A stretch of DNA of 64,000 nt from Clostridia bacterium (GTDB taxonomy: Bacteria; Bacillota; Clostridia; Oscillospirales; Acutalibacteraceae). Within the stretch, counting starts at the first letter, position 1. Each line of letters opens with the position of its first letter. The DNA is taken from the NCBI GenBank assembly GCA_024692685.1, contig JAILMJ010000053.1, forward strand, positions 51,663 to 115,662, in the 5' to 3' direction. The position numbers were made by a program, and so were the translations under genes. Shown piece by piece: positions 1 through 64,000 of the stretch. The notes under the pieces are model-generated. The model did not search any database, had not been told where the DNA came from, and worked only from the letters and a program-made list of their open reading frames with translations.

Positions 1-866
1 TTCCTTGCAAGGCAGGCGTATTCATAGGGATTGGCTATTGCGGGATCCTGCTCCGCCTCAACAACTACCCAGCCCTCGTAATCCGCATCTGCAAGGATAT
101 CGAAAACGGGAGTAAAATCAAAGTCTCCGTCACCGGGAACGGTAAACGCTCCGGCTCTTACGCAGTCAAGGAAACTCCAGCCTTTCGCTTTGCCTTCGTC
201 AATAACATTTTGCCTTATGCTCTTGAGATGGACGTGCCTGACTCTGCGGACATACTTTTTAAGCACACCTATTGTGTCCTCACCGCTGAAAGCAAGATGA
301 CCGGTATCAAAGAGAAGGTAAACAAGGTCGGGATCTGTAATCTCCATAAGTTTGTCTATCTCTTCCTCAGTCTGAACTCCTGTGCCCATATGATGATGAA
401 CGGTAAAACACATGCCCTTCTCTTTGGCAAGCCTTCCCATTTCGTTAAAGCCTTTTCTTATGAGTTCCCACTGCTCATCAGTATAGACGGGTTTATCCCC
501 GAAAATACTTTTGGATGTTCCCTGAATAGAATTGCCCTGCTCGGATGCGCCGATAACTCTTGCCCCGAGATCATAGAGGAAATCCCTGTGCTTGATAAAT
601 GCCGCTATTGTTGCGTCATAACCTTCCGAAAGAAGAAGTGAAGAAAACCAGGCGTTGCATATTCTAAGGCCGCGCACCTCAAGTTTATGCTTGAGAACGG
701 AAGCGTCCTTGGGATACTTGTTGCCTATTTCACTGCCTTTAAAACCGCTGAGCGCCATTTCACTTATACACTGCTCAAAGGTGTTCTCCGCTCCGAGATC
801 CGGCAAATCATCGTTTGTCCACGCGATGGGAGCGATAGCAAGGGATACTTTTTCTTTGTTGAGCAT
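1..866 (-). CDS. iolE: myo-inosose-2 dehydratase-like sugar phosphate isomerase/epimerase (3' end truncated by window edge)
   Basis: Minus-strand reading from CAT at 864-866 gives [52 protein letters not shown]..., open to base 1 and typical of IolE; SD ggagga upstream; adjacent to iolD. Not in the ORF track because it has no stop in the window. Confidence 0.88.
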
Positions 867-882
867 TAGTTTTTCCTCCTGA

Positions 883-2736
883 TTAATATAATCTGGCCTT
901 TTTGATATTGGCCTGCATATCTTCATAAGCCGCCTGAACCGTTGCGCTCTCCGATACCTCGGCAACGCCTACACGCCACCAGGAATCATAACCGTCGCTC
1001 ATACTCTTATGGGCAACCTTGATGTCGAAAAGGCAGGGAACGGTCTGCTTAACCGAATCCTCCAGGGCCGCTTTAAGTTCTTCAACATTTGTAACTCTGT
1101 ATGCCTTGCAGCCGTAACCCTCGGCTATAGCGGCAAAGTCAATCGGAACAATGGGACCGTCAAGCATACCGGTTTCGGCGTTCCTTGCGAGGAATCTCGT
1201 GCCGAAGGTATCGGTACCCTGGTTATTCTGAAGATTCTCAATACAACCCCAGCCGCTGTTATCGAAAAGCATAACATTTATCTTTGCGTTTTCCATAACC
1301 GCAGTATAAAGCTCACTGTGAAGCATAAGGAAACTGCCGTCGCCGCACATAGTATATACTTCTTTGTCCGGGCAGGCGAATTTCACACCGAGAGCTCCGC
1401 AGATTTCATAGCCCATACAACTGAAACCGTATTCCATATGATAAGTGCGCGGTTTGGAGCTTCTCCAGAGTCTCTGCATACAGCCGGGAAGTGAACCGGC
1501 GGAACCGACAGCAATCGCGTCCTCGGCGATGAACTTGTTTATCTCGCCAAGCGCGCGGGTCTGGGAAAGTCCGTTCTCAAGGTCGATACTGTAACATCTG
1601 TCAACCTCGGCGGTAAATTCATCCCCGGCATTTTTCACTTCATCGCCCCAGCAAGCGGAATATGATTTGCCGTCAAGGGCCTTATCTATTTCCGTAAGCG
1701 CGGCCTTTGCGTCGGCAACAACCGAGAAGGAATCCATCTTGAAAGCGTCAAAGGAACTGACATTTATTGAAAGCAATTTCACATCCGGGTTCTGGAAGCC
1801 CCACTTCGAGCAGGTGGTAAAATCGGTAAGCCTTGAACCTACCGAAATAACAAGATCAGCCTGCTTTGCAAGCCTGTTCGCGGCTCCGCCGCCCGTCACG
1901 CCTATTCCGCCCATATTGAGAGGATGTTTCCATGAAATGTTGCCTTTGCCCGCCTGGGTTTCGGTAATGGGAATATTATACTTTTCCGCAAACGCCTGAG
2001 CGGTTTCCCACGCCTGTGAATATGTTACACCGCCGCCGACTATAAGAAGAGGCTTCTTTGACTGAGCAATAAGCTCCGCGGCAAGGTTTACTTCTCTGCA
2101 CGAGGGAGAGCGTCTGTCAATATACCAGACTCTCTTTCTGAGGAAATAATCGGGATAATCAAAGGCCTCGCCCTCAACATCCTGAGGCATTGCAAGGCAG
2201 ACAGCGCCTGTTTCCGCGGGGTCGGTAAGAACTCTCATAGCATTAAGGCAGGCGGTCATCAGCTGTTCGGGACGAACAACTCTGTCCCAGTATTTGCAAA
2301 CCGCTTTGTATGAATCGTTTGCGGTGATGCTGTAGCTTACGGGCTGCTCGACCTGCTGAAGCACTGGATCCGGCTGACGGCAGGCGAAGGTGTCGCCCGG
2401 CAGGAGCAACAGAGGAATTCTGTTGGCGGTTGCGGTACCGGCGGCAGTTACCATATTGAGAGCACCGGGGCCTATGGACGAAGTGCAGGCAATAATCCTG
2501 CGGCGGAGATTCTGTTTGGCAAACGCCATAGCGGCGTGAGCCATACCCTGCTCGTTGTGTCCCTGATAAAACTTGAGATTATGACCGCCCTGTTCGAGAG
2601 CCTGCCCGATACCTACAACACAGCCGTGACCGAAAATGCCGAAAATACCGTCAACAAATTTGGTCTCTTCACCGTCAAAACTGACATATTGGTTGTCAAG
2701 GAATCTTATGAGTGCCTGCGACATGGTTAATTTCAT
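883..2736 (-). CDS. iolD: 3D-(3,5/4)-trihydroxycyclohexane-1,2-dione acylhydrolase (ThDP enzyme)
   Basis: 617 aa ThDP-enzyme architecture; IolD-like N-terminus ([43 protein letters not shown]) and C-terminal [16 protein letters not shown]; next to iolE. Confidence 0.95.
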
Positions 2737-2777
2737 AACTGTTCCTCCGTTTTTTATAAAAATCTGCGAGATATTGT

Positions 2778-3812
2778 TTACTTGTCAAATATTCTTTTTT
2801 CGGTTCCCGGGTAATCCGGAACATATTCGCTTGCTCTTACCATATAGGTAAAAACATCAAAGGGAGAAGTCTCTGAAACATCTATGATTCTTCCGCCCCT
2901 GATATCGTCATCGCAATAGCCGTCATACGAAATACCGCCGTCCATGGCAAGGCGTATATTGCAATATTCGCCCTCAAAATCATTGATGTGGTCGTGGCCG
3001 CATACTACGGTCTTAACCTCGCCTCTTTCAACAAGACAGTTGAAAAGCCCTGAATCAATCGGACCGTTGCCGCAGGATTCGCGCATCAGACCCTCATAAT
3101 GTGTCTGGGCGGTGTTTCTGTAAAGAGTGATAAATTCCGGAATCGGAATGTGGAAAAACATCATTCCGGGTATCCTGCCGCCGTTATATTTATCAAGCTC
3201 TTCGGAAGTATTCCAATACCACATAAGCTGGCTGAATCTTATACTGTCATACCCTCCCGACGGGAAGAGCGGATCGGGCATTCTGAAAAACCAGGGATCT
3301 TCCTTAAGCCCGAATTCTTTTTTGTAATCATTGAAGGAATCGTGGGAATCCAGGCCCCAGATGTTGTAAACTATTTTATCCGACTTTTCCGAAAGCACGG
3401 GTAAAACATAGTTTCCGGTTCCGGCTGCTTCCGCGGGGCCGCGTTTGGTCAGGCAGAATTCAAATTCTTCATAAACCTTCTGCTGTTCCTCATTTATATA
3501 TCCCTTCTCGTCGTCATGATTGCCGAAAACATGAGCCCAGGGTATGCCTCTTTTCTCGGCGGGGCCGGTGATTGCTTTGAGAAAAGCGCGCACGGAATCC
3601 GCGTTCTCCGCTCCGTCACCCCAGACCTGATCTCCGTTAAATAGTACAATACTCGGAGATGTCCCGTCGATAATCGCATCGATATCTCTGGTGATTCGCG
3701 TGTCGTAGTTTTTGATTCCGTGGGTGTCGGAAAAAATGAGGATTCTGAATTTTCCGTCTTTAAATCTCAGGGGTTTGCGGGTATATAGGTTTTCTTCAAG
3801 CATTCCCGTCAT
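2778..3812 (-). CDS. calcineurin-like metallophosphoesterase (purple-acid-phosphatase/Dcr2-like), no signal peptide
   Basis: Metallophosphoesterase motifs FSDTHG, FNGDQVWG, FGNHDDE, CGHDHINDF. Confidence 0.88.
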   Translation of the reverse strand: MTGMLEENLYTRKPLRFKDGKFRILIFSDTHGIKNYDTRITRDIDAIIDGTSPSIVLFNGDQVWGDGAENADSVRAFLKAITGPAEKRGIPWAHVFGNHDDEKGYINEEQQKVYEEFEFCLTKRGPAEAAGTGNYVLPVLSEKSDKIVYNIWGLDSHDSFNDYKKEFGLKEDPWFFRMPDPLFPSGGYDSIRFSQLMWYWNTSEELDKYNGGRIPGMMFFHIPIPEFITLYRNTAQTHYEGLMRESCGNGPIDSGLFNCLVERGEVKTVVCGHDHINDFEGEYCNIRLAMDGGISYDGYCDDDIRGGRIIDVSETSPFDVFTYMVRASEYVPDYPGTEKRIFDK

Positions 3813-3947
3813 CTCCGTGATAAATATGATCGGAATGAAGCATACGCTTCATAAGCACCTTAAAAAATATAATATCAAAATATTTTAAACAATTCAAGTA
3901 ATTGGCAAAATATTATGCGGGTTTTTAGAGATAATAATCGAAGAAAA

Positions 3948-4189
3948 ATGCCGCCCAAGGGCGGGTGTATGTAAAACAGTAATGCCTCAAAAAGCCATGA
4001 CCCGCGAATATGCTCAAATTTCATCTTTTTGAGGTGCAAAGCAGTTTTCTCGAGAAAAATAAGCCGCAGAGCAAGGAAGAATTGCGAAATCATACTTTGT
4101 GTATGGTAAGCAAATCTGACGAAGCTCTGCGGTTTTAGTTTTCCGCGAAAACCAATACTGTTTTACGGGCATCCGCCCAAGGGCGGCAT
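3948..4189. mobile_element. MITE-like / structured repeat element with ~34 bp imperfect terminal inverted repeats and a long internal hairpin
   Basis: Left end 3948-3981 ATGCCGCCCAAGGGCGGGTGTATGTAAAACAGTA; reverse complement of right end 4156-4189 is ATGCCGCCCTTGGGCGGATGCCCGTAAAACAGTA. Internal nested symmetry: TTTTCTCGAGAAAA / TTTTCCGCGAAAA and CCGCAGAGC...GCTCTGCGG. Confidence 0.6.
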
Positions 4190-4201
4190 CAATGGTTTAT
4201 C

Positions 4202-5197
4202 TTAAATCCAATTCGTGCAAACGGTAATTACCCGGGTTATCTTTGCTATTACCGTATCAAGCAGTTCATTTTTTACCGGGCGGGTTTCTCCGTCAACTCC
4301 GTTGAATAGATTGCCGGGTATCCTTGCGCTCATATGTCCGGGACGCTCTGTACCCAGGGCATAAAGAACCATTGCGGCAACGTCTCTGTTGCGGGTATCC
4401 TTATCCATATCCGCGCCTGCTTTAACACTCTTACCTTTAACGGCAACGGTTGTATTGGTTTCACGCGCCGTAAGTCCCCAGTGGCCGCCTGAAATGAGAT
4501 GGCCGTGGTCGGAAACAACTATGAAAAGAGCGTTTTCCATAAGTCCTTTTTCAACGAGTTTGTCATATATTCTGCCTATATATCCGTCGACAGTCTCAAT
4601 CTGTGAAATATAATTCGGAGAGTTGCTGCCCTCGTCGTGACCCACACCGTCAACGCTGTCAAAATGGCAGAAAAACAGTTTCGGCGAATTGCCCTGATCA
4701 AAATATGCGCAGATTTCGTCAGTCAAAGCGCCGTCATCACCGTTTGACTGTTTGTTAACGCCGATATCATCCTCGATAATACCGTGATTGATGGGGTTCC
4801 AGTGAACATATGACGCAAGCTCGGCATCGGGATAAGCGTCACGCACATATTTAAAAACCGACGGATACTTTGTATCGGAATTGCGTGTGTTTTTTGCGAT
4901 ACTGTCATTTGTCATACCGTGCCTTATAAACGAAACACCGCAAAGCACAGAGCCCCAGTTTTGCGCGCTGACGGTTATGGTTTCGGCCCGGGCCGTGTAG
5001 TCAACTGCGCCGTCGGCAAATATTCTGTCAAAGTTCGGAGTGTTCGCATCTCTGAAAAATCTTCCCGCTCCGTCAACGCCCACAATAAAAACACGGTCGT
5101 AAGCGCCGTAAGTTCCGTTACTTTCTCCGGCAAAAGCGGTAACGGCGCATGAAGCGGCAAGAATAAAGCAAAGGATGATGCCTGTAATCTTTTTCAT
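4202..5197 (-). CDS. exported alkaline-phosphatase-superfamily (nucleotide pyrophosphatase/phosphodiesterase-like) enzyme
   Basis: Signal peptide MKKITGIILCFILAASCAVTAFAGE; metal motifs VGVDGAGR, HFDSVDGVGHDEG, VSDHGHLISGGHWG. Start chosen at MKK rather than the ORF-track start at 5221. Confidence 0.82.
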   Translation of the reverse strand: MKKITGIILCFILAASCAVTAFAGESNGTYGAYDRVFIVGVDGAGRFFRDANTPNFDRIFADGAVDYTARAETITVSAQNWGSVLCGVSFIRHGMTNDSIAKNTRNSDTKYPSVFKYVRDAYPDAELASYVHWNPINHGIIEDDIGVNKQSNGDDGALTDEICAYFDQGNSPKLFFCHFDSVDGVGHDEGSNSPNYISQIETVDGYIGRIYDKLVEKGLMENALFIVVSDHGHLISGGHWGLTARETNTTVAVKGKSVKAGADMDKDTRNRDVAAMVLYALGTERPGHMSARIPGNLFNGVDGETRPVKNELLDTVIAKITRVITVCTNWI

Positions 5198-5242
5198 AGT
5201 TTTTCTTCCCCTTTCAACCATTAATGCGGGAACCGGTTCGCG

Positions 5243-7825
5243 TCAGACTCCTTTCTCAATATAAGAGGGAAAAACACCCGCCGAATAAATCCGCGGCGCA
5301 TAGGTTTCGCTTCCGTTGAAGTTCTCGCTCCCGTCATTGGAAAATGATATAATATTTTCTCCCTCTTCAAGATACAGAGTGAAGGTCACGGTTTTCCTTG
5401 TCTGCCAGGAATAGGTGTTCCGGCAATACCTGTTTCCTCTGTTGTCACCGTTAACCGAAACGGTGACATATCTCTCAATGAGGTCAACATTGTAATCGTG
5501 AACGCCGCCCTCACCGTTATTTGAGTAATCAAGCGTCACTCTGTATTCGCCCGCTTCGGGGCAGACATATGTGAAAGAGGCAGAGCCTGAAGATGAGTTA
5601 ATATTATCAATATATGCGCCGGTATTTGCCGCTCCGCCCTCAAGAGTAAACATATCGGCGGTAAACAGCGATCCCGCTCCGGTGTCTCCGGTAAAAACAG
5701 CATTGAGCGTTACCTGTTCTTCCGACTCGACATCAACAAAATTAAGGCCTCTTTTGAGGTAAGCAGTGACGCTGCCGTTGTTGATTTTTGCCTTTGCCCC
5801 GTCAATCTCAAGACTTTCACCCTGCGTTGTGAGTTCATAATAACCGTCGGCAGGGGCTACAACAAGGAAAGACTTTACCGTTTCGGAGGTCCTGTCCTCA
5901 TCCCGGAGCACGGCTTCGGAATTATTGCCCTCGTAAGGCGTAACCACAAGACTGTCAAGCACAAAGGTACCCTCGAGATGCTCCGCTTTTATTACATGTT
6001 CTCCCTTATCAAGTCCGCTGAGAACAAGAGAAAAGCATGAAGTGTATTCGCTTTTTATTGTGTTCGGGAGGCTGATTTCTCTTTTTTCTCCGTCAACGGT
6101 CAGCAGGGCCTTCGTATCGGCTCTGTCATCGGGGTTCTGCCTGCCGTTTTCGTTGAATGCTCCGTCATTCGAGTTGCCGTAGATAAAATCAAACAGGTAA
6201 TCCCCGCTGTCTGTATTTACGGTTATTTCAACCGAATCGCCTGCATTCTCCAGCCCTCCGACAAGGTCGTCACCGTTTTCATTTCCTCCGCTCGCGGGGC
6301 AATAGCTGTTATAGGTATATGCTCCGCCGGAGAGTTTTCCGTTTTCAAATTCATATCTCCGCGGCTCCGCGTCACAGATAACCTCTTCGGCTTCATCAGC
6401 AGGGCGGATAACAATATGATAGGCGTTTGCGGCATCGGTATTGTCAACGGGAATTTTCAGCGTGCTGCCGGCAAACTTTGTGCGGCTGCTCCTGACAACA
6501 GGCTTATCAACTGTTCCGTAAAGGCCTTTATATACCGCTTCTTCAACTGTTATACGTACCTTTTTATGAAACAGCCCTGTATCTCTGAGATTTTTCAGCA
6601 GAACGGCCGAATTGCCGCTGCCTCCGCCGCAAACAATATCAATTTCCCTGCCGTCATCGCTTATGCTCGCGATACCCGTAAAGCCGTTAAAACTCAGTTC
6701 ATCATAGTCATATTTGAAATAATTCGCGAAGTTCGAAGAAAGCAAATCAAGGTTTTTACCTTTGACGGTCTCTCCCCTCATATCGGTATACCAGCGCATA
6801 AGCCACCATTCCGCATTCGGGCTGTTACTGTCCGCACAGGTGTCGTTGAGGTTATCGGCAAGCCGCCAGTAAGCAGTATCTCCGTAAACCTTGTTGTCCT
6901 CAAACTGAGTTATGTATTTTATCATTTCGCCGGGGTAGCCGTTTTCGCTCATCATACCGTATTCCGATATGATTATTTCCAGAGCGTCAATTCCGAGTTT
7001 TTTCTCTGTTTCTCTGTATTCCCTTATGTGTTCATCAAAATAAAACGCCTCGTATTCGGCAAGCTCATGATAAATCATCACATCGGGCAGGCAATCGTTT
7101 TTTAAGCAGAAATCAAGAAAATACTCTATTTCGTCCGCATTGAAATCGCAAAAACCCGGCCCTCCGGTCAGGGCGGAAGGGTCAATGCTTTTAACAAGGT
7201 CATAGGTCTGCTTCCACGCGGAATTGAAATTATCTCTCCCGATTTTGTTGTAATCACACCACACGCCGTAGGCATTCGCGGGGTTTTCATCCTTTTGGCT
7301 CTCGCCAAACCACAGCCCGTTATCACACTCGTTAAAGAGGCAGTAAACCACGGGAGCGGCATACTCCTTCTGCGCCATTTCTCCGACAACCGACCTGACC
7401 TTCGGCAGATAATCCTCATCAAGAAGTTTCTGCCAGTCATAAATCCCCTGTGAGCGTTTTTCCATTATATCATCGTCAAGGTAATACCAGGTGTCATAGA
7501 CATCCTGCAGATATACTATTTCATAATCGGCGCATTTCAGGATTTTGTCCGCGTTGTTCAGGTCGCCGACAGGGTGCTGCAAACCGCCGGGAACTTTTTG
7601 AACAATCGTCTTTATATCAACGCTTTCAGCCATTTCCGCGCTGGGCACTCCGTTTTCCGCAATACCGTAAAGATAACCGGAAGCTCCCTTCATCACCTTG
7701 CCGGTTTTCTCAGAAAAATCGAAGCTCATTACTGCGCGGTAACCCGGCGGAAAAATACCGAGATTTCCGGCAAGGGAGGAAAAAACGAGGGTGAGCGCGG
7801 TTATTATTTTAATAAGATAGTTCAT
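5243..7825 (-). CDS. secreted clan GH-A-like glycoside hydrolase (GH39-like) with C-terminal CBM6/35-like beta-sandwich modules
   Basis: Signal-like N-terminus; candidate acid/base in VVYCLFNECDNG and nucleophile in LEIIISEYGMM; C-terminal AGEYRVTLDYSNNGEGG and EGENIISFSNDGSENFNG typical of CBM6/35-type modules. Confidence 0.65.
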   Translation of the reverse strand: MNYLIKIITALTLVFSSLAGNLGIFPPGYRAVMSFDFSEKTGKVMKGASGYLYGIAENGVPSAEMAESVDIKTIVQKVPGGLQHPVGDLNNADKILKCADYEIVYLQDVYDTWYYLDDDIMEKRSQGIYDWQKLLDEDYLPKVRSVVGEMAQKEYAAPVVYCLFNECDNGLWFGESQKDENPANAYGVWCDYNKIGRDNFNSAWKQTYDLVKSIDPSALTGGPGFCDFNADEIEYFLDFCLKNDCLPDVMIYHELAEYEAFYFDEHIREYRETEKKLGIDALEIIISEYGMMSENGYPGEMIKYITQFEDNKVYGDTAYWRLADNLNDTCADSNSPNAEWWLMRWYTDMRGETVKGKNLDLLSSNFANYFKYDYDELSFNGFTGIASISDDGREIDIVCGGGSGNSAVLLKNLRDTGLFHKKVRITVEEAVYKGLYGTVDKPVVRSSRTKFAGSTLKIPVDNTDAANAYHIVIRPADEAEEVICDAEPRRYEFENGKLSGGAYTYNSYCPASGGNENGDDLVGGLENAGDSVEITVNTDSGDYLFDFIYGNSNDGAFNENGRQNPDDRADTKALLTVDGEKREISLPNTIKSEYTSCFSLVLSGLDKGEHVIKAEHLEGTFVLDSLVVTPYEGNNSEAVLRDEDRTSETVKSFLVVAPADGYYELTTQGESLEIDGAKAKINNGSVTAYLKRGLNFVDVESEEQVTLNAVFTGDTGAGSLFTADMFTLEGGAANTGAYIDNINSSSGSASFTYVCPEAGEYRVTLDYSNNGEGGVHDYNVDLIERYVTVSVNGDNRGNRYCRNTYSWQTRKTVTFTLYLEEGENIISFSNDGSENFNGSETYAPRIYSAGVFPSYIEKGV

Positions 7826-7845
7826 CAGGTTTTTTCTTCCCCGGC

Positions 7846-9135
7846 TCAGACTCTTTCGGAAGCGTATTGGACTTCAACGTTTTTCTTGAAAAGCCCCGAG
7901 TCGTATTTCGGCAGCCATGAGTCACCGGTCGAAGTGTTTTCGGCAAAGTCCTCTTCCGACCTTTCAACATTCACCCCGGCAAGACCGACAAGCTTGTCTC
8001 CGTCTTTCCAGCAGGTATTGAACAGGGCATGATGACCGATTTCTTTGACGCTTTGGGGGATGAACATATAAGTAAGCTCCCTGTCATAGGTGAAAGCGTC
8101 GGAGCCGATAAATTCAAGCCCGTCGGGCAACGAGGTATATTCTTCAAATTTCCCCGCATTTTCCGCAAAAGCCGTGGCGGATATAACCTGCGTGGTTTTG
8201 TATGAATAAACTTCACGAAGTTTCTCGGCTTTGAAGAAAGCCATTGTCTCTATTTCTTTGACTCCCTCGGGAATCCAGACGGAAAAGATATCGGAATAGG
8301 CAAAGGACAGTTTGCCTATCACCGTAACAGTTGAGGGGATAACATAATAACCGACCTTGTCATTGTAATCCTTAATAAAGCCCATGTAGTCATCCGTGCC
8401 CGTAAGGACAGTAAGCTTATCCAGCAGTTCCCTGTCGCCGCCCTCGATGGTTTTGATATCCGTGCCGTCGGCAAGACAGCGGTTGAGAAGATTGACCGCC
8501 CATGTGAAATCGTCACCGGATATGCTTCCGTCCTCGGGGAAATTGAGCTCATAACCCGCTTCCCTTGTCAGGGCGAGATTGTGGGCGGAGGGGTAGTAGA
8601 TAATACGGGTTAGTTCTTTGTCATAAAGGACTCCGTCTATATCGCAGTAATACGGGTTCGCGTCGTCAACAAAAACGTTTTCGAGATTCCAGCAGCTGTA
8701 AAAAGACTTGCCGTCAATTTCGGAAATGTCCTTGCCGAGATTTATCGTAACGATTTTCTCGTCGCAGTTGAAGGCGTACTCGTGAAGGACGGTGTAGGGC
8801 TTTGAGGTGTCGCCGTCAACATAATCCACCGTTATCTCTTTTTTATCGGCAACATTGGAATATTTTATCAGCTCGTAGCCGTTCTCAAGCTGATTGTACT
8901 TGAACTCCTTGTTGCTCACGGCTCTGACGCTGAAATAGATGGAAAGTCCGATTGCTATGAGAAGCACGACAATAATGGTCGCCTTGGTTCTTGTGCTGAC
9001 GCTTTTGTCAACTATTCTCGGCGCCTGCAGACCCTCTATCCGGTAAGTCCATATTTCGTCTTCCGGTATATCGAGCTTTTCTTCCTCAATCTCAAAATTA
9101 TTCGTAACGTGATGCGCTTTCTTATTCTTCGACAT
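7846..9135 (-). CDS. membrane-anchored leucine-rich repeat protein (BspA/LRR_5 type)
   Basis: One TM near the N-terminus (TKATIIVVLLIAIGLSIYFSV); LRR_5-like repeats (VIPSTVTVIGKLSFAYSDIFSVWIPEGVKEIETMAFFKAEKLREV). Confidence 0.8.
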   Translation of the reverse strand: MSKNKKAHHVTNNFEIEEEKLDIPEDEIWTYRIEGLQAPRIVDKSVSTRTKATIIVVLLIAIGLSIYFSVRAVSNKEFKYNQLENGYELIKYSNVADKKEITVDYVDGDTSKPYTVLHEYAFNCDEKIVTINLGKDISEIDGKSFYSCWNLENVFVDDANPYYCDIDGVLYDKELTRIIYYPSAHNLALTREAGYELNFPEDGSISGDDFTWAVNLLNRCLADGTDIKTIEGGDRELLDKLTVLTGTDDYMGFIKDYNDKVGYYVIPSTVTVIGKLSFAYSDIFSVWIPEGVKEIETMAFFKAEKLREVYSYKTTQVISATAFAENAGKFEEYTSLPDGLEFIGSDAFTYDRELTYMFIPQSVKEIGHHALFNTCWKDGDKLVGLAGVNVERSEEDFAENTSTGDSWLPKYDSGLFKKNVEVQYASERV

Positions 9136-10897
9136 TTTCTTTCACCTCCGTATCGAATAATTCGCCTTTCTCGGCAAGCTCCTGAGCGCTGGTAACTTCC
9201 TCGCGGCGGCGAAGCACCTGAATAACCTTGTTTTGCTTGCTGTCGTCGTAATCCCAGAAGAAGTACGGAATAGTCATAAGCAGATAGCCGATTATGTCAA
9301 GGATTATGGGAATAACTATAATCTTGATTCTCGATTCATCAATAAAGAGAATATCCCAGTTGCTGTTGAAGCCGTATTTGAGAAGCAGAAGCGGGATGAT
9401 AAGGCTCACAAAGCTCGTGATAGGCCCGGTAAACCAGCCGAAAACACCTGAGAAACTCTCAAGACGCTCGCCCGAAAGATACATCTGATAGTCGGTTATC
9501 TGGATATCCATATCTCTCGTTATTGACTTCGGGACCGTCGTGCACATTTCCATAAAGATGAGCACTACAACACTTACGATGCCGCACAGGGTCAGATTGT
9601 CACCGAAGAGCAGATAGCAGGCGACTATCGCCGAATAACAGACAACTCTGATGAGCTGATAGAATATCATAATCTGCTTGTAGGAAAAACGTTTGCGGAA
9701 ATACGGGGTGAAGAAATCCGGCGGTGTGCCCGCAAAGGAAACAAGCGTTACAATCAGGCTGTAAATAAGGCCCGTCATTCTGAAGGTATAAAGATAAAGA
9801 ATTGTGGTGAACGCGAGCATACCGTTGCCGAGGGAGTCGAGCAGACCGACAACGGTGTTTATCCATTTGTATTTGTTGTACATTACGCCTGTCATACCGT
9901 CCCAGAAGGAGATGTTCACCTTCTTTTCAAGCGGAGGCTGCGGTATTCTCTCTTTAATTCTGCCCGCAAGCACAAGAGTAACCGAAGCAAAGACAAGGAA
10001 GGTTATGGGCAGGATGTATTTGAACACGGCAATATCCGCCCACTCGTCCTTTGTGAAACCGATAAAGACGGGAATGAGAATATCAACTATGTTCCAGGCA
10101 AGGTGCGAAATCTTGATGGGGAAGGTACGCACCATAATTCTTTCTTTGGGATCGGGGCTGATATTTGAAGCACATAATTCAAGTTGATTGTTGAATCCGT
10201 ATGCGTTGTAAATCGCAAAAAGAAGGTTCGCAACCCACACTCTTCTTGTAACGTCGCCGATATTGTAGAACGGAAGCCAGCCGATAAGGAAAACCATTAT
10301 CGTCTTGGGGGCAAAATCACAGTAGAGCGAATATTTATATCTGCCGTATTTCGGTATCAGTTTTTTGCGCCAGAAAATATTACGGGCACCCGTATAGCCG
10401 TTATAGAAAATATTTGTGCCTAATATTTTTATCGCGGAAGCGGCGTTTATTCCGTCAAGCGAATTCAGATAATGCACAAAGGTATTTGACGGATTGAGCA
10501 TCCGGCTGAAATCAAAGATAATCATAAACAGACCCACAATCATCATTATGAAGTAGGTCATATAAATCTTTCTTTCGGTTTTCTTGCGCAAAAATCCGAG
10601 GTTGTCGTTGACAATCCAGGCAATCATCGTCCAGATATAGCCCAAAGGCATATTGATGATATTTATCACGGAAAAAGCCAGGTAAGGCAGTTTGTAGTGA
10701 TACATCATCAGATAACAGCCCGCCGCGAACGATATGTACTTTGAAATAGCGGAAAAGCCGGCATAATTTGCGCCTATACCGAGAGTAATATCCACATATT
10801 CACGGTATGAAACGTGCTTACCCTCAGGCGGCGTTTTCCAATAGGTCTTCACATTGTGCAGCGCATTTTTGATTTTTGCGCCGTTTCCGTCAGCCAT
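9122..10897 (-). CDS. MFS transporter, GPH-like
   Basis: ~590 aa polytopic protein with ~12 hydrophobic segments; overlaps the LRR gene by 14 bp. Start at MADGNGAKIK favoured. Confidence 0.75.
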   Translation of the reverse strand: MADGNGAKIKNALHNVKTYWKTPPEGKHVSYREYVDITLGIGANYAGFSAISKYISFAAGCYLMMYHYKLPYLAFSVINIINMPLGYIWTMIAWIVNDNLGFLRKKTERKIYMTYFIMMIVGLFMIIFDFSRMLNPSNTFVHYLNSLDGINAASAIKILGTNIFYNGYTGARNIFWRKKLIPKYGRYKYSLYCDFAPKTIMVFLIGWLPFYNIGDVTRRVWVANLLFAIYNAYGFNNQLELCASNISPDPKERIMVRTFPIKISHLAWNIVDILIPVFIGFTKDEWADIAVFKYILPITFLVFASVTLVLAGRIKERIPQPPLEKKVNISFWDGMTGVMYNKYKWINTVVGLLDSLGNGMLAFTTILYLYTFRMTGLIYSLIVTLVSFAGTPPDFFTPYFRKRFSYKQIMIFYQLIRVVCYSAIVACYLLFGDNLTLCGIVSVVVLIFMEMCTTVPKSITRDMDIQITDYQMYLSGERLESFSGVFGWFTGPITSFVSLIIPLLLLKYGFNSNWDILFIDESRIKIIVIPIILDIIGYLLMTIPYFFWDYDDSKQNKVIQVLRRREEVTSAQELAEKGELFDTEVKENVEE

Positions 10898-10978
10898 AGT
10901 ATCCCTCCGGTGATTATAAATATTCATTTAATATTATATCATCCCTATGCCTTCATTTCAATAACACCGGCAAAAAAA

Positions 10979-11185
10979 TCAAACAGGTAAATACGGGGTT
11001 GCAGAAGATATGTCGCGCGGCAAGGCAAAGGGGATGACAAATGACGGACACCCGCCCTTCAGACGGGTGTTAAACAAAAGCCTTCGGATATCCGGTACCC
11101 CCTCCCTGCAGGCATTTGCATTGCAATACATCGGGCAAGTCTTAACCGGCGGAATTTCTTCTGTTTCTTTTTTGTGATTTGTCAT
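10979..11185 (-). CDS. possible small Cys-containing protein (68 aa)
   Basis: Minus-strand MTNHKKETEEIPPVKTCPMYCNANACREGVPDIRRLLFNTRLKGGCPSFVIPFALPRDISSATPYLPV; lies in the otherwise empty gap between divergent MFS and eno genes; weak SD, so tentative. Confidence 0.3.
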   Translation of the reverse strand: MTNHKKETEEIPPVKTCPMYCNANACREGVPDIRRLLFNTRLKGGCPSFVIPFALPRDISSATPYLPV

Positions 11186-11228
11186 CGGCAAACCCGCTCT
11201 TATTGTGCAAAAAGTATATATAATTCGC

Positions 11229-12608
<1,380 letters not shown>

Positions 12609-12637
12609 TTCAAACTTTACGGGGTAACCCGCTGAAA

Positions 12638-12672
12638 ATACCGGCTGCCGTAATGACAGCCGGTATAATTGT
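12638..12672. terminator. bidirectional intrinsic terminator between convergent eno and paaK
   Basis: ATACCGGCTGccgtaatgaCAGCCGGTATaattgtttt. Confidence 0.75.
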
Positions 12673-12675
12673 TTA

Positions 12676-13911
12676 TCAGTCAAATCGCTCGTCAATAACG
12701 CGGGCGGTTTTTTTCATGCTTCTGGGCAGTACTCCTATTTCAACGACCTTTACTATCGGGGTAAAGCCTATTTTGCTCTTCACCCTTTCGGCTATCTGCT
12801 TCGCGAGACCCTCAAAGTCCACACTGCCGTTGGTTTCAACATAAATACGCATTGTGTCCTTGCCGTCGAGATGGGAAATACGGATCTGATATTCACTTGA
12901 AATCTCGCTGAAACCCGCGAGAATTTCTTCAATCTGGCTCGGGAATACGTTCACGCCCTTAATTTTCATCATATCGTCCGTTCTGCCCTTTATGGCGTCT
13001 ATTCTCGGATAGTCTCTGCCGCAGGGACATTTGCCGGGGATGATACGTGAAAGATCGTGAGTGCGGTAACGGATAAGGGGGGCACCCTCTTTGACAAGGG
13101 TGGTGATAACTATCTCTCCCCATTCACCGTCAGGAACAGTCTTGCCGGTATGAGGATCGATAATCTCGAGATAAAGATAATCATCCCAGATGTGCATCCC
13201 GGTGTTGTACTCGCAGTTTATACCTATGCCGGGGCCGTAAATCTCGGTCAGGCCGTAAATATCATACAGTTCAATGCCGAGTCCGTTGGAAATCCGGTCA
13301 CGCATTTTATCGCTCCAGCGCTCCGAACCTATAACGCCTTTTTTAAGATGAATCTTATCTTTTATACCGCGCTTTTCGATTTCTTCCGTAAGCAGCAGCG
13401 CATAAGAGGATGTGGAGCAGAGCACAGTGCTTTCAAGGTTAATCATCATTTCAAGCTGTTTTTCGGTATTGCCGGGACCCATGGGAATCGCCATTGCTCC
13501 GAGTTTTTCACAACCGTTCTGGAATCCTATGCCGGCAGTCCAGAGACCGTAGCCCGGGGTAATCTGGATTCTGTCCTTCTTTGTAATTCCGGCCACTTCA
13601 TAGCAGCGCCTGAACATCTCGCCCCAGTCGTCAACATCCTTGGCGGTGTAAGGGATGATAACCGGTGTTCCTGTGGTGCCGGAGGAGGAATGAATACGGA
13701 CAATCTCATCCTCGGGGGCTGTCATAAGGCCGAGAGGATATGCGTCTCTGAGATCCCTTTTCTCGGAAAAAGGAAGCTGCTCAAATTCTTCGGGTGATTT
13801 TACCTCTGTTATACCCGCTTCCTCGAGTTTCTTCCCGTAGAAGCTGTCCGACGCAATAAGAGCGCGAATTCGGTCATTGACCTGATCAAGCTGTTTTTTT
13901 GAAATTTGCAT
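12676..13911 (-). CDS. paaK: phenylacetate-CoA ligase family protein (AMP-forming)
   Basis: 411 aa; adenylate-forming motif IHSSSGTTGTPVIIPYT; YGLTEIYGPGIG; adjacent to iorAB. Confidence 0.92.
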   Translation of the reverse strand: MQISKKQLDQVNDRIRALIASDSFYGKKLEEAGITEVKSPEEFEQLPFSEKRDLRDAYPLGLMTAPEDEIVRIHSSSGTTGTPVIIPYTAKDVDDWGEMFRRCYEVAGITKKDRIQITPGYGLWTAGIGFQNGCEKLGAMAIPMGPGNTEKQLEMMINLESTVLCSTSSYALLLTEEIEKRGIKDKIHLKKGVIGSERWSDKMRDRISNGLGIELYDIYGLTEIYGPGIGINCEYNTGMHIWDDYLYLEIIDPHTGKTVPDGEWGEIVITTLVKEGAPLIRYRTHDLSRIIPGKCPCGRDYPRIDAIKGRTDDMMKIKGVNVFPSQIEEILAGFSEISSEYQIRISHLDGKDTMRIYVETNGSVDFEGLAKQIAERVKSKIGFTPIVKVVEIGVLPRSMKKTARVIDERFD

Positions 13912-13925
13912 TTTTCAAAACTCCT

Positions 13926-14495
13926 TTATTCGAAATGCAGTGCCCTGCTGTTCATCTCTACAAACTGCGGCCTGACTGTGATTTTCATTGTTTCTTCAAT
14001 ATCCTCAATACCGAACGGAAGCACGGAGCTTCTTACCGCCGCGCCGAGCATAATCATATTCAGCGCTCTCGGTGAGCCGATTTCTCTGCACGCTTCCTCT
14101 CCGTCAACAGTTATCAGATTACCCGTGTTTTCTTTAAGGTAGTCAAGCATTTCCGTGCCTGTATATGACGAGCCTCTGAGAGCCGCCGTAACGGGCATTA
14201 TTGCGTGGGTGTTCACTATAACTGTGCCGCCGTCCCTAAGATAAGGTAGCATTCTGACCGCCTCCGCGGGCTCAAAGCCAATGAGAATATCGGCCCGTCC
14301 CTCTCCGAACATGGGACTGCTGAGATTATCGCCGAGGCGCAGAAAACTGAAAACGCTCCCGCCCTTCTGAGCCATACCTATTGTTTCGGCGCTCATAACG
14401 GGAATATTCTTTCTCATTGCCGTGGCCGCAATGAGTTTTGAGGTCAGCACTATTCCCTGACCGCCGACTCCGCAGATTAAAATGTTATTCTGCAT
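13926..14495 (-). CDS. iorB: indolepyruvate:ferredoxin oxidoreductase subunit beta
   Basis: MQNNILICGVGGQGIVLTSKLIAATAMRKNIPVMSAETIGMAQKGGSVFSFLR; start overlaps the end of iorA. Confidence 0.92.
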   Translation of the reverse strand: MQNNILICGVGGQGIVLTSKLIAATAMRKNIPVMSAETIGMAQKGGSVFSFLRLGDNLSSPMFGEGRADILIGFEPAEAVRMLPYLRDGGTVIVNTHAIMPVTAALRGSSYTGTEMLDYLKENTGNLITVDGEEACREIGSPRALNMIMLGAAVRSSVLPFGIEDIEETMKITVRPQFVEMNSRALHFE

Positions 14496-16302
14496 TCTGT
14501 TCACCTCCGATTGCTCCGAAGGCACAAACCTGAGAACACAGTCCGCAGCCCGTGCAGAGTGACTCCTCTATGAAAGGCTTGCCTTCCTTGATAACTATAC
14601 CGGGGCAGCCGAGAGCTTTGATGCAGTGCCTGCAGCCGGTACATTTTTCTTCATCAATAAAGGCAGGCTTGCCGTTTTTTATGAGAACAGCGCAGGGAGA
14701 TTTGAATATAATCGCCTTAACTCCGCTTTCCGCCGCAACTCTCTTTACCGTTTCAACAGCCTCGCCGAGCTTGAAAGGATTAACGGTGACAACGGTTTTC
14801 AGCCCTATTCCTCTGAGCACACTTTCTATATCCACCTTATCAACAACCTGCCCCATCATTGTTTTGCCCGTCCCGGGATGCGGCTGATGGCCGGTCATTG
14901 CGGTGGTTGAATTGTCGAGTATGACAAGAGTCATATTCGCCTGATTATATACGGCATTGACGGCGCCGGTAATGGCGGAGGCAAAAAAGGTTGAATCACC
15001 TACAAAAGCGAAACACTCCGTATCCGGCTCGACTTTTCCGATGCCTTGGGTTATATTAACACCCGCTCCCATACAAAGGCAGGTGTCAACCATATCAAGA
15101 GGTGCCGCATTGCCGAGTGTATAGCAGCCGATATCGCCGCAAAACACACTTTTCCTGCCCTTCATTGCGGTTTTGACTGCGAAAAACGAGGCTCTGTGCG
15201 GACAGCCTGCGCAGAGAACCGGAGGTCTGACCGGGAGCTCGGGAGGAGGCGGAACATCCGGTTTACCGGAAATTTCAAGACCGAGAAAACGGGAAATGTC
15301 GGCCCTGACGGAATCGCAGGTGTTTTCGCCTGCCGTTTTAACATCGCGGGTAAGCTTGCCTTTTATAACAGTATCAAGATGATATTTTCCGCATACAAAG
15401 ATGAGATTTCGCTCGATAACGGGATCGAGTTCCTCAACGCAGAGCACTTCATCAAGTCCGTTCAAAAAATCAAGAGCGAGTTTTTCAGGGAATGGATAAG
15501 GGGTTGTAACCTTCATAAGCCGTACGGAATCTGTATCCTGCAGGGCTTCTTTAACATAAGTATAGCTGATGCCGTTTGCGGCAATGCCCTTCCTGAGCTG
15601 CTTTGATTTCTCTGCATAGATAAGATTAAGTCCGCTGTCCGAGAAAACAGACGACAGCTCCTCGTTTCTGCTTTCAATATGTATATGGGCGTTATATGAA
15701 AGCTTCGGGAATATTACCCACTTTGAGGGGTCGCGGACAAAACCTTCGGGAGTATTGATGTAATACTCATCATTGTCTTTGACATTAATCGAGGCATAAC
15801 CGTGGCAGACTCTTGTGGTAGGACGGAAAAGTACGGGAGTTTGATACTTTTCGGAATAATCAAAGGCAATCTGAATAAGATTGTATGCCTCCTGAACAGA
15901 GGACGGGTCAAAACAGGGAAGTTTGGAAAAAGAAGCAAAATGACGCGTGTCCTGCTCAGTCTGCGAGGAAATCGGACCCGGATCATCGGCTACAACAATT
16001 ACCATCCCGCCTTTGACACCGACATAAGCAAGGCTCATAAGAGGATCGGAAGCAACATTGAGTCCGACCTGTTTCATGGTAACCATTGACCTTGCTCCGC
16101 AATAGGCGGCGCCGGCTCCGAGTTCAAGGGCAGCCTTCTCGTTGACCGACCACTCAACATAACGTGAACCGTCGTTATTCTTCGCAACGGTTTCAAGCAC
16201 CTCGGTAGAGGGGGTGCCGGGATATCCGGACACAACATTCAGCCCGGCAGCCAACGCGCCCAAAGCGATGGCGGCATTACCCATTAAAAATTCTTTATGC
16301 AT
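14485..16302 (-). CDS. iorA: indolepyruvate:ferredoxin oxidoreductase subunit alpha
   Basis: 605 aa ThDP enzyme with C-terminal 2x[4Fe-4S] (CTGCRHCIKALGCPG...CTGCGLCSQVC). Confidence 0.95.
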   Translation of the reverse strand: MHKEFLMGNAAIALGALAAGLNVVSGYPGTPSTEVLETVAKNNDGSRYVEWSVNEKAALELGAGAAYCGARSMVTMKQVGLNVASDPLMSLAYVGVKGGMVIVVADDPGPISSQTEQDTRHFASFSKLPCFDPSSVQEAYNLIQIAFDYSEKYQTPVLFRPTTRVCHGYASINVKDNDEYYINTPEGFVRDPSKWVIFPKLSYNAHIHIESRNEELSSVFSDSGLNLIYAEKSKQLRKGIAANGISYTYVKEALQDTDSVRLMKVTTPYPFPEKLALDFLNGLDEVLCVEELDPVIERNLIFVCGKYHLDTVIKGKLTRDVKTAGENTCDSVRADISRFLGLEISGKPDVPPPPELPVRPPVLCAGCPHRASFFAVKTAMKGRKSVFCGDIGCYTLGNAAPLDMVDTCLCMGAGVNITQGIGKVEPDTECFAFVGDSTFFASAITGAVNAVYNQANMTLVILDNSTTAMTGHQPHPGTGKTMMGQVVDKVDIESVLRGIGLKTVVTVNPFKLGEAVETVKRVAAESGVKAIIFKSPCAVLIKNGKPAFIDEEKCTGCRHCIKALGCPGIVIKEGKPFIEESLCTGCGLCSQVCAFGAIGGEQNAE

Positions 16303-16384
16303 AGAAACATCTCCGTAAACATAATGTAAGTATTATAACACACAGCAATGAGGATATCAAACAAAAGAGAGCATAAACGCAAAA

Positions 16385-16411
16385 TTAGCACTCTTTATAT
16401 TCAAGTGCTAA
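16385..16411 (+). promoter_or_regulatory. CIRCE operator (HrcA binding site) upstream of hsp20
   Basis: TTAGCACTC-tttatattc-AAGTGCTAA: matches consensus TTAGCACTC-N9-GAGTGCTAA with one mismatch and exact 9-nt spacing. Confidence 0.9.
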
Positions 16412-16537
16412 CAATTTACAATTTGTTCATTTTTGTTTAACACTAAAAGCACAAATCGGGTATAACATATGAATTGTTCAAGGAGAACAAAACAGTACGA
16501 GACCCGAACGGGTCAGAAGAAAACGGAGGTATTTATT

Positions 16538-16996
16538 ATGTTAGGACTTACACCTTATTACAGAAACAACAGGAATCTTGCTTTCAACCCCTTCCGTGAT
16601 CTGGATGAGTTTGAGAAAAAGCTTTTCGGAGACTCAATGAACGGTTTCTTCCGTGATTCGGATATCGCCGAATTCAAGGCGGACATCACCGATCAAGGTG
16701 ACAGCTTTCTCCTTGAGGCTGATCTTCCCGGTTTTTCAAAGGAAGACATTAACCTTGATTTGAACGGCGATACTCTGACAATCAACGCAGAACGTCATTC
16801 GGAATACGAGGATAAAGACAAGAAAGGCAACTACATCCGTTGTGAGCGTTCCTACGGAAAATACAGCAGATCGTTTGATGTTTCGGAAATCGACTGCGAC
16901 AATATCAAGGCAAAACTTGACAACGGTGTTCTTAAACTCACCCTGCCCAAGAAGCAGAAGGCGGTTGTGGCCGAAAGACGGCTTGAAATTGAATAA
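16538..16996 (+). CDS. Hsp20/alpha-crystallin family small heat-shock protein
   Basis: SD GGAGG followed by ATTTATTATG start; ACD motifs FLLEADLPGFSKEDINLDLNGDTLTINAER and NGVLKLTLPKK. Confidence 0.95.
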   Translation: MLGLTPYYRNNRNLAFNPFRDLDEFEKKLFGDSMNGFFRDSDIAEFKADITDQGDSFLLEADLPGFSKEDINLDLNGDTLTINAERHSEYEDKDKKGNYIRCERSYGKYSRSFDVSEIDCDNIKAKLDNGVLKLTLPKKQKAVVAERRLEIE

Positions 16997-17029
16997 CAGA
17001 TTCTCATTTTTGCTCATTTAACCTTTACG

Positions 17030-17069
17030 GGGCGCCGGCTTGGAATACAGCCGGCGCCCTGATTTTTTT
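17030..17069 (+). terminator. intrinsic terminator after hsp20
   Basis: GGGCGCCGGCTtggaatacAGCCGGCGCCCtgattttttt. Confidence 0.9.
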
Positions 17070-17126
17070 CAGGTCTTCCCCGGCAGTGCGGCGCCGGACG
17101 CAAATCCGGATTAAATCAAAATTGTT

Positions 17127-17155
17127 TTGCAAACGACTGTTTAATATGATATAAT
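17127..17155 (+). promoter_or_regulatory. sigma-A-type promoter for the B-repeat surface protein
   Basis: TTGCAA - 17 nt - TATAAT, ~60 bp upstream of the ATG. Confidence 0.65.
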
Positions 17156-17214
17156 TATTTTATATAACCACAAAAAACAGTTTCAGACCCGGCTTTGCCG
17201 ACAGGGGTAATCAT

Positions 17215-19764
17215 ATGAATACAGTCAAAAAAATAACCGCGGTGATTTTTTCACTGCTTATAGCGGTTAACACCGTTATTATAACCTCAGCCGTCCTTTG
17301 GGAAAAAAACCAGGAAACAGGGCAGAATATTTATACGCCTGACACGGTAAACCTTTACAGTAAAATCAACTACCGCAAATACATAGGGGAAGACCCGGTT
17401 GACTGTACCGGAAGCCCGGTTTTTCCCGGCGATAAGATAAATGTTCAGTTCTGCCTGACTACCGATTTCGTAGCGGGAGCGTTCGAACTTGTTTACGCCT
17501 ATGATACCACTGCTTTTTATTTTCCGGAGGTTCCGATATTCCAGGCTCCTCTTGAAGACGGTCCTTTTCATATTGAAGCGAGCGACCTGAATCTTATATA
17601 TAAATCCGATAGTTCGGTTTCATCAAATCAGGCTGTGGCCAATACATCCGGCCTTGACGGGAACCGCTACGGCTATGTTATGGTCAATACACAAGGTACT
17701 TCAAACACCGCCCGGATATATAAGGGCGAGCCCGTTTTCAGCATTGATTTTGAAATAAAAAGCGAGGAAAACATTTCCTGCATTGATGAAAACAAGTTTA
17801 TCTTTATTCCAGCGTCCACCGCTTATAATAGCGGAACAAGCAAAGCCGTATCATATACAGATATACTATTTGATGAAAACATCTGCAATGATTTCGGCGC
17901 AGACGCAACGCAAAATGAGGTGTCGTTTCACAAATACATAAGCGTTTACGGTAATTCATACTATAAGTCTTCGGCAAAGTACCCCAACTTTTTTATCAGA
18001 AATATTACGGATGACGGTTCACTCAGCGAAAACGGCGGAACCTATATTTACCTTAACGGCAAGATAAGATTTGACGGCGCAATCACACCCGCCGCCACCG
18101 TCAAAGGCGACGCAGGACATTACGATTCATCCGGGCTCTTCTCAAGTACAATCGCTTCCGGCGAAATTCCCGCCGCGGCGGACGTTGCCGCCGAGGGCTA
18201 CGAACTGGCCGGATGGTCAACGGTTAAGAAAGACAAAAGCGAAAAGAACGGAGAAAGCTATTTTTACGGCGATGTCAACTCAATGCTCACCGCAGACGAG
18301 GTCCTTGCCCTGACCTACGGAGATTATAACGCAAATGAGATAAATACCGTTCTTTATGCTGTTTATAAATCTGCCGATACCCATTACAGATACAATGTCT
18401 ATGCATATGGACTCGACAGCAGCGGAAATCAGACTCAGAACGCAGTTCTTCTTGAGGATGAATGTTCGGACTGGCTCCCCGGAAAAACCTATGAAGAAAA
18501 GACAAAGGCAGATATTCTGCCCTATCCGCCTCACGGCTATACAGTTGCGAGCCCGACCGACTGTATCACTCTTGACACAGAGGAACGCAGGGATAACAAC
18601 GTTGTTGATATCTGCCTGAACAGGAATCTTTATGAGGTTTCGTTCAGCGGCACGGAGGGGAACGATTACAGCGGGCAAAAATACTTCGGTTCAACCGTCT
18701 CCTTCCCTGCTGACCCGGAAAAAGAGCATTACACCTTCGGCGGCTGGAAAGAAAACGGCAAAATCGCGTCCGCGCCTTTTACCGTCACGGACAATACGGC
18801 TTTTGAGGCGGTCTGGATACCGGATACCCACACCGTAACATTTGACTGCGGCGGAGGTTCCGCAACAGCTCCGGTTACCGCAGACTACGGATCGGAATTG
18901 GTTATGCCGCCGGATCCTTCAAAACCCGGCTTCACCTTTGACGGCTGGGAAGTCAACGGCAAAAAGGTTGCATTGCCTTATACCGTAACAGACGATGTTA
19001 CTCTTCTCGCAAGATGGATTCCAAACAGACATACCGTAACATTCAATACCGCCGGAGGCAGTTATATACCGTCGGCCTCTCTTAACTTCGGCTCGCAAAT
19101 TGTAAGGCCTGCCGACCCTGAGAGAGAGGGTTATACCTTTGCGGGATGGGACGCCGAAATTCCTGCCGCCATGCCCGACTCAGACCTGGTATTCAATGCA
19201 CTGTGGAATATCAATGAATACACCGTCACCTTTGATACCCTCGGCGGTTCGGTGTTAAGCAATATAAAAGCAAAATATGGGGATGAAGTAAATCCCTCCG
19301 AACCTGTCAGAGACGGCTTTATATTTGACGGCTGGGAGGTTAACGGCGAAAAAATCAGCTTACCTTTTAAGCTGAAAGAGGATGTCGCCTTTACGGCAAG
19401 ATGGGTGGAAATAACCGAGCCGGACTTCCCGGCGCTGAGCATAGTCGGCTACCGCCCGTCATTCACCCCTTCATACAGGTCAACCCTGATCTTCCATACA
19501 AATTACAGTGCCCCGGACGGCTATGAAATTGTCTGGTCAAACAATCAGAAAGGCGACACCTGTACGATAAAGGAAATAAAAGATAAAACCCTTGTTATTA
19601 ATGCAAGCCTTATCAGAAAATCGGATAATGAAGTCATCAGGAAGACTGACGATGTGACTCTCAATGTCAACAACCGATTCTTTGCAAGGATAATCGCATT
19701 CATCAGAAGCATCTTCCACAGGCTGCCGAAATATGAAAACTTCAAAAGAGTCGTAAGCAGATAA
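17215..19764 (+). CDS. secreted surface protein with four InlB/Listeria-Bacteroides B-type repeats
   Basis: Signal-like N-terminus; repeats of the form xxVTF(D/N)xxGGSxxxxxxxxYGxxxxxPxxPxxxGxxFxGWxxNGxxxxxPxxxxxDxxFxAxWxx; no LPXTG found. Confidence 0.85.
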   Translation: MNTVKKITAVIFSLLIAVNTVIITSAVLWEKNQETGQNIYTPDTVNLYSKINYRKYIGEDPVDCTGSPVFPGDKINVQFCLTTDFVAGAFELVYAYDTTAFYFPEVPIFQAPLEDGPFHIEASDLNLIYKSDSSVSSNQAVANTSGLDGNRYGYVMVNTQGTSNTARIYKGEPVFSIDFEIKSEENISCIDENKFIFIPASTAYNSGTSKAVSYTDILFDENICNDFGADATQNEVSFHKYISVYGNSYYKSSAKYPNFFIRNITDDGSLSENGGTYIYLNGKIRFDGAITPAATVKGDAGHYDSSGLFSSTIASGEIPAAADVAAEGYELAGWSTVKKDKSEKNGESYFYGDVNSMLTADEVLALTYGDYNANEINTVLYAVYKSADTHYRYNVYAYGLDSSGNQTQNAVLLEDECSDWLPGKTYEEKTKADILPYPPHGYTVASPTDCITLDTEERRDNNVVDICLNRNLYEVSFSGTEGNDYSGQKYFGSTVSFPADPEKEHYTFGGWKENGKIASAPFTVTDNTAFEAVWIPDTHTVTFDCGGGSATAPVTADYGSELVMPPDPSKPGFTFDGWEVNGKKVALPYTVTDDVTLLARWIPNRHTVTFNTAGGSYIPSASLNFGSQIVRPADPEREGYTFAGWDAEIPAAMPDSDLVFNALWNINEYTVTFDTLGGSVLSNIKAKYGDEVNPSEPVRDGFIFDGWEVNGEKISLPFKLKEDVAFTARWVEITEPDFPALSIVGYRPSFTPSYRSTLIFHTNYSAPDGYEIVWSNNQKGDTCTIKEIKDKTLVINASLIRKSDNEVIRKTDDVTLNVNNRFFARIIAFIRSIFHRLPKYENFKRVVSR
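18631..19410 (+). repeat. four tandem ~65-aa B-repeat units within the surface protein
   Basis: Units beginning YEVSFSGTEG, HTVTFDCGGG, HTVTFNTAGG, YTVTFDTLGG. Confidence 0.85.
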
Positions 19765-19769
19765 AAAAT

Positions 19770-19801
19770 ACCGGACAAATCGGAATTCCGATTTGTCCGG
19801 T
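19770..19801. terminator. perfect 32-bp palindrome, probable bidirectional terminator between convergent genes
   Basis: ACCGGACAAATCGGAATTCCGATTTGTCCGGT equals its own reverse complement; lies between stop codons 19764 and 19817, preceded by AAAAAAT. Confidence 0.7.
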
Positions 19802-19816
19802 TCTGCTGTTATATAC

Positions 19817-20920
19817 TTATTTTTCGAATATGCAGGTTTTGCAATCCTCTTCGGCCGCGCCGTCCCAGTAGAGCTTTCCGTCCTTCACGGTGAAGTAACC
19901 TTCGCCGTCCTCATAAATGACTTTTGCTGTCTCGCTTCCGTCCTCTGAGAAGGTAATGTCTGATTTCTCACAGTCCGTATAGGTAAGCCTGTCGCCTTCC
20001 TTTTTGCATTCCATTTCCCAGTGGGTGGTCTCTGCGGCTGAGGATGACCAGTAAACAGTGATTTCCACTTCGTCATCTTCCTCAATAACCGTGGCGCCTG
20101 CTCTCTGAGAAACGGAGTCGCCGTAGTTGCCGCTGAGCGGAGCCGCATAGTTTATTTCATATTCGGCTTCCGACGGCGCATCGGCTGTGAAAGCGTTGCT
20201 GCTGCACTCGATGTAAATATAGTTGCCTTCCTTGATTTCGATAACACCGTCTCCGATAAGGACGGGCGTCTGAGCCTGGCTGAGATATCTGTTGGCGTCC
20301 TCAAATTTCTCCTCGAGGACATAAACCTTCCAAACAGTATCGTCGTCATCATCGGCATCGAACTGATACTCCGCGGTTTCGGAGCAGATATACGCGGTTA
20401 CGCCTGCCTCTTCAAAAGCGGATTTAGCGGTTATGACAACCGGCTCGGAGTTTATGACAAGATACGGGAATTCGGGAACATCGGCATAGGTTACAGAAAG
20501 CTTAACCTCTGCGGGGTCTACATCATTGAGCGCACTGCCGCAGAAAATATAAATATACTGACCTTCTTCGATATCAAGAATGCCGTCGCCTTTGAGCATG
20601 GGTGTTTCATTCTGAAGGAAATCCGAAATACTTTTATCGTTCTTCTCATCAAAAACATAAATGCTCCACTCGGTCTTTTCGCCCTGAGCCTCAAACTGAT
20701 ACTTTTCGGTTGCGGAGCAGATGTATGCCGTAAGCCCGCCGGTTTCGAGTCCGTCGGCACCGGTAACAACAAAAGGCTCAGAGTTTATGTTGAGATAAGG
20801 AACTTCGGGAGCGGATATTTCGGAGGTGCTCTCTTCTGTTTTTGCCGCCCGGTTTGCGCCGCAGGCAACAAGCCCTGCCATTACGGCAAGCGCTGCAAGA
20901 ATTGCGATTAACTTCTTCAT
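19817..20920 (-). CDS. lipoprotein with two tandem homologous ~110-aa domains plus a third C-terminal domain
   Basis: Lipobox VMAGLVACG; PYLNINSEPFVVTGADGLETGGLTAYICSATEKYQF... repeats as PYLVINSEPVVITAKSAFEEAGVTAYICSETAEYQF.... Confidence 0.8.
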   Translation of the reverse strand: MKKLIAILAALAVMAGLVACGANRAAKTEESTSEISAPEVPYLNINSEPFVVTGADGLETGGLTAYICSATEKYQFEAQGEKTEWSIYVFDEKNDKSISDFLQNETPMLKGDGILDIEEGQYIYIFCGSALNDVDPAEVKLSVTYADVPEFPYLVINSEPVVITAKSAFEEAGVTAYICSETAEYQFDADDDDDTVWKVYVLEEKFEDANRYLSQAQTPVLIGDGVIEIKEGNYIYIECSSNAFTADAPSEAEYEINYAAPLSGNYGDSVSQRAGATVIEEDDEVEITVYWSSSAAETTHWEMECKKEGDRLTYTDCEKSDITFSEDGSETAKVIYEDGEGYFTVKDGKLYWDGAAEEDCKTCIFEK

Positions 20921-20921
20921 C

Positions 20922-22133
20922 TTAGTTTTCTTCCTTATTTGTTTTTTTGTTTCCGACTATGAAGAATGAAATTGCAAGGGCAACAGCATAAAGAATAATC
21001 GGAACAGTGATGACATATCTGTAATTCTGATTTGTATGAGAAAGGATAATCTCGGAAAGGTTGTTGCCTGTGAGACCCGCGATGCCCCAGGCGGAAAGAG
21101 TCAGGCCGTGAATCTTGCTCACGTTCTTCATACCGAAGCGTTCGTCAAGCAGGGCGGGAAGGGTTGAGAAACCGCCGCCGTAACCGGCATTGACAACACA
21201 CAGCAAAACAATAACGGGAATCGTATAATAAAATTTAAGCGATATACCTACTATTGCTATGCACGAAATAAAAATTATTTTATAAACCGTATTGCGCTGT
21301 TTCATTTTGTCGGACACAGTAGAATATCCTATTCTGCCGAAGGCGTTGAAGCCCGCCGTAACAGACGGAATCACCGCAAAAGCAGTAAGCGCCATACCGA
21401 GGGAAGCAAGAATCTGCTTTTCGTAGGAAATAATCATCAGGCCGCAGTGAATGTTTATGAAAAACATCAGCCAGATACCGATAAACTCCTTGTTTTTAAA
21501 CATCCTTGATGCTTTGAAATCGGTTTTGCCGACCTGCTCGGTCCAACCCTCAGGCTTCTTGAGCATAAAGTGACCCAGGAGCATCATAACAAAATACACA
21601 CCGCCGAGGATATAGAACATTGCGCTGATGTTGAGCTTTTCCTGAATGAGGGTCATAACCGGAGTCGCAATCGCCTTCGCAAGCCCGAAGCCCATTATCG
21701 AAAGACCCGTGGCGAGGCCTTTGCTGTCACTGAACCAGAGCATCAGAGTCTTGACCGGTGTAAGATAACCGACACCGAGGCCTATGCCCATTATGACGCC
21801 GTAGAAAAGGTAAATCAGAATAAGCGCAGGCACACCTGTAAGGAAATTGATGGTGACGCCCGTTCCGATCATACCGACCGTAAAGCAGACGCAGGCGATG
21901 AGGGAGGACTTGTGAATATCCACCTCAACGAATTTTCCAGCAAAGGCCGCTGACATACCAAGGAAGAAAATGGCAAGGGAAAAGGCCCAACCGACCGAGA
22001 AGGGCGACATATCGATTTTCAGGGCGATATTCTCCTTAAATGTTGACCAGCAATAAACCGTACCTATTGAGCAATGAATAAGCAGGGCCGGAATTGCAGC
22101 TCGTATCCAACGGTTTTCTTTCAGTTTACTCAT
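20922..22133 (-). CDS. MFS transporter, OFA (oxalate/formate antiporter) family
   Basis: 403 aa; IPALLIHCSIGTVYCWSTFKENIA... and GIGLGVGYLTPVKTLMLWFSDSKGLATGLSIMGFGLA typical of the OFA family. Confidence 0.88.
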   Translation of the reverse strand: MSKLKENRWIRAAIPALLIHCSIGTVYCWSTFKENIALKIDMSPFSVGWAFSLAIFFLGMSAAFAGKFVEVDIHKSSLIACVCFTVGMIGTGVTINFLTGVPALILIYLFYGVIMGIGLGVGYLTPVKTLMLWFSDSKGLATGLSIMGFGLAKAIATPVMTLIQEKLNISAMFYILGGVYFVMMLLGHFMLKKPEGWTEQVGKTDFKASRMFKNKEFIGIWLMFFINIHCGLMIISYEKQILASLGMALTAFAVIPSVTAGFNAFGRIGYSTVSDKMKQRNTVYKIIFISCIAIVGISLKFYYTIPVIVLLCVVNAGYGGGFSTLPALLDERFGMKNVSKIHGLTLSAWGIAGLTGNNLSEIILSHTNQNYRYVITVPIILYAVALAISFFIVGNKKTNKEEN

Positions 22134-22172
22134 CCTAATTCAACTCCGTGATTATTGTTATTATAAACAGTT

Positions 22173-22197
22173 ACGGCACCGGAAACCGCGGTGCCGT
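22173..22197 (-). terminator. hairpin downstream of ddh
   Basis: ACGGCACCGgaaaccgcGGTGCCGT between ddh and the OFA gene. Confidence 0.45.
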
Positions 22198-22215
22198 CTG
22201 TATTTTAAGACTGCA

Positions 22216-23193
22216 TCAAAGCATCATTTTTCTCATTGCTTCCGGCGTAAGGGGAGACATATCTCCGGGAGCGATATCAAAGACCGTCTTGCAGCCGGTG
22301 ATGCCTCTGATTGCCATTCTGTTAAGCGCTCTTGCAAACGCAACGATGGCGCTTGCGGTAAACTCCGGATTGGAGTCGAGTTTCAGACTGTATTCTATTG
22401 TCTGACTGTGCTCTTTGTTAAGCCCTGTTTTGCCGCTGCGGATAACGAAGCCGCCGTGGGGCAGACCCGAATGCTTCTCCTTCATTTCATCGGCGGAGAT
22501 GAAGGTGACGGTGGTGTCATAGTCCGCAAAATAATTGGGCATAGTTTTTATTTCATTTTCTATCCTTGCAAGGTCGGCTCCCTCTTCGGCAACAACATAG
22601 CACTCTCTGAGATGCTTCTGCCTTGTGGTAAGATCCGGGCAGCTGCCGCTGCGCACGGCTTCAAGAGCCGACTCGACAGGCACGGTGTACTGCCTTGCGT
22701 CAACAACTCCCTCAATACGTCTTACGGCGTCGGAATGTCCCTGACTGACTCCCTTTCCCCAGAAGGTGTAGTCCTTGCCCTCCGGCAGAATTGAGGAGGC
22801 ATAGAGTCTGTTGAGTGAAAACATTCCGGGATCCCAGCCCGCTGAGATGAGAGCTATATGACCGCTCTTGTCGGCGGCATTGTCAACATTGTCAAAATGT
22901 GAGGGTATCTTAGCGTGGGTGTCAAAACTGTCAATGACATTGAAATTCTCGGCGAGAGCCGGTGTCATAACGGGAAGATCGGTGGCGCTCCCTCCGCAGA
23001 TAATAAGGATGTCTATTTTATCCTTGAATTCAAGAACTCTGTCAGCAGAATATACGGGAACTCCGGTAAGAGTTTTGACAGTTTCAGGTGCTCTCCTTGT
23101 GAAGACGGCAACAAGTTCGGCGTCAGCGTTCTGCTTAACCGCGCACTCGACACCGCGTCCGAGGTTTCCGTATCCGTATACGGCAAGTTTCAT
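22216..23193 (-). CDS. ddh: meso-diaminopimelate D-dehydrogenase
   Basis: MKLAVYGYGNLGRGVECAVKQNADAELVAVFTRR...SAGWDPGMFSLNRLYA...FWGKGVSQGHSDAVRRIEGV. Confidence 0.93.
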   Translation of the reverse strand: MKLAVYGYGNLGRGVECAVKQNADAELVAVFTRRAPETVKTLTGVPVYSADRVLEFKDKIDILIICGGSATDLPVMTPALAENFNVIDSFDTHAKIPSHFDNVDNAADKSGHIALISAGWDPGMFSLNRLYASSILPEGKDYTFWGKGVSQGHSDAVRRIEGVVDARQYTVPVESALEAVRSGSCPDLTTRQKHLRECYVVAEEGADLARIENEIKTMPNYFADYDTTVTFISADEMKEKHSGLPHGGFVIRSGKTGLNKEHSQTIEYSLKLDSNPEFTASAIVAFARALNRMAIRGITGCKTVFDIAPGDMSPLTPEAMRKMML

Positions 23194-23280
23194 ATCACTC
23201 ACTCCATTCAAATTTTTTTGCAATTATGTCGGTAATTATACATCAGAAGCGGCAATTTGTAAATAATTTCTGCATATAAA

Positions 23281-23970
23281 TTACATAATTTCTCCGGTCA
23301 CGACATTGATTACATTTCTGTAAACCGCAACCTGGGAAGAGGATATATATTTGTCAAGATGCATAGAGCCGAAATACCAACGCCTGTATGTGCAGGCACC
23401 GGAAAGCTCTTCAAAGTAGGTATTAAGCCCGTTAACGGGAACGAACTCCGCGTCTTTAAGACGCAGGAAGGTCTTGATTTTGACAGTCGGCTCGTGAGTG
23501 ATGATGAAATCGACCTTGCAGTCTCTTTCCTCAAGATTATTTGCGCCCTCAATAAGCTCGTCCCTGTCGGGAAATTCATCTTTATCCCACGCCTTTTCCT
23601 CAAACCTTATCTCTATATCGGGACTTTCACCGCCGCCCATAGTGAAGAAAGTAAGATTGTCGATGGTAAAAATCTGCCCGCGCATCATATGAAAGATATT
23701 ATCTGCAACCTGATGCACCTTGCCGCCGTTCCATGTTGTAACCGGCAGGGCGTTAAGCATTTCAAAATTCTCGTGTGTGCCGTCAATGAAACAGATGGTA
23801 TACTTTTTTCTTGCAAGTTTTTTGAGATACTTCTGCTCCTGTCTGCCGTTATCCCAGATGAATCCGAAATCTCCGCAGACAATCAGGATATCGCCTTTTT
23901 TAAGTTTTTTCATTGCCGGAGTTTCAAATCTTGAAATATCTCCGTGCATATCTCCGGTCACATAAATCAT
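23281..23970 (-). CDS. metallophosphoesterase
   Basis: MIYVTGDMHGDISRF, IVCGDFGFIW, FIDGTHENFEML, IITHEPTVK. Confidence 0.88.
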   Translation of the reverse strand: MIYVTGDMHGDISRFETPAMKKLKKGDILIVCGDFGFIWDNGRQEQKYLKKLARKKYTICFIDGTHENFEMLNALPVTTWNGGKVHQVADNIFHMMRGQIFTIDNLTFFTMGGGESPDIEIRFEEKAWDKDEFPDRDELIEGANNLEERDCKVDFIITHEPTVKIKTFLRLKDAEFVPVNGLNTYFEELSGACTYRRWYFGSMHLDKYISSSQVAVYRNVINVVTGEIM

Positions 23971-24072
23971 GGTGAACCTCTCCCTGTCCGCTCCCTGAGG
24001 CGCGGCTTGATATGTACGCGTTCCATAAAATAAATAATACTCCTTATGAGCGGAAAAATCAAGATTTCATTA

Positions 24073-24101
24073 TTGAAAATACGGCTGATATAATGTATAA
24101 T
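24073..24101 (+). promoter_or_regulatory. sigma-A-type promoter for ABC exporter operon
   Basis: TTGAAA - 17 nt - TATAAT, ~47 bp before the ATG at 24148. Confidence 0.7.
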
Positions 24102-24147
24102 GCATAATGTTTGATTTACGGAAAACCACTTAAAGGACGGCATCAAA

Positions 24148-25890
24148 ATGATATCCATTCTGAAATCCCTTCGCGAATATAAAAAGCCGACCTTTCTCAC
24201 TTTGTTTTTTATCGTGGGCGAGGCACTTATAGAAACGCAGATTCCCACAAGAACAGCCGACCTTGTCAACGGCATAAAAGCGGGAATACCCATGTCCGAG
24301 GTCGCGAAAACCGGCGCAGTTCTGTTTGTAATGGCTGTTTTTTCTCTTACCTTCGGCGGACTTGCCGGTTTCACCTGCTCAAAGGCATCGGCCGGACTCG
24401 CGAAAAATCTGAGGCACGATATCTACTCCAAAGTGCAGGATTTTTCGTTTGAAAATATCGACAGATTTTCAAGTTCATCCCTTGTAACAAGGCTGACAAC
24501 GGATATAACTAATGTCCAGATGGCATATATGATGATTATCCGTATCGCAGTAAGAAGCCCGATGATGCTCACCTTTGCAATCATTATGGCTTACAGAATG
24601 AACTCAACCCTCGCCTCAACCTTCGTCGTAATCATTCCGGTGCTGGTCACCGGCCTTCTTGTGATAGGAAGGATTGCCCTGCCGGCTTTCAAAAGAGTCT
24701 TCAAAAAGTACGACAAGCTCAACGAATCAATTGAAGAAAACGCCCGCGGAATGAGGGTAGTCAAAAGTTTTGCAAGAGAGGACTACGAGATAGGCAAATT
24801 TTCAACCGCCGCCGAAAGAATACGCAAGGACTTTACCTTCGCCGAGCGGGTTGTGGCTATGAACGGCCCCGTTATGCAGATATGCCTGAACTTCAATATG
24901 GTATTTGTTCTTCTCGTAGGCGCAAAGCTTGTGGTTCAGAGCGGCGGTACTGAGCTTGATGTAGGCCAGATTTCCGCTATGCTCACCTACGCCATGCAGG
25001 TGCTTATGTCTCTTATGATGTTCTCGGTTGTATTTATTATGCTCACAATCAGCGCCGAGTCTGTTGTGCGAATCAAAGAGGTACTCAGCGAGAAGCCGGG
25101 TCTGACAAATTGTGCTTCGCCTGTCTTTGAGGTCCCCGACGGCAGCATAGATTTTGAAAACGTCAATTTCAAATACTCGGCAAAGGCCGAAAAATATGCT
25201 CTTTCCGACATCAACCTTCACATCCGCTCCGGTATGACCGTCGGAATAATCGGAGGCACGGGTGTCGGCAAGTCCTCCCTCGTCCAGCTCATACCGCGGC
25301 TTTATGACGCAACTGAAGGAAACGTTAAAATAGGCGGCATAAATATCAAAGACTATGACCTTGTCACCCTGCGTGACAGCGTCGCAATGGTGCTCCAGAA
25401 AAACCTTATCTTTTCCGGTACGATAAACGACAACCTGCGTTGGGGCAATCCGGAGGCCGGTCAGGAAGAAATAACCGAAGCCTGCAAAATGGCAATGGCC
25501 GACGAGTTTATAAAATCCTTCCCTGACGGCTATGATACAGTCATTGAGCAGGGCGGCACCAATGTATCCGGGGGTCAGAAGCAAAGGCTCTGTATCGCAA
25601 GAGCGCTCCTCAAAAAGCCGAAAATTCTCATTCTTGACGACTCCACAAGCGCCGTCGATACGAGGACGGACGCGCATATTCGCGCCGCCCTTGCCTCATA
25701 TATCCCCGAAACAACTAAAATAATTATCGCCCAGCGTGTGGCTTCCGTCCGGGATTCGGATATGATTATCGTTATGGATAACGGAAAGATTACCGCAACC
25801 GGAACCCACAGCGAACTGCTGAAAACAAGTGAAATATACCGTGAAGTATATGAACAGCAGACGAAGGGAGGTGAGGAAGATGGCGAATAA
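24148..25890 (+). CDS. ABC transporter, fused permease/ATPase (half 1, degenerate NBD)
   Basis: 580 aa; Walker A GGTGVGKSS, signature NVSGGQKQR, Walker B ILILDDSTSAVD (D in place of catalytic E), switch region IIAQRVAS (Q in place of H). Confidence 0.95.
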   Translation: MISILKSLREYKKPTFLTLFFIVGEALIETQIPTRTADLVNGIKAGIPMSEVAKTGAVLFVMAVFSLTFGGLAGFTCSKASAGLAKNLRHDIYSKVQDFSFENIDRFSSSSLVTRLTTDITNVQMAYMMIIRIAVRSPMMLTFAIIMAYRMNSTLASTFVVIIPVLVTGLLVIGRIALPAFKRVFKKYDKLNESIEENARGMRVVKSFAREDYEIGKFSTAAERIRKDFTFAERVVAMNGPVMQICLNFNMVFVLLVGAKLVVQSGGTELDVGQISAMLTYAMQVLMSLMMFSVVFIMLTISAESVVRIKEVLSEKPGLTNCASPVFEVPDGSIDFENVNFKYSAKAEKYALSDINLHIRSGMTVGIIGGTGVGKSSLVQLIPRLYDATEGNVKIGGINIKDYDLVTLRDSVAMVLQKNLIFSGTINDNLRWGNPEAGQEEITEACKMAMADEFIKSFPDGYDTVIEQGGTNVSGGQKQRLCIARALLKKPKILILDDSTSAVDTRTDAHIRAALASYIPETTKIIIAQRVASVRDSDMIIVMDNGKITATGTHSELLKTSEIYREVYEQQTKGGEEDGE

Positions 25891-27793
25891 TGCAAATGCG
25901 CCGAAAAAGTCGCCTTTTAACTTCAAGGTGCTGCGCAGAATTCTCGGTTACCTTTTTAAGTTCTTCCCGAAACTTTTGCCGTTGACCGCTCTGTGTATTC
26001 TCTTCTCCGCCGTGGTTGCCGCCGTTCCCGCCCTTTTCATTCAGAGGGTTTTGTCGGTAATTGAAGAATGTTATGTTGCAAGAGACTGGAGCGGAGCAAA
26101 AGAAAGAATTGTCCCCTATGTGGTTTTCCTCGCCTGTCTTTATGTGCTCTCCATCTTATCCTCCACGCTGTGGAACCAGCTTATGGCATACATAACGCAC
26201 AGTTTCCTCAACAAAATGAGAATAACGATGTTTGAGAAGATGCAGAAGCTCCCCATAAAATATTTTGACACCCACAAGCACGGCGATATCATGAGCTACT
26301 ATACCAACGATATCGACACTCTCAGGCAGCTCGTTTCGCAGTGCCTCCCGGTTCTGCTTCAATCATCCGCGATAGTGCTGAGCGTGCTTGCGATTATGGT
26401 TTATTTCAGCATTCCGATGACTCTTATAGTGCTGCTCGGCGTCATACTTATGATGATTGTTTCCACAAAGGTCGGCGGAGGCAGCGCAAAATATTTCCTG
26501 CGTCAGCAGATTTCCATAGGAAAGACGGAGGGCTTTGTGCAGGAAATGATGAACGGTCAGAAAGTTATAAAGGTATTCAATCACGAGAATCAGAGCAAAA
26601 AAGACTTTGACGTTATCAACAATCAACTGTTTTCCGACAGTTATAAGGCGCACTCCTACGCAAACTCCCTCGGTCCGATAATTATGAATATCGGCAATGT
26701 TCTGTATGTTATGATTGCAATAATCGGGGGCCTCTATATTCTTGCGGGCTTCAGGAATTTCAGCGTTTCGGGCCTGACTTTCGGTATAAGCGTGCTCGTT
26801 CCCTTCCTCAATATGTCAAAACAGTTTACCGGCAATGTCAATCAGGTAACTCAGCAGGTAAACGCTGTCGTTATGGGTATGGCGGGAGCCGAAAGAATCT
26901 TTAACCTCATGGATGAGGAAGCCGAAACGGATGACGGCTATGTTACTCTTGTCAACGCGGAAATTTCCGATAACGGCGAAATAACTGAGTCAGACAAAAT
27001 AACCGGAAAATGGGCCTGGAAACATCCGCACGGCGACGGCACTCTCAGCTATACGCAGCTGCGCGGGGATGTGAGAATGTTTGATGTCGACTTCGCATAT
27101 GTTGAAGGTAAGGATGTTCTTCACAACATTTCCGTTTATGCGGAGCCCGGTCAGAAGGTTGCGTTTGTAGGCGCAACCGGTGCGGGCAAAACCACAATCA
27201 CAAATCTTATCAACAGATTTTACGACATTGCCGACGGCAAAATCCGTTATGACGGCATTAACATAAACAAAATCAAAAAAGCCGATCTCAGGCGCTCGCT
27301 GGGCATTGTTCTTCAGGATACCAACCTTTTCACCGGCTCCGTTCTCGACAATATCCGTTACGGACGGCTTGACGCAACAGATGAGGAATGTATAGAAGCG
27401 GCAAAACTTGCAGGCGCGGACGATTTCATAACAAGACTGCCCTCGGGTTATGCCACCGAGCTTTCAAATAACGGAAGCAACCTCTCCCAGGGCCAGCGCC
27501 AGCTCATAGCCATAGCAAGGGCGGCGGTTGCCAATCCTCCGGTTATGATTCTTGACGAGGCAACCTCCTCGATCGACACAAGGACGGAGGCCATAGTTCA
27601 GAGGGGTATGGACAGACTTATGAAAAACAGAACCGTCTTTGTCATTGCCCACAGGCTGTCAACCGTTAAAAACAGCGATGTCATTATGGTGATGGACCAC
27701 GGCGAAATAATCGAACGCGGCAGCCACGATGACCTTATAGCCAGAAAAGGAGTTTATTACAGCCTTTACACCGGCGCATTTGAGCTTGAATAA
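25880..27793 (+). CDS. ABC transporter, fused permease/ATPase (half 2, canonical NBD)
   Basis: Start MANNANAPKK; Walker A GATGAGKTT, signature NLSQGQRQL, Walker B VMILDEATSSID, FVIAHRLS; overlaps the previous gene. Confidence 0.95.
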   Translation: MANNANAPKKSPFNFKVLRRILGYLFKFFPKLLPLTALCILFSAVVAAVPALFIQRVLSVIEECYVARDWSGAKERIVPYVVFLACLYVLSILSSTLWNQLMAYITHSFLNKMRITMFEKMQKLPIKYFDTHKHGDIMSYYTNDIDTLRQLVSQCLPVLLQSSAIVLSVLAIMVYFSIPMTLIVLLGVILMMIVSTKVGGGSAKYFLRQQISIGKTEGFVQEMMNGQKVIKVFNHENQSKKDFDVINNQLFSDSYKAHSYANSLGPIIMNIGNVLYVMIAIIGGLYILAGFRNFSVSGLTFGISVLVPFLNMSKQFTGNVNQVTQQVNAVVMGMAGAERIFNLMDEEAETDDGYVTLVNAEISDNGEITESDKITGKWAWKHPHGDGTLSYTQLRGDVRMFDVDFAYVEGKDVLHNISVYAEPGQKVAFVGATGAGKTTITNLINRFYDIADGKIRYDGININKIKKADLRRSLGIVLQDTNLFTGSVLDNIRYGRLDATDEECIEAAKLAGADDFITRLPSGYATELSNNGSNLSQGQRQLIAIARAAVANPPVMILDEATSSIDTRTEAIVQRGMDRLMKNRTVFVIAHRLSTVKNSDVIMVMDHGEIIERGSHDDLIARKGVYYSLYTGAFELE

Positions 27794-27807
27794 ATCGTTA
27801 TAAATTG

Positions 27808-27842
27808 AAACACACCTGTTCACGGAACAGGTGTGTTTTTTG
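27808..27842. terminator. intrinsic terminator between convergent genes
   Basis: AAACACACCTGTTcacgGAACAGGTGTGTTTTTT. Confidence 0.85.
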
Positions 27843-27844
27843 AT

Positions 27845-28615
27845 TCAATATGTTATTTTAACCGTTTTTCTGTATTTTATCTCGGCTTTTGCTCTCAAAA
27901 CGGGAGGAGCGTCCGGGGAAACCTCTATACCGAGAATGCCTCCCGGTTCGGCGAAATCCGCCTTGAAAGCGCCGCCGCATCTGCTCCCGAGATAAATACC
28001 CACAGCGGTTGTTCCGCTCGCGCAGGAGCTTTCCCAGACCGATGTTTCCGGGTCTGGCACATAGACCAAAGGCGTGATGCGCTTGCTTTTTTCATCTAGA
28101 AACATTGCCCCGAGGGCTTCACAGTCAAGTGACCTGCATAGCGCGGGCATCAGGCTCTCAACCTCTTTTTTGTCTGTCTCTGATTCGATTATAAGGTGAG
28201 ATATTCCGGGAAAAACTATCATCGGCAGCTTTCTTTTTTCTCCGGAAACGGTAACTTCAGCCTCCGAAATATCCATAGCTTCAGGCATCCGGACAGAGCC
28301 TTCATAAATGCCGTTTTTCTTTTCTGCTTTAACATAAACGGGTCTGTCAGCTCCTGAAACCCTGAGCCCGCCTTCAAACCTGTCCGCTTTTTTTTCGCTG
28401 CAATAAACAGCCGCAGCAGAAATACAGGCATTTCCGCAAAACTCACCGCCTGCCATTTCAAGCCGTGTCCCGCTTACAAAACCTACCTGCTCCGCAGACG
28501 GTTCAAGCTCCATAAGCTTTCGGGCGACAAGGCTGCGAAAAGGCTTTTCAACAGGAGTATCCGCAAGAAGGGTGATATTACCCGTTGGATTTACGTAATA
28601 GTAACTTATTTCCAT
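27845..28615 (-). CDS. DapF-fold amino-acid epimerase/racemase (substrate uncertain)
   Basis: 256 aa; two DapF-like catalytic Cys contexts GGEFCGNACISAA and ESSCASGTTAVGIYLG, but no CGNGxR. Confidence 0.75.
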   Translation of the reverse strand: MEISYYYVNPTGNITLLADTPVEKPFRSLVARKLMELEPSAEQVGFVSGTRLEMAGGEFCGNACISAAAVYCSEKKADRFEGGLRVSGADRPVYVKAEKKNGIYEGSVRMPEAMDISEAEVTVSGEKRKLPMIVFPGISHLIIESETDKKEVESLMPALCRSLDCEALGAMFLDEKSKRITPLVYVPDPETSVWESSCASGTTAVGIYLGSRCGGAFKADFAEPGGILGIEVSPDAPPVLRAKAEIKYRKTVKITY

Positions 28616-28616
28616 A

Positions 28617-29372
28617 TCAATCTCTGTTATAATTCTGAAGGAACTGCTTCATTCTCTCCGACCGGGTGTTGCCGAATACTTCTTCAGGAGCGCCCTGCTC
28701 AACTATGACGCCGCCGGACATAAAAATGACTTTGTCTGAAACAGCCCTGGCAAACGCCATCTCGTGAGTTACTATAACCATTGTCATTTTTTCTTTGGCA
28801 AGCTGTTTTATAACTTTAAGCACTTCGCCGGTGAGTTCGGGATCAAGAGCAGAAGTCGGCTCGTCAAAGAAAAGAATCTCGGGATTCATCGCAAGAGCTC
28901 TGACTATGGAAACCCTCTGCTGCTGACCGCCGGAAAGCTCGCAGGGATAGGCGTCCGCCTTATCCGCAAGTCCCATTTTTTCAAGGAGCATCATACATTC
29001 TTCCCTGACCTCGCGCTTATCCCTTTTCATTATCGAAACAGGGGCATCCATCATATTTTTCAGCACGGAATAGTGGGGAAAAAGATTGAAGTTCTGGAAG
29101 ACCAAACCGAAAATGTGGCGGAAATCGTTGAGATTTTTGGCGTAAACGCATTTACCGTTTACATTTTTCGTGACATCCTTATCGTCATAGGAAATAATGC
29201 CAGAGTCTATTGTTTCAAGGAAAGTAGCGCACCTGAGAAGGGTTGATTTGCCCGAACCCGACGGCCCTATAATCGAAACAACTTCGCCCTTGTCAACGCT
29301 GAAGGAGATACCCTTTAAAACATGGTTGCTGCCGAATGATTTCTGTATATCCGACATTTTCATTATACTCAT
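28617..29372 (-). CDS. polar amino-acid ABC transporter ATP-binding protein
   Basis: [49 protein letters not shown]. Confidence 0.95.
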
Positions 29373-29384
29373 ACGGCACCCTCC

Positions 29385-30035
29385 TTAAATCTTGTAATAG
29401 CTCATAGCTTTTTCCACCCTGCGCATTATGAAGCTGACCGCCGCATTGAACACATAGTAGAATACGCCTGCCACAACAAACGGAATGAAACTTGTCTCGG
29501 AATTCGCTATCTGCTTGCCTATGGTGAACATTTCCTGATAAGAAACGGTGAACGCCATTGATGTGTCTTTGACGAGAGTAACAATTTCATTTGTCATACT
29601 CGGCAGAATACGCCGTATAACCTGAGGAAAAATGATTTTAAAGAAAGTCTGCACTCTGGAATAACCGAGCACCTGAGCCGCCTCATACTGACCGACAGGC
29701 ATTGACTCTATACCGCTGCGGTAAATCTCGGCAAAATATGCCGCGTAGTTTATTGAGAAGGCAACTACAACAGGAATAAGCTTATTCCTCGAAACGCTGA
29801 TTCCGAAGAGATAATACGGGCCGTAAGTTACGGCGATAAGCTGGAGCATAAGAGGGGTTCCCCTGAGAACCGATATGATAAAACTTGCCGCGCCGGAAAT
29901 CACTTTGTATTTGCTTCCTCTCATCAGGGCAACCACCATACCGAGGGGAAGCGCAAACAGCAGCGTGAGGAAAAAAATGGCGCAGGTTTTTTCGAGACCC
30001 GAAGCCATCTTCAGGGCCATTGTCATTAAAGTCAT
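29385..30035 (-). CDS. polar amino-acid ABC transporter permease
   Basis: 216 aa HisM/GlnP-like: RGTPLMLQL, YFAEIYRSGIESMPVGQYEAAQVLGYS. Confidence 0.95.
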   Translation of the reverse strand: MTLMTMALKMASGLEKTCAIFFLTLLFALPLGMVVALMRGSKYKVISGAASFIISVLRGTPLMLQLIAVTYGPYYLFGISVSRNKLIPVVVAFSINYAAYFAEIYRSGIESMPVGQYEAAQVLGYSRVQTFFKIIFPQVIRRILPSMTNEIVTLVKDTSMAFTVSYQEMFTIGKQIANSETSFIPFVVAGVFYYVFNAAVSFIMRRVEKAMSYYKI

Positions 30036-30069
30036 ATATAACCTCGATTTCGTTTATCCAAACTGTAAA

Positions 30070-30106
30070 TATCGAAAACCTGAAGGCGCATTGCTGCACC
30101 TTCAGG
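30070..30106 (-). terminator. intercistronic attenuator/terminator between SBP and permease genes
   Basis: CCTGAAGG-cgcattgctgca-CCTTCAGG; minus-strand transcript reads hairpin then TTTTCG. Confidence 0.6.
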
Positions 30107-30155
30107 AAATTTCCGTAAAAGGCGTTGCTTTAAAACCGGACCGGCAAAAGCAATT

Positions 30156-30971
30156 TTACTTGGTGAGAAGAAGATTGCCCGCTATATCGGGATACTTCTC
30201 AACAATGGCCGCATAGGTGCCGTTTTCAATGATGGCATCAATAGCAGCCTCAACCCGGGCGCAAAGATCCGCATCTCCGGAACGGAATGCAATACCGTAC
30301 TGCTCGGCGCCGAAATCCTCATCAATGATTCTGAAGCCTTCGTTGTTTGCTACGTAATCCTGCGCGACGGGAGCGTCAACAAATACGGCGTCTACCGCAT
30401 TGCCTGCGAGCTCGGTAAAGCAGCTTGTGAAGCTGTTGGCTGTAACAATGTTACCGAAGGTCTTTGCAAGGTCGGAAAGGTCTCCACTGAGAAGAGCTTC
30501 TCCGGATGTTCCGAGCTGAACGGCAACATCTTTTCCCGCAAGATCGGCCGATGACTTATATTCGCTGTCGTCTTTGACGAGAAGAACCTGCTCGTTGTCA
30601 AAGTAAGGTCTGGAAATTATATATCCCGCATCCTTCATGGAGTCAAGAATGGTCATACCGGACCATACGCAGTCGCACTCTTCAGAATCAAGCTGAACAA
30701 GTTTTTCGTCCCAGTTCACTGCAAACACTTTGAATTCCCAGCCGAGGTAATCGCATACCGCTTTGCAGACCTCAACGTCAAAACCGGTATATTCGCCGTC
30801 ATCACCGAGATAGCTGAAGGGAGGATACTCAGGGTCAATACCCATTGTAAATGAAGTCCTTTCGGCTTCCGTTTCATTCGCCGTATCATCTGTCTTAGCT
30901 CCGCATCCGGCAAGGCCGAGAGTAAGAGCGGCAATAATGAGAGCTAACACCAGAGCTGTAATTTTTTTCAT
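30156..30971 (-). CDS. amino-acid ABC transporter substrate-binding lipoprotein
   Basis: Start MKKITALVLALIIAALTLGLAGCG (lipobox); SBP_bac_3 motifs FTMGIDPEYPPFSYLGDDGEYTGFDVEV. SD GGAGG precedes it. Confidence 0.93.
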   Translation of the reverse strand: MKKITALVLALIIAALTLGLAGCGAKTDDTANETEAERTSFTMGIDPEYPPFSYLGDDGEYTGFDVEVCKAVCDYLGWEFKVFAVNWDEKLVQLDSEECDCVWSGMTILDSMKDAGYIISRPYFDNEQVLLVKDDSEYKSSADLAGKDVAVQLGTSGEALLSGDLSDLAKTFGNIVTANSFTSCFTELAGNAVDAVFVDAPVAQDYVANNEGFRIIDEDFGAEQYGIAFRSGDADLCARVEAAIDAIIENGTYAAIVEKYPDIAGNLLLTK

Positions 30972-31107
30972 AATAACCTCCGATTGGGGAACCGGAATTC
31001 CGGTTAATTTCATCCCCTTTTTATTGCAATAACAATTTACCATATCGTCATTGTAAAGTCAAGATTTGTTTTGATTGAGGCAGATGCGTTCCCGCGCGTC
31101 TTTGCTC

Positions 31108-31135
31108 TTGAAAAACGGGAAAAACAGTGTATAAT
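31108..31135 (+). promoter_or_regulatory. sigma-A-type promoter for S4-domain gene
   Basis: TTGAAA - 16 nt - TATAAT upstream of 31167. Confidence 0.55.
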
Positions 31136-31166
31136 TCGATATAGAAATCAAAAGGAATAATATGTA

Positions 31167-31964
31167 ATGAAAACAGATAACGACAACAAAATGCTTCTCT
31201 CTTTCCTTGAAGAGAGGGCGGAAAAGTGCAGAAAGACGGGGCAGATTACCTTCAGCCGTTTTCTGGACCTGAATCAGCAGAGCCTCTGCGCTTCAATGAA
31301 GCTGCCCGCCGGGGTCAGCAGAATTTTTTACGGCGCGTCCCCTGCTCCGGAAAGGGCAGTTGCGGTCTTTGCTCCGGATGAACTTGAAATAAACTCATCC
31401 GCAGAACTTGAAAAATATTACATTGCGTCGCCGCGGGATTGCCCCGTTACTGTCCTGAAGGTGGTAAAGGACAGGTTTTCAAAGCCGCTCGGTCACAGGG
31501 ACTACCTGGGCGCTCTGATGGCCCTCGGCATTAACCGTGATGTTACGGGTGACATAGAAACAGACGACAGCGGAGCGAGAATAGCCGTTGCAGCGGGTAT
31601 GGCGGACTACATTGCCGGGCACCTTACAGGCGCCGGCAGGGGCACACTTAAAATTACGGCTGTATACCCGTGGGATTACCCGAGCCGTGTCAGAAACGAG
31701 GGAAATGATGAGAGCTTTACGGTTTCATCTCTCAGGCTTGACAGTGTGGTGAAAAACGGCTTCCGTGTTTCACGTGAAGAGGCTCACGAAGCCATAGAGC
31801 ACGGCTCAATCTTCGTCAATGACAGAGAATGTGAAAAGCCCGATAAAAGACTCACCGAAGGTGACAAGGTCACATTCAGGCACAGGGGCAGGCTCATCAT
31901 TGAGGACTGCTCCGGCGTGAGCAGAAAGGGAAAGACAATAGTCAAAATAAAAAGGTTCCTCTGA
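31167..31964 (+). CDS. YlmH-family S4-domain RNA-binding protein
   Basis: 265 aa; LGALMALGINRDVTGDI, S4 domain VKNGFRVSREEAHEAIEHGSIFVNDRECEKPDKRLTEGDKVTFRHRGRLII. Confidence 0.9.
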   Translation: MKTDNDNKMLLSFLEERAEKCRKTGQITFSRFLDLNQQSLCASMKLPAGVSRIFYGASPAPERAVAVFAPDELEINSSAELEKYYIASPRDCPVTVLKVVKDRFSKPLGHRDYLGALMALGINRDVTGDIETDDSGARIAVAAGMADYIAGHLTGAGRGTLKITAVYPWDYPSRVRNEGNDESFTVSSLRLDSVVKNGFRVSREEAHEAIEHGSIFVNDRECEKPDKRLTEGDKVTFRHRGRLIIEDCSGVSRKGKTIVKIKRFL

Positions 31965-31985
31965 AAAACAGAGGAACCTTTATCA
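31951..31985. terminator. bidirectional intrinsic terminator
   Basis: AAAGGTTCCTCtgaaaaacaGAGGAACCTTT. Confidence 0.85.
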
Positions 31986-31995
31986 TATTAAATTC

Positions 31996-32808
31996 TTATT
32001 TGGCGTAGTCGCCGACCATAAACATCAATTCGCCTATCTGACCGCCGAATTCCGGCGCGCCGTCCATGACAAGCTTGCCGGTCCTGACGGAATCAAGCAT
32101 ATCGTCTATGCTCAGAAGAATACCGAGCGCGCTCTTGAAGGAATCAAATCTCAGGGTGAAGAACGGAAGGGCTCTCTTGTATGTGCCTCTGCCCGCTCTG
32201 GATTTACCGGCCTTGATTCTGATATAGGCCGAAACTTCCGGATGATTCTCAACCGCAAATGCGTAAACACGGTCGGGGCTCTTTGATGTCCACTCCTTAA
32301 CTTTCTCGTGACCGTTCTTATTGAGGGTGCTTATACCGCTTGAAAGCAGATAGAAGAAACATTTAACCATAAGCTGCTGCGTTGTTTCATCTTCGGGGAT
32401 CTCTGTCGCGGTAAGCAGGGAGCTCATTTTAAGGAGAGTCATCATAAATGAAAGAAATGTGCCGCCGTGGGAGACAACGCCTTTCATTTTCGGAAGGGTC
32501 TTGGGCCCAATATTGCCTTTGAAGAAGGCGTTCATCTGCTCAACACTCTTGAATTCAAGTTCAACCTGTGTATGCTCTTTGTCGCTGACCTTATCGGCAT
32601 GAACAACCCATTCACCGTCGTTGATTACAAAGTGAGTCGCATATTTGCCGTCCGGAGCCTCCGGATCACGGGCGCTGACCTGAATAACGGCATGGGTCTT
32701 CTCGAACTTTTTGGCAAGTTTGGGATCGTCCGAAGCAATGGTCTTTAACAGCGGAAGAGCAGCACAGAGGAATATTTTATTGGTGAATATATCTTCTCTT
32801 GAAGCCAT
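31996..32808 (-). CDS. SCP2-like (sterol-carrier-fold) protein A, probably two SCP2-like modules
   Basis: 270 aa; KYATHFVINDGEWVVHADKVSDKEHTQVELEFKSVEQMNAFFKGNIGPKTLPKMKG and TGKLVMDGAPEFGGQIGELM resemble SCP2-fold patterns. Confidence 0.55.
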   Translation of the reverse strand: MASREDIFTNKIFLCAALPLLKTIASDDPKLAKKFEKTHAVIQVSARDPEAPDGKYATHFVINDGEWVVHADKVSDKEHTQVELEFKSVEQMNAFFKGNIGPKTLPKMKGVVSHGGTFLSFMMTLLKMSSLLTATEIPEDETTQQLMVKCFFYLLSSGISTLNKNGHEKVKEWTSKSPDRVYAFAVENHPEVSAYIRIKAGKSRAGRGTYKRALPFFTLRFDSFKSALGILLSIDDMLDSVRTGKLVMDGAPEFGGQIGELMFMVGDYAK

Positions 32809-32867
32809 ATTATTTCCTTTCTGTCAGCGGGATACTTATAAATCTGTATCTCACCGGCTCTTCTCAA

Positions 32868-33878
32868 TTAAAATTCGTCGTCCCAGTTGTCGTCCTCTTC
32901 AAAGTCGGCCTTCATAACCTCACGAACGGCATTGATTATGCCGTTTGCATCAATACCGACCTCAGCCATAATGTCTTCATGAAGACCTATGGGAGCAAAC
33001 TTATCCTGGTGGCCGAGTTTCTTGAATGCGCAGCCCTTACCTGCCTCAACAACAACTTCGGCTACTGCCGAGCCCAGACCGCCGATGACGCTGTGGTCTT
33101 CGACTGTGATAATTCTTCTGGTTTCGGTAACGGCTTTAAGGATTGCTTCCTTATCAATGGGCTTAATGGTGTGCATATTGAGAACGCGGACTTTGAGTCC
33201 GTCAGCGTTTTCAAGGAATTTTGCCGCTTCCTTTGCCTGAAGAACGCAGGAACCGCAGGCGATAACCGTGATATCGGAACCGGGGTTGATTTCAACCGCC
33301 TTGCCGACTTCAAAGCCGTAATCCATATTTTCATAGAGAACACGGTCAAAACCACGGTTGATTCTGATATAGTAAGGTCCGAAATTATCATAGGCAGCAT
33401 TAACTGCGTTCGCTGTTTCGTAGCCGTCTGCGGGAACTATGAGTGTGATGTTGGGCATTGCTCTTACGATAGCAAGGTCAACAATGGCATGGTGGGTTGA
33501 ACCCGCCTGGCCGAAAGATGTACCCGAATGGGTAGCTATTATCTTGGCATTGACATTCTGATAGCAAATATCGGTGTGAAGCTGGTCACAGGCTCTCATT
33601 GAAGTGAAAGCCGAGAAGCCGGAAACGAAGGGAGTGATGCCGGCTCTTGCAAGTCCTGCCGCAACTCCGAACATATCCTGCTCTGCGATACCGACATTGA
33701 TAACTCTCTCGGGGCAAACCTTAAGAACATCACCTAATTTTGTCGACTTTGCAAGGTCGGCGGTAACGGCAACCACTTTGGGGTCTCTCTGCATAATATC
33801 GGCTATTGCCTTGCCGTATATTTCGGATGTTGAAAGGTCAGTCTGGCTTGTTGCAGTATAAACAAATCCGCCTGCCAT
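32868..33878 (-). CDS. transketolase, C-terminal subunit (split)
   Basis: 336 aa; VTADLAKSTKLGDVLKVCPERVINVGIAEQDMFGVAAGLARAG; pyrimidine-binding and C-terminal transketolase domains. Confidence 0.95.
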   Translation of the reverse strand: MAGGFVYTATSQTDLSTSEIYGKAIADIMQRDPKVVAVTADLAKSTKLGDVLKVCPERVINVGIAEQDMFGVAAGLARAGITPFVSGFSAFTSMRACDQLHTDICYQNVNAKIIATHSGTSFGQAGSTHHAIVDLAIVRAMPNITLIVPADGYETANAVNAAYDNFGPYYIRINRGFDRVLYENMDYGFEVGKAVEINPGSDITVIACGSCVLQAKEAAKFLENADGLKVRVLNMHTIKPIDKEAILKAVTETRRIITVEDHSVIGGLGSAVAEVVVEAGKGCAFKKLGHQDKFAPIGLHEDIMAEVGIDANGIINAVREVMKADFEEDDNWDDEF

Positions 33879-33880
33879 AA

Positions 33881-34759
33881 TTATTCACCCTCCTTTTCCG
33901 CTCTTTCGCAACGGACTTTGTAATCCTCATCAAGTTCGTTGTTGAATTTTTCAAACATGGCGTCATCAATTCCGCCGTAGTGCCAGAGGTAATCACCCTC
34001 TATGGTCTTTATGCCGGCGCCCTTCTTGGTGTCCATAATGATGCACGAAGGTGCACAGGGCTCTTTTGAGCGGGCAACAGCGGCGTCAATAGCTTCGCAC
34101 AGAGCGCTTATGTTGTTGCCGTCTACCGTTACGGTGTTGAAGCCGAAGGCAACCATCTTATCCGCAAGCGGCTCAAGTTTCATAACATCCTCTGTGTTAC
34201 CGTCTATCATGCAATGGTTTCTGTCAATGAAAACTATGCAGTTTGAAAGTTTATAATGATTAAGTGTCATAAAGCCTTCCCAGTTTGAACCTTCACCGAG
34301 CTCGCCGTCGCCTGTGGCAACATAGGTGAGATAGTCCTTGCCGAGAATTCTCGCCGCAAGAGCAGTACCGGCGGCAATGGATACGCCGTGACCGAGCGAA
34401 CCGGTTGACGCGTCAACACCGACAACCTTGTTGGAGTCAAGGTGCATACCCATTTTTGAACCGGAAAGATTGAAGGTCTTGAGCATTTCAACATCGTTGA
34501 AACCCTTGTCGCAGAGTACGGGAGCATAGGAAATGGCCGCATGACCCTTTGAAAGAATGAATCTGTCTCTGTCTTCCCACTTGGGATCTTCAACTTTAAT
34601 GTTGAGATACTTATGATACATAACGGTCAGCAGATCCAGAATACTCATTCCGCCGCCAATATGGCCGCTGCCTGCCCAGGCAACTGTCTGAAGAGTCAGT
34701 TTTCTGAGCTCGTGAGCTTTTTTCTCAAGGGCAAGCCATTCCTGCTTTGATAATGCCAT
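33881..34759 (-). CDS. transketolase, N-terminal (ThDP-binding) subunit (split)
   Basis: 292 aa; GSGHIGGGMSILDLLTVMYH, GDGELGEGSNWEGFMTLNHYKLSNCIVFIDRN. Confidence 0.95.
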   Translation of the reverse strand: MALSKQEWLALEKKAHELRKLTLQTVAWAGSGHIGGGMSILDLLTVMYHKYLNIKVEDPKWEDRDRFILSKGHAAISYAPVLCDKGFNDVEMLKTFNLSGSKMGMHLDSNKVVGVDASTGSLGHGVSIAAGTALAARILGKDYLTYVATGDGELGEGSNWEGFMTLNHYKLSNCIVFIDRNHCMIDGNTEDVMKLEPLADKMVAFGFNTVTVDGNNISALCEAIDAAVARSKEPCAPSCIIMDTKKGAGIKTIEGDYLWHYGGIDDAMFEKFNNELDEDYKVRCERAEKEGE

Positions 34760-34820
34760 GGAAAATTCCTCCTTTTTGTGTATGGTTGACCGGTCTCACA
34801 GGGACCGTGAATTAATTAAA

Positions 34821-36107
34821 TCAGCCGAGTTCCGGGTGGTTTTTCTTAACCACTTTGAAGGCCTCTTCGCAAATCTCGATGCTTCTCTTGATATCGTCGC
34901 TTGTCAGGGAAGCGTTAATGAAGTGATTGTGATGCGATGCAAGGAACACACCTCTGTTAACACATTCCGCTATCCACTCCTGATGAAGCATAAGCGAATC
35001 GTCGTTAGCTATTCTCAGATAGAAGAGGGCGGGAGCGCCGCTGACCACAAGGTTAAAGCCGTTGTTTGCCGCGGCAGCCTTCAGGCCGTCGGTTAACTGC
35101 GTGCCGAGTTCACGGAAGAGTTTGGGAGTATCGAGCTTCTTCATCTTATTGATGCAGGCGATGCAGGCCGCAAAGGGAATCGCGCTCATCCAGTATGAAC
35201 CGGTGTATGAAAGGCTGGATGCCGCTCCTTTGAGGAATTCCTTGCCGCAGAACGCCGACATATTCCAGCCGTTTGCGAGAGCCTTGCAGAAGCAGATTAT
35301 ATCGGCCTCGAAGCCGAAATAATGGTCGGAACCGGCAATATCAAGACGGAAGCCGGCGCGAACATCGTCAACTATAAGAACGATTCCGTTGTCTGTGCAG
35401 AGCTTTCTGACATCCTGCCAAAAACCGTCGGCAGGATACTTGTTGTCGTAGAAATTGCCGTGGTCGTAAGGCTGGGCAATAACAGCGGCTATATCGTTAT
35501 CCTCGGCAACTATCTTTCTGAGGGTTGCAATATCATCCCAATCAACATAGATGTTGTTGGCAACATCCTCGGGAAGAACGCCGGGATAGTCGATTTTCTG
35601 AACTATGGGAGAAACACCGTGATAGAAGCCGTTGAAGAAAATCAGCTTTTTCTTATGAGTATGTGCACGGGCGGTAAGAATGGCACCCTGAGTGGCATCG
35701 TTACCGTTTTTTGCGAAGAAAGCCCAGTCTGCGCAGTTAACAGTATCAACAAGTAACTCCGCACATTCAACCATTATCTTGTTGGGAGAAGTTGTGCAGT
35801 TGCCGAGTTTAGCCTGCGCCAATGCCGCGGCGTCAACATCCGGATCGTTATATCCGAGCACATTGGGGCCGTATGCGCACATATAATCAACATATTTGTT
35901 TCCGTCAACATCCCAGAAATATGAACCCTGGGCTTTATCGGAAAAACGGGGCCAGCGATTAACCGGAGTGAAAAGACCTTCGGCAGGGCCGAGATGACCG
36001 TAAACGCCGGAGGGAATTACCTTTGCGGCTCTGGCATACCATTCATCCGACTTGGTTGTTTTATAACAGGTAAATTTCTTTACCTTGGGATCAAAATTGT
36101 CACTCAT
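34821..36107 (-). CDS. class III PLP aminotransferase, glutamate-1-semialdehyde-2,1-aminomutase-like
   Basis: 428 aa; VDYMCAYGPNVLGYNDPDV, LIVDDVRAGFRLD, ICFCKALANGWNMSAFCG (PLP Lys). Confidence 0.9.
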   Translation of the reverse strand: MSDNFDPKVKKFTCYKTTKSDEWYARAAKVIPSGVYGHLGPAEGLFTPVNRWPRFSDKAQGSYFWDVDGNKYVDYMCAYGPNVLGYNDPDVDAAALAQAKLGNCTTSPNKIMVECAELLVDTVNCADWAFFAKNGNDATQGAILTARAHTHKKKLIFFNGFYHGVSPIVQKIDYPGVLPEDVANNIYVDWDDIATLRKIVAEDNDIAAVIAQPYDHGNFYDNKYPADGFWQDVRKLCTDNGIVLIVDDVRAGFRLDIAGSDHYFGFEADIICFCKALANGWNMSAFCGKEFLKGAASSLSYTGSYWMSAIPFAACIACINKMKKLDTPKLFRELGTQLTDGLKAAAANNGFNLVVSGAPALFYLRIANDDSLMLHQEWIAECVNRGVFLASHHNHFINASLTSDDIKRSIEICEEAFKVVKKNHPELG

Positions 36108-36121
36108 TTCGCTTTCCTCCT

Positions 36122-36880
36122 TTAAGCAAGATAAATCGCAACTCTGTCAAGTATGCGATTGACATTGTCGAGCATTGCCATGAGTCCGTGCATTTCAACC
36201 TTGCCCGTTCCTATGCAGGCAAGCGCGTTGACTTTGCCGCCGAACAAATCGTTTGCGGTCTGATAACTGTCAAATATCATTGAGCAGCGGTATTTTTCCG
36301 GCCTCTTTTTCAGGCAGAGGAGTCTGTGGTTTTTGGCGATGATTTCAACTGCGGGACCGTCTTTGATGGCTATCATCACGCTGCCGTCAACAATGTGCGC
36401 GGCACTGAACTTGCAGATTTCATCTTGATTGCCGAGCTGGGCAATAGCCACGCCGATAACATTCAGCGTCATCTCCGTATTTATACGGAAAATGTCGGGG
36501 TCCTTCAAGTCCTCATCGGAGGGTCTGAGATACTTGTTAAGCAGATCTGTAAGCTTGGTAAAATCTTTGAGAAGAAAACCGATGTGAGTGAATCCTTTTG
36601 AGGGAATCGGGGTAACCGTTCCGTCAATAAGTCCGTTAAATTTTTCGCAGGAGCTGAAAGGAAGTTTGACATTGCATTTGCTGCAACCCTGTTCCATTCT
36701 GCACTTACCGTTCGCAAAGGTAATTGTGGCGCTCGGGCCGCCCTTAACCTCGAAGCCTATGGAAAGAGGCTTTTTATTGGTTAAAGCAGCGCTCGCTTCG
36801 GGAACAAGTTCGCAGAGGTTCTCAAGAGCACCCAGGACTGCGTAGAGATTGACATACGCGAGGGCTTTTTGATCAATCAT
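36122..36880 (-). CDS. SCP2-like protein B, probable paralogue of 31996..32808
   Basis: 252 aa; GGPSATITFANGKCRMEQGCSKCNVKLPFSSCEKFNGLIDGTVTPIPSKG and second module ending TGKVEMHGLMAMLDNVN. Confidence 0.55.
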   Translation of the reverse strand: MIDQKALAYVNLYAVLGALENLCELVPEASAALTNKKPLSIGFEVKGGPSATITFANGKCRMEQGCSKCNVKLPFSSCEKFNGLIDGTVTPIPSKGFTHIGFLLKDFTKLTDLLNKYLRPSDEDLKDPDIFRINTEMTLNVIGVAIAQLGNQDEICKFSAAHIVDGSVMIAIKDGPAVEIIAKNHRLLCLKKRPEKYRCSMIFDSYQTANDLFGGKVNALACIGTGKVEMHGLMAMLDNVNRILDRVAIYLA

Positions 36881-37150
36881 TTTGATTTCCTCCTAAATTC
36901 AGTTTCCGTTGCGGGAAAAGAGGGCGGTTTTCGGACTGAAACCGCGGCACAATTTCCCACTTAACAGTTCCTGATAATATTTATTTTATTTTAGCATGCG
37001 GTTTATTTAAAGTCAACAAAATAATAAGACATCAGCAGCGTCCGATTGTAAAACTTAACATCATTTTTTTGTATATTATAGCAAAACCGCGGGATTTGCT
37101 GTCCAATCTCCCGCCTCCCCGATTAACCGCGGCATAGAATAAATCCAAAA

Positions 37151-37187
37151 CAGAAAAATGCCCGGCAATATCAGCATACCGGGCATT
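37151..37187 (-). terminator. terminator-like hairpin 3 of tandem array
   Basis: Minus strand AATGCCCGG-tatgctgatattg-CCGGGCATTTTTCTG. Confidence 0.6.
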
Positions 37188-37225
37188 AACGGAAAACACA
37201 GGAACAGGCAAATAAATGCGGGAAA

Positions 37226-37257
37226 CAAAAAATACCGCCCTGTCTCAGAGCGGCGGT
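37226..37257 (-). terminator. terminator-like hairpin 2 of tandem array
   Basis: Minus strand ACCGCC-gctctgagacag-GGCGGTATTTTTTG. Confidence 0.55.
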
Positions 37258-37321
37258 CTTATCCGTCGGCAAACCGCGCACAGTTCTCATATAAAGCCGC
37301 GCCGGTCTTAAACCGCGCAGA

Positions 37322-37357
37322 CATAAAAAAGGCGGTGCACCTTTCGGTACACCGCCG
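37322..37357 (-). terminator. intrinsic terminator (hairpin 1) of the 173-aa gene
   Basis: Minus strand GGCGGTGTACCgaaaGGTGCACCGCCTTTTTTATG. Confidence 0.85.
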
Positions 37358-37427
37358 CTTAACATTTTAAATTCTTGCGCTAATTTAAAAAGTATCAGCT
37401 ATTTGTAAAGTGAACTGTTAATCGCAA

Positions 37428-37949
37428 TTATGCTCTTTTCTTGGTGCAAACATATGCAGCAGCAGCAGCAACAGAAACAGTTGCGAAAGCTACGATGCCA
37501 ACGGGAGCAGAACCGGTGTCAACAGACTCGGCAGCTGCGGTCTCGTCAACGAACTCAGCGCTGGAGCCAGCATAGAGAGCCTTAATCTTCTCTTTGATTG
37601 TCTGGATGATGTTCTTGATGGTCTTGTAGATGTCGCCAACGATGGGGAGATCTTCGATCTTAGCATCGAGGTCATCAACTGCACCGAGAACGTCCTCTGC
37701 ACAAGCGCCGTTGCCGATGTTCTTAACCATATCTACAACCTTGTTGAAGAGGCCTTCGATCTGATCCCAGAGGTCAGCAAGCTCTTTGTCGCCTGTGAAG
37801 ATACCCTTGAGAGTATCAAGGAGAGTCTGGATGCTGTATTCAGCATCGGTGTCGGATGCGTCAGTGCCTGTTGCAGGAGCTGCAAAAGCAAGTGACGAAG
37901 CGGAAAGTGCGATTACGAGTGCGAGTACGATTGCAAGTACTTTTTTCAT
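37428..37949 (-). CDS. small secreted surface protein (helical, C-terminal TM with Arg/Lys tail)
   Basis: Signal peptide MKKVLAIVLALVIALSASSLAFA; C-terminal VDTGSAPVGIVAFATVSVAAAAAYVCTKKRA resembles a sortase-type tail without canonical LPXTG. Confidence 0.75.
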   Translation of the reverse strand: MKKVLAIVLALVIALSASSLAFAAPATGTDASDTDAEYSIQTLLDTLKGIFTGDKELADLWDQIEGLFNKVVDMVKNIGNGACAEDVLGAVDDLDAKIEDLPIVGDIYKTIKNIIQTIKEKIKALYAGSSAEFVDETAAAESVDTGSAPVGIVAFATVSVAAAAAYVCTKKRA

Positions 37950-38016
37950 GGTGAACCATTCCTTTCATATTATTGTTGTTGGTTTGAATTTTTGCAAGAG
38001 CAACAATTGCTCGTTT

Positions 38017-38045
38017 ATAATAGCATAAAAGATTTTCTTTGTCAA
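38017..38045 (-). promoter_or_regulatory. strong sigma-A-type promoter for the 173-aa gene
   Basis: Minus strand TTGACA - AAGAAAATCTTTTATGC (17 nt) - TATTAT; followed by 5'UTR hairpin GAGCAATTGTTGCTC (37998-38012). Confidence 0.8.
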
Positions 38046-38157
38046 CTGTTTTATGGCATAATTTTTGACAAATCCGCAAAATTTTCATGCATTGTTTTAT
38101 AAAAATTCACAAATTTTCGGGGTTTTTGCGGCTTTTAGGGCCGTTTTCGGCGGATTA

Positions 38158-38928
38158 TTATGCTTCTGCTTCCGCTTTATTGCTCTTCCTCTCCGCAAAT
38201 CTATCCTCTATTTTAACGACTATCTTATTATATATGATTTTTGCAAGGAAATAGCCGGCAACCGCGCATACAATACCGACAAGCGCTCCGACAAGAACAT
38301 CCGTGCAGTAGTGAACGTGGAGGTAAATCCTTGTGAAGCCGATCAGCGCCGCAACGATTATTGCGCAGCAGCCCATCGCCTTCTGGCCCTTGCCCTTGCA
38401 CATTGAGAACATTCCGCACGCCGCGGCAAAGCTCGATGAGGTATGGCCTGAGGGGAATGAATACCCGTGGGCATAGGGATAGCCGATATCAAGCGGCGAG
38501 TGACCGCTGAAGCACGCAAGCCATTTCTGCTGAAACTCGGCGCCGTAAATTTTCATTTCCTCAATGACCTGATCAATATAGCCGGCCTTCATCCAGCCGT
38601 CATAGTGTTTGCCGTTGAAATCGTATCCGTTGACACATCTGTTCGCGACTTCCGGGTTAAACAGGGCAAACGGCCTCGTCCTTGAGAAGATGCTTTTGAG
38701 AACGACATTATTAAGAAGAAGCATTACAGCCTGTGCCATAAGCATCGCTATACCTATCTTCCGTGTTTTTTTGGGGATGCAGAATATCAGACCGACTGCA
38801 ATCCAGAATATTCCGTCGCCGAGCCAGGTTACATAGGAAAGCAAAGGAGTAAGCCAACTGCCCGCCGCATCGATCATCCTGTTCATCGCTTCAAATACGG
38901 ATAAATCAAAGTTGAGAATGGACTCCAA
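38158..38928 (-). CDS. PAP2-family membrane phosphatase
   Basis: PAP2 signature blocks KSIFSRTRPFA, YSFPSGHTSSSFA, TRIYLHVHYCTDVLVG. Confidence 0.92.
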   Translation of the reverse strand: MESILNFDLSVFEAMNRMIDAAGSWLTPLLSYVTWLGDGIFWIAVGLIFCIPKKTRKIGIAMLMAQAVMLLLNNVVLKSIFSRTRPFALFNPEVANRCVNGYDFNGKHYDGWMKAGYIDQVIEEMKIYGAEFQQKWLACFSGHSPLDIGYPYAHGYSFPSGHTSSSFAAACGMFSMCKGKGQKAMGCCAIIVAALIGFTRIYLHVHYCTDVLVGALVGIVCAVAGYFLAKIIYNKIVVKIEDRFAERKSNKAEAEA

Positions 38929-38989
38929 AATTTCATTCCTCCTTATAATTTTATAACATTATACTATTTTTTTGCCCGGTTTACAATAG

Positions 38990-39343
38990 TTAAAAGGCTT
39001 TTTTCATATAATCAATCCGGTCAAGAGAATTGTCATCATTGAGATAAACCTCACTGACATCAAACTCTGTTTCGCCTTCATATTTGATGTATGAGATAAA
39101 ACTGCGTGCCGTCAGGGATATACGCTCCTGTTTCCGCTCATCAACCGCCTCCATAGGCCTGACGGGCGTATTTTTATTTCTTGCCTTAACCTCAACGAAA
39201 CAAAGCACGCCGTCTTTCTCGGCTATAAGGTCAATTTCACCAAAGCGGGACCTGAATTCCGAATAGATTATTCTGTATTTATTGTCCCTTAAATACCTTG
39301 CTGTGTATATCTCGCCCCACACGCCGGCTTTGTTTTTAATCAT
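38990..39343 (-). CDS. YraN family protein (UPF0102, endonuclease-like)
   Basis: 117 aa; GEIYTARYLRDNKYRII..SRFGEIDLIAEKDGVLCFVEVKAR. Confidence 0.95.
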   Translation of the reverse strand: MIKNKAGVWGEIYTARYLRDNKYRIIYSEFRSRFGEIDLIAEKDGVLCFVEVKARNKNTPVRPMEAVDERKQERISLTARSFISYIKYEGETEFDVSEVYLNDDNSLDRIDYMKKAF

Positions 39344-39960
39344 TTTCTTTCACCCGGCCTGTAGGTCTTTAAGAAGGTCAGCCTGTGATGCTCCGATATG
39401 CCGTATTTGTCAAGGCATTCATAATGGAGCTTCGTGCCGTATCCTTTATGCTTTGCAAACATATATTCGGGCATCTCTTTATCAAGATCATACATAAACC
39501 TGTCTCTGCTGACCTTTGCCAACACAGACGCCGCCGCTATTGACGGACTTGAAGCGTCACCCTTGACAATGGTCTCGCCGGGAATATCCAGCTGCGGCAT
39601 ACGGTTACCGTCTATCAGAGCATAGTCCGCCCTGACCTCAAGGGAATCAACCGCCTTTTTCATGGCAAGGAAGGTCGCCTGAAGAATATTTATTCTGTCT
39701 ATGGTCTTTTCATCAACGCTCGCCACTGCGTAAGCGACAGCTTTTTGCGTGATGATATCAAAAAGCTCTTCCCTTTTTTTCTCGGAAAGCTTTTTCGAAT
39801 CGTTCAGGCCGGAAATTTCAAGTCCGCGCGGAAGAATGACCGCGGCGGCATATACCGGCCCCGCGAGAGGCCCTCTGCCCGCTTCATCCACTCCGCAAAC
39901 CAGACTGTATCCGTTTTGATATGCCCGGTTTTCATGGTTATAATCCATATTGTTCACCAT
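39340..39960 (-). CDS. rnhB: ribonuclease HII
   Basis: VCGVDEAGRGPLAGPVYAAAVIL, ASVLAKVSRDRFM, HKGYGTKLHYECL. Confidence 0.97.
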   Translation of the reverse strand: MVNNMDYNHENRAYQNGYSLVCGVDEAGRGPLAGPVYAAAVILPRGLEISGLNDSKKLSEKKREELFDIITQKAVAYAVASVDEKTIDRINILQATFLAMKKAVDSLEVRADYALIDGNRMPQLDIPGETIVKGDASSPSIAAASVLAKVSRDRFMYDLDKEMPEYMFAKHKGYGTKLHYECLDKYGISEHHRLTFLKTYRPGERK

Positions 39961-41139
39961 TCAGTTAAGATAAGCGCTGTCAATTGTTTCGGTAAGCATG
40001 TCGTTTAGATAACCGGAGGAAAAATCCCCTTCCTTGGTTCTGATACCGTGAACCTCCGCAAGGCTTTCAGTATATTCCGAAAGCGGGTAGATCCTTATTT
40101 TTGACATATCGTATCCGTAATGAAGAACTACGCCGGATATTTTGAAATTCTCAAGACTTACCTGAACGGTTTCGCTGTTCTTAACTATATCAAAAGAGAG
40201 AAGCCCGCCGAGCATGGTTTCCTTTCTGGGCATTGCCGAAAGGAAATTGCCCAGTGAATAGGCAACGAAGGTCTGACTGCCGTCGGAATTTTTAATCATT
40301 TCGGCTTCCTGAAGAACGTGGGTGTGTGAACCGATTATAACATCTGCGCCCCAGTTGCCGAGTTTCACGGCAAGCGCTCTCTGCTCTTCGGTTACTTCTT
40401 TCTCATATTCGTTGCCCCAGTGAGCGCAGACAATAACAACATCCGCCTTCCTCGAAGCGAGGTCAAGCATATTGGCTATCCTCGTTTCATGGGTTGAAAT
40501 ATCGAGAACGGCATCCGAATCATCCGGCAGGCTGTGACCGTTTGTGCTCTGGGTAAAACCGTACCAGGCAATTCTTATCCCGTTTATGTCCTTTATTGTC
40601 AGCCAGTCCGAACTGTCTTTTCCGGCGTAGGCGCCGATTGTGCAGAAATCTTTATCCTGCCAGTAATTGACAGTGTTGACAAGGCCGAGCTCACCGTAAT
40701 CGAGAATATGGTTTGTGGCAATATTAACGGCATTGAAGCCGACCTTTGCCATTTCATCGCCAATCTCCGCGGGAGCGTTGAACAGGGTTTCGCCCGAAAC
40801 ACCGTGCTCAGCCGAAACAACCGACTCCTGGGTGAATACGGCAACGTCGGCAGCGGAAATTACGGGGGCCAGTTTTTCGTAAACATAGCCGAAATCATAG
40901 CCGCCCGTGTTGCTTCTGGCCCGCGCCTGCTCAAGAATTTTGGTTTGCAGGATATTGTCTCCGACCGCAACCACGCTCGCCTTTGAGAACATATCCTCCT
41001 GCTCTGTCACGGGGTTGTTATCGCCTTCGGGAACTGTATTGTTTCCCGAAAAAAAGATAACGCCGAGAGAGATTACATCAAGAAACAGTATTCCCGCAAG
41101 AAATACCGAAAGCAGTCTTCTCATCGGCTTATCCTCCAA
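39961..41139 (-). CDS. CapA family protein (PGA_cap metallophosphoesterase-like)
   Basis: ASVVAVGDNILQTKI, NIATNHILDYGELGLVNT, VIVCAHWGNEYEKEV, VIIGSHTHVLQ. Confidence 0.92.
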   Translation of the reverse strand: MEDKPMRRLLSVFLAGILFLDVISLGVIFFSGNNTVPEGDNNPVTEQEDMFSKASVVAVGDNILQTKILEQARARSNTGGYDFGYVYEKLAPVISAADVAVFTQESVVSAEHGVSGETLFNAPAEIGDEMAKVGFNAVNIATNHILDYGELGLVNTVNYWQDKDFCTIGAYAGKDSSDWLTIKDINGIRIAWYGFTQSTNGHSLPDDSDAVLDISTHETRIANMLDLASRKADVVIVCAHWGNEYEKEVTEEQRALAVKLGNWGADVIIGSHTHVLQEAEMIKNSDGSQTFVAYSLGNFLSAMPRKETMLGGLLSFDIVKNSETVQVSLENFKISGVVLHYGYDMSKIRIYPLSEYTESLAEVHGIRTKEGDFSSGYLNDMLTETIDSAYLN

Positions 41140-41997
41140 TCATATAATATCAAGTGTTATTTTCCCGAGTTTGCCGCCCCTGTACTCATCAAGAAGAGTG
41201 ACCGCGGCTCTTTCCGTATCATATTCGCCCCTGTGCAGAAGCATTCCTCTTTCGCGGGCAATCAGTTCAAGCACCTCATACGGCTCGGCATCTTCAAAAT
41301 CTTTAATTCTGTATCTTTGAGTGAGTCTGTCGGGATAGTCGGCCTGCAGTACCTTCAGCAATCTGACCGCTATCTCCTGAATATCAAGTATCTCATCCTT
41401 GACGGAACCGATAAATGACAGTTTGTAACCGACCTCGGGGTCATCGAACTTCGGCCATAGGACTCCGGGGGTATCAAGCAGCTCTATACCCTGGCCGATG
41501 GAAAACCAGCGGTTTTCCCTTGTCACACCCGGTTTATCCGCAACCTTTGCCCTGTTTTTTCCGGCCATTCGGTTGATAAACGAGGACTTTCCGGTATTGG
41601 GAATACCGACAACCATAACTCTGAGCGGTTTGCCTGCCATTCCTCTGGCTGCGTTTGCTTTTATTTTTTCACCGAGCACCTCTCTGACGGCCGGCCTGAA
41701 TTTCTCTATGCCGCTTCCGCTTCTGCAGTCAACCGGCAGGGCTTTAATACCCTTCTGAGAGAAAATCCTTATGTACTTTGCCGTGGCGATGTCGTCGGCT
41801 AAGTCGCATTTATTAAGCAGAATTATTCTCGGCTTATTTCCGACTATTTCATCTATTTCGGGATTCCTGCTGCTTTCCGGCAGTCTGGCGTCAACCAGTT
41901 CACAGACCATATCCACGAGGGACAGGCTTTCTTTGATGAGCCTGCGCGTTTTTGCCATGTGGCCGGGAAACCATTGGACTTCCATTTTTTCATTCAT
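41140..41997 (-). CDS. rbgA: ribosome biogenesis GTPase YlqF/RbgA
   Basis: VQWFPGHMAKTRR, LLNKCDLAD, GIPNTGKSSFINRM (circularly permuted G motifs). Confidence 0.96.
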   Translation of the reverse strand: MNEKMEVQWFPGHMAKTRRLIKESLSLVDMVCELVDARLPESSRNPEIDEIVGNKPRIILLNKCDLADDIATAKYIRIFSQKGIKALPVDCRSGSGIEKFRPAVREVLGEKIKANAARGMAGKPLRVMVVGIPNTGKSSFINRMAGKNRAKVADKPGVTRENRWFSIGQGIELLDTPGVLWPKFDDPEVGYKLSFIGSVKDEILDIQEIAVRLLKVLQADYPDRLTQRYRIKDFEDAEPYEVLELIARERGMLLHRGEYDTERAAVTLLDEYRGGKLGKITLDII

Positions 41998-42003
41998 TTA
42001 TCA

Positions 42004-42546
42004 TTAACCTATTTTGAATTTTCCGAAAGGCATCAGCCTGAAAACGGTTTTGCCCAGGATATAATCCTCTCTGATAAGTCCGACTCTGTAATCTCTGCTG
42101 TCCGTTGAAGCGTTTCTGTTGTCTCCCATAACAAACACATAATCCTCAGGGACTGTCAGAGGCCCCCGGAAGCTTTCAGGTTCTCTCGTGACATCGTTGA
42201 TATACGGCTCGTCAAGCGCTTTGCCGTCAACATAGACTATTCCTTTTTCAAAGTCGATATCCACAGTCTGGCCTTCGGTTGCAATAACCCTTTTTACAAG
42301 AGTGGACTCAATATAAGTGTATTCTGAAGGCTGACAGGTGACTACGATTTCACCGTTTTTGGGCTCGGTAATAAAGGCGGAAAGAATCAGACGGTCCTTA
42401 TCATCAAGGGTGGGCACCATCGAGGTGCCTTCGACACCGACAGTTCTGAAAACAAACAAAAAGGCAAAAGTGACAATAATCGAAGCAGACATAACAACAG
42501 ATATCAAATCATAAAGAAAACCTGTAAGCGGATTTACCTTTTTCAT
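42004..42546 (-). CDS. lepB: signal peptidase I (copy 2)
   Basis: VEGTSMVPTL (Ser), LVKRVIATEGQTV (Lys), VFVMGDNRNASTDSRDYG-type box. Confidence 0.95.
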   Translation of the reverse strand: MKKVNPLTGFLYDLISVVMSASIIVTFAFLFVFRTVGVEGTSMVPTLDDKDRLILSAFITEPKNGEIVVTCQPSEYTYIESTLVKRVIATEGQTVDIDFEKGIVYVDGKALDEPYINDVTREPESFRGPLTVPEDYVFVMGDNRNASTDSRDYRVGLIREDYILGKTVFRLMPFGKFKIG

Positions 42547-43148
42547 TCGACTGCCCTCCTTAAACTTTTGGGAGCGGGGTAGAAGCGGAAGACCGCCTTG
42601 CCCAGTATATAGTTTTCATCAATAAGCCCGACTTTTTCCGACCTGCTGTCAAGGGAATCATTTCTGTTATCGCCCATGACAAACACCTTGCCCTCGGGCA
42701 CAGTCATCGGAAAAACGGCGTTGTAGTTAATATAGGTGCGTTCCTTGATGTAATCTTCATCAATGATTTCTCCGTTGATAAAAACATCGCCGGTGACAAA
42801 ATCAATATTTATGGTATCACCGCCGACGGCGATAACTCTCTTGATTATCGGGATATCCCGTTCCCAGGGCTGAGTGACAACGACGACATCGCCTTTCTGA
42901 ATATTGCTTACTATGCCGGTAACGGCAACCCAGTCGCCGTCCACGAGCGTGGGATTCATTGAATCTCCGCTGACGCCAACCGCTCTGAAAGCGAGAGTGA
43001 AGAGCAGAAAAACAACTACAACAGCACCCATAAAGGATTCCAGAATGTCAAAAACAGCGCCGAATATCCACGGAGTTTTTTTATGAAGTTTTATAAAATA
43101 GGTGTCAACCTGCCTGCCCTGCTTCATTTTTTCACCCTGTTTTAACAA
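42543..43148 (-). CDS. lepB: signal peptidase I (copy 1)
   Basis: VSGDSMNPTLVDGD, IIKRVIAVGGDTI, VFVMGDNRNDSLDSR; 4-bp overlap with downstream copy. Confidence 0.95.
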   Translation of the reverse strand: MLKQGEKMKQGRQVDTYFIKLHKKTPWIFGAVFDILESFMGAVVVVFLLFTLAFRAVGVSGDSMNPTLVDGDWVAVTGIVSNIQKGDVVVVTQPWERDIPIIKRVIAVGGDTINIDFVTGDVFINGEIIDEDYIKERTYINYNAVFPMTVPEGKVFVMGDNRNDSLDSRSEKVGLIDENYILGKAVFRFYPAPKSLRRAVE

Positions 43149-43193
43149 GAAAGGTGCAACAACGAAATCATTGTCACACCCTCACCTGCTTTT

Positions 43194-43538
43194 TTATCTG
43201 ATCTGTTCCTTAACCTTGGCTGCCTTGCCGACTCTGTCACGAAGATAGTAGAGCTTGCTTCTGCGAACTCTGCCGTGTCTGACAGTTTCAACCTTGACAA
43301 CGTTGGGGGAATGAATAGGGAATACTCTCTCTACACCTACGCCGTAGGAAATGCGGCGAACGGTGAAAGTTTCGGAGACTCCGGATCCTCTGCGAGCGAT
43401 AACCGTTCCTTCGAAAATCTGGACTCTTTCTTTCTCACCTTCACGAATCTTGACGTGAACCTTTACGGTATCACCGATTTCGATTGAGGGAGCCTCTTCT
43501 TTGAGAGAATCCTGTGCGATCAATTTAAGTGCGTCCAT
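43194..43538 (-). CDS. rplS: 50S ribosomal protein L19
   Basis: 114 aa; [56 protein letters not shown]. Confidence 0.98.
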
Positions 43539-43716
43539 TTTGAATGTCCTCCGTTTTTTTCAGATGTTCATTCGCTCACATGCCAGAGGAACACCCGTTT
43601 TAATATTCATTATTAAATCCCGTCTTCGGCCTGAAACCTATTGACGGCATAAATGCTGGATAATAATATCACAGACATTTTAAAAATGCAAGTCTTTTTT
43701 ATATTATAATATGAAA

Positions 43717-45480
43717 TTATTTGTATTTCGGTCTGGGACAATAAGAGGTATGAAGAACTTCATGCGCCTTATGGCTGCCGTAACTGCCGAAGAACTCATC
43801 GTAAACCATCTTGATTGCGGGGTTCTCGTGACTCTTTCTGCGAGGATAATTCTTATCTGCCTCATAGAGAGCGGCAGCTCTGATGCTTCTCAGGTCGTAG
43901 AAGTTGCGGACAACCGCGTGCTGAACGGGCTGGCCGCCGCCGTTTACGCAACCGCCCGGGCAAGCCATGATTTCAATGAAGGTATAGGGGCTTGTGCCTG
44001 CCTTTACCTCATCCATAACCTTCTTTGCGTTTGCAAGGCCGCTCGCCGCGCAAACCTTGATTTCAAGGCCGTTGACGGTGTAGGAAGCTTCCTTGATACC
44101 TTTAATGCCTCTGACTTCCTTGAAGTCAAGCTCTTTGAGTTCTTCGCCTGAAATCCATTCAACCGCTGTCCTCAGCGCCGCTTCCATAACGCCGCCTGTT
44201 GCTCCGAATATTACTGCCGCGCCGGTGGATTCGCCGAGAGGATTGTCAAACTCCTCATCGGGAAGCTTGCGGAAGAAGATACCCGCGGAGTCTATCATTC
44301 TGGCAAGTTCTCTTGTTGTAAGCGAATAGTCAACATCGGGATAACCCGAGGAGGACTGATCGTCACGCTTGTTTTCAAACTTCTTTGCCGTGCAGGGCAT
44401 AATACCCACAACAACTATGTTCGCAGGGTCGAGACCCATTTTCTTTGCATACCAGGTCTTGATGAGACCGCCGAACATCTGCTGAGGTGATTTGCAGCTT
44501 GAAAGGTGATCAATCTCCGTGGGGTAGTAATGCTCACAGTATTTGACCCAGCCGGGTGAGCATGAAGTAATCATGGGAAGAGTGCCGCCGTTCTTGACTC
44601 TTTCAACAAGTTCATTGGCTTCTTCAACTATGGTAAGGTCGGCGCCGAAATCGGTATCGAAAACTTTATCGAAGCCGAGTCTTCTGAGCGCGGCAACCAT
44701 CTTGCCTTCAACATTTGTGCCCATGTGCATACCGAAGGCTTCACCGAGGGTGACACGGATTGAAGGCGCGGTCTGAACAACAACGAATTTTGAAGGATCG
44801 TTGATAGCGGCAAGCACCTTGTCGCAATCGTCCTTTTCATAGATAGCGCCTGTGGGGCAGTTAACTATACACTGGCCGCAGGATACGCAGGAAACATCGG
44901 CAAGGTCCTTGTCGAATGCCGAGCTGATATGAGTATCAAAACCTCTGGCGTTTGCGCCGATAACCGCTATATCCTGCATCTGGCAGGCGGCAACACAGCG
45001 GCGGCAGAGGATACATTTACTGTTATCCCTGACCATATGGGCGGCTGAATCGTCGAACTGGAAATCGGGGATTCTGCCCTGGAAATAATTCTCATCCTGA
45101 ATGCCGAATTCCTTACAGAGAGCCTGAAGCTCGCAGTTTCCGCTGCGTATGCAGGAGAGGCATTCCTTGCGGTGAGTTGAAAGAATGAGCTCAAGAGTAT
45201 GCTTGCGGCTCGTTCTGACTTTTTCGGTATTCGTGAACACTTCCATACCCTCGTTGACGGGATATACGCAAGCGGTAACGAGAGAACGGGCACCTTTGAC
45301 CTCGACCATACAAATTCTGCACGCGCCGATTTCATTTATATCCTTGAGGAAGCAAAGCGTCGGAATTTCTATGCCGGCATATCTTGCTGCTTCAAGAATG
45401 GATATACCCGCAGGAACCTTGAGTGAATTGCCGTTTATTTTAATGTTTACCATTTCCATTACTGCATCCTCCTCTCTCAA
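43717..45480 (-). CDS. hydA: [FeFe]-hydrogenase catalytic subunit, NAD-linked/bifurcating HydA type
   Basis: 587 aa; N-terminal [2Fe-2S] and ferredoxin domains; H-cluster motifs ITSCSPGWVKYCE, GIMPCTAKKFE, EIMACPGGCVNGGGQP. Confidence 0.96.
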   Translation of the reverse strand: MREEDAVMEMVNIKINGNSLKVPAGISILEAARYAGIEIPTLCFLKDINEIGACRICMVEVKGARSLVTACVYPVNEGMEVFTNTEKVRTSRKHTLELILSTHRKECLSCIRSGNCELQALCKEFGIQDENYFQGRIPDFQFDDSAAHMVRDNSKCILCRRCVAACQMQDIAVIGANARGFDTHISSAFDKDLADVSCVSCGQCIVNCPTGAIYEKDDCDKVLAAINDPSKFVVVQTAPSIRVTLGEAFGMHMGTNVEGKMVAALRRLGFDKVFDTDFGADLTIVEEANELVERVKNGGTLPMITSCSPGWVKYCEHYYPTEIDHLSSCKSPQQMFGGLIKTWYAKKMGLDPANIVVVGIMPCTAKKFENKRDDQSSSGYPDVDYSLTTRELARMIDSAGIFFRKLPDEEFDNPLGESTGAAVIFGATGGVMEAALRTAVEWISGEELKELDFKEVRGIKGIKEASYTVNGLEIKVCAASGLANAKKVMDEVKAGTSPYTFIEIMACPGGCVNGGGQPVQHAVVRNFYDLRSIRAAALYEADKNYPRRKSHENPAIKMVYDEFFGSYGSHKAHEVLHTSYCPRPKYK

Positions 45481-47291
45481 CCCTTGCTGATTGCGCCGAA
45501 GTTACAGTTGCTTATACAAGCACCGCACTTGATGCACTTGGCAGTATCAATAACGTGTGGCTCTTTGACCTTGCCGGTAATTGCGCCGACAGGACAGTTT
45601 CTGGCGCACTTTGTGCAGCCCTTACATTTTTCGGGATCAATGGTGTAGTTCAGCAGAGCCTTGCAGACGCCGGCGGGACATTTCTTGTCAACAACGTGGG
45701 CAATATACTCGTCTCTGAAGAACTTCAGGGTTGCAAGCACGGGGTTGGGAGCAGTCTGACCGAGACCGCAAAGTGAATTTTCTTTAACATATTTTGCAAG
45801 CTCTTCAAGCTTGTCAATATCCTCAAGAGTTCCGTTGCCGGAGGTAATCTTCTCGAGGATTTCCTTCATTCTCATGGTGCCTATGCGGCAGGGTGAACAC
45901 TTGCCGCAGGACTCATCAACGGTAAAGTCGAGGAAGAACTTGGCTATATCAACCATACAGTTGTCCTCGTCCATAACGATAAGTCCGCCGGAACCCATCA
46001 TACAGCCGATGGCTGTGAGGTTATCATAATCTATCTCGGTGTCTATGAGGCTTGCGGGAATACAGCCGCCGGAAGGTCCGCCTGTCTGGGCAGCCTTGAA
46101 CTTCTTGCCGTTGGGTACACCGCCGCCGATATCTTCGATTATCTCACGAAGGGTCGTTCCCATGGGAATTTCAACAAGGCCTGTATTGGTGATTTTTCCG
46201 CCCAGAGCGAAAACCTTGGTTCCCTTTGATCTTTCGGTGCCCATTGAAGCAAACCAATCGGCGCCCTTAAGAATAATCTGGGGAATATTCGCAAACGTTT
46301 CAACGTTGTTCTCTGTTGTCGGTTTGGCAAACAGACCTTTTACCGCGGGATAGGGAGGACGGGGACGGGGCTCGCCTCTGTTGCCCTCGATGGAGGTCAT
46401 AAGAGCGGTTTCTTCGCCGCAGACAAATGCGCCGGCGCCGAGACGGATGTGAAGATCGAAATCAAAACCGCTGCCGAAAATATTTTTTCCGAGCAGACCG
46501 TATTCCTTGGCCTGGGCAATCGCGATATTAAGGCGTTTAACCGCTATGGGATACTCTGCTCTGACATAAATGTAACCCTCGGTCGCGCCTGTTGCGTAAC
46601 CGCAGATGGTCATTGCCTCAACGATACAGTGGGGATCGCCTTCAAGAACGGATCTGTCCATGAAAGCACCGGGGTCACCTTCGTCGGCGTTACATACGAC
46701 GTATTTCTGGTCGGCCTTGTTGGCTGCCGTGAAACTCCACTTTCTGCCGGTGGGGAATCCGCCGCCGCCTCTGCCTCTGAGGCCTGAGTCGGAGATACAC
46801 TTGATAACGTCCTCGGGAGTCATTTCCGTAAGAACCTTGCCGAGAGCGGCATAACCGTCCATAGCTATATATTCGTCTATGCTTTCGGGATTGATAACGC
46901 CGCAGTTGCGAAGCGCAACTCTCTTTTGAATCTTGTAGAAATTGGTGTCGTTAAGAGAAACGGATCTGCCGACCTCTTCCTGAATTGTTTTTGCCTCTTC
47001 TTCGGAAACATCCTTGTAAACAAGTCTGTCAACCGGACGGCCTTTGAAAAGATGCTCCTCAACTATTTCGTGAACATCCTCGGGCTTTACATGGCTGTAG
47101 AAAGTTCCGTCGGGATAAATAATAACGACGGGGCCTCTTTCACACAGACCGAAACAGCCGGTGGGAACTATTTTGATTTCATCTTCAAGCTCATAGTTTT
47201 TGAGCTCTTTTTCAAACTCCGGAATGAGTTTCTGGCTGCCCGACGCAGTACAACCGGTACCGCCGCATACCATTACCTGAGCACGAACCAT
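45477..47291 (-). CDS. hydB: NuoF-like flavoprotein subunit of bifurcating hydrogenase
   Basis: 604 aa; GLRGRGGGGFPTGRKW, NADEGDPGAFMDRS, CGKCSPCRIGT, C-terminal 2x[4Fe-4S]. Confidence 0.96.
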   Translation of the reverse strand: MVRAQVMVCGGTGCTASGSQKLIPEFEKELKNYELEDEIKIVPTGCFGLCERGPVVIIYPDGTFYSHVKPEDVHEIVEEHLFKGRPVDRLVYKDVSEEEAKTIQEEVGRSVSLNDTNFYKIQKRVALRNCGVINPESIDEYIAMDGYAALGKVLTEMTPEDVIKCISDSGLRGRGGGGFPTGRKWSFTAANKADQKYVVCNADEGDPGAFMDRSVLEGDPHCIVEAMTICGYATGATEGYIYVRAEYPIAVKRLNIAIAQAKEYGLLGKNIFGSGFDFDLHIRLGAGAFVCGEETALMTSIEGNRGEPRPRPPYPAVKGLFAKPTTENNVETFANIPQIILKGADWFASMGTERSKGTKVFALGGKITNTGLVEIPMGTTLREIIEDIGGGVPNGKKFKAAQTGGPSGGCIPASLIDTEIDYDNLTAIGCMMGSGGLIVMDEDNCMVDIAKFFLDFTVDESCGKCSPCRIGTMRMKEILEKITSGNGTLEDIDKLEELAKYVKENSLCGLGQTAPNPVLATLKFFRDEYIAHVVDKKCPAGVCKALLNYTIDPEKCKGCTKCARNCPVGAITGKVKEPHVIDTAKCIKCGACISNCNFGAISKG

Positions 47292-47307
47292 AATTCTTTA
47301 CCCTCCA

Positions 47308-47679
47308 TTATGAGATAGCGTTTCCGATAGTATATTCAGTGATTACATTGCCGCCCTTTAAGTGCTTTTCAATAACCTCAGCAGCCTTTTCAGGGGTCAT
47401 TTTGATGTAGGTGACCTTTTCCTTACCGGCCTCGAATACTTCAACAACCGGCTCAAACTGGCAAACACCGATACATCCTGTTTGAGATACTGTGACTTTG
47501 TCGCTGAGATTTTCTTTGCTGACGCCCTCAACGAACGCATTGAGCACAGGCCGTGCTCCGGCCGCAATACCGCAGGTAGCCATACCGACTACAACACGGA
47601 TCTGACCATTACCCTCACGCAGAACGACTTTATCTTTCATCCTGTCTCTGATGGCGGCGAGTTCTTCCAATGATTTCAT
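47308..47679 (-). CDS. (2Fe-2S) thioredoxin-like ferredoxin domain protein
   Basis: 123 aa; VVVGMATCGIAAGARPVL...VTVSQTGCIGVCQFEPVVEV. Confidence 0.9.
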   Translation of the reverse strand: MKSLEELAAIRDRMKDKVVLREGNGQIRVVVGMATCGIAAGARPVLNAFVEGVSKENLSDKVTVSQTGCIGVCQFEPVVEVFEAGKEKVTYIKMTPEKAAEVIEKHLKGGNVITEYTIGNAIS

Positions 47680-47693
47680 AACATCGATCCCTT

Positions 47694-48257
47694 CTATTCA
47701 GACTGTTTTAAATTATAATTTATGTCGGAATACCCTTCTCTGAGGTAATCCTCCATCCATCTGACTACTTCGTAACTGTCAAGGGGAACATCTCCGAGCA
47801 CTTCTCTGAGCTCTGCGGTGTCAAGACTTACAACACCTTCCCCTGTCCTGTGAGTAAACTTCCATTCCGTGTCCGGCGCTCCCTGAATAAGGAGAGTCAC
47901 GGTGGACACGATATCACCCAAGGGTGTAAAGTCTATATGATTTTTATTGAAAACGGCTTCAATTACAGTGCCGTGATTTTCGGGTGAAACGGATGAAGAA
48001 ATGTTCAATTCTCCTCCGGTCTGTTCGGCGGCAAGCTTGAGAAGAGGAACACCGAGACCTACATTTCTTGTGGTTCTCGTGGTAAAAAACGGATCTGTGA
48101 CATTCGCCGTCTGCTCCGATGTCATCCCGCAGCCGTCATCTTTAATGCTTATTGAGAGAGTCGAGTCCGTTTCATCCAGATTTATTTCAATACAGCTCGC
48201 CTTTGCCTTAACGGAATTCTGAGCAATATCAAGTATGTTAAGCGATAATTCCTTCAT
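47694..48257 (-). CDS. HATPase_c domain ATP-binding protein (histidine-kinase-like, no receiver)
   Basis: NILDIAQNSVKAKA (N box), IKDDGCGM (G1), NVGLGVPLLKLAAEQTGGEL. Confidence 0.9.
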   Translation of the reverse strand: MKELSLNILDIAQNSVKAKASCIEINLDETDSTLSISIKDDGCGMTSEQTANVTDPFFTTRTTRNVGLGVPLLKLAAEQTGGELNISSSVSPENHGTVIEAVFNKNHIDFTPLGDIVSTVTLLIQGAPDTEWKFTHRTGEGVVSLDTAELREVLGDVPLDSYEVVRWMEDYLREGYSDINYNLKQSE

Positions 48258-48988
48258 CTGCCGCTCAGCCTTTCAATAAGTTCCCGCCTGACGGCCGGGG
48301 CATCGTTTCTGTCCGCTTTAAACTCAAAGCTGTGCTCCCTGCCGTTTATATCCCAAAGATAATGCGCATCGGATGATACGACGGCAGGCATTGATCTGAG
48401 AACGGGAAATCTTTCTTTGTATTCGTCGGTCTTTTCTTCATCGTGAATCTCAAAACACGGAAATTCAGGCTCATCGGGAAACACACCTAAAACAGCTATA
48501 ATCCCGTTTGACTGCCTGTCTATATGAGCCGGATAGCAGATGCCGGAATACTTCCCGGCAAGGCCGGGAGCCTCATCTACGCTAACGGAGGTCGCATTCG
48601 GAAGAATATATTCATCCGAACCGGTAACCTCATCATTTTCATTCATAATGAGCTGATCGCCGAATATCCCGGTGTTATTCTTAATCAAAACCCTGCGGCT
48701 GTTGATTTCTTCGCTGAATCCGAGGGCGTTTTCAAGCTCAGGGAACAGACAGATCAGGTGAATATCCTCAGCCGTGGTAAGTTCCATTCCCGCAACCGGA
48801 ACAATGTTGTATTTTTCTGCGGCTTTAAAAAATGCGGGGCAGTTTTTGCAGGTATTATGATCTGTCAATGCCATTATATCAAGCTTTGCAACAGCACCCA
48901 TACCGGCGATGTTTGCAGGCGTCATATCGTTATCCGCACAGGGAGAAAGACATGAATGCATATGAAGGTCATAATACAGTTTCTTCAT
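48254..48988 (-). CDS. PHP-domain phosphoesterase-like protein
   Basis: DLHMHSCLSPCADNDMTPANI, ALTDHNTCKNCPAF, SSDAHYLWDI. Confidence 0.92.
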   Translation of the reverse strand: MKKLYYDLHMHSCLSPCADNDMTPANIAGMGAVAKLDIMALTDHNTCKNCPAFFKAAEKYNIVPVAGMELTTAEDIHLICLFPELENALGFSEEINSRRVLIKNNTGIFGDQLIMNENDEVTGSDEYILPNATSVSVDEAPGLAGKYSGICYPAHIDRQSNGIIAVLGVFPDEPEFPCFEIHDEEKTDEYKERFPVLRSMPAVVSSDAHYLWDINGREHSFEFKADRNDAPAVRRELIERLSGR

Positions 48989-48989
48989 T

Positions 48990-49316
48990 TCAAAGCACCG
49001 AGCCGAGAATCAGTGAAATTTCGTAAGCGGGTTTTCCGCTTCTGAGAACATTGACCTGCCTTGCCTGAGCCGTTGCCGTAAACTCTTCATCCGGAATAAC
49101 TCCCTCCGCAAGAATCACACAAGCCGTGTCGGCAAGGGAGGCAACTGCTACAACATTGATATTTGACATTATTGTTATCCACGCATTGCCTGCGCGGGCT
49201 CTGCCCATTACCCAACTGAGAAGGTCGCCGGAATACGCTCCGTCAATCTCTCTGTCCGCTTCGGGAAGAGCAACTGCCTCAAAGTCGTCAAGCTGAGCAA
49301 GCTCACTGACTGTCAT
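48990..49316 (-). CDS. DRTGG-domain-like small protein
   Basis: 108 aa; GAYSGDLLSWVMGRARAGNAWITIMSNINVVAVASLADTACVILAEG; position in hydrogenase cluster. Confidence 0.75.
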   Translation of the reverse strand: MTVSELAQLDDFEAVALPEADREIDGAYSGDLLSWVMGRARAGNAWITIMSNINVVAVASLADTACVILAEGVIPDEEFTATAQARQVNVLRSGKPAYEISLILGSVL

Positions 49317-50598
49317 CGGTTTTTCCCTCCGGGTCGTAATTTTCTATGTATTGCTTGATTATATCTTTATATGCAATGATGCAGTCATTCTGATTTGCAT
49401 GGCCGAGAACCACATCCTCGGCAAAAGCGCGGCAACTCGGCGCGCCGCAGGAGCCGCAGTCTATGCCGGGCAATTCTTTCGTTATGGCGCGTATTCGGGC
49501 CATAAGACGCATCGATTCGCCTATATTGTCACTCAGGCGGTTAAGCGGATTATAATCCGGAAGGGCGGAAAAGAAAGCGTCCTCGGGAATAAAGCTATCC
49601 TCCGTTTTAACCTGCGAAACAGGCAGATACCGCCTGAGAGTATGTAATCTGTTTTTAGAAATAAACGGATTTTCCATCGCCAGAACACCGCCCACACAGC
49701 CGCCCGGGCAGGCGTTGAGTTCAACAAAATCAACAGATGAAATATTGCCGTCTTCAATCTGATCCAAAACCGAAATAATATTTTCAATTCCGTCCGCCGC
49801 TATAATTCTGTCATTGAACAAAGCCGAGGCTTCACCGCCGCACATTGCCCAGCTGAGACCTATCCTTCCGGCCTCGGAACTTATACCGGGGTTCTTTTCA
49901 CGGCTCATGGCGTTTACAAGTTTAAGATATACTTCGCTCATTGAAACAACAATGTCAACTTCGCTTTTGTAATCGCCGAAACCGTTGCGGACAAAACTGA
50001 CTTTTGCGGGGCAGGGTGAGATAAAGCAAACGCATATATCTTCCTTTTTAAGCTCCGGATGTTTGAACATCGCTCTTTCTCTTGCCATTGAAGCGGCTAT
50101 CTCAATAGGAGGAAGAAGCGGAATAAGATTGTCTTTCAGATAGGGGAAGCGAAGCACCACAAGGCGGGCGATTACGGGACACGCCGTGCTGATTACGGGC
50201 TTCTTTATATGCTCATTCTGAAGGTAGAGACGGGTATATGCGGAAACAAGTTCCGCTCCCCTGGCAACTTCAAACACATCATCAAAGCCTATGTCCAGCA
50301 AACCCTGAAGCACATAATCAAGCTCATCAAGATGGTCAAACTGAGCAAAAAGGGCAGGTGCCGGTAAAGCAATTTTGTATTTATACTGCTGAATTTTGTC
50401 AAGAGAATCGTATGAACTTTTCTTTGCGCCGTGGGTACAGTGCCTGATGCACTCCCCGCAGTCGATACAGCGCTCTGCATCTATCTCGGCACATCCGTTT
50501 CGCACTCTGATTGCCTCCGTCGGGCAATGCTTCATACAGGTGGTACATCCCGTGCACTTCTCGGCATCGAGCACCACGGAGTGAATATATTTATTCAT
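49303..50598 (-). CDS. ferredoxin / [FeFe]-hydrogenase-like (HydS/sensory-type) protein with C-terminal 4Fe-4S (Fe-S) domain
   Basis: CTGCTTCMKHCP, CIDCGECIRHC; H-cluster-like ISTACPVIARL, ISPCPAKVSF, ELNACPGGCVGG; C-terminal LPGIDCGSCGAPSCRAFAEDV. Confidence 0.85.
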   Translation of the reverse strand: MNKYIHSVVLDAEKCTGCTTCMKHCPTEAIRVRNGCAEIDAERCIDCGECIRHCTHGAKKSSYDSLDKIQQYKYKIALPAPALFAQFDHLDELDYVLQGLLDIGFDDVFEVARGAELVSAYTRLYLQNEHIKKPVISTACPVIARLVVLRFPYLKDNLIPLLPPIEIAASMARERAMFKHPELKKEDICVCFISPCPAKVSFVRNGFGDYKSEVDIVVSMSEVYLKLVNAMSREKNPGISSEAGRIGLSWAMCGGEASALFNDRIIAADGIENIISVLDQIEDGNISSVDFVELNACPGGCVGGVLAMENPFISKNRLHTLRRYLPVSQVKTEDSFIPEDAFFSALPDYNPLNRLSDNIGESMRLMARIRAITKELPGIDCGSCGAPSCRAFAEDVVLGHANQNDCIIAYKDIIKQYIENYDPEGKTDDSQ

Positions 50599-50624
50599 AA
50601 AGGTTTATCCTTAACAGATATTCT

Positions 50625-51047
50625 TCAAAAAAAGACCTTCATAGTGATGGTTGTGCCCTCGCCTACAACTGAGCTGATATTCATCTCATCTGTGTAGCGT
50701 TTCATATTCGGCAGACCCATTCCGGCACCGAAACCGAGTGCCCGGATGTTATCCCGCGCCGTGGAGTAGCCCTCTTCCATTGCCTTATCAATATCGGCAA
50801 TTCCCGGGCCGCGGTCGGTGAGCACGATGACAATACAGTTGTCTTCGACTGTAATATCAGCCTCGCCGCCTCCGGCGTGAATAACCATATTTATTTCTCC
50901 CTCATACATCGCTATGGACACTTTGCGGATTATTTCCGGGTCGATACCAAGCTGACGGAGGTTTTTCTTTACTCCTGCCGATGCCTGCCCTGCGGAGGAA
51001 AAGCTTTCCCCGTCAACATCATAGTGAAAAGAGAGGGCATCACTCAT
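50625..51047 (-). CDS. RsbW-like anti-sigma/ATP-binding regulator
   Basis: 140 aa GHKL fold: VSIAMYEGEINMVIHAGGG, LTDRGPGIADIDKAMEEGYSTA, GFGAGMGLPNMKRYTD. Confidence 0.88.
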   Translation of the reverse strand: MSDALSFHYDVDGESFSSAGQASAGVKKNLRQLGIDPEIIRKVSIAMYEGEINMVIHAGGGEADITVEDNCIVIVLTDRGPGIADIDKAMEEGYSTARDNIRALGFGAGMGLPNMKRYTDEMNISSVVGEGTTITMKVFF

Positions 51048-51393
51048 TTATTTCACCGTTGCCTTTCAGCCCGCCTGCATAAAGAATACCGCAGGCCTCA
51101 TACATACGCTTTGTTGTTGAAAGAACGGCAATGCCGCAGCTGCAGGCAAGATCAAGCATATCTGCGGTGGGCTTCTTTGACCTTACAAAAACTATGCAGC
51201 GCATATCCATCATTTCGGCAGTTCTGATAACCTGTGCGTTCACAAGTCCGGTAAGCAATACCGCCTGATGCTTGACATAAGCAAGCACATCGCTCATCAT
51301 ATCGCTTCCGCAAGCTGAAAGAATATCGACATCGGGATTCTCGCAACAGCAAACTTCGGCATTAAGCAGTTCTTTTATCTCTCTAATGGTCAT
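51040..51393 (-). CDS. DRTGG-domain-like small protein
   Basis: 117 aa; MTIREIKELLNAEVCCCENPDVDILSACGSDMMSDVLAYVKHQAVLLTGLVNAQVIRTAEMMDM. Confidence 0.8.
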   Translation of the reverse strand: MTIREIKELLNAEVCCCENPDVDILSACGSDMMSDVLAYVKHQAVLLTGLVNAQVIRTAEMMDMRCIVFVRSKKPTADMLDLACSCGIAVLSTTKRMYEACGILYAGGLKGNGEINE

Positions 51394-51421
51394 CTGATAA
51401 AACCTCTGTTAAAATGTGAAA

Positions 51422-51916
51422 TTATGCGTATTTCGCGAGAATCGTTTTTACCTGGTTGGGAGTTACCTTACCGTAAACGTCATCGTTTACCATGAAAACG
51501 GGAGCAAGTCCGCAGGCTCCTACGCAGCGGCATTCTTCAATGGAGAACTTGCTGTCGTTGGTGCATTCGCCGGAACCGATACCGAGTTCACTGCATATTT
51601 CATCAAGCACAGCCTGTGAACCCTTGACATAACATGCTGTTCCGAGGCAGACGGATACATTGTATTTACCCTTGGGCGAAAGAGCAAACTGAGCATAAAA
51701 TGTGGATACTCCGTAAACCTTCTCAAGGGGAACGTCCATTCCTTCGGCTATCATAACCTGAACCTCAAAGGGAAGGTATCCATAGATATCCTGCGCCTTC
51801 TGCATAACAGCCATAAGAAGGTGCTTGTCGTGCTTGCTCTCATCGATAACGGCCTTAAGCTGTTTCTCCTGTTCGGGGGTGCCTTTAAACGGAATCTTGC
51901 TTATTTTTTTAATCAT
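51422..51916 (-). CDS. hydC: NuoE-like subunit of bifurcating hydrogenase
   Basis: 164 aa; GVSTFYAQFALSPKGKYNVSVCLGTACYVKGSQAVLDEI, IEECRCVGACGLAPV. Confidence 0.95.
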   Translation of the reverse strand: MIKKISKIPFKGTPEQEKQLKAVIDESKHDKHLLMAVMQKAQDIYGYLPFEVQVMIAEGMDVPLEKVYGVSTFYAQFALSPKGKYNVSVCLGTACYVKGSQAVLDEICSELGIGSGECTNDSKFSIEECRCVGACGLAPVFMVNDDVYGKVTPNQVKTILAKYA

Positions 51917-52067
51917 GAAGTTTTCCTCCCTGAAATGAATTCATAATAAGACTATTTTACAATGTTTAAGTATTATATCACATCGTTTTCAAAATTTCCA
52001 TACTCTTGAACTCTTTTTTATAAATAATCGGGACTTTTTTTAAAAAAATATATTATCCGCCCGATAT

Positions 52068-52097
52068 TTGACACGCCGCAGTATAAAATGATATAAT
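52068..52097 (+). promoter_or_regulatory. sigma-A-type promoter
   Basis: TTGACA - 18 nt - TATAAT upstream of the lipoprotein at 52122. Confidence 0.75.
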
Positions 52098-52121
52098 ATT
52101 ATTGATTCCGGAGGTGTTTTA

Positions 52122-52934
52122 ATGAAAAAGTTACCGGCTTTTCTCGCCGTTCTGCTGATGCTCCTTTCTCTTGCCTCGTGCAAGCCGTCGGATTCCGGCA
52201 AAGACAGCCCCGCCGAAACGGAAACTTCCGTAACGGAAGAGGAAACCCCCGCAAAGCAGTATTATACTTTCAAAGATGTCCGTTATAAGGAAGAATTCAC
52301 CGACAGCAAGGGAACGGTCAGATACATCATTGATTTTACCTATCCTTCCGTCGGAGGCAAAATCTCGGAAAAATCGGCTGCCAATATAAATGAATTCTTT
52401 GAGAATATGAAGAACCGCCTTGCCCGGGACATCCGTATGAACATCGAAAACTATGCCGACTATATGGACCGTTTCGACCTTGGACCCGAAACCTGCCTCA
52501 TGACCTATGAGGTTTACAGCCAGACCCCTCAGCTCTTATCGGTTATTATCAGCAAAAACACGGCTGTTGATAAAGAAAATACAGAACCGTTGCGCGAGGG
52601 CATTACCTTCTCAGTCGGAAGCGGCGAACGTCTTTCCGTGAGCAATCTTGCCGTTGAATCGGATGACGAAACCGAAGAGGCGGTAAAAGAAGCAATCATT
52701 GAAAGCGCAAACAGCACTTATTCGCCTAACGGAGTTGCGCTGTCTGACGGGAAAATCGATATCTTCAACCGTAACTTCGACGGGGATAATTTCGTTTCCG
52801 ACGGCAACTCAATCACCTTCCTCTACGATCTGAATGTTCTTTCGGAAGGTTCAAGACAGGGAACCTATTATTGCGAAGTGAACTGCTCAGACCTTGAAGG
52901 CGTGATGACCAATCCCGCAAAAGCTGTTTTCTGA
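52122..52934 (+). CDS. lipoprotein, DUF3298/RsiV-like C-terminal region possible
   Basis: Lipobox LSLASC; 270 aa. Confidence 0.75.
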   Translation: MKKLPAFLAVLLMLLSLASCKPSDSGKDSPAETETSVTEEETPAKQYYTFKDVRYKEEFTDSKGTVRYIIDFTYPSVGGKISEKSAANINEFFENMKNRLARDIRMNIENYADYMDRFDLGPETCLMTYEVYSQTPQLLSVIISKNTAVDKENTEPLREGITFSVGSGERLSVSNLAVESDDETEEAVKEAIIESANSTYSPNGVALSDGKIDIFNRNFDGDNFVSDGNSITFLYDLNVLSEGSRQGTYYCEVNCSDLEGVMTNPAKAVF

Positions 52935-52942
52935 AAAAACGG

Positions 52943-52975
52943 ACCGGGTGTGTTTAAAATACACACCCGGTTAAT
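52943..52975. terminator. intrinsic terminator
   Basis: ACCGGGTGTGTttaaaatACACACCCGGTtaattgttt. Confidence 0.85.
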
Positions 52976-52996
52976 TGTTTGCTGTTTGTCTGCCTG

Positions 52997-53500
52997 TCAG
53001 ATAATGGTACAGATATCTTCGCTCTTTCTCTGATAGACATTCAGAAACGTATCGTAATCCAGATTCAGTATATCCTTTGTCTTATAAACAATAAGGCGGA
53101 GATTGTCATCGGTCTTGATAACCTTGTCACTGCCGACATCGCCGTAACCTTTTACCATATCATAGTAACCGTCGGTAAAGAAATACTTATAAATCAGCTT
53201 GTACTCTGCAATACCCTTTTTGTCAAAGACAACTTTTTCATACTGCATCATATCGCCGTAAACCAGTTTGGCGACTATCTGTTTGCCCTTCGTTGTCTTT
53301 CCCAGTTCATCCTCGGTTTCGGACTTGTTCTCGGAAATTTCCTCTTCCTGCTTTTCAGACTCGGCTGCAGCTTCGCTTTCGCTTTCGGAAACCGCCTCCT
53401 TGTATTCTTCCTCGTCGAAATATATCTTACCGCAGGCGGTAACTGTAAGCAGAGTTATGACGGCGAGCAATAAAGCTGTCACTTTTTTCATTTTTAACAC
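52997..53500 (-). CDS. lipoprotein of unknown function
   Basis: Lipobox LLTVTACG; Glu/Ser-rich linker; 167 aa. Confidence 0.75.
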   Translation of the reverse strand: MLKMKKVTALLLAVITLLTVTACGKIYFDEEEYKEAVSESESEAAAESEKQEEEISENKSETEDELGKTTKGKQIVAKLVYGDMMQYEKVVFDKKGIAEYKLIYKYFFTDGYYDMVKGYGDVGSDKVIKTDDNLRLIVYKTKDILNLDYDTFLNVYQRKSEDICTII

Positions 53501-53604
53501 CTCTGCGCTTCAATTTTCGATTAAATAATGACACAATAATGCCAAAATGTCAATAAATTTAATTTAATGAATTGTAAACAAATACTGATAAATAATAAAA
53601 AACA

Positions 53605-53633
53605 TTGAAAAACAGTCATTTTTGTGGTTTAAT
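53605..53633 (+). promoter_or_regulatory. sigma-A-type promoter
   Basis: TTGAAA - 17 nt - TTTAAT before the start at 53661. Confidence 0.45.
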
Positions 53634-53660
53634 ATATTTGCTTTTCAAAGGGGGCATTTC

Positions 53661-54602
53661 ATGCTGAAAAAAATAACGGCAGTCGCTCTTTCTCTCATTA
53701 TGCTTGCCTCTCTTACGGCTTGCAGCATAAGGACAGGCGATGATCTGAGTGACGGTGAAGGCGGCACCACAGCCACCACAGCCGCACCGACCACAACCGC
53801 AATCGAAACAACCGGCGTTATAGAACCCGAAGTTTTCGAAAACACCGAGGAGTTCTGGACCGGCAGATATCCGTCTGCCTCTTTTATCAGGTTCACTGTC
53901 AAATATACGGATGAGCAGGATAATGAAGTTTCAACCGAATACTTTTCCGATTTCGGTTATAATCTGTGCGACTGGGTAAATACAGAGTTCAATGTTGACG
54001 GCTGGTTTGCTCTTGACGGCGATACCGTTGTAAGCGCCGACGGCGAATATAAAATCGACGATTCCGGTCTCGTCAGTGAAGGCAAAAAATTCACCGCGGA
54101 AAAGACAAATCAGACAATTGAAAAGCCCATGAGCCTCGGCGCAGTGCATGCGCTTAACTCCTGCTCGGGATTCAAGCTTTACGGCCTGATTTTAAACGGA
54201 GACCTGCATGAAAAGGTAGATACCGACCAGTATGAGCTGCACGGATTGAAATATGACTACTTCTTTGAAGAAAACATGGATATCTATGTTGACGGCCTTT
54301 ATGACTCGGAGCAGCAGGGAAAGGTAGATATTTACTGTGTCCCGCATATCGAGGAAGCGGTTCTGAAAACAGTCACTATGGAGCAGATTCTCAATGCCTG
54401 CACCTTCCACTGCCCCAGCGTCAACCTCGCAAATATTGACCTTGAGGAAGACACGCCGTCTTGCAGAGGAAACATCAGCAGCAGTTTCAACGAAGGCTAC
54501 TATGACCTGCTGTTTGTTTATAATGATGCCATTGCTTATTATGTAACCTTCCAGGTAACACCGCCCTCGGAAGCGGAATCAAGCGCGGATTACAATTATT
54601 AA
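53661..54602 (+). CDS. lipoprotein of unknown function with Thr/Ala/Pro-rich linker
   Basis: MLKKITAVALSLIMLASLTACS lipobox; GGTTATTAAPTTTAIETT linker. Confidence 0.78.
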   Translation: MLKKITAVALSLIMLASLTACSIRTGDDLSDGEGGTTATTAAPTTTAIETTGVIEPEVFENTEEFWTGRYPSASFIRFTVKYTDEQDNEVSTEYFSDFGYNLCDWVNTEFNVDGWFALDGDTVVSADGEYKIDDSGLVSEGKKFTAEKTNQTIEKPMSLGAVHALNSCSGFKLYGLILNGDLHEKVDTDQYELHGLKYDYFFEENMDIYVDGLYDSEQQGKVDIYCVPHIEEAVLKTVTMEQILNACTFHCPSVNLANIDLEEDTPSCRGNISSSFNEGYYDLLFVYNDAIAYYVTFQVTPPSEAESSADYNY

Positions 54603-54618
54603 AAACCAAAAACAACAA

Positions 54619-54655
54619 ACCGGCCTGCCCCAAAGGGTAGGCCGGTAATTTTTTA
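54619..54655. terminator. intrinsic terminator between convergent genes
   Basis: ACCGGCCTgccccaaagggtAGGCCGGTaatttttt. Confidence 0.85.
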
Positions 54656-54658
54656 ATG

Positions 54659-55000
54659 TCAGACCAGTTCGATTATGCACATCTCCGCTGCGTCTCCGCG
54701 ACGGGGACCGGTCTTGATTATGCGGCAATAACCGCCGTTAACTTCCTTGTATTTGGGAGCAATTTCATCAAAGAGTTTCTTAACAACGTCCTCTTTTGTG
54801 ACATAGGCAAGAACCTTACGCTTTGATTGGAGTGAATCATCCTTGGCGACGGTAATCATTTTCTCCGCCATCGCGCGGACCTCCTGTGCTCTCGTAACGG
54901 TGGTCTCTATTCTGCCGTTTTCCAAAAGATATGTGACAAGGCCTCTGAGCATCGCCTTGCGATGGTCACTGCTGCGGCCGAGTTTTCTGGTTCCGGGCAT
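54659..55000 (-). CDS. rplQ: 50S ribosomal protein L17
   Basis: [37 protein letters not shown]. Confidence 0.98.
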
Positions 55001-55022
55001 TTAGTTCACACTCCTTACTTTG

Positions 55023-55973
55023 TTAGTCGTCATCCCTGCGAAGATCGAAACCGAGCGAATTGAGCTTGGATACAACTTCATCAAGGGACTTTCTGCCGAG
55101 GTTACGGACTTTCATCATTTCTTCCTCGGTCTTGGTAATCAAATCTCCAACCGTATTATACTGAGCTCTCTTCAAGCAATTGAAAGAACGCACAGACAGG
55201 TCAAGTTCCTCAATGGTCATCTCCAGAACTTTTTCCTTACCATCGTCATTGTTAACTACCATAACCTCAGTGTCATACGCCTCATCCGAGAGGTTTCTGA
55301 AGAGGTTGAGATGCTCGTTGAGAATCTTGGCACCAAGAGAAACGGCTTCCATAGCGCTTATGGTTCCGTTGGTCCACACCTCAAGTGTAAGCTTGTCATA
55401 GTCCGTTATCTGGCCTACACGTGTGTTCTCGACTGTGTAATTAACCTTTAATACGGGTGTATAGATGGAGTCGATTGCGATAACTCCGATAGCGGGCTGA
55501 AGAATAGCCTTGTTTCTTTCCGATGAAACATAGCCCCTGTCCTTATCGCAGGTAAGTTCCATATTAACATGGGCGTCCGCGTTAAGAGTGGCAATATGAA
55601 GCTCGGGATTGAAAATTTCAACTTCGGAATCGGTCTTGATGTCGCCTGCGGTGATTTCGCCCTCGCCGGAGGCGCTTATATATAAAGTTTTGGGACCTTC
55701 CCCGTTTATTTTAAGGATAACCTCTTTGAGATTGAGAACTATCTCCGTGACATCCTCTTTAACTCCGGGAATGGTGCTGAACTCGTGAAGAACACCGTCG
55801 ATTTTTACGGAAGTGATGGCGTAGCCGGGCAGAGAAGAAAGAAGAACTCTTCTTAAGCTGTTGCCCAGAGTAGTGCCGTAACCTCTCTCAAGAGGTTCAA
55901 CAACAAATCTTCCGTACTTACCGTCGGGGGTAATTTCGGCAGTATCAATTTTGGGCTTTTCGATACCAATCAT
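55023..55973 (-). CDS. rpoA: RNA polymerase subunit alpha
   Basis: [29 protein letters not shown]-terminal domain [22 protein letters not shown]. Confidence 0.98.
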
Positions 55974-56085
55974 TTCAAAACCCTCCTTATTAAACAGATT
56001 CTAAATCTGCTCTTTGCATTCAAAAAATAGCCGGAACAACCAAGCGGTGAATGCCCGGAAACGGGCATGCACACGGCAATGATTA

Positions 56086-56685
56086 TTATTTGGAATAAAG
56101 CTCGACGATAAGATGCTCTTCCACGGGGAAGTCAACATCATCGCGGGCGGGCATAGCAACTACTTTGCCCTGATATGCTTCAACTTTCTCAAGCCACTTC
56201 GGAATGAGAGCAACCGGTGAATTTTCACCTGTCAGTTCGGTGAAAAGAGGATTGCTTCTGCTTCCTTCGCAAATGGCAACCACCTGACCGGGCTTTACCT
56301 GGAATGACGGAATGTCAACTCTCTTGCCGTCAACGGTAAAGTGACCGTGAGTTACAAGCTGCCTTGCCTGTCTGCGTGTAGCTGCGAATCCGAGACGGAA
56401 AACTACATTGTCAAGGCGACGCTCACAGAGGATAAGGAGGTTTTCACCTGCTTTGCCTTGCATCTTTGTGGCTTTCTCATAATATGAAGCAAACTGCTTT
56501 TCAAGAATGCCGTATACAAACTTAACCTTCTGCTTTTCGTTGAGCTGAACAGCATATTCGGATTTCTTTCTTCTCATCTGACCCTTGGGATTACGGATTG
56601 TTTCCTTATTCTTGTAACCCATAACAGCAGGAGAAATTCCGAGTGCCTTGCAACGCTTAGCAATAGGCTGTGTATTTCTTGCCAT
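56086..56685 (-). CDS. rpsD: 30S ribosomal protein S4
   Basis: [38 protein letters not shown]. Confidence 0.98.
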
Positions 56686-56707
56686 AATTCATATCCTCCT
56701 TATAGAA

Positions 56708-57106
56708 TTATACACGTCTTCTCTTGGGCGGGCGGCAGCCGTTGTGAGGAATGGGAGTAACGTCTTTAATCATATTGACCTCCAAACCTGCCGTCTGAAG
56801 AGCTCTGATAGCTGCTTCACGTCCCTGACCGGGGCCCTTGACATAGACCTCAACGGTCTTCATGCCGTGATCGATGGCAATCTTCGCAGCGGTCTCAGCC
56901 GCAGTCTGTGCCGCAAAGGGAGTTGACTTCTTGGAGCCTCTGAATCCCATTTCACCGGCACTTGCCCATGATACAGCGTTGCCCTGGGTATCGGTGATAG
57001 TAACGATCGTGTTGTTAAAGGTGGATTGGATATGGGCTGCGCCGCGCTCTATATTCTTGCGCTCACGGCGTTTACGGGAACCTGTTGTCTTTTTACTTGT
57101 AGCCAT
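56708..57106 (-). CDS. rpsK: 30S ribosomal protein S11
   Basis: [37 protein letters not shown]. Confidence 0.98.
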
Positions 57107-57121
57107 GATATCCCTCCTTGA

Positions 57122-57490
57122 TTACTTCTTCTTGTTGGCAATGGTCTTCTTGGGACCCTTGCGTGTGCGGGCGTTGGTCTTTGAACGCTGGCCTCTTACG
57201 GGGAGACCTTTTCTGTGACGTACGCCGCGGTAGCATCCGATTTCTATCAATCTTTTGATGTCGAATGCGGTTTCTCTGCGCAGATCACCTTCAACCTTGA
57301 TGTTATGATCTATATATTCACGAAGCTTTGAAACATCGTCTTCGGTCAGATCTTTAACTCTGAGGTCGGGATTTACGCCTGTTGCTGCAATAATGTCGCC
57401 GGCTGTTTTGCGACCTATACCGTAGATATATGTAAGAGCGATTTCAACTCTTTTATCTCTGGGCAGGTCAACACCTGATATACGCGCCAT
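57122..57490 (-). CDS. rpsM: 30S ribosomal protein S13
   Basis: [49 protein letters not shown]. Confidence 0.98.
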
Positions 57491-57529
57491 TTGTCAGTTG
57501 CACCTCCAATAAATCGGTTTGCGCGGGAA

Positions 57530-57643
57530 TTAACCCTGACGCTGCTTGTGCTTGGGATTTTCACAGATAACCATTACTTTTCCCTTGCGTTTGATAATTT
57601 TGCACTTATCGCACATTTTCTTAACAGAAGGTCTGACTTTCAT
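57530..57643 (-). CDS. rpmJ: 50S ribosomal protein L36
   Basis: Minus-strand [37 protein letters not shown] (37 aa); too short for the ORF track. Confidence 0.97.
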
Positions 57644-57664
57644 ATGTGAATACCTCCTTGAATC

Positions 57665-57883
57665 TTACTTTGAACGCCATGTAATGCGTCCCTTTGTCAA
57701 ATCGTATGGTGACATTTCAACTGTCACTTTGTCTCCGGAAAGTATGCGGATGTAATTCATCCTGAGCTTACCCGAAATATGGGCCATTATTCTGTGGCCG
57801 TTTTCCAATTCAACCTGAAAGGTCGCGTTTGGTAACGCTTCGATTACCGTACCTTCAACCTCGATCATGTCTTGCTTAGACAT
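57665..57883 (-). CDS. infA: translation initiation factor IF-1
   Basis: [67 protein letters not shown]. Confidence 0.98.
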
Positions 57884-57892
57884 TACAACCTC

Positions 57893-58147
57893 CTAAATGT
57901 TGCTGCCGTTTTCCCGGATTATCCGTCCGATGGCTTTTTTCAGCGCCCTGTCCGATCTCATTTCCTCCGATGTGAGGAGAAAACCGGTGGGCTCAATATG
58001 ACGGATATTTTTACTCTTGGGTCTGCTTACCGGTCGTTCCTTACCGTCGCACAGCAGGGCACGTTTTCCGTCCGTTTGCAATACGACAAGTAAATATCCT
58101 TTATCCCTGCCAGCAAGAGACCTCACTACTCTGCCCTTTTCAAGCAT
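57893..58147 (-). CDS. KOW-domain RNA-binding protein (L14e-like)
   Basis: 84 aa; GRVVRSLAGRDKGYLLVVLQTDGKRALLCDGKERPVSRPKSKNIRHI; usual infA-map neighbour in Clostridia. Confidence 0.85.
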   Translation of the reverse strand: MLEKGRVVRSLAGRDKGYLLVVLQTDGKRALLCDGKERPVSRPKSKNIRHIEPTGFLLTSEEMRSDRALKKAIGRIIRENGSNI

Positions 58148-58157
58148 ATCCCGTTCC

Positions 58158-58907
58158 TCAGGCTATCGTTAAGATAACCGGACCGTCTGGCGTTATGGCT
58201 ATGGAATGCTCAAAGTGGGCCGCGTATTTGCCGTCTCTTGTCTTGACAGTCCAACCGTCGGACATTTGTTTTATTGCCGGTGATCCCATACAAATCATAG
58301 GCTCTATGGCAATTGTCATGCCCGGGAGCAGGCGCACACCTCTGCCGGGTGTGCCGAAATTCGGTACGCTGGGATCCTCATGCATAACTCTTCCTACGCC
58401 ATGACCTGTGTATTCGCGGACTACGGAAAAGCCTCTTTCCTCGCAATACCTCTGGATTGTTGACCCTATGTCGCCGATTCTGTTGCCTGCAACAGCCATC
58501 TTTATGCCTTCGTAAAGGCTCTCTCTGGTGGTGTCGCACAGCCGCTGTGCTTCGGGTGAAATCTCGCCCGCCGCAAATGTGGCAGCATTGTCTCCGACAA
58601 AGCCGTTAAAGGTTGCCCCGACATCAACGCTGACGATATCGCCGGGCTGAATAATGCGGGATTTTGCGGGGATGCCGTGAATGATCTCATCATTTATGGA
58701 AATGCATGATGCAGCGGGATAACCGTTATATCCCTTGAATGTCGGGTAAGCGTGGTGTTTTATTATGAAATCCTCCGCCGCCCGGTTAACCTCGGCAGTC
58801 GAAACACCGGGTCTGACTGCTTCGCCCGCTGCGTGTAAAGCCCCGGCCGCTATTTTGCAAGCGTCTTTCATCTTCTGAATTTCACCGGTGGTTTTAAGCT
58901 CTATCAT
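58158..58907 (-). CDS. map: methionine aminopeptidase type I
   Basis: IHGIPAKSRIIQPGDIVSVDVGATFNGFVGDNA; GHGVGRVMHEDPSVPNFG; IAIEPMIC. Confidence 0.97.
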   Translation of the reverse strand: MIELKTTGEIQKMKDACKIAAGALHAAGEAVRPGVSTAEVNRAAEDFIIKHHAYPTFKGYNGYPAASCISINDEIIHGIPAKSRIIQPGDIVSVDVGATFNGFVGDNAATFAAGEISPEAQRLCDTTRESLYEGIKMAVAGNRIGDIGSTIQRYCEERGFSVVREYTGHGVGRVMHEDPSVPNFGTPGRGVRLLPGMTIAIEPMICMGSPAIKQMSDGWTVKTRDGKYAAHFEHSIAITPDGPVILTIA

Positions 58908-58955
58908 GCTGTTCCTCCGTTCGATGGCGGCCTATGCCGCCCGCAGGCCTCAAAA

Positions 58956-60308
58956 TCAATCAAGGAAGCCTTTGTAGTGTCTCATCATCATCTGGCTCTC
59001 GAGCTGTTTTACGGTTTCAAGAGCAACACCGACAAGAATGATGATTGAAGTACCGCCGAGTGAAACGTTCATTCCCTGTGTATAGCCTGCCTTACTCAAA
59101 GCGAAGGAGGCTACCTGTGAGAATACAATCGGGAAAAGAGCAACAATGCTCAGAAGAAGGGCACCGAGAAGGGTGATTCTGTTGATGATTTTTCCGATGT
59201 ATCTCGCGGTGGGCTCGCCGGGACGTATGCCGGGAACGGAACCGCCGTTTTCACGGATGTTCTTGGACATCTCAATCGGGTTGTACTGAATGCTTGAATA
59301 GAAATAAGCAAATGCAATGATAAATACAAAGTAAATAATCGCATAAGCCCAGTGACTCGAGGAGAATAAGCTGAAGAACTTATCCCAGAAACTGCCTTCC
59401 GCAATCTTTGATGAAATAAACATCTGAATTGTCGGGGGAAGGGAGAGAATCGATGAGGCAAAGATTATGGGCATAACGCCGGACATATTTACTTTGATGG
59501 GCATATGGGTATTCTGGCCGCCGTACATTTTACGGCCGACAACTCTCTTTGCGTACTGAATGGGGATTCTCCTCTCGGCATTGTCCATCCAGACTATGAA
59601 AGCAATCATAAGGATAAGGATAATACCGACAACGGGTGAAAGCACATAGTACGGACCGCCGTAACGGATATAACCTGTGTTGGGGCCGAAGAGAGAAGTA
59701 ATAAGTGTGGGAATTCTTGAAACGATACCGGCAAAAAGGATTATTGAAATACCGTTTCCGATACCGTTGTCGTTGATTCTTTCACCGAGCCACATGATAA
59801 GGGCAGTACCGGCGGTAAGGCAGGCAACAATAACAAGTGCCTGGAAGAATGCCGCAAAGCCCGTGAACTGTGCGCCGTTTGCATCGGTTACGATGTAATT
59901 CTGGCTGCGAAGATAGAAGAAATATGCGGTACTCTGGAGAAGACCGAGAACGATGGTCACGAAACGGGTGATAGAAGCAATCTTCTTACGGCCCTCTTCG
60001 CCTTCCTGCTGAAGTCTTTCAAGAGCGGGAATCGCAACTGCCAGCAACTGCATAATAATCGAGCTGTTGATGTAAGGGGTGATGGACATGGCAAAAATCG
60101 TACCGTAGTTGAACGCATCACCCGTCATCATAGCGAGGTAGTTCATAAATGTTCCTGCCTCGGCGTCTATGATACCGGCATCACCGATGTTGGTGAAGGG
60201 AACGGGAATTGCAGAACCTATTCTGAAAATGAGCACGATAAGAGCCGTGTAAATCATTTTCTTCCTCAGATCTGCTATCTTCCACGCATTAACAATTGTC
60301 TGGAACAA
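58956..60308 (-). CDS. secY: preprotein translocase subunit SecY
   Basis: 450 aa; polytopic; SVPGIRPGEPTARYIGKIINRITLLGA. Confidence 0.98.
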   Translation of the reverse strand: MFQTIVNAWKIADLRKKMIYTALIVLIFRIGSAIPVPFTNIGDAGIIDAEAGTFMNYLAMMTGDAFNYGTIFAMSITPYINSSIIMQLLAVAIPALERLQQEGEEGRKKIASITRFVTIVLGLLQSTAYFFYLRSQNYIVTDANGAQFTGFAAFFQALVIVACLTAGTALIMWLGERINDNGIGNGISIILFAGIVSRIPTLITSLFGPNTGYIRYGGPYYVLSPVVGIILILMIAFIVWMDNAERRIPIQYAKRVVGRKMYGGQNTHMPIKVNMSGVMPIIFASSILSLPPTIQMFISSKIAEGSFWDKFFSLFSSSHWAYAIIYFVFIIAFAYFYSSIQYNPIEMSKNIRENGGSVPGIRPGEPTARYIGKIINRITLLGALLLSIVALFPIVFSQVASFALSKAGYTQGMNVSLGGTSIIILVGVALETVKQLESQMMMRHYKGFLD

Positions 60309-60309
60309 A

Positions 60310-60753
60310 TCAGATCACCTCTGCCTTTCCTCCGGCAGCTTCGATCTTTGACTTGGCGGTTTCCGAAAAAGCATTTGCCTGAACGGTGAGCTTCTTCGTA
60401 ATTTCGCCACGACCTAAAATCTTAACGCCGTCCAATGTCTTCTTGATTATTCCTTTTTCAAGGAGATCCTCAACGGTAACCGTTGCTCCGTCTTCAAAAT
60501 ACTTATCGAGAGTTGCTATATTCGCAATAGCCAACTCTGTTGCGAAAATATTGTTAAATCCGCGTTTGGGAATACGTCTCTGAAGAGGCATCTGGCCGCC
60601 TTCAAAACCTGCGCGCATTCCTCTGCCGGCACGTGCCAACTGACCTTTATGACCTTTGCCTGCGGTCTTGCCCTGACCCGATGCGGGGCCGCGGCCTATA
60701 CGCTTACGTTCCTTTACGGAGCCGGCGGCAGGTGAGAGATCGTGTAATTTCAT
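60310..60753 (-). CDS. rplO: 50S ribosomal protein L15
   Basis: [38 protein letters not shown]. Confidence 0.98.
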
Positions 60754-60950
60754 TAGTCCGCACCTCCCTGTTTTGCTTCGCTGACTTCAAGAAGATGAGA
60801 AAGCTTCTTGATCTTGCCTCTGGTGGCATCGTTATCGGGCTGTATTGAAACATCGCCGATTCTGCCGAGACCGAGAGCACGGGCGGTAGCTATCTGGGGC
60901 TTTGTTGAACCGATAAGGCTCTTGACAAGCTTAACCTGTAAATCTGCCAT
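60753..60950 (-). CDS. rpmD: 50S ribosomal protein L30
   Basis: [53 protein letters not shown]. Confidence 0.97.
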
Positions 60951-60963
60951 TATTCCGCCCTCC

Positions 60964-61464
60964 TTAACCTAAAATTTCCTTGGCGGACTTATCGCGGATA
61001 ATTGCAACTTCTTCAGCGTTGCGAAGCTTTGAAAGTCCGTCTATGGTAGCTCTTACAACGTTGCAGGGGTTGTTTGAACGAAGAGCCTTTGTACGGATGT
61101 CCTTGATGCCGACAGTCTCAACAACGGCACGAACGGGGCCGCCTGCGATAACGCCGGTACCGGGAGCGGCAGGCTTGAGAAGGACAACGCCTGCGCCGTA
61201 CTTACCTATGATTTCATGAGGAATGGTTGAGCCTTTGAGAGAAACCTGCATAAGGTTCTTCTTGGCATCGTCAATTCCCTTACGGATGGCATCGGGAACC
61301 TCGCCTGATTTGCCGAGACCGAAGCCGATTATTCCGTTGCCGTCACCGACAACCACAAGAGCGGAGAATTTCATGATACGGCCGCCCTTTACGGTTTTGG
61401 ATACACGTCTTATTGATACTACTCTTTCGACAAGTTCATATGCCGATGCATCGATTTTAGCCAT
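60964..61464 (-). CDS. rpsE: 30S ribosomal protein S5
   Basis: [49 protein letters not shown]. Confidence 0.98.
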
Positions 61465-61481
61465 AGTAAAATTCTCCTTTC

Positions 61482-61841
61482 TCAGAATTTAAGTCCACCC
61501 TCACGGGCGCCCTCGGCGAGCTCAAGAACTCTGCCGTGGTAAATATATCCGCCGCGATCGAATACACACTCGGTGATTCCTTTATCAGCGGCACGCTGTG
61601 CTATAAGCTTGCCCACTTCGTGAGCAGCAGATTTGTTTCCGCCGTACTCTGAGAATTCTTTCTCAACTGTTGAAGCGCTGACAAGAGTAACTCCCTTATC
61701 GTCATCTATCAACTGAGCATATATATGCTGGAGAGAACGGAAAACGTTAAGACGGGGACATTCTGCAGTGCCGGAAATCTTGCCGCGTACTCTTGTATGA
61801 CGGCGCTGTCTGGCTTTATTGCTGTCCGGTCTGTTAACCAT
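61482..61841 (-). CDS. rplR: 50S ribosomal protein L18
   Basis: [40 protein letters not shown]. Confidence 0.98.
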
Positions 61842-61868
61842 ATAAAATTCACTCCTATTCTTCTGTTA

Positions 61869-62414
61869 TTATTTGCCGCCTTTACCGGCTTTGCCTTCCT
61901 TGCGGCGAATGTGCTCGCTTGCGTACTTGATTCCTTTACCCTTGTAGGGCTCGGGAGGACGTTTTTCGCGCACATTGGCGGCAAACTGACCGACCTTCTG
62001 CTTGTCGGCACCAGAGATGACGATCTTGTTGGGGGCGGGGACTTCGATTGTGATGCCTTCGGGGGCAGTCATAATCACATCGTGGGAATATCCTACTTTG
62101 AGAAGAAGGTCCTTACCCTTGAGCTCCGCACGGTAACCTACGCCGTTTACTTCGAGTTCCTTTTTGAAGGTCTCGTTAACGCCGTGAACCATATTTGCTA
62201 TAAGAGTTCTCGAAAGACCGTGAAGTGATCTGTTGACCTTTTCATCGTTGGGTCTGGAAACCTTGATTTCGTTTCCGTCCTTTTCAACGGTGATGTTGGG
62301 ATGAATGTTTCTTGAAAGTTCGCCTTTGGGGCCTTTTACGGTTACAAGGTTGCCTTCAATTTTAACATCTACCCCGGCGGGGATAACTATGGGCATCTTG
62401 CCTATACGTGACAT
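61869..62414 (-). CDS. rplF: 50S ribosomal protein L6
   Basis: [35 protein letters not shown]; internal M favoured over the ORF-track start at 62435. Confidence 0.97.
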
Positions 62415-62428
62415 TAAAGGCCACCTCC

Positions 62429-62827
62429 TTACCAAATAAATGCAAGAACTTCGCCGCCTACATTGGCTTTGCGAGCGTCCTTATCGGTCATAACGCCTTT
62501 TGATGTTGAAAGAATGGCTACGCCGATGCCCTTCATAACTTTGGGCATATTCTCAACATCTGTATAAATTCTCAGGCCGGGCTTTGAAACTCTGCGAAGA
62601 CCGGTAATTACCTGAGACTTGTTGGGGCCGTACTTGAGAGCGATTTCAATAACGCCCTGCTTTCCGTCTTCCTCAACGGTAAATCCTTTAATATATCCCT
62701 CATCAACAAGAATCTGAGCAATTGCCTTCTTCATGTTGGACGCGGGAACCTTCACTGTCTCATGCTTTGCCGCGTTTGCATTGCGAATACGGGTGAGCAT
62801 ATCAGCGATGGAATCAGTAATTTGCAT
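62429..62827 (-). CDS. rpsH: 30S ribosomal protein S8
   Basis: [40 protein letters not shown]. Confidence 0.98.
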
Positions 62828-62855
62828 ACTGTTTACCTCCTTTGCAATCGCTCAA

Positions 62856-63041
62856 TTACCAACTTGCTTTTTTGACGCCGGGAATCTGACCTGCGTGAGC
62901 CAATTCTCTGAAGCAAATACGGCAAACACCGTATTTACGAAGATAGGAATGGGGTCTCCCGCATATCTTACATCTGCTGTAAGCCCTTGTTGAATACTTG
63001 GCAGGGCGGGCCTGTCTGACTTTCTGTGATGTTTTAGCCAC
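62856..63041 (-). CDS. rpsN: 30S ribosomal protein S14, zinc type
   Basis: 61 aa; [38 protein letters not shown] (CxxC...CxxC). Confidence 0.97.
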
Positions 63042-63053
63042 GGTTTTCCCTCC

Positions 63054-63596
63054 TTATCTTGAGAACGGAGCACCCATAAGGCTGAGCAGCTCACGGGCTT
63101 CTTCGTCTGTTTCGGCTGTAGTGACAAAGCAGATATCCATACCTCTGACCTTGTCAATCTTATCGTAATCTATTTCAGGGAAAATAAGCTGTTCCTTGAC
63201 GCCGACCGAGTAGTTGCCTCTGCCGTCGAAGGAGTTGGGGTTAATTCCTCTGAAGTCACGTACTCTGGGGAGAGCGAGGTTGAAGAACCTGTCAAGGAAC
63301 TCATACATTCTCTCGCCTCTGAGAGTAACCTTTGCACCGATAGTCATGCCTTCACGAAGCTTGAAGTTGGCGACTGATTTCTTCGCCTTGCAGAATACGG
63401 GCTTCTGGCCGGTTATCTGCATAAGATCGGAAGCAATCGCGTCAAGGGCTTTGGAGTTATCCTTTGCCTCGCCTGCGCCTACGTTGATAACGATCTTGTC
63501 AAGCTTGGGAATCTGCATAACACTCTTGTACTCGAATTTCTTCATAAGAGCAGGTGCAACTTCATTGACATACATTTCTTTTAATCTTGCTGCCAT
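63054..63596 (-). CDS. rplE: 50S ribosomal protein L5
   Basis: [74 protein letters not shown]. Confidence 0.98.
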
Positions 63597-63615
63597 TTGT
63601 TGTATCCTCCTCTAA

Positions 63616-63936
63616 TCAAAACTCTGCAAGGCAGTCGCTCTTTTTGCAAGTGCGGACTTTCTTGCCGTCTACAATCTTGTGGCCCACTCTGGTAGGTCTG
63701 CCGCATTTCGGGCAGATGAGCTGAACCTTATCGGCATAAAGAGCGGATTCTGCTTCGATAATTCCGCCGGGCTCACCCATCTTGCGGGGCTTGACGTGCT
63801 TCTTAACGATGTTGACGCCTTCCACGATGACTTTGCCTTCGGAGGGGCTTACCTGCATAACCTTGCCTCTCTTGCCTCTGTATTTACCATTGATAACGAC
63901 GACTTCGTCGCCGGTTTTAACATGAACCTTATTCAT
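63616..63936 (-). CDS. rplX: 50S ribosomal protein L24
   Basis: [50 protein letters not shown]. Confidence 0.97.
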
Positions 63937-63951
63937 CACGCGCACCTCCGA

Positions 63952-64000
63952 TTAAAGTACTTCGGGAGCGAGTGAAAGAATCTTGGTATAATCCTTTTCA
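63952..64000 (-). CDS. rplN: 50S ribosomal protein L14 (C-terminal fragment, runs off window)
   Basis: Minus-strand ...KDYTKILSLAPEVL* at the window edge. Confidence 0.9.
   Translation of the reverse strand, partial: EKDYTKILSLAPEVL

What the first reader, a model, noticed from the sequence alone, without database searches (positions are those of the whole stretch)
31996..36880. Candidate undescribed pathway: two SCP2-like proteins flanking a split transketolase and a GSA-aminomutase-like aminotransferase
Seen: five consecutive minus-strand genes (36122-36880, 34821-36107, 33881-34759, 32868-33878, 31996-32808) with 3-62 bp gaps, apparently one operon. The two outer proteins look like paralogues, each with two SCP2-fold-like halves (shared TGK(L/V)xMxG pattern). 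Known: SCP2 domains bind lipids or hydrophobic molecules; split transketolases outside central metabolism occur in dedicated pathways (e.g. the Rif15A/B pair of AHBA synthesis, SqwGH of sulfoquinovose breakdown); class III aminotransferases use amino-aldehydes or ketones. No other hem genes are nearby, so tetrapyrrole synthesis is not supported. Inference: the operon may transfer a 2-carbon ketol unit, aminate the product and hold it on SCP2-like carriers, perhaps making an amino-sugar, aminopolyol or aminolipid.
Basis: partly seen in the sequence, partly recalled or inferred. Interest (0 to 1): 0.72.

Follow-up and report, generated by a model that had tools for sequence, protein, structure and literature searches.

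The report
Transketolase-aminotransferase operon with lipid-carrier proteins
A five-gene operon kept in the same order across distantly related anaerobic gut, rumen and other Clostridia pairs a split transketolase with altered substrate residues and a fumonisin-type aminotransferase with two SCP2-fold (lipid-carrier type) proteins, and may make amino-alcohol lipids of the sphingosine kind by a route not yet described.

Summary
The five minus-strand genes at 31996-36880 are real and look like one transcription unit. The order SCPa, aminotransferase (AT), TKn, TKc, SCPb recurs in most of 80 related loci and in families where SCPa is only about 27% identical, with varying flanks. AlphaFold and Foldseek confirm the SCP2 fold for both outer proteins. 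There are two units, SCPa-AT and TKn-TKc-SCPb; in three genomes they lie on separate contigs. These are not housekeeping copies: the genome has another split transketolase and lacks hemB and a true hemL. Split transketolases are ordinary in this phylum (334 of 399 genomes); what is unusual is the active site. Catalytic histidines stay, but the acceptor-binding Asp (human D424, E. coli D469) is Ala in every operon enzyme examined, and phosphate-binding R318 is nearly always lost. Engineered D469 variants of E. coli transketolase accept linear aliphatic aldehydes. The AT groups with FumI, which acts on the 2-amine of a sphingoid-like compound. Best reading: ketol transfer to a hydrophobic aldehyde, then amination to a 2-amino-1,3-diol (sphingoid-like base) handled by SCP2 carriers, without serine palmitoyltransferase. 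Product and direction are inferred, not shown.

The parts
36122..36880 (-). SCPa: tandem SCP2-fold protein, always next to AT
   Evidence: Pfam SCP2 23.7 bits over cut-off 21.3; AlphaFold pLDDT 93.7; Foldseek to alkylsulfatase SCP2 domain, UbiJ and SCP2
34821..36107 (-). AT: FumI-like class III aminotransferase
   Evidence: Pfam Aminotran_3; best solved match FumI 360 bits; clade with FumI 100/100; catalytic Lys275 invariant
33881..34759 (-). TKn: thiamine diphosphate-binding half of a split transketolase
   Evidence: Pfam Transketolase_N; catalytic His, Asp, Asn and Lys residues kept
32868..33878 (-). TKc: pyrimidine and C-terminal half of the split transketolase, with Asp to Ala and Arg to Ser changes in the acceptor site
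   Evidence: Pfam Transket_pyr and Transketolase_C; residues equivalent to human D424 and R318 replaced
31996..32808 (-). SCPb: second tandem SCP2-fold protein, next to TKc
   Evidence: AlphaFold pLDDT 92.8; Foldseek SCP2 matches; profile match to SCPa
36983..37016 (-). promoter-like sites: TTGACT, 17 nt, TAAAAT (37016-36988), overlapping a weaker one (37011-36983)
   Evidence: consensus scan; not evidence of function by itself
36889..36894 (-). AGGAGG ribosome-binding site before SCPa
   Evidence: sequence
31951..31981 (-). terminator-like hairpin after SCPb
   Evidence: 13-pair stem followed by a T-rich tail

Best explanation
The operon is a dedicated aminolipid pathway. The TKn-TKc enzyme moves a two-carbon ketol unit onto a hydrophobic aldehyde that lacks a 2-hydroxyl (most simply a fatty aldehyde), giving a 1,3-dihydroxy-2-ketone. 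The FumI-type aminotransferase turns the ketone into an amine, giving a 2-amino-1,3-diol, i.e. a sphingoid-like base, made without serine palmitoyltransferase. SCPa (paired with AT) and SCPb (paired with TK) hold the poorly soluble intermediates, as UbiJ does in ubiquinone synthesis. Shown: gene set, order, co-occurrence, SCP2 folds, catalytic residues kept and acceptor residues changed, AT-FumI kinship, no alpha-oxoamine synthase found in six genus genomes. Inferred: hydrophobic substrate, order of steps, direction, product.
For: Conserved five-gene order across families and co-occurrence of the two units even when unlinked. SCP2 folds. TKc residue equivalent to D424 is Ala in 86 of 86 and R318 is lost in 85 of 86 module sequences, while the split TK of the same genome keeps both; D469A/T and other D469 variants of E. 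coli TK favour aliphatic aldehydes (PMC3657141; PMC10787763). AT groups with FumI, which handles the 2-amine of a sphingoid-like long-chain compound (PMC2933618). No alpha-oxoamine synthase in six genus genomes.
Against: No fatty-aldehyde source was found: no LuxC-type reductase in 13 genomes. Three of four phosphate ligands of TK remain (S345, H416, R474), so one sugar-phosphate partner may still bind. Other split TKs beside zinc dehydrogenases also lack the Asp, so that change is not specific to lipids. SCPa-AT occurs without TK in G095 and G317. No lipid data.
Confidence: 0.42

Rival explanations
1. The same chemistry runs in reverse: AT deaminates sphingoid bases (host, plant or fungal) and TK cleaves the resulting dihydroxyketone, releasing a fatty aldehyde and passing the ketol unit to a sugar phosphate for use as carbon.
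For: FumI is catabolic (PMC2933618). DesAB, a split transketolase of Clostridium scindens, is proposed to cleave the dihydroxyketone side chain of cortisol and feed the two carbons to the pentose-phosphate pathway (PMC3735941). Phosphate ligands S345, H416 and R474 are kept. No aldehyde source would be needed, in line.
Against: Near-universal and mostly single-copy in its genus, including small and incomplete genomes, and also in distant families; no transporter or recurring catabolic gene beside it.
Confidence: 0.2
2. The product is a polar amino-sugar or aminopolyol; the SCP2-fold proteins are scaffolds or bind something other than the substrate.
For: Class III aminotransferases and transketolases commonly act on small polar compounds; three phosphate ligands of TK remain.
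Against: Loss of the acceptor-hydroxyl Asp is hard to reconcile with a hydroxylated acceptor (PMC3657141); SCP2 folds bind lipids in known cases (PMC6747719); AT is closest to a long-chain amine enzyme.
Confidence: 0.13
3. The hydrophobic substrate is a steroid, isoprenoid or other ring or branched compound rather than a fatty aldehyde.
For: DesAB acts on steroids (PMC3735941); SCP2 folds also bind prenylated quinone intermediates (PMC6747719).
Against: No hydroxysteroid dehydrogenase or transporter gene recurs beside the operon, and it occurs in families where host steroids are an unlikely substrate (inference).
Confidence: 0.1
4. SCPa-AT and TKn-TKc-SCPb serve two different reactions that merely share a hydrophobic pool; they are not consecutive steps.
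For: The two units can be unlinked (G020, G034, G258) and SCPa-AT can stand alone (G095, G317).
Against: TK module found only in genomes with SCPa-AT (5 of 5 in the phylum sample), and the fused order is kept across families.
Confidence: 0.1
5. These are the housekeeping transketolase and glutamate-1-semialdehyde aminomutase.
For: No protein over the hemL cut-off elsewhere in the genome.
Against: AT scores 188 bits against a hemL cut-off of 527. No hemB over cut-off in nine carrier genomes. A canonical split transketolase with R318 and D424 lies on contig 49.
Confidence: 0.02

Closest known systems
FumI, aminopentol (hydrolysed fumonisin B1) aminotransferase of Sphingopyxis (PDB 6hbs)
   Same: Best solved relative of AT; shares the YGH, DYMCAYGPN-LGY, ADWA-F-KNG-D and TGS-W-S-P-AA motifs; same clade at 100/100
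   Different: 38% identical to the window protein; known role is toxin breakdown; no evidence here that FumI works with a transketolase or SCP2 proteins
Split transketolase of Carboxydothermus hydrogenoformans (PDB 6yaj, 6yak)
   Same: Closest solved relative of both TK subunits; same two-chain layout
   Different: Keeps the R318 and D424 equivalents and the TR...GEDG pattern; no AT or SCP2 partner shown
DesAB steroid-17,20-desmolase of Clostridium scindens
   Same: A split transketolase proposed to act on a hydrophobic dihydroxyketone (PMC3735941)
   Different: Operon carries hydroxysteroid dehydrogenase and transporter genes, not AT or SCP2 genes; sequences not compared here
UbiJ and UbiT, SCP2-domain accessory proteins of ubiquinone synthesis
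   Same: Same fold; UbiJ binds hydrophobic intermediates of a soluble enzyme complex (PMC6747719)
   Different: One SCP2 domain, not two; different pathway
Laboratory transketolase-transaminase cascade to 2-amino-1,3-diols
   Same: The two proposed reactions in the same order, using D469 variants of TK for aliphatic aldehydes (PMC3657141)
   Different: Man-made, short-chain substrates, no lipid carriers
Spt-dependent bacterial sphingolipid synthesis
   Same: Proposed product class (2-amino-1,3-diol long-chain base)
   Different: Different enzymes; no alpha-oxoamine synthase found in six genus genomes

Membership tests
Transketolase | Thiamine-diphosphate and pyrimidine domains with catalytic His, Glu, Asp, Asn and Lys residues | tested here: met
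   Pfam domains over cut-off; residues kept in the module sequences that cover them
Transketolase | Sugar-phosphate acceptor ligands (human R318 and D424) | tested here: not met
   D424 is Ala in 86 of 86, R318 replaced in 85 of 86; a divergent subtype has Arg or Lys at 318
FumI-like aminotransferase | Same clade and active-site motifs as FumI | tested here: met
   Tree 100/100, FumI branch long; motifs shared
FumI-like aminotransferase | Transamination of a long-chain 2-amine with pyruvate | not testable with these tools
   Needs an enzyme assay
Glutamate-1-semialdehyde aminomutase (HemL) | Score over the curated hemL cut-off | tested here: not met
   188 bits against 527
Glutamate-1-semialdehyde aminomutase (HemL) | Tetrapyrrole pathway in the genome (hemB) | tested here: not met
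   No ALAD family match over cut-off in nine carrier genomes
SCP2 fold family | SCP2 fold and Pfam PF02036 | tested here: met
   Fold for both; Pfam over cut-off for SCPa and for distant orthologues of both; own SCPb has no Pfam hit
SCP2 fold family | Lipid bound in the cavity | not testable with these tools
   Needs purified protein
DesAB steroid desmolase | Hydroxysteroid dehydrogenase or transporter genes in the operon | tested here: not met
   Only the five genes recur in 80 loci
DesAB steroid desmolase | Sequence orthology to DesA and DesB | not tested
   DesAB sequences were not in reach
Spt-dependent sphingolipid synthesis | An alpha-oxoamine synthase (Spt) in the genome | tested here: not met
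   No TIGR01825-like hit in six genus genomes and G484; two f41 carriers do have one

The most novel reading that the evidence does not exclude
A natural transketolase-aminotransferase cascade that builds (or breaks down) sphingoid-like long-chain 2-amino-1,3-diols in anaerobic Clostridia, with each enzyme served by its own tandem SCP2 lipid carrier: an Spt-independent origin of sphingolipid-type lipids.
Probability: 0.35. Interest if true: 0.88.

Novelty: new variant of a known kind. Interest (0 to 1): 0.74.

Why it matters
If right, a group of common, mostly uncultured gut and rumen Clostridia would make sphingoid-like lipids that current marker-gene surveys, which search for serine palmitoyltransferase, cannot see. 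It would also be a natural counterpart of an industrial aminodiol cascade, offering a transketolase already adapted to hydrophobic aldehydes. Even if the product differs, this is a deeply conserved, apparently undescribed operon with a clear, testable biochemical prediction.

Tried and rejected
Housekeeping TK or hemL reading rejected. A riboswitch or other RNA leader: no Rfam match in the window. A recurring sixth gene: none; flanks vary. A LuxC-type aldehyde source: none found in 13 genomes. Literature on the gene set: none found; searches with looser terms gave no paper on the gene set, only the DesAB lead. A first AT tree lacked outgroups and was redone. The idea that being split marks the TK as special was dropped. 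The Asp loss as a unique mark of this operon was weakened.
Full report
WHAT IS THERE. Five ORFs on the minus strand of the window, 36122-36880, 34821-36107, 33881-34759, 32868-33878 and 31996-32808, are separated by 2-61 bp. An AGGAGG site precedes the first gene, a promoter-like site lies about 108 bp upstream, and a terminator-like hairpin follows the last gene. I call them SCPa, AT, TKn, TKc and SCPb. Pfam gives SCP2 for SCPa, class III aminotransferase for AT, and the thiamine-binding, pyrimidine and C-terminal transketolase domains for TKn and TKc; SCPb has no hit. The window lies on a 115.7 kb contig of a 2.27 Mb, 91% complete genome in 118 contigs. Related records are titled mostly as uncultured Clostridia, Ruminococcaceae or Oscillospiraceae, many from gut, rumen and faeces.

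THE OUTER PROTEINS ARE TANDEM SCP2 FOLDS. AlphaFold models built on alignments of the window proteins with related loci are confident (pLDDT 93.7 and 92.8). Foldseek finds the SCP2 domains of alkylsulfatases, UbiJ and sterol carrier proteins for both. The secondary-structure order repeats in both halves of each model. SCPa halves resemble each other (hhalign E 1.5e-7), the C halves of SCPa and SCPb resemble each other (E 1.2e-6), and the whole profiles match (E 5.5e-8). Distant orthologues of both pass the Pfam SCP2 cut-off.

THE OPERON IS OLD AND IS TWO UNITS. A scan of public genomes with AT gave over 580 relatives. In the best 80 loci SCPa is found in 78, TKn in 75, TKc in 72 and SCPb in 69, in the same order and direction where present; most absences are contig ends. 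Flanking genes vary and no sixth gene recurs throughout. Members of other families (f41, f42) keep all five genes in the same order with SCPa at 25-41%, AT at 43-58% and TKc at 54-63% identity. Lone SCPa-AT pairs exist, but in G020, G034 and G258 the TKn-TKc-SCPb unit lies elsewhere in the same genome. G095 and G317 appear to lack it. Among 99 relatives, 47 have both SCPa and SCPb, 3 have one and 49 neither (Fisher p 1e-24, though genomes are not independent). In a 399-genome phylum sample SCPa is in six genomes besides the own one; SCPb is in four of these and nowhere else, and the module TK in five of these and nowhere else (in G228 the module TK is cut by a contig end).

NOT HOUSEKEEPING. 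The genome has a second split transketolase on contig 49 with canonical residues, and a DXS-like protein on contig 4. AT scores 188 bits against the hemL cut-off of 527, no tested carrier has hemL over cut-off, and no carrier tested has hemB over its cut-off.

THE TRANSKETOLASE ACTIVE SITE IS CHANGED. Using the printed alignment of the TKc profile to human transketolase I mapped the substrate contacts (the human residue roles are from my own knowledge). In 86 distinct module sequences the catalytic Glu and the residues equivalent to S345, H416, Q428 (His here, as in the other split TKs compared) and R474 are kept, but D424 is Ala in 86 of 86 and R318 is replaced in 85 of 86. More distant members keep the Ala; a divergent subtype has Arg or Lys at the 318 position. 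In the ten canonical split transketolases compared, and in most further ones, the pattern is TR...GEDG or close to it. The equivalent residues in E. coli are D469 and R358. D469T and D469A improve activity on propionaldehyde, and several D469 variants accept linear aliphatic aldehydes (PMC3657141); D469T gives a hydrophobic surface for non-polar acceptors (PMC10787763; see also PMC5073344); changes at R358 also help aromatic aldehydes (PMC7661550). A caution: two other kinds of split TK beside zinc-dependent dehydrogenases also lack this Asp, though they keep the Arg. So the change says altered acceptor, not by itself lipid.

THE AMINOTRANSFERASE IS FUMI-LIKE. The best solved match is FumI (360 bits against 204 for the next). 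FumI is 38% identical to the window protein and 34-43% to its orthologues, and groups with them at 100/100 apart from GSA-like paralogues of the same genomes; its branch is long, so its exact place is unsure. FumI transfers the 2-amino group of hydrolysed fumonisin B1, a 2-amino-3-hydroxy long-chain polyol, to pyruvate (PMC2933618).

MECHANISM. Put together: ketol transfer to an aldehyde lacking a 2-hydroxyl gives HOCH2-CO-CH(OH)-R; amination of its ketone gives HOCH2-CH(NH2)-CH(OH)-R, the head of a sphingoid base. This two-step reaction is known as a laboratory cascade (a reference in PMC3657141, names (2S,3S)-2-aminopentane-1,3-diol). Wild-type E. coli TK gives mainly the 3S product. From my own knowledge fumonisin is 2S,3S, so the stereochemistry of the two enzymes would match, whereas common sphinganine is 2S,3R; the operon's product might therefore be a threo isomer. 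SCP2 proteins would keep the long-chain intermediates soluble, as UbiJ does (PMC6747719). Six genus genomes have no alpha-oxoamine synthase match, the enzyme class on which the known first step of bacterial sphingolipid synthesis depends (PMC11334938). The reaction could run the other way, as sphingoid breakdown; DesAB is a precedent for a split transketolase proposed to cleave a hydrophobic dihydroxyketone (PMC3735941). I prefer synthesis because the operon is nearly universal and mostly single-copy in its genus and lacks transporters, but this is a judgement.

WEAK POINTS. No aldehyde source was found (no LuxC-type reductase). Substrate class and product rest on residue analogy and kinship. 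DesAB sequences were not compared. No lipid data exist. The library searched holds open-licence papers only, so a description elsewhere cannot be excluded.

VERDICT. Interest 0.74.

Noticed in passing
L047, L051, L052, L053, L083, L088, L090, L095, L097, L104, L105 (near the operon): In 11 of 80 loci a second, GSA-like class III aminotransferase of about 500 aa sits beside a class II aldolase protein within a few kb of the operon; a relative of that aminotransferase is also on contig 73 of the window's genome.
   Followed up: partly
L224, L225, L226, L227: Other specialised split transketolases lack the acceptor Asp but keep the phosphate Arg (TGAGPTHY, GNGGTTHH); in L226 and L227 they sit beside zinc-dependent dehydrogenase and SDR genes, a layout recalling desABC.
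   Followed up: partly
L134, L136, L201, L204, L205 (family f42): A Mur-ligase-like gene (MurT type by eye) lies just upstream of the operon in several f42 genomes, which might hint at a cell-envelope role.
   Followed up: no
L097:12046-13344, also L104 and L120: A condensation or alcohol-acetyltransferase-like protein follows SCPb in three loci; a possible acyltransferase for the product (the Pfam match is below its cut-off).
   Followed up: no
L158 (G095 contig 27): A divergent split transketolase half with an unusual acceptor site (GALG in place of GEDG) in a genome that has SCPa-AT but no TK module; could substitute for it.
   Followed up: no
G038 contig 6, 21612-22409: The SCPb match in this genome contains one in-frame TAG stop; real decay or assembly error.
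   Followed up: no
window 37428-38928: A PAP2-family phosphatase gene (38158-38928) lies on the same strand upstream of the operon, with a small secreted-looking protein (37428-37949) between; probably unrelated.
   Followed up: no
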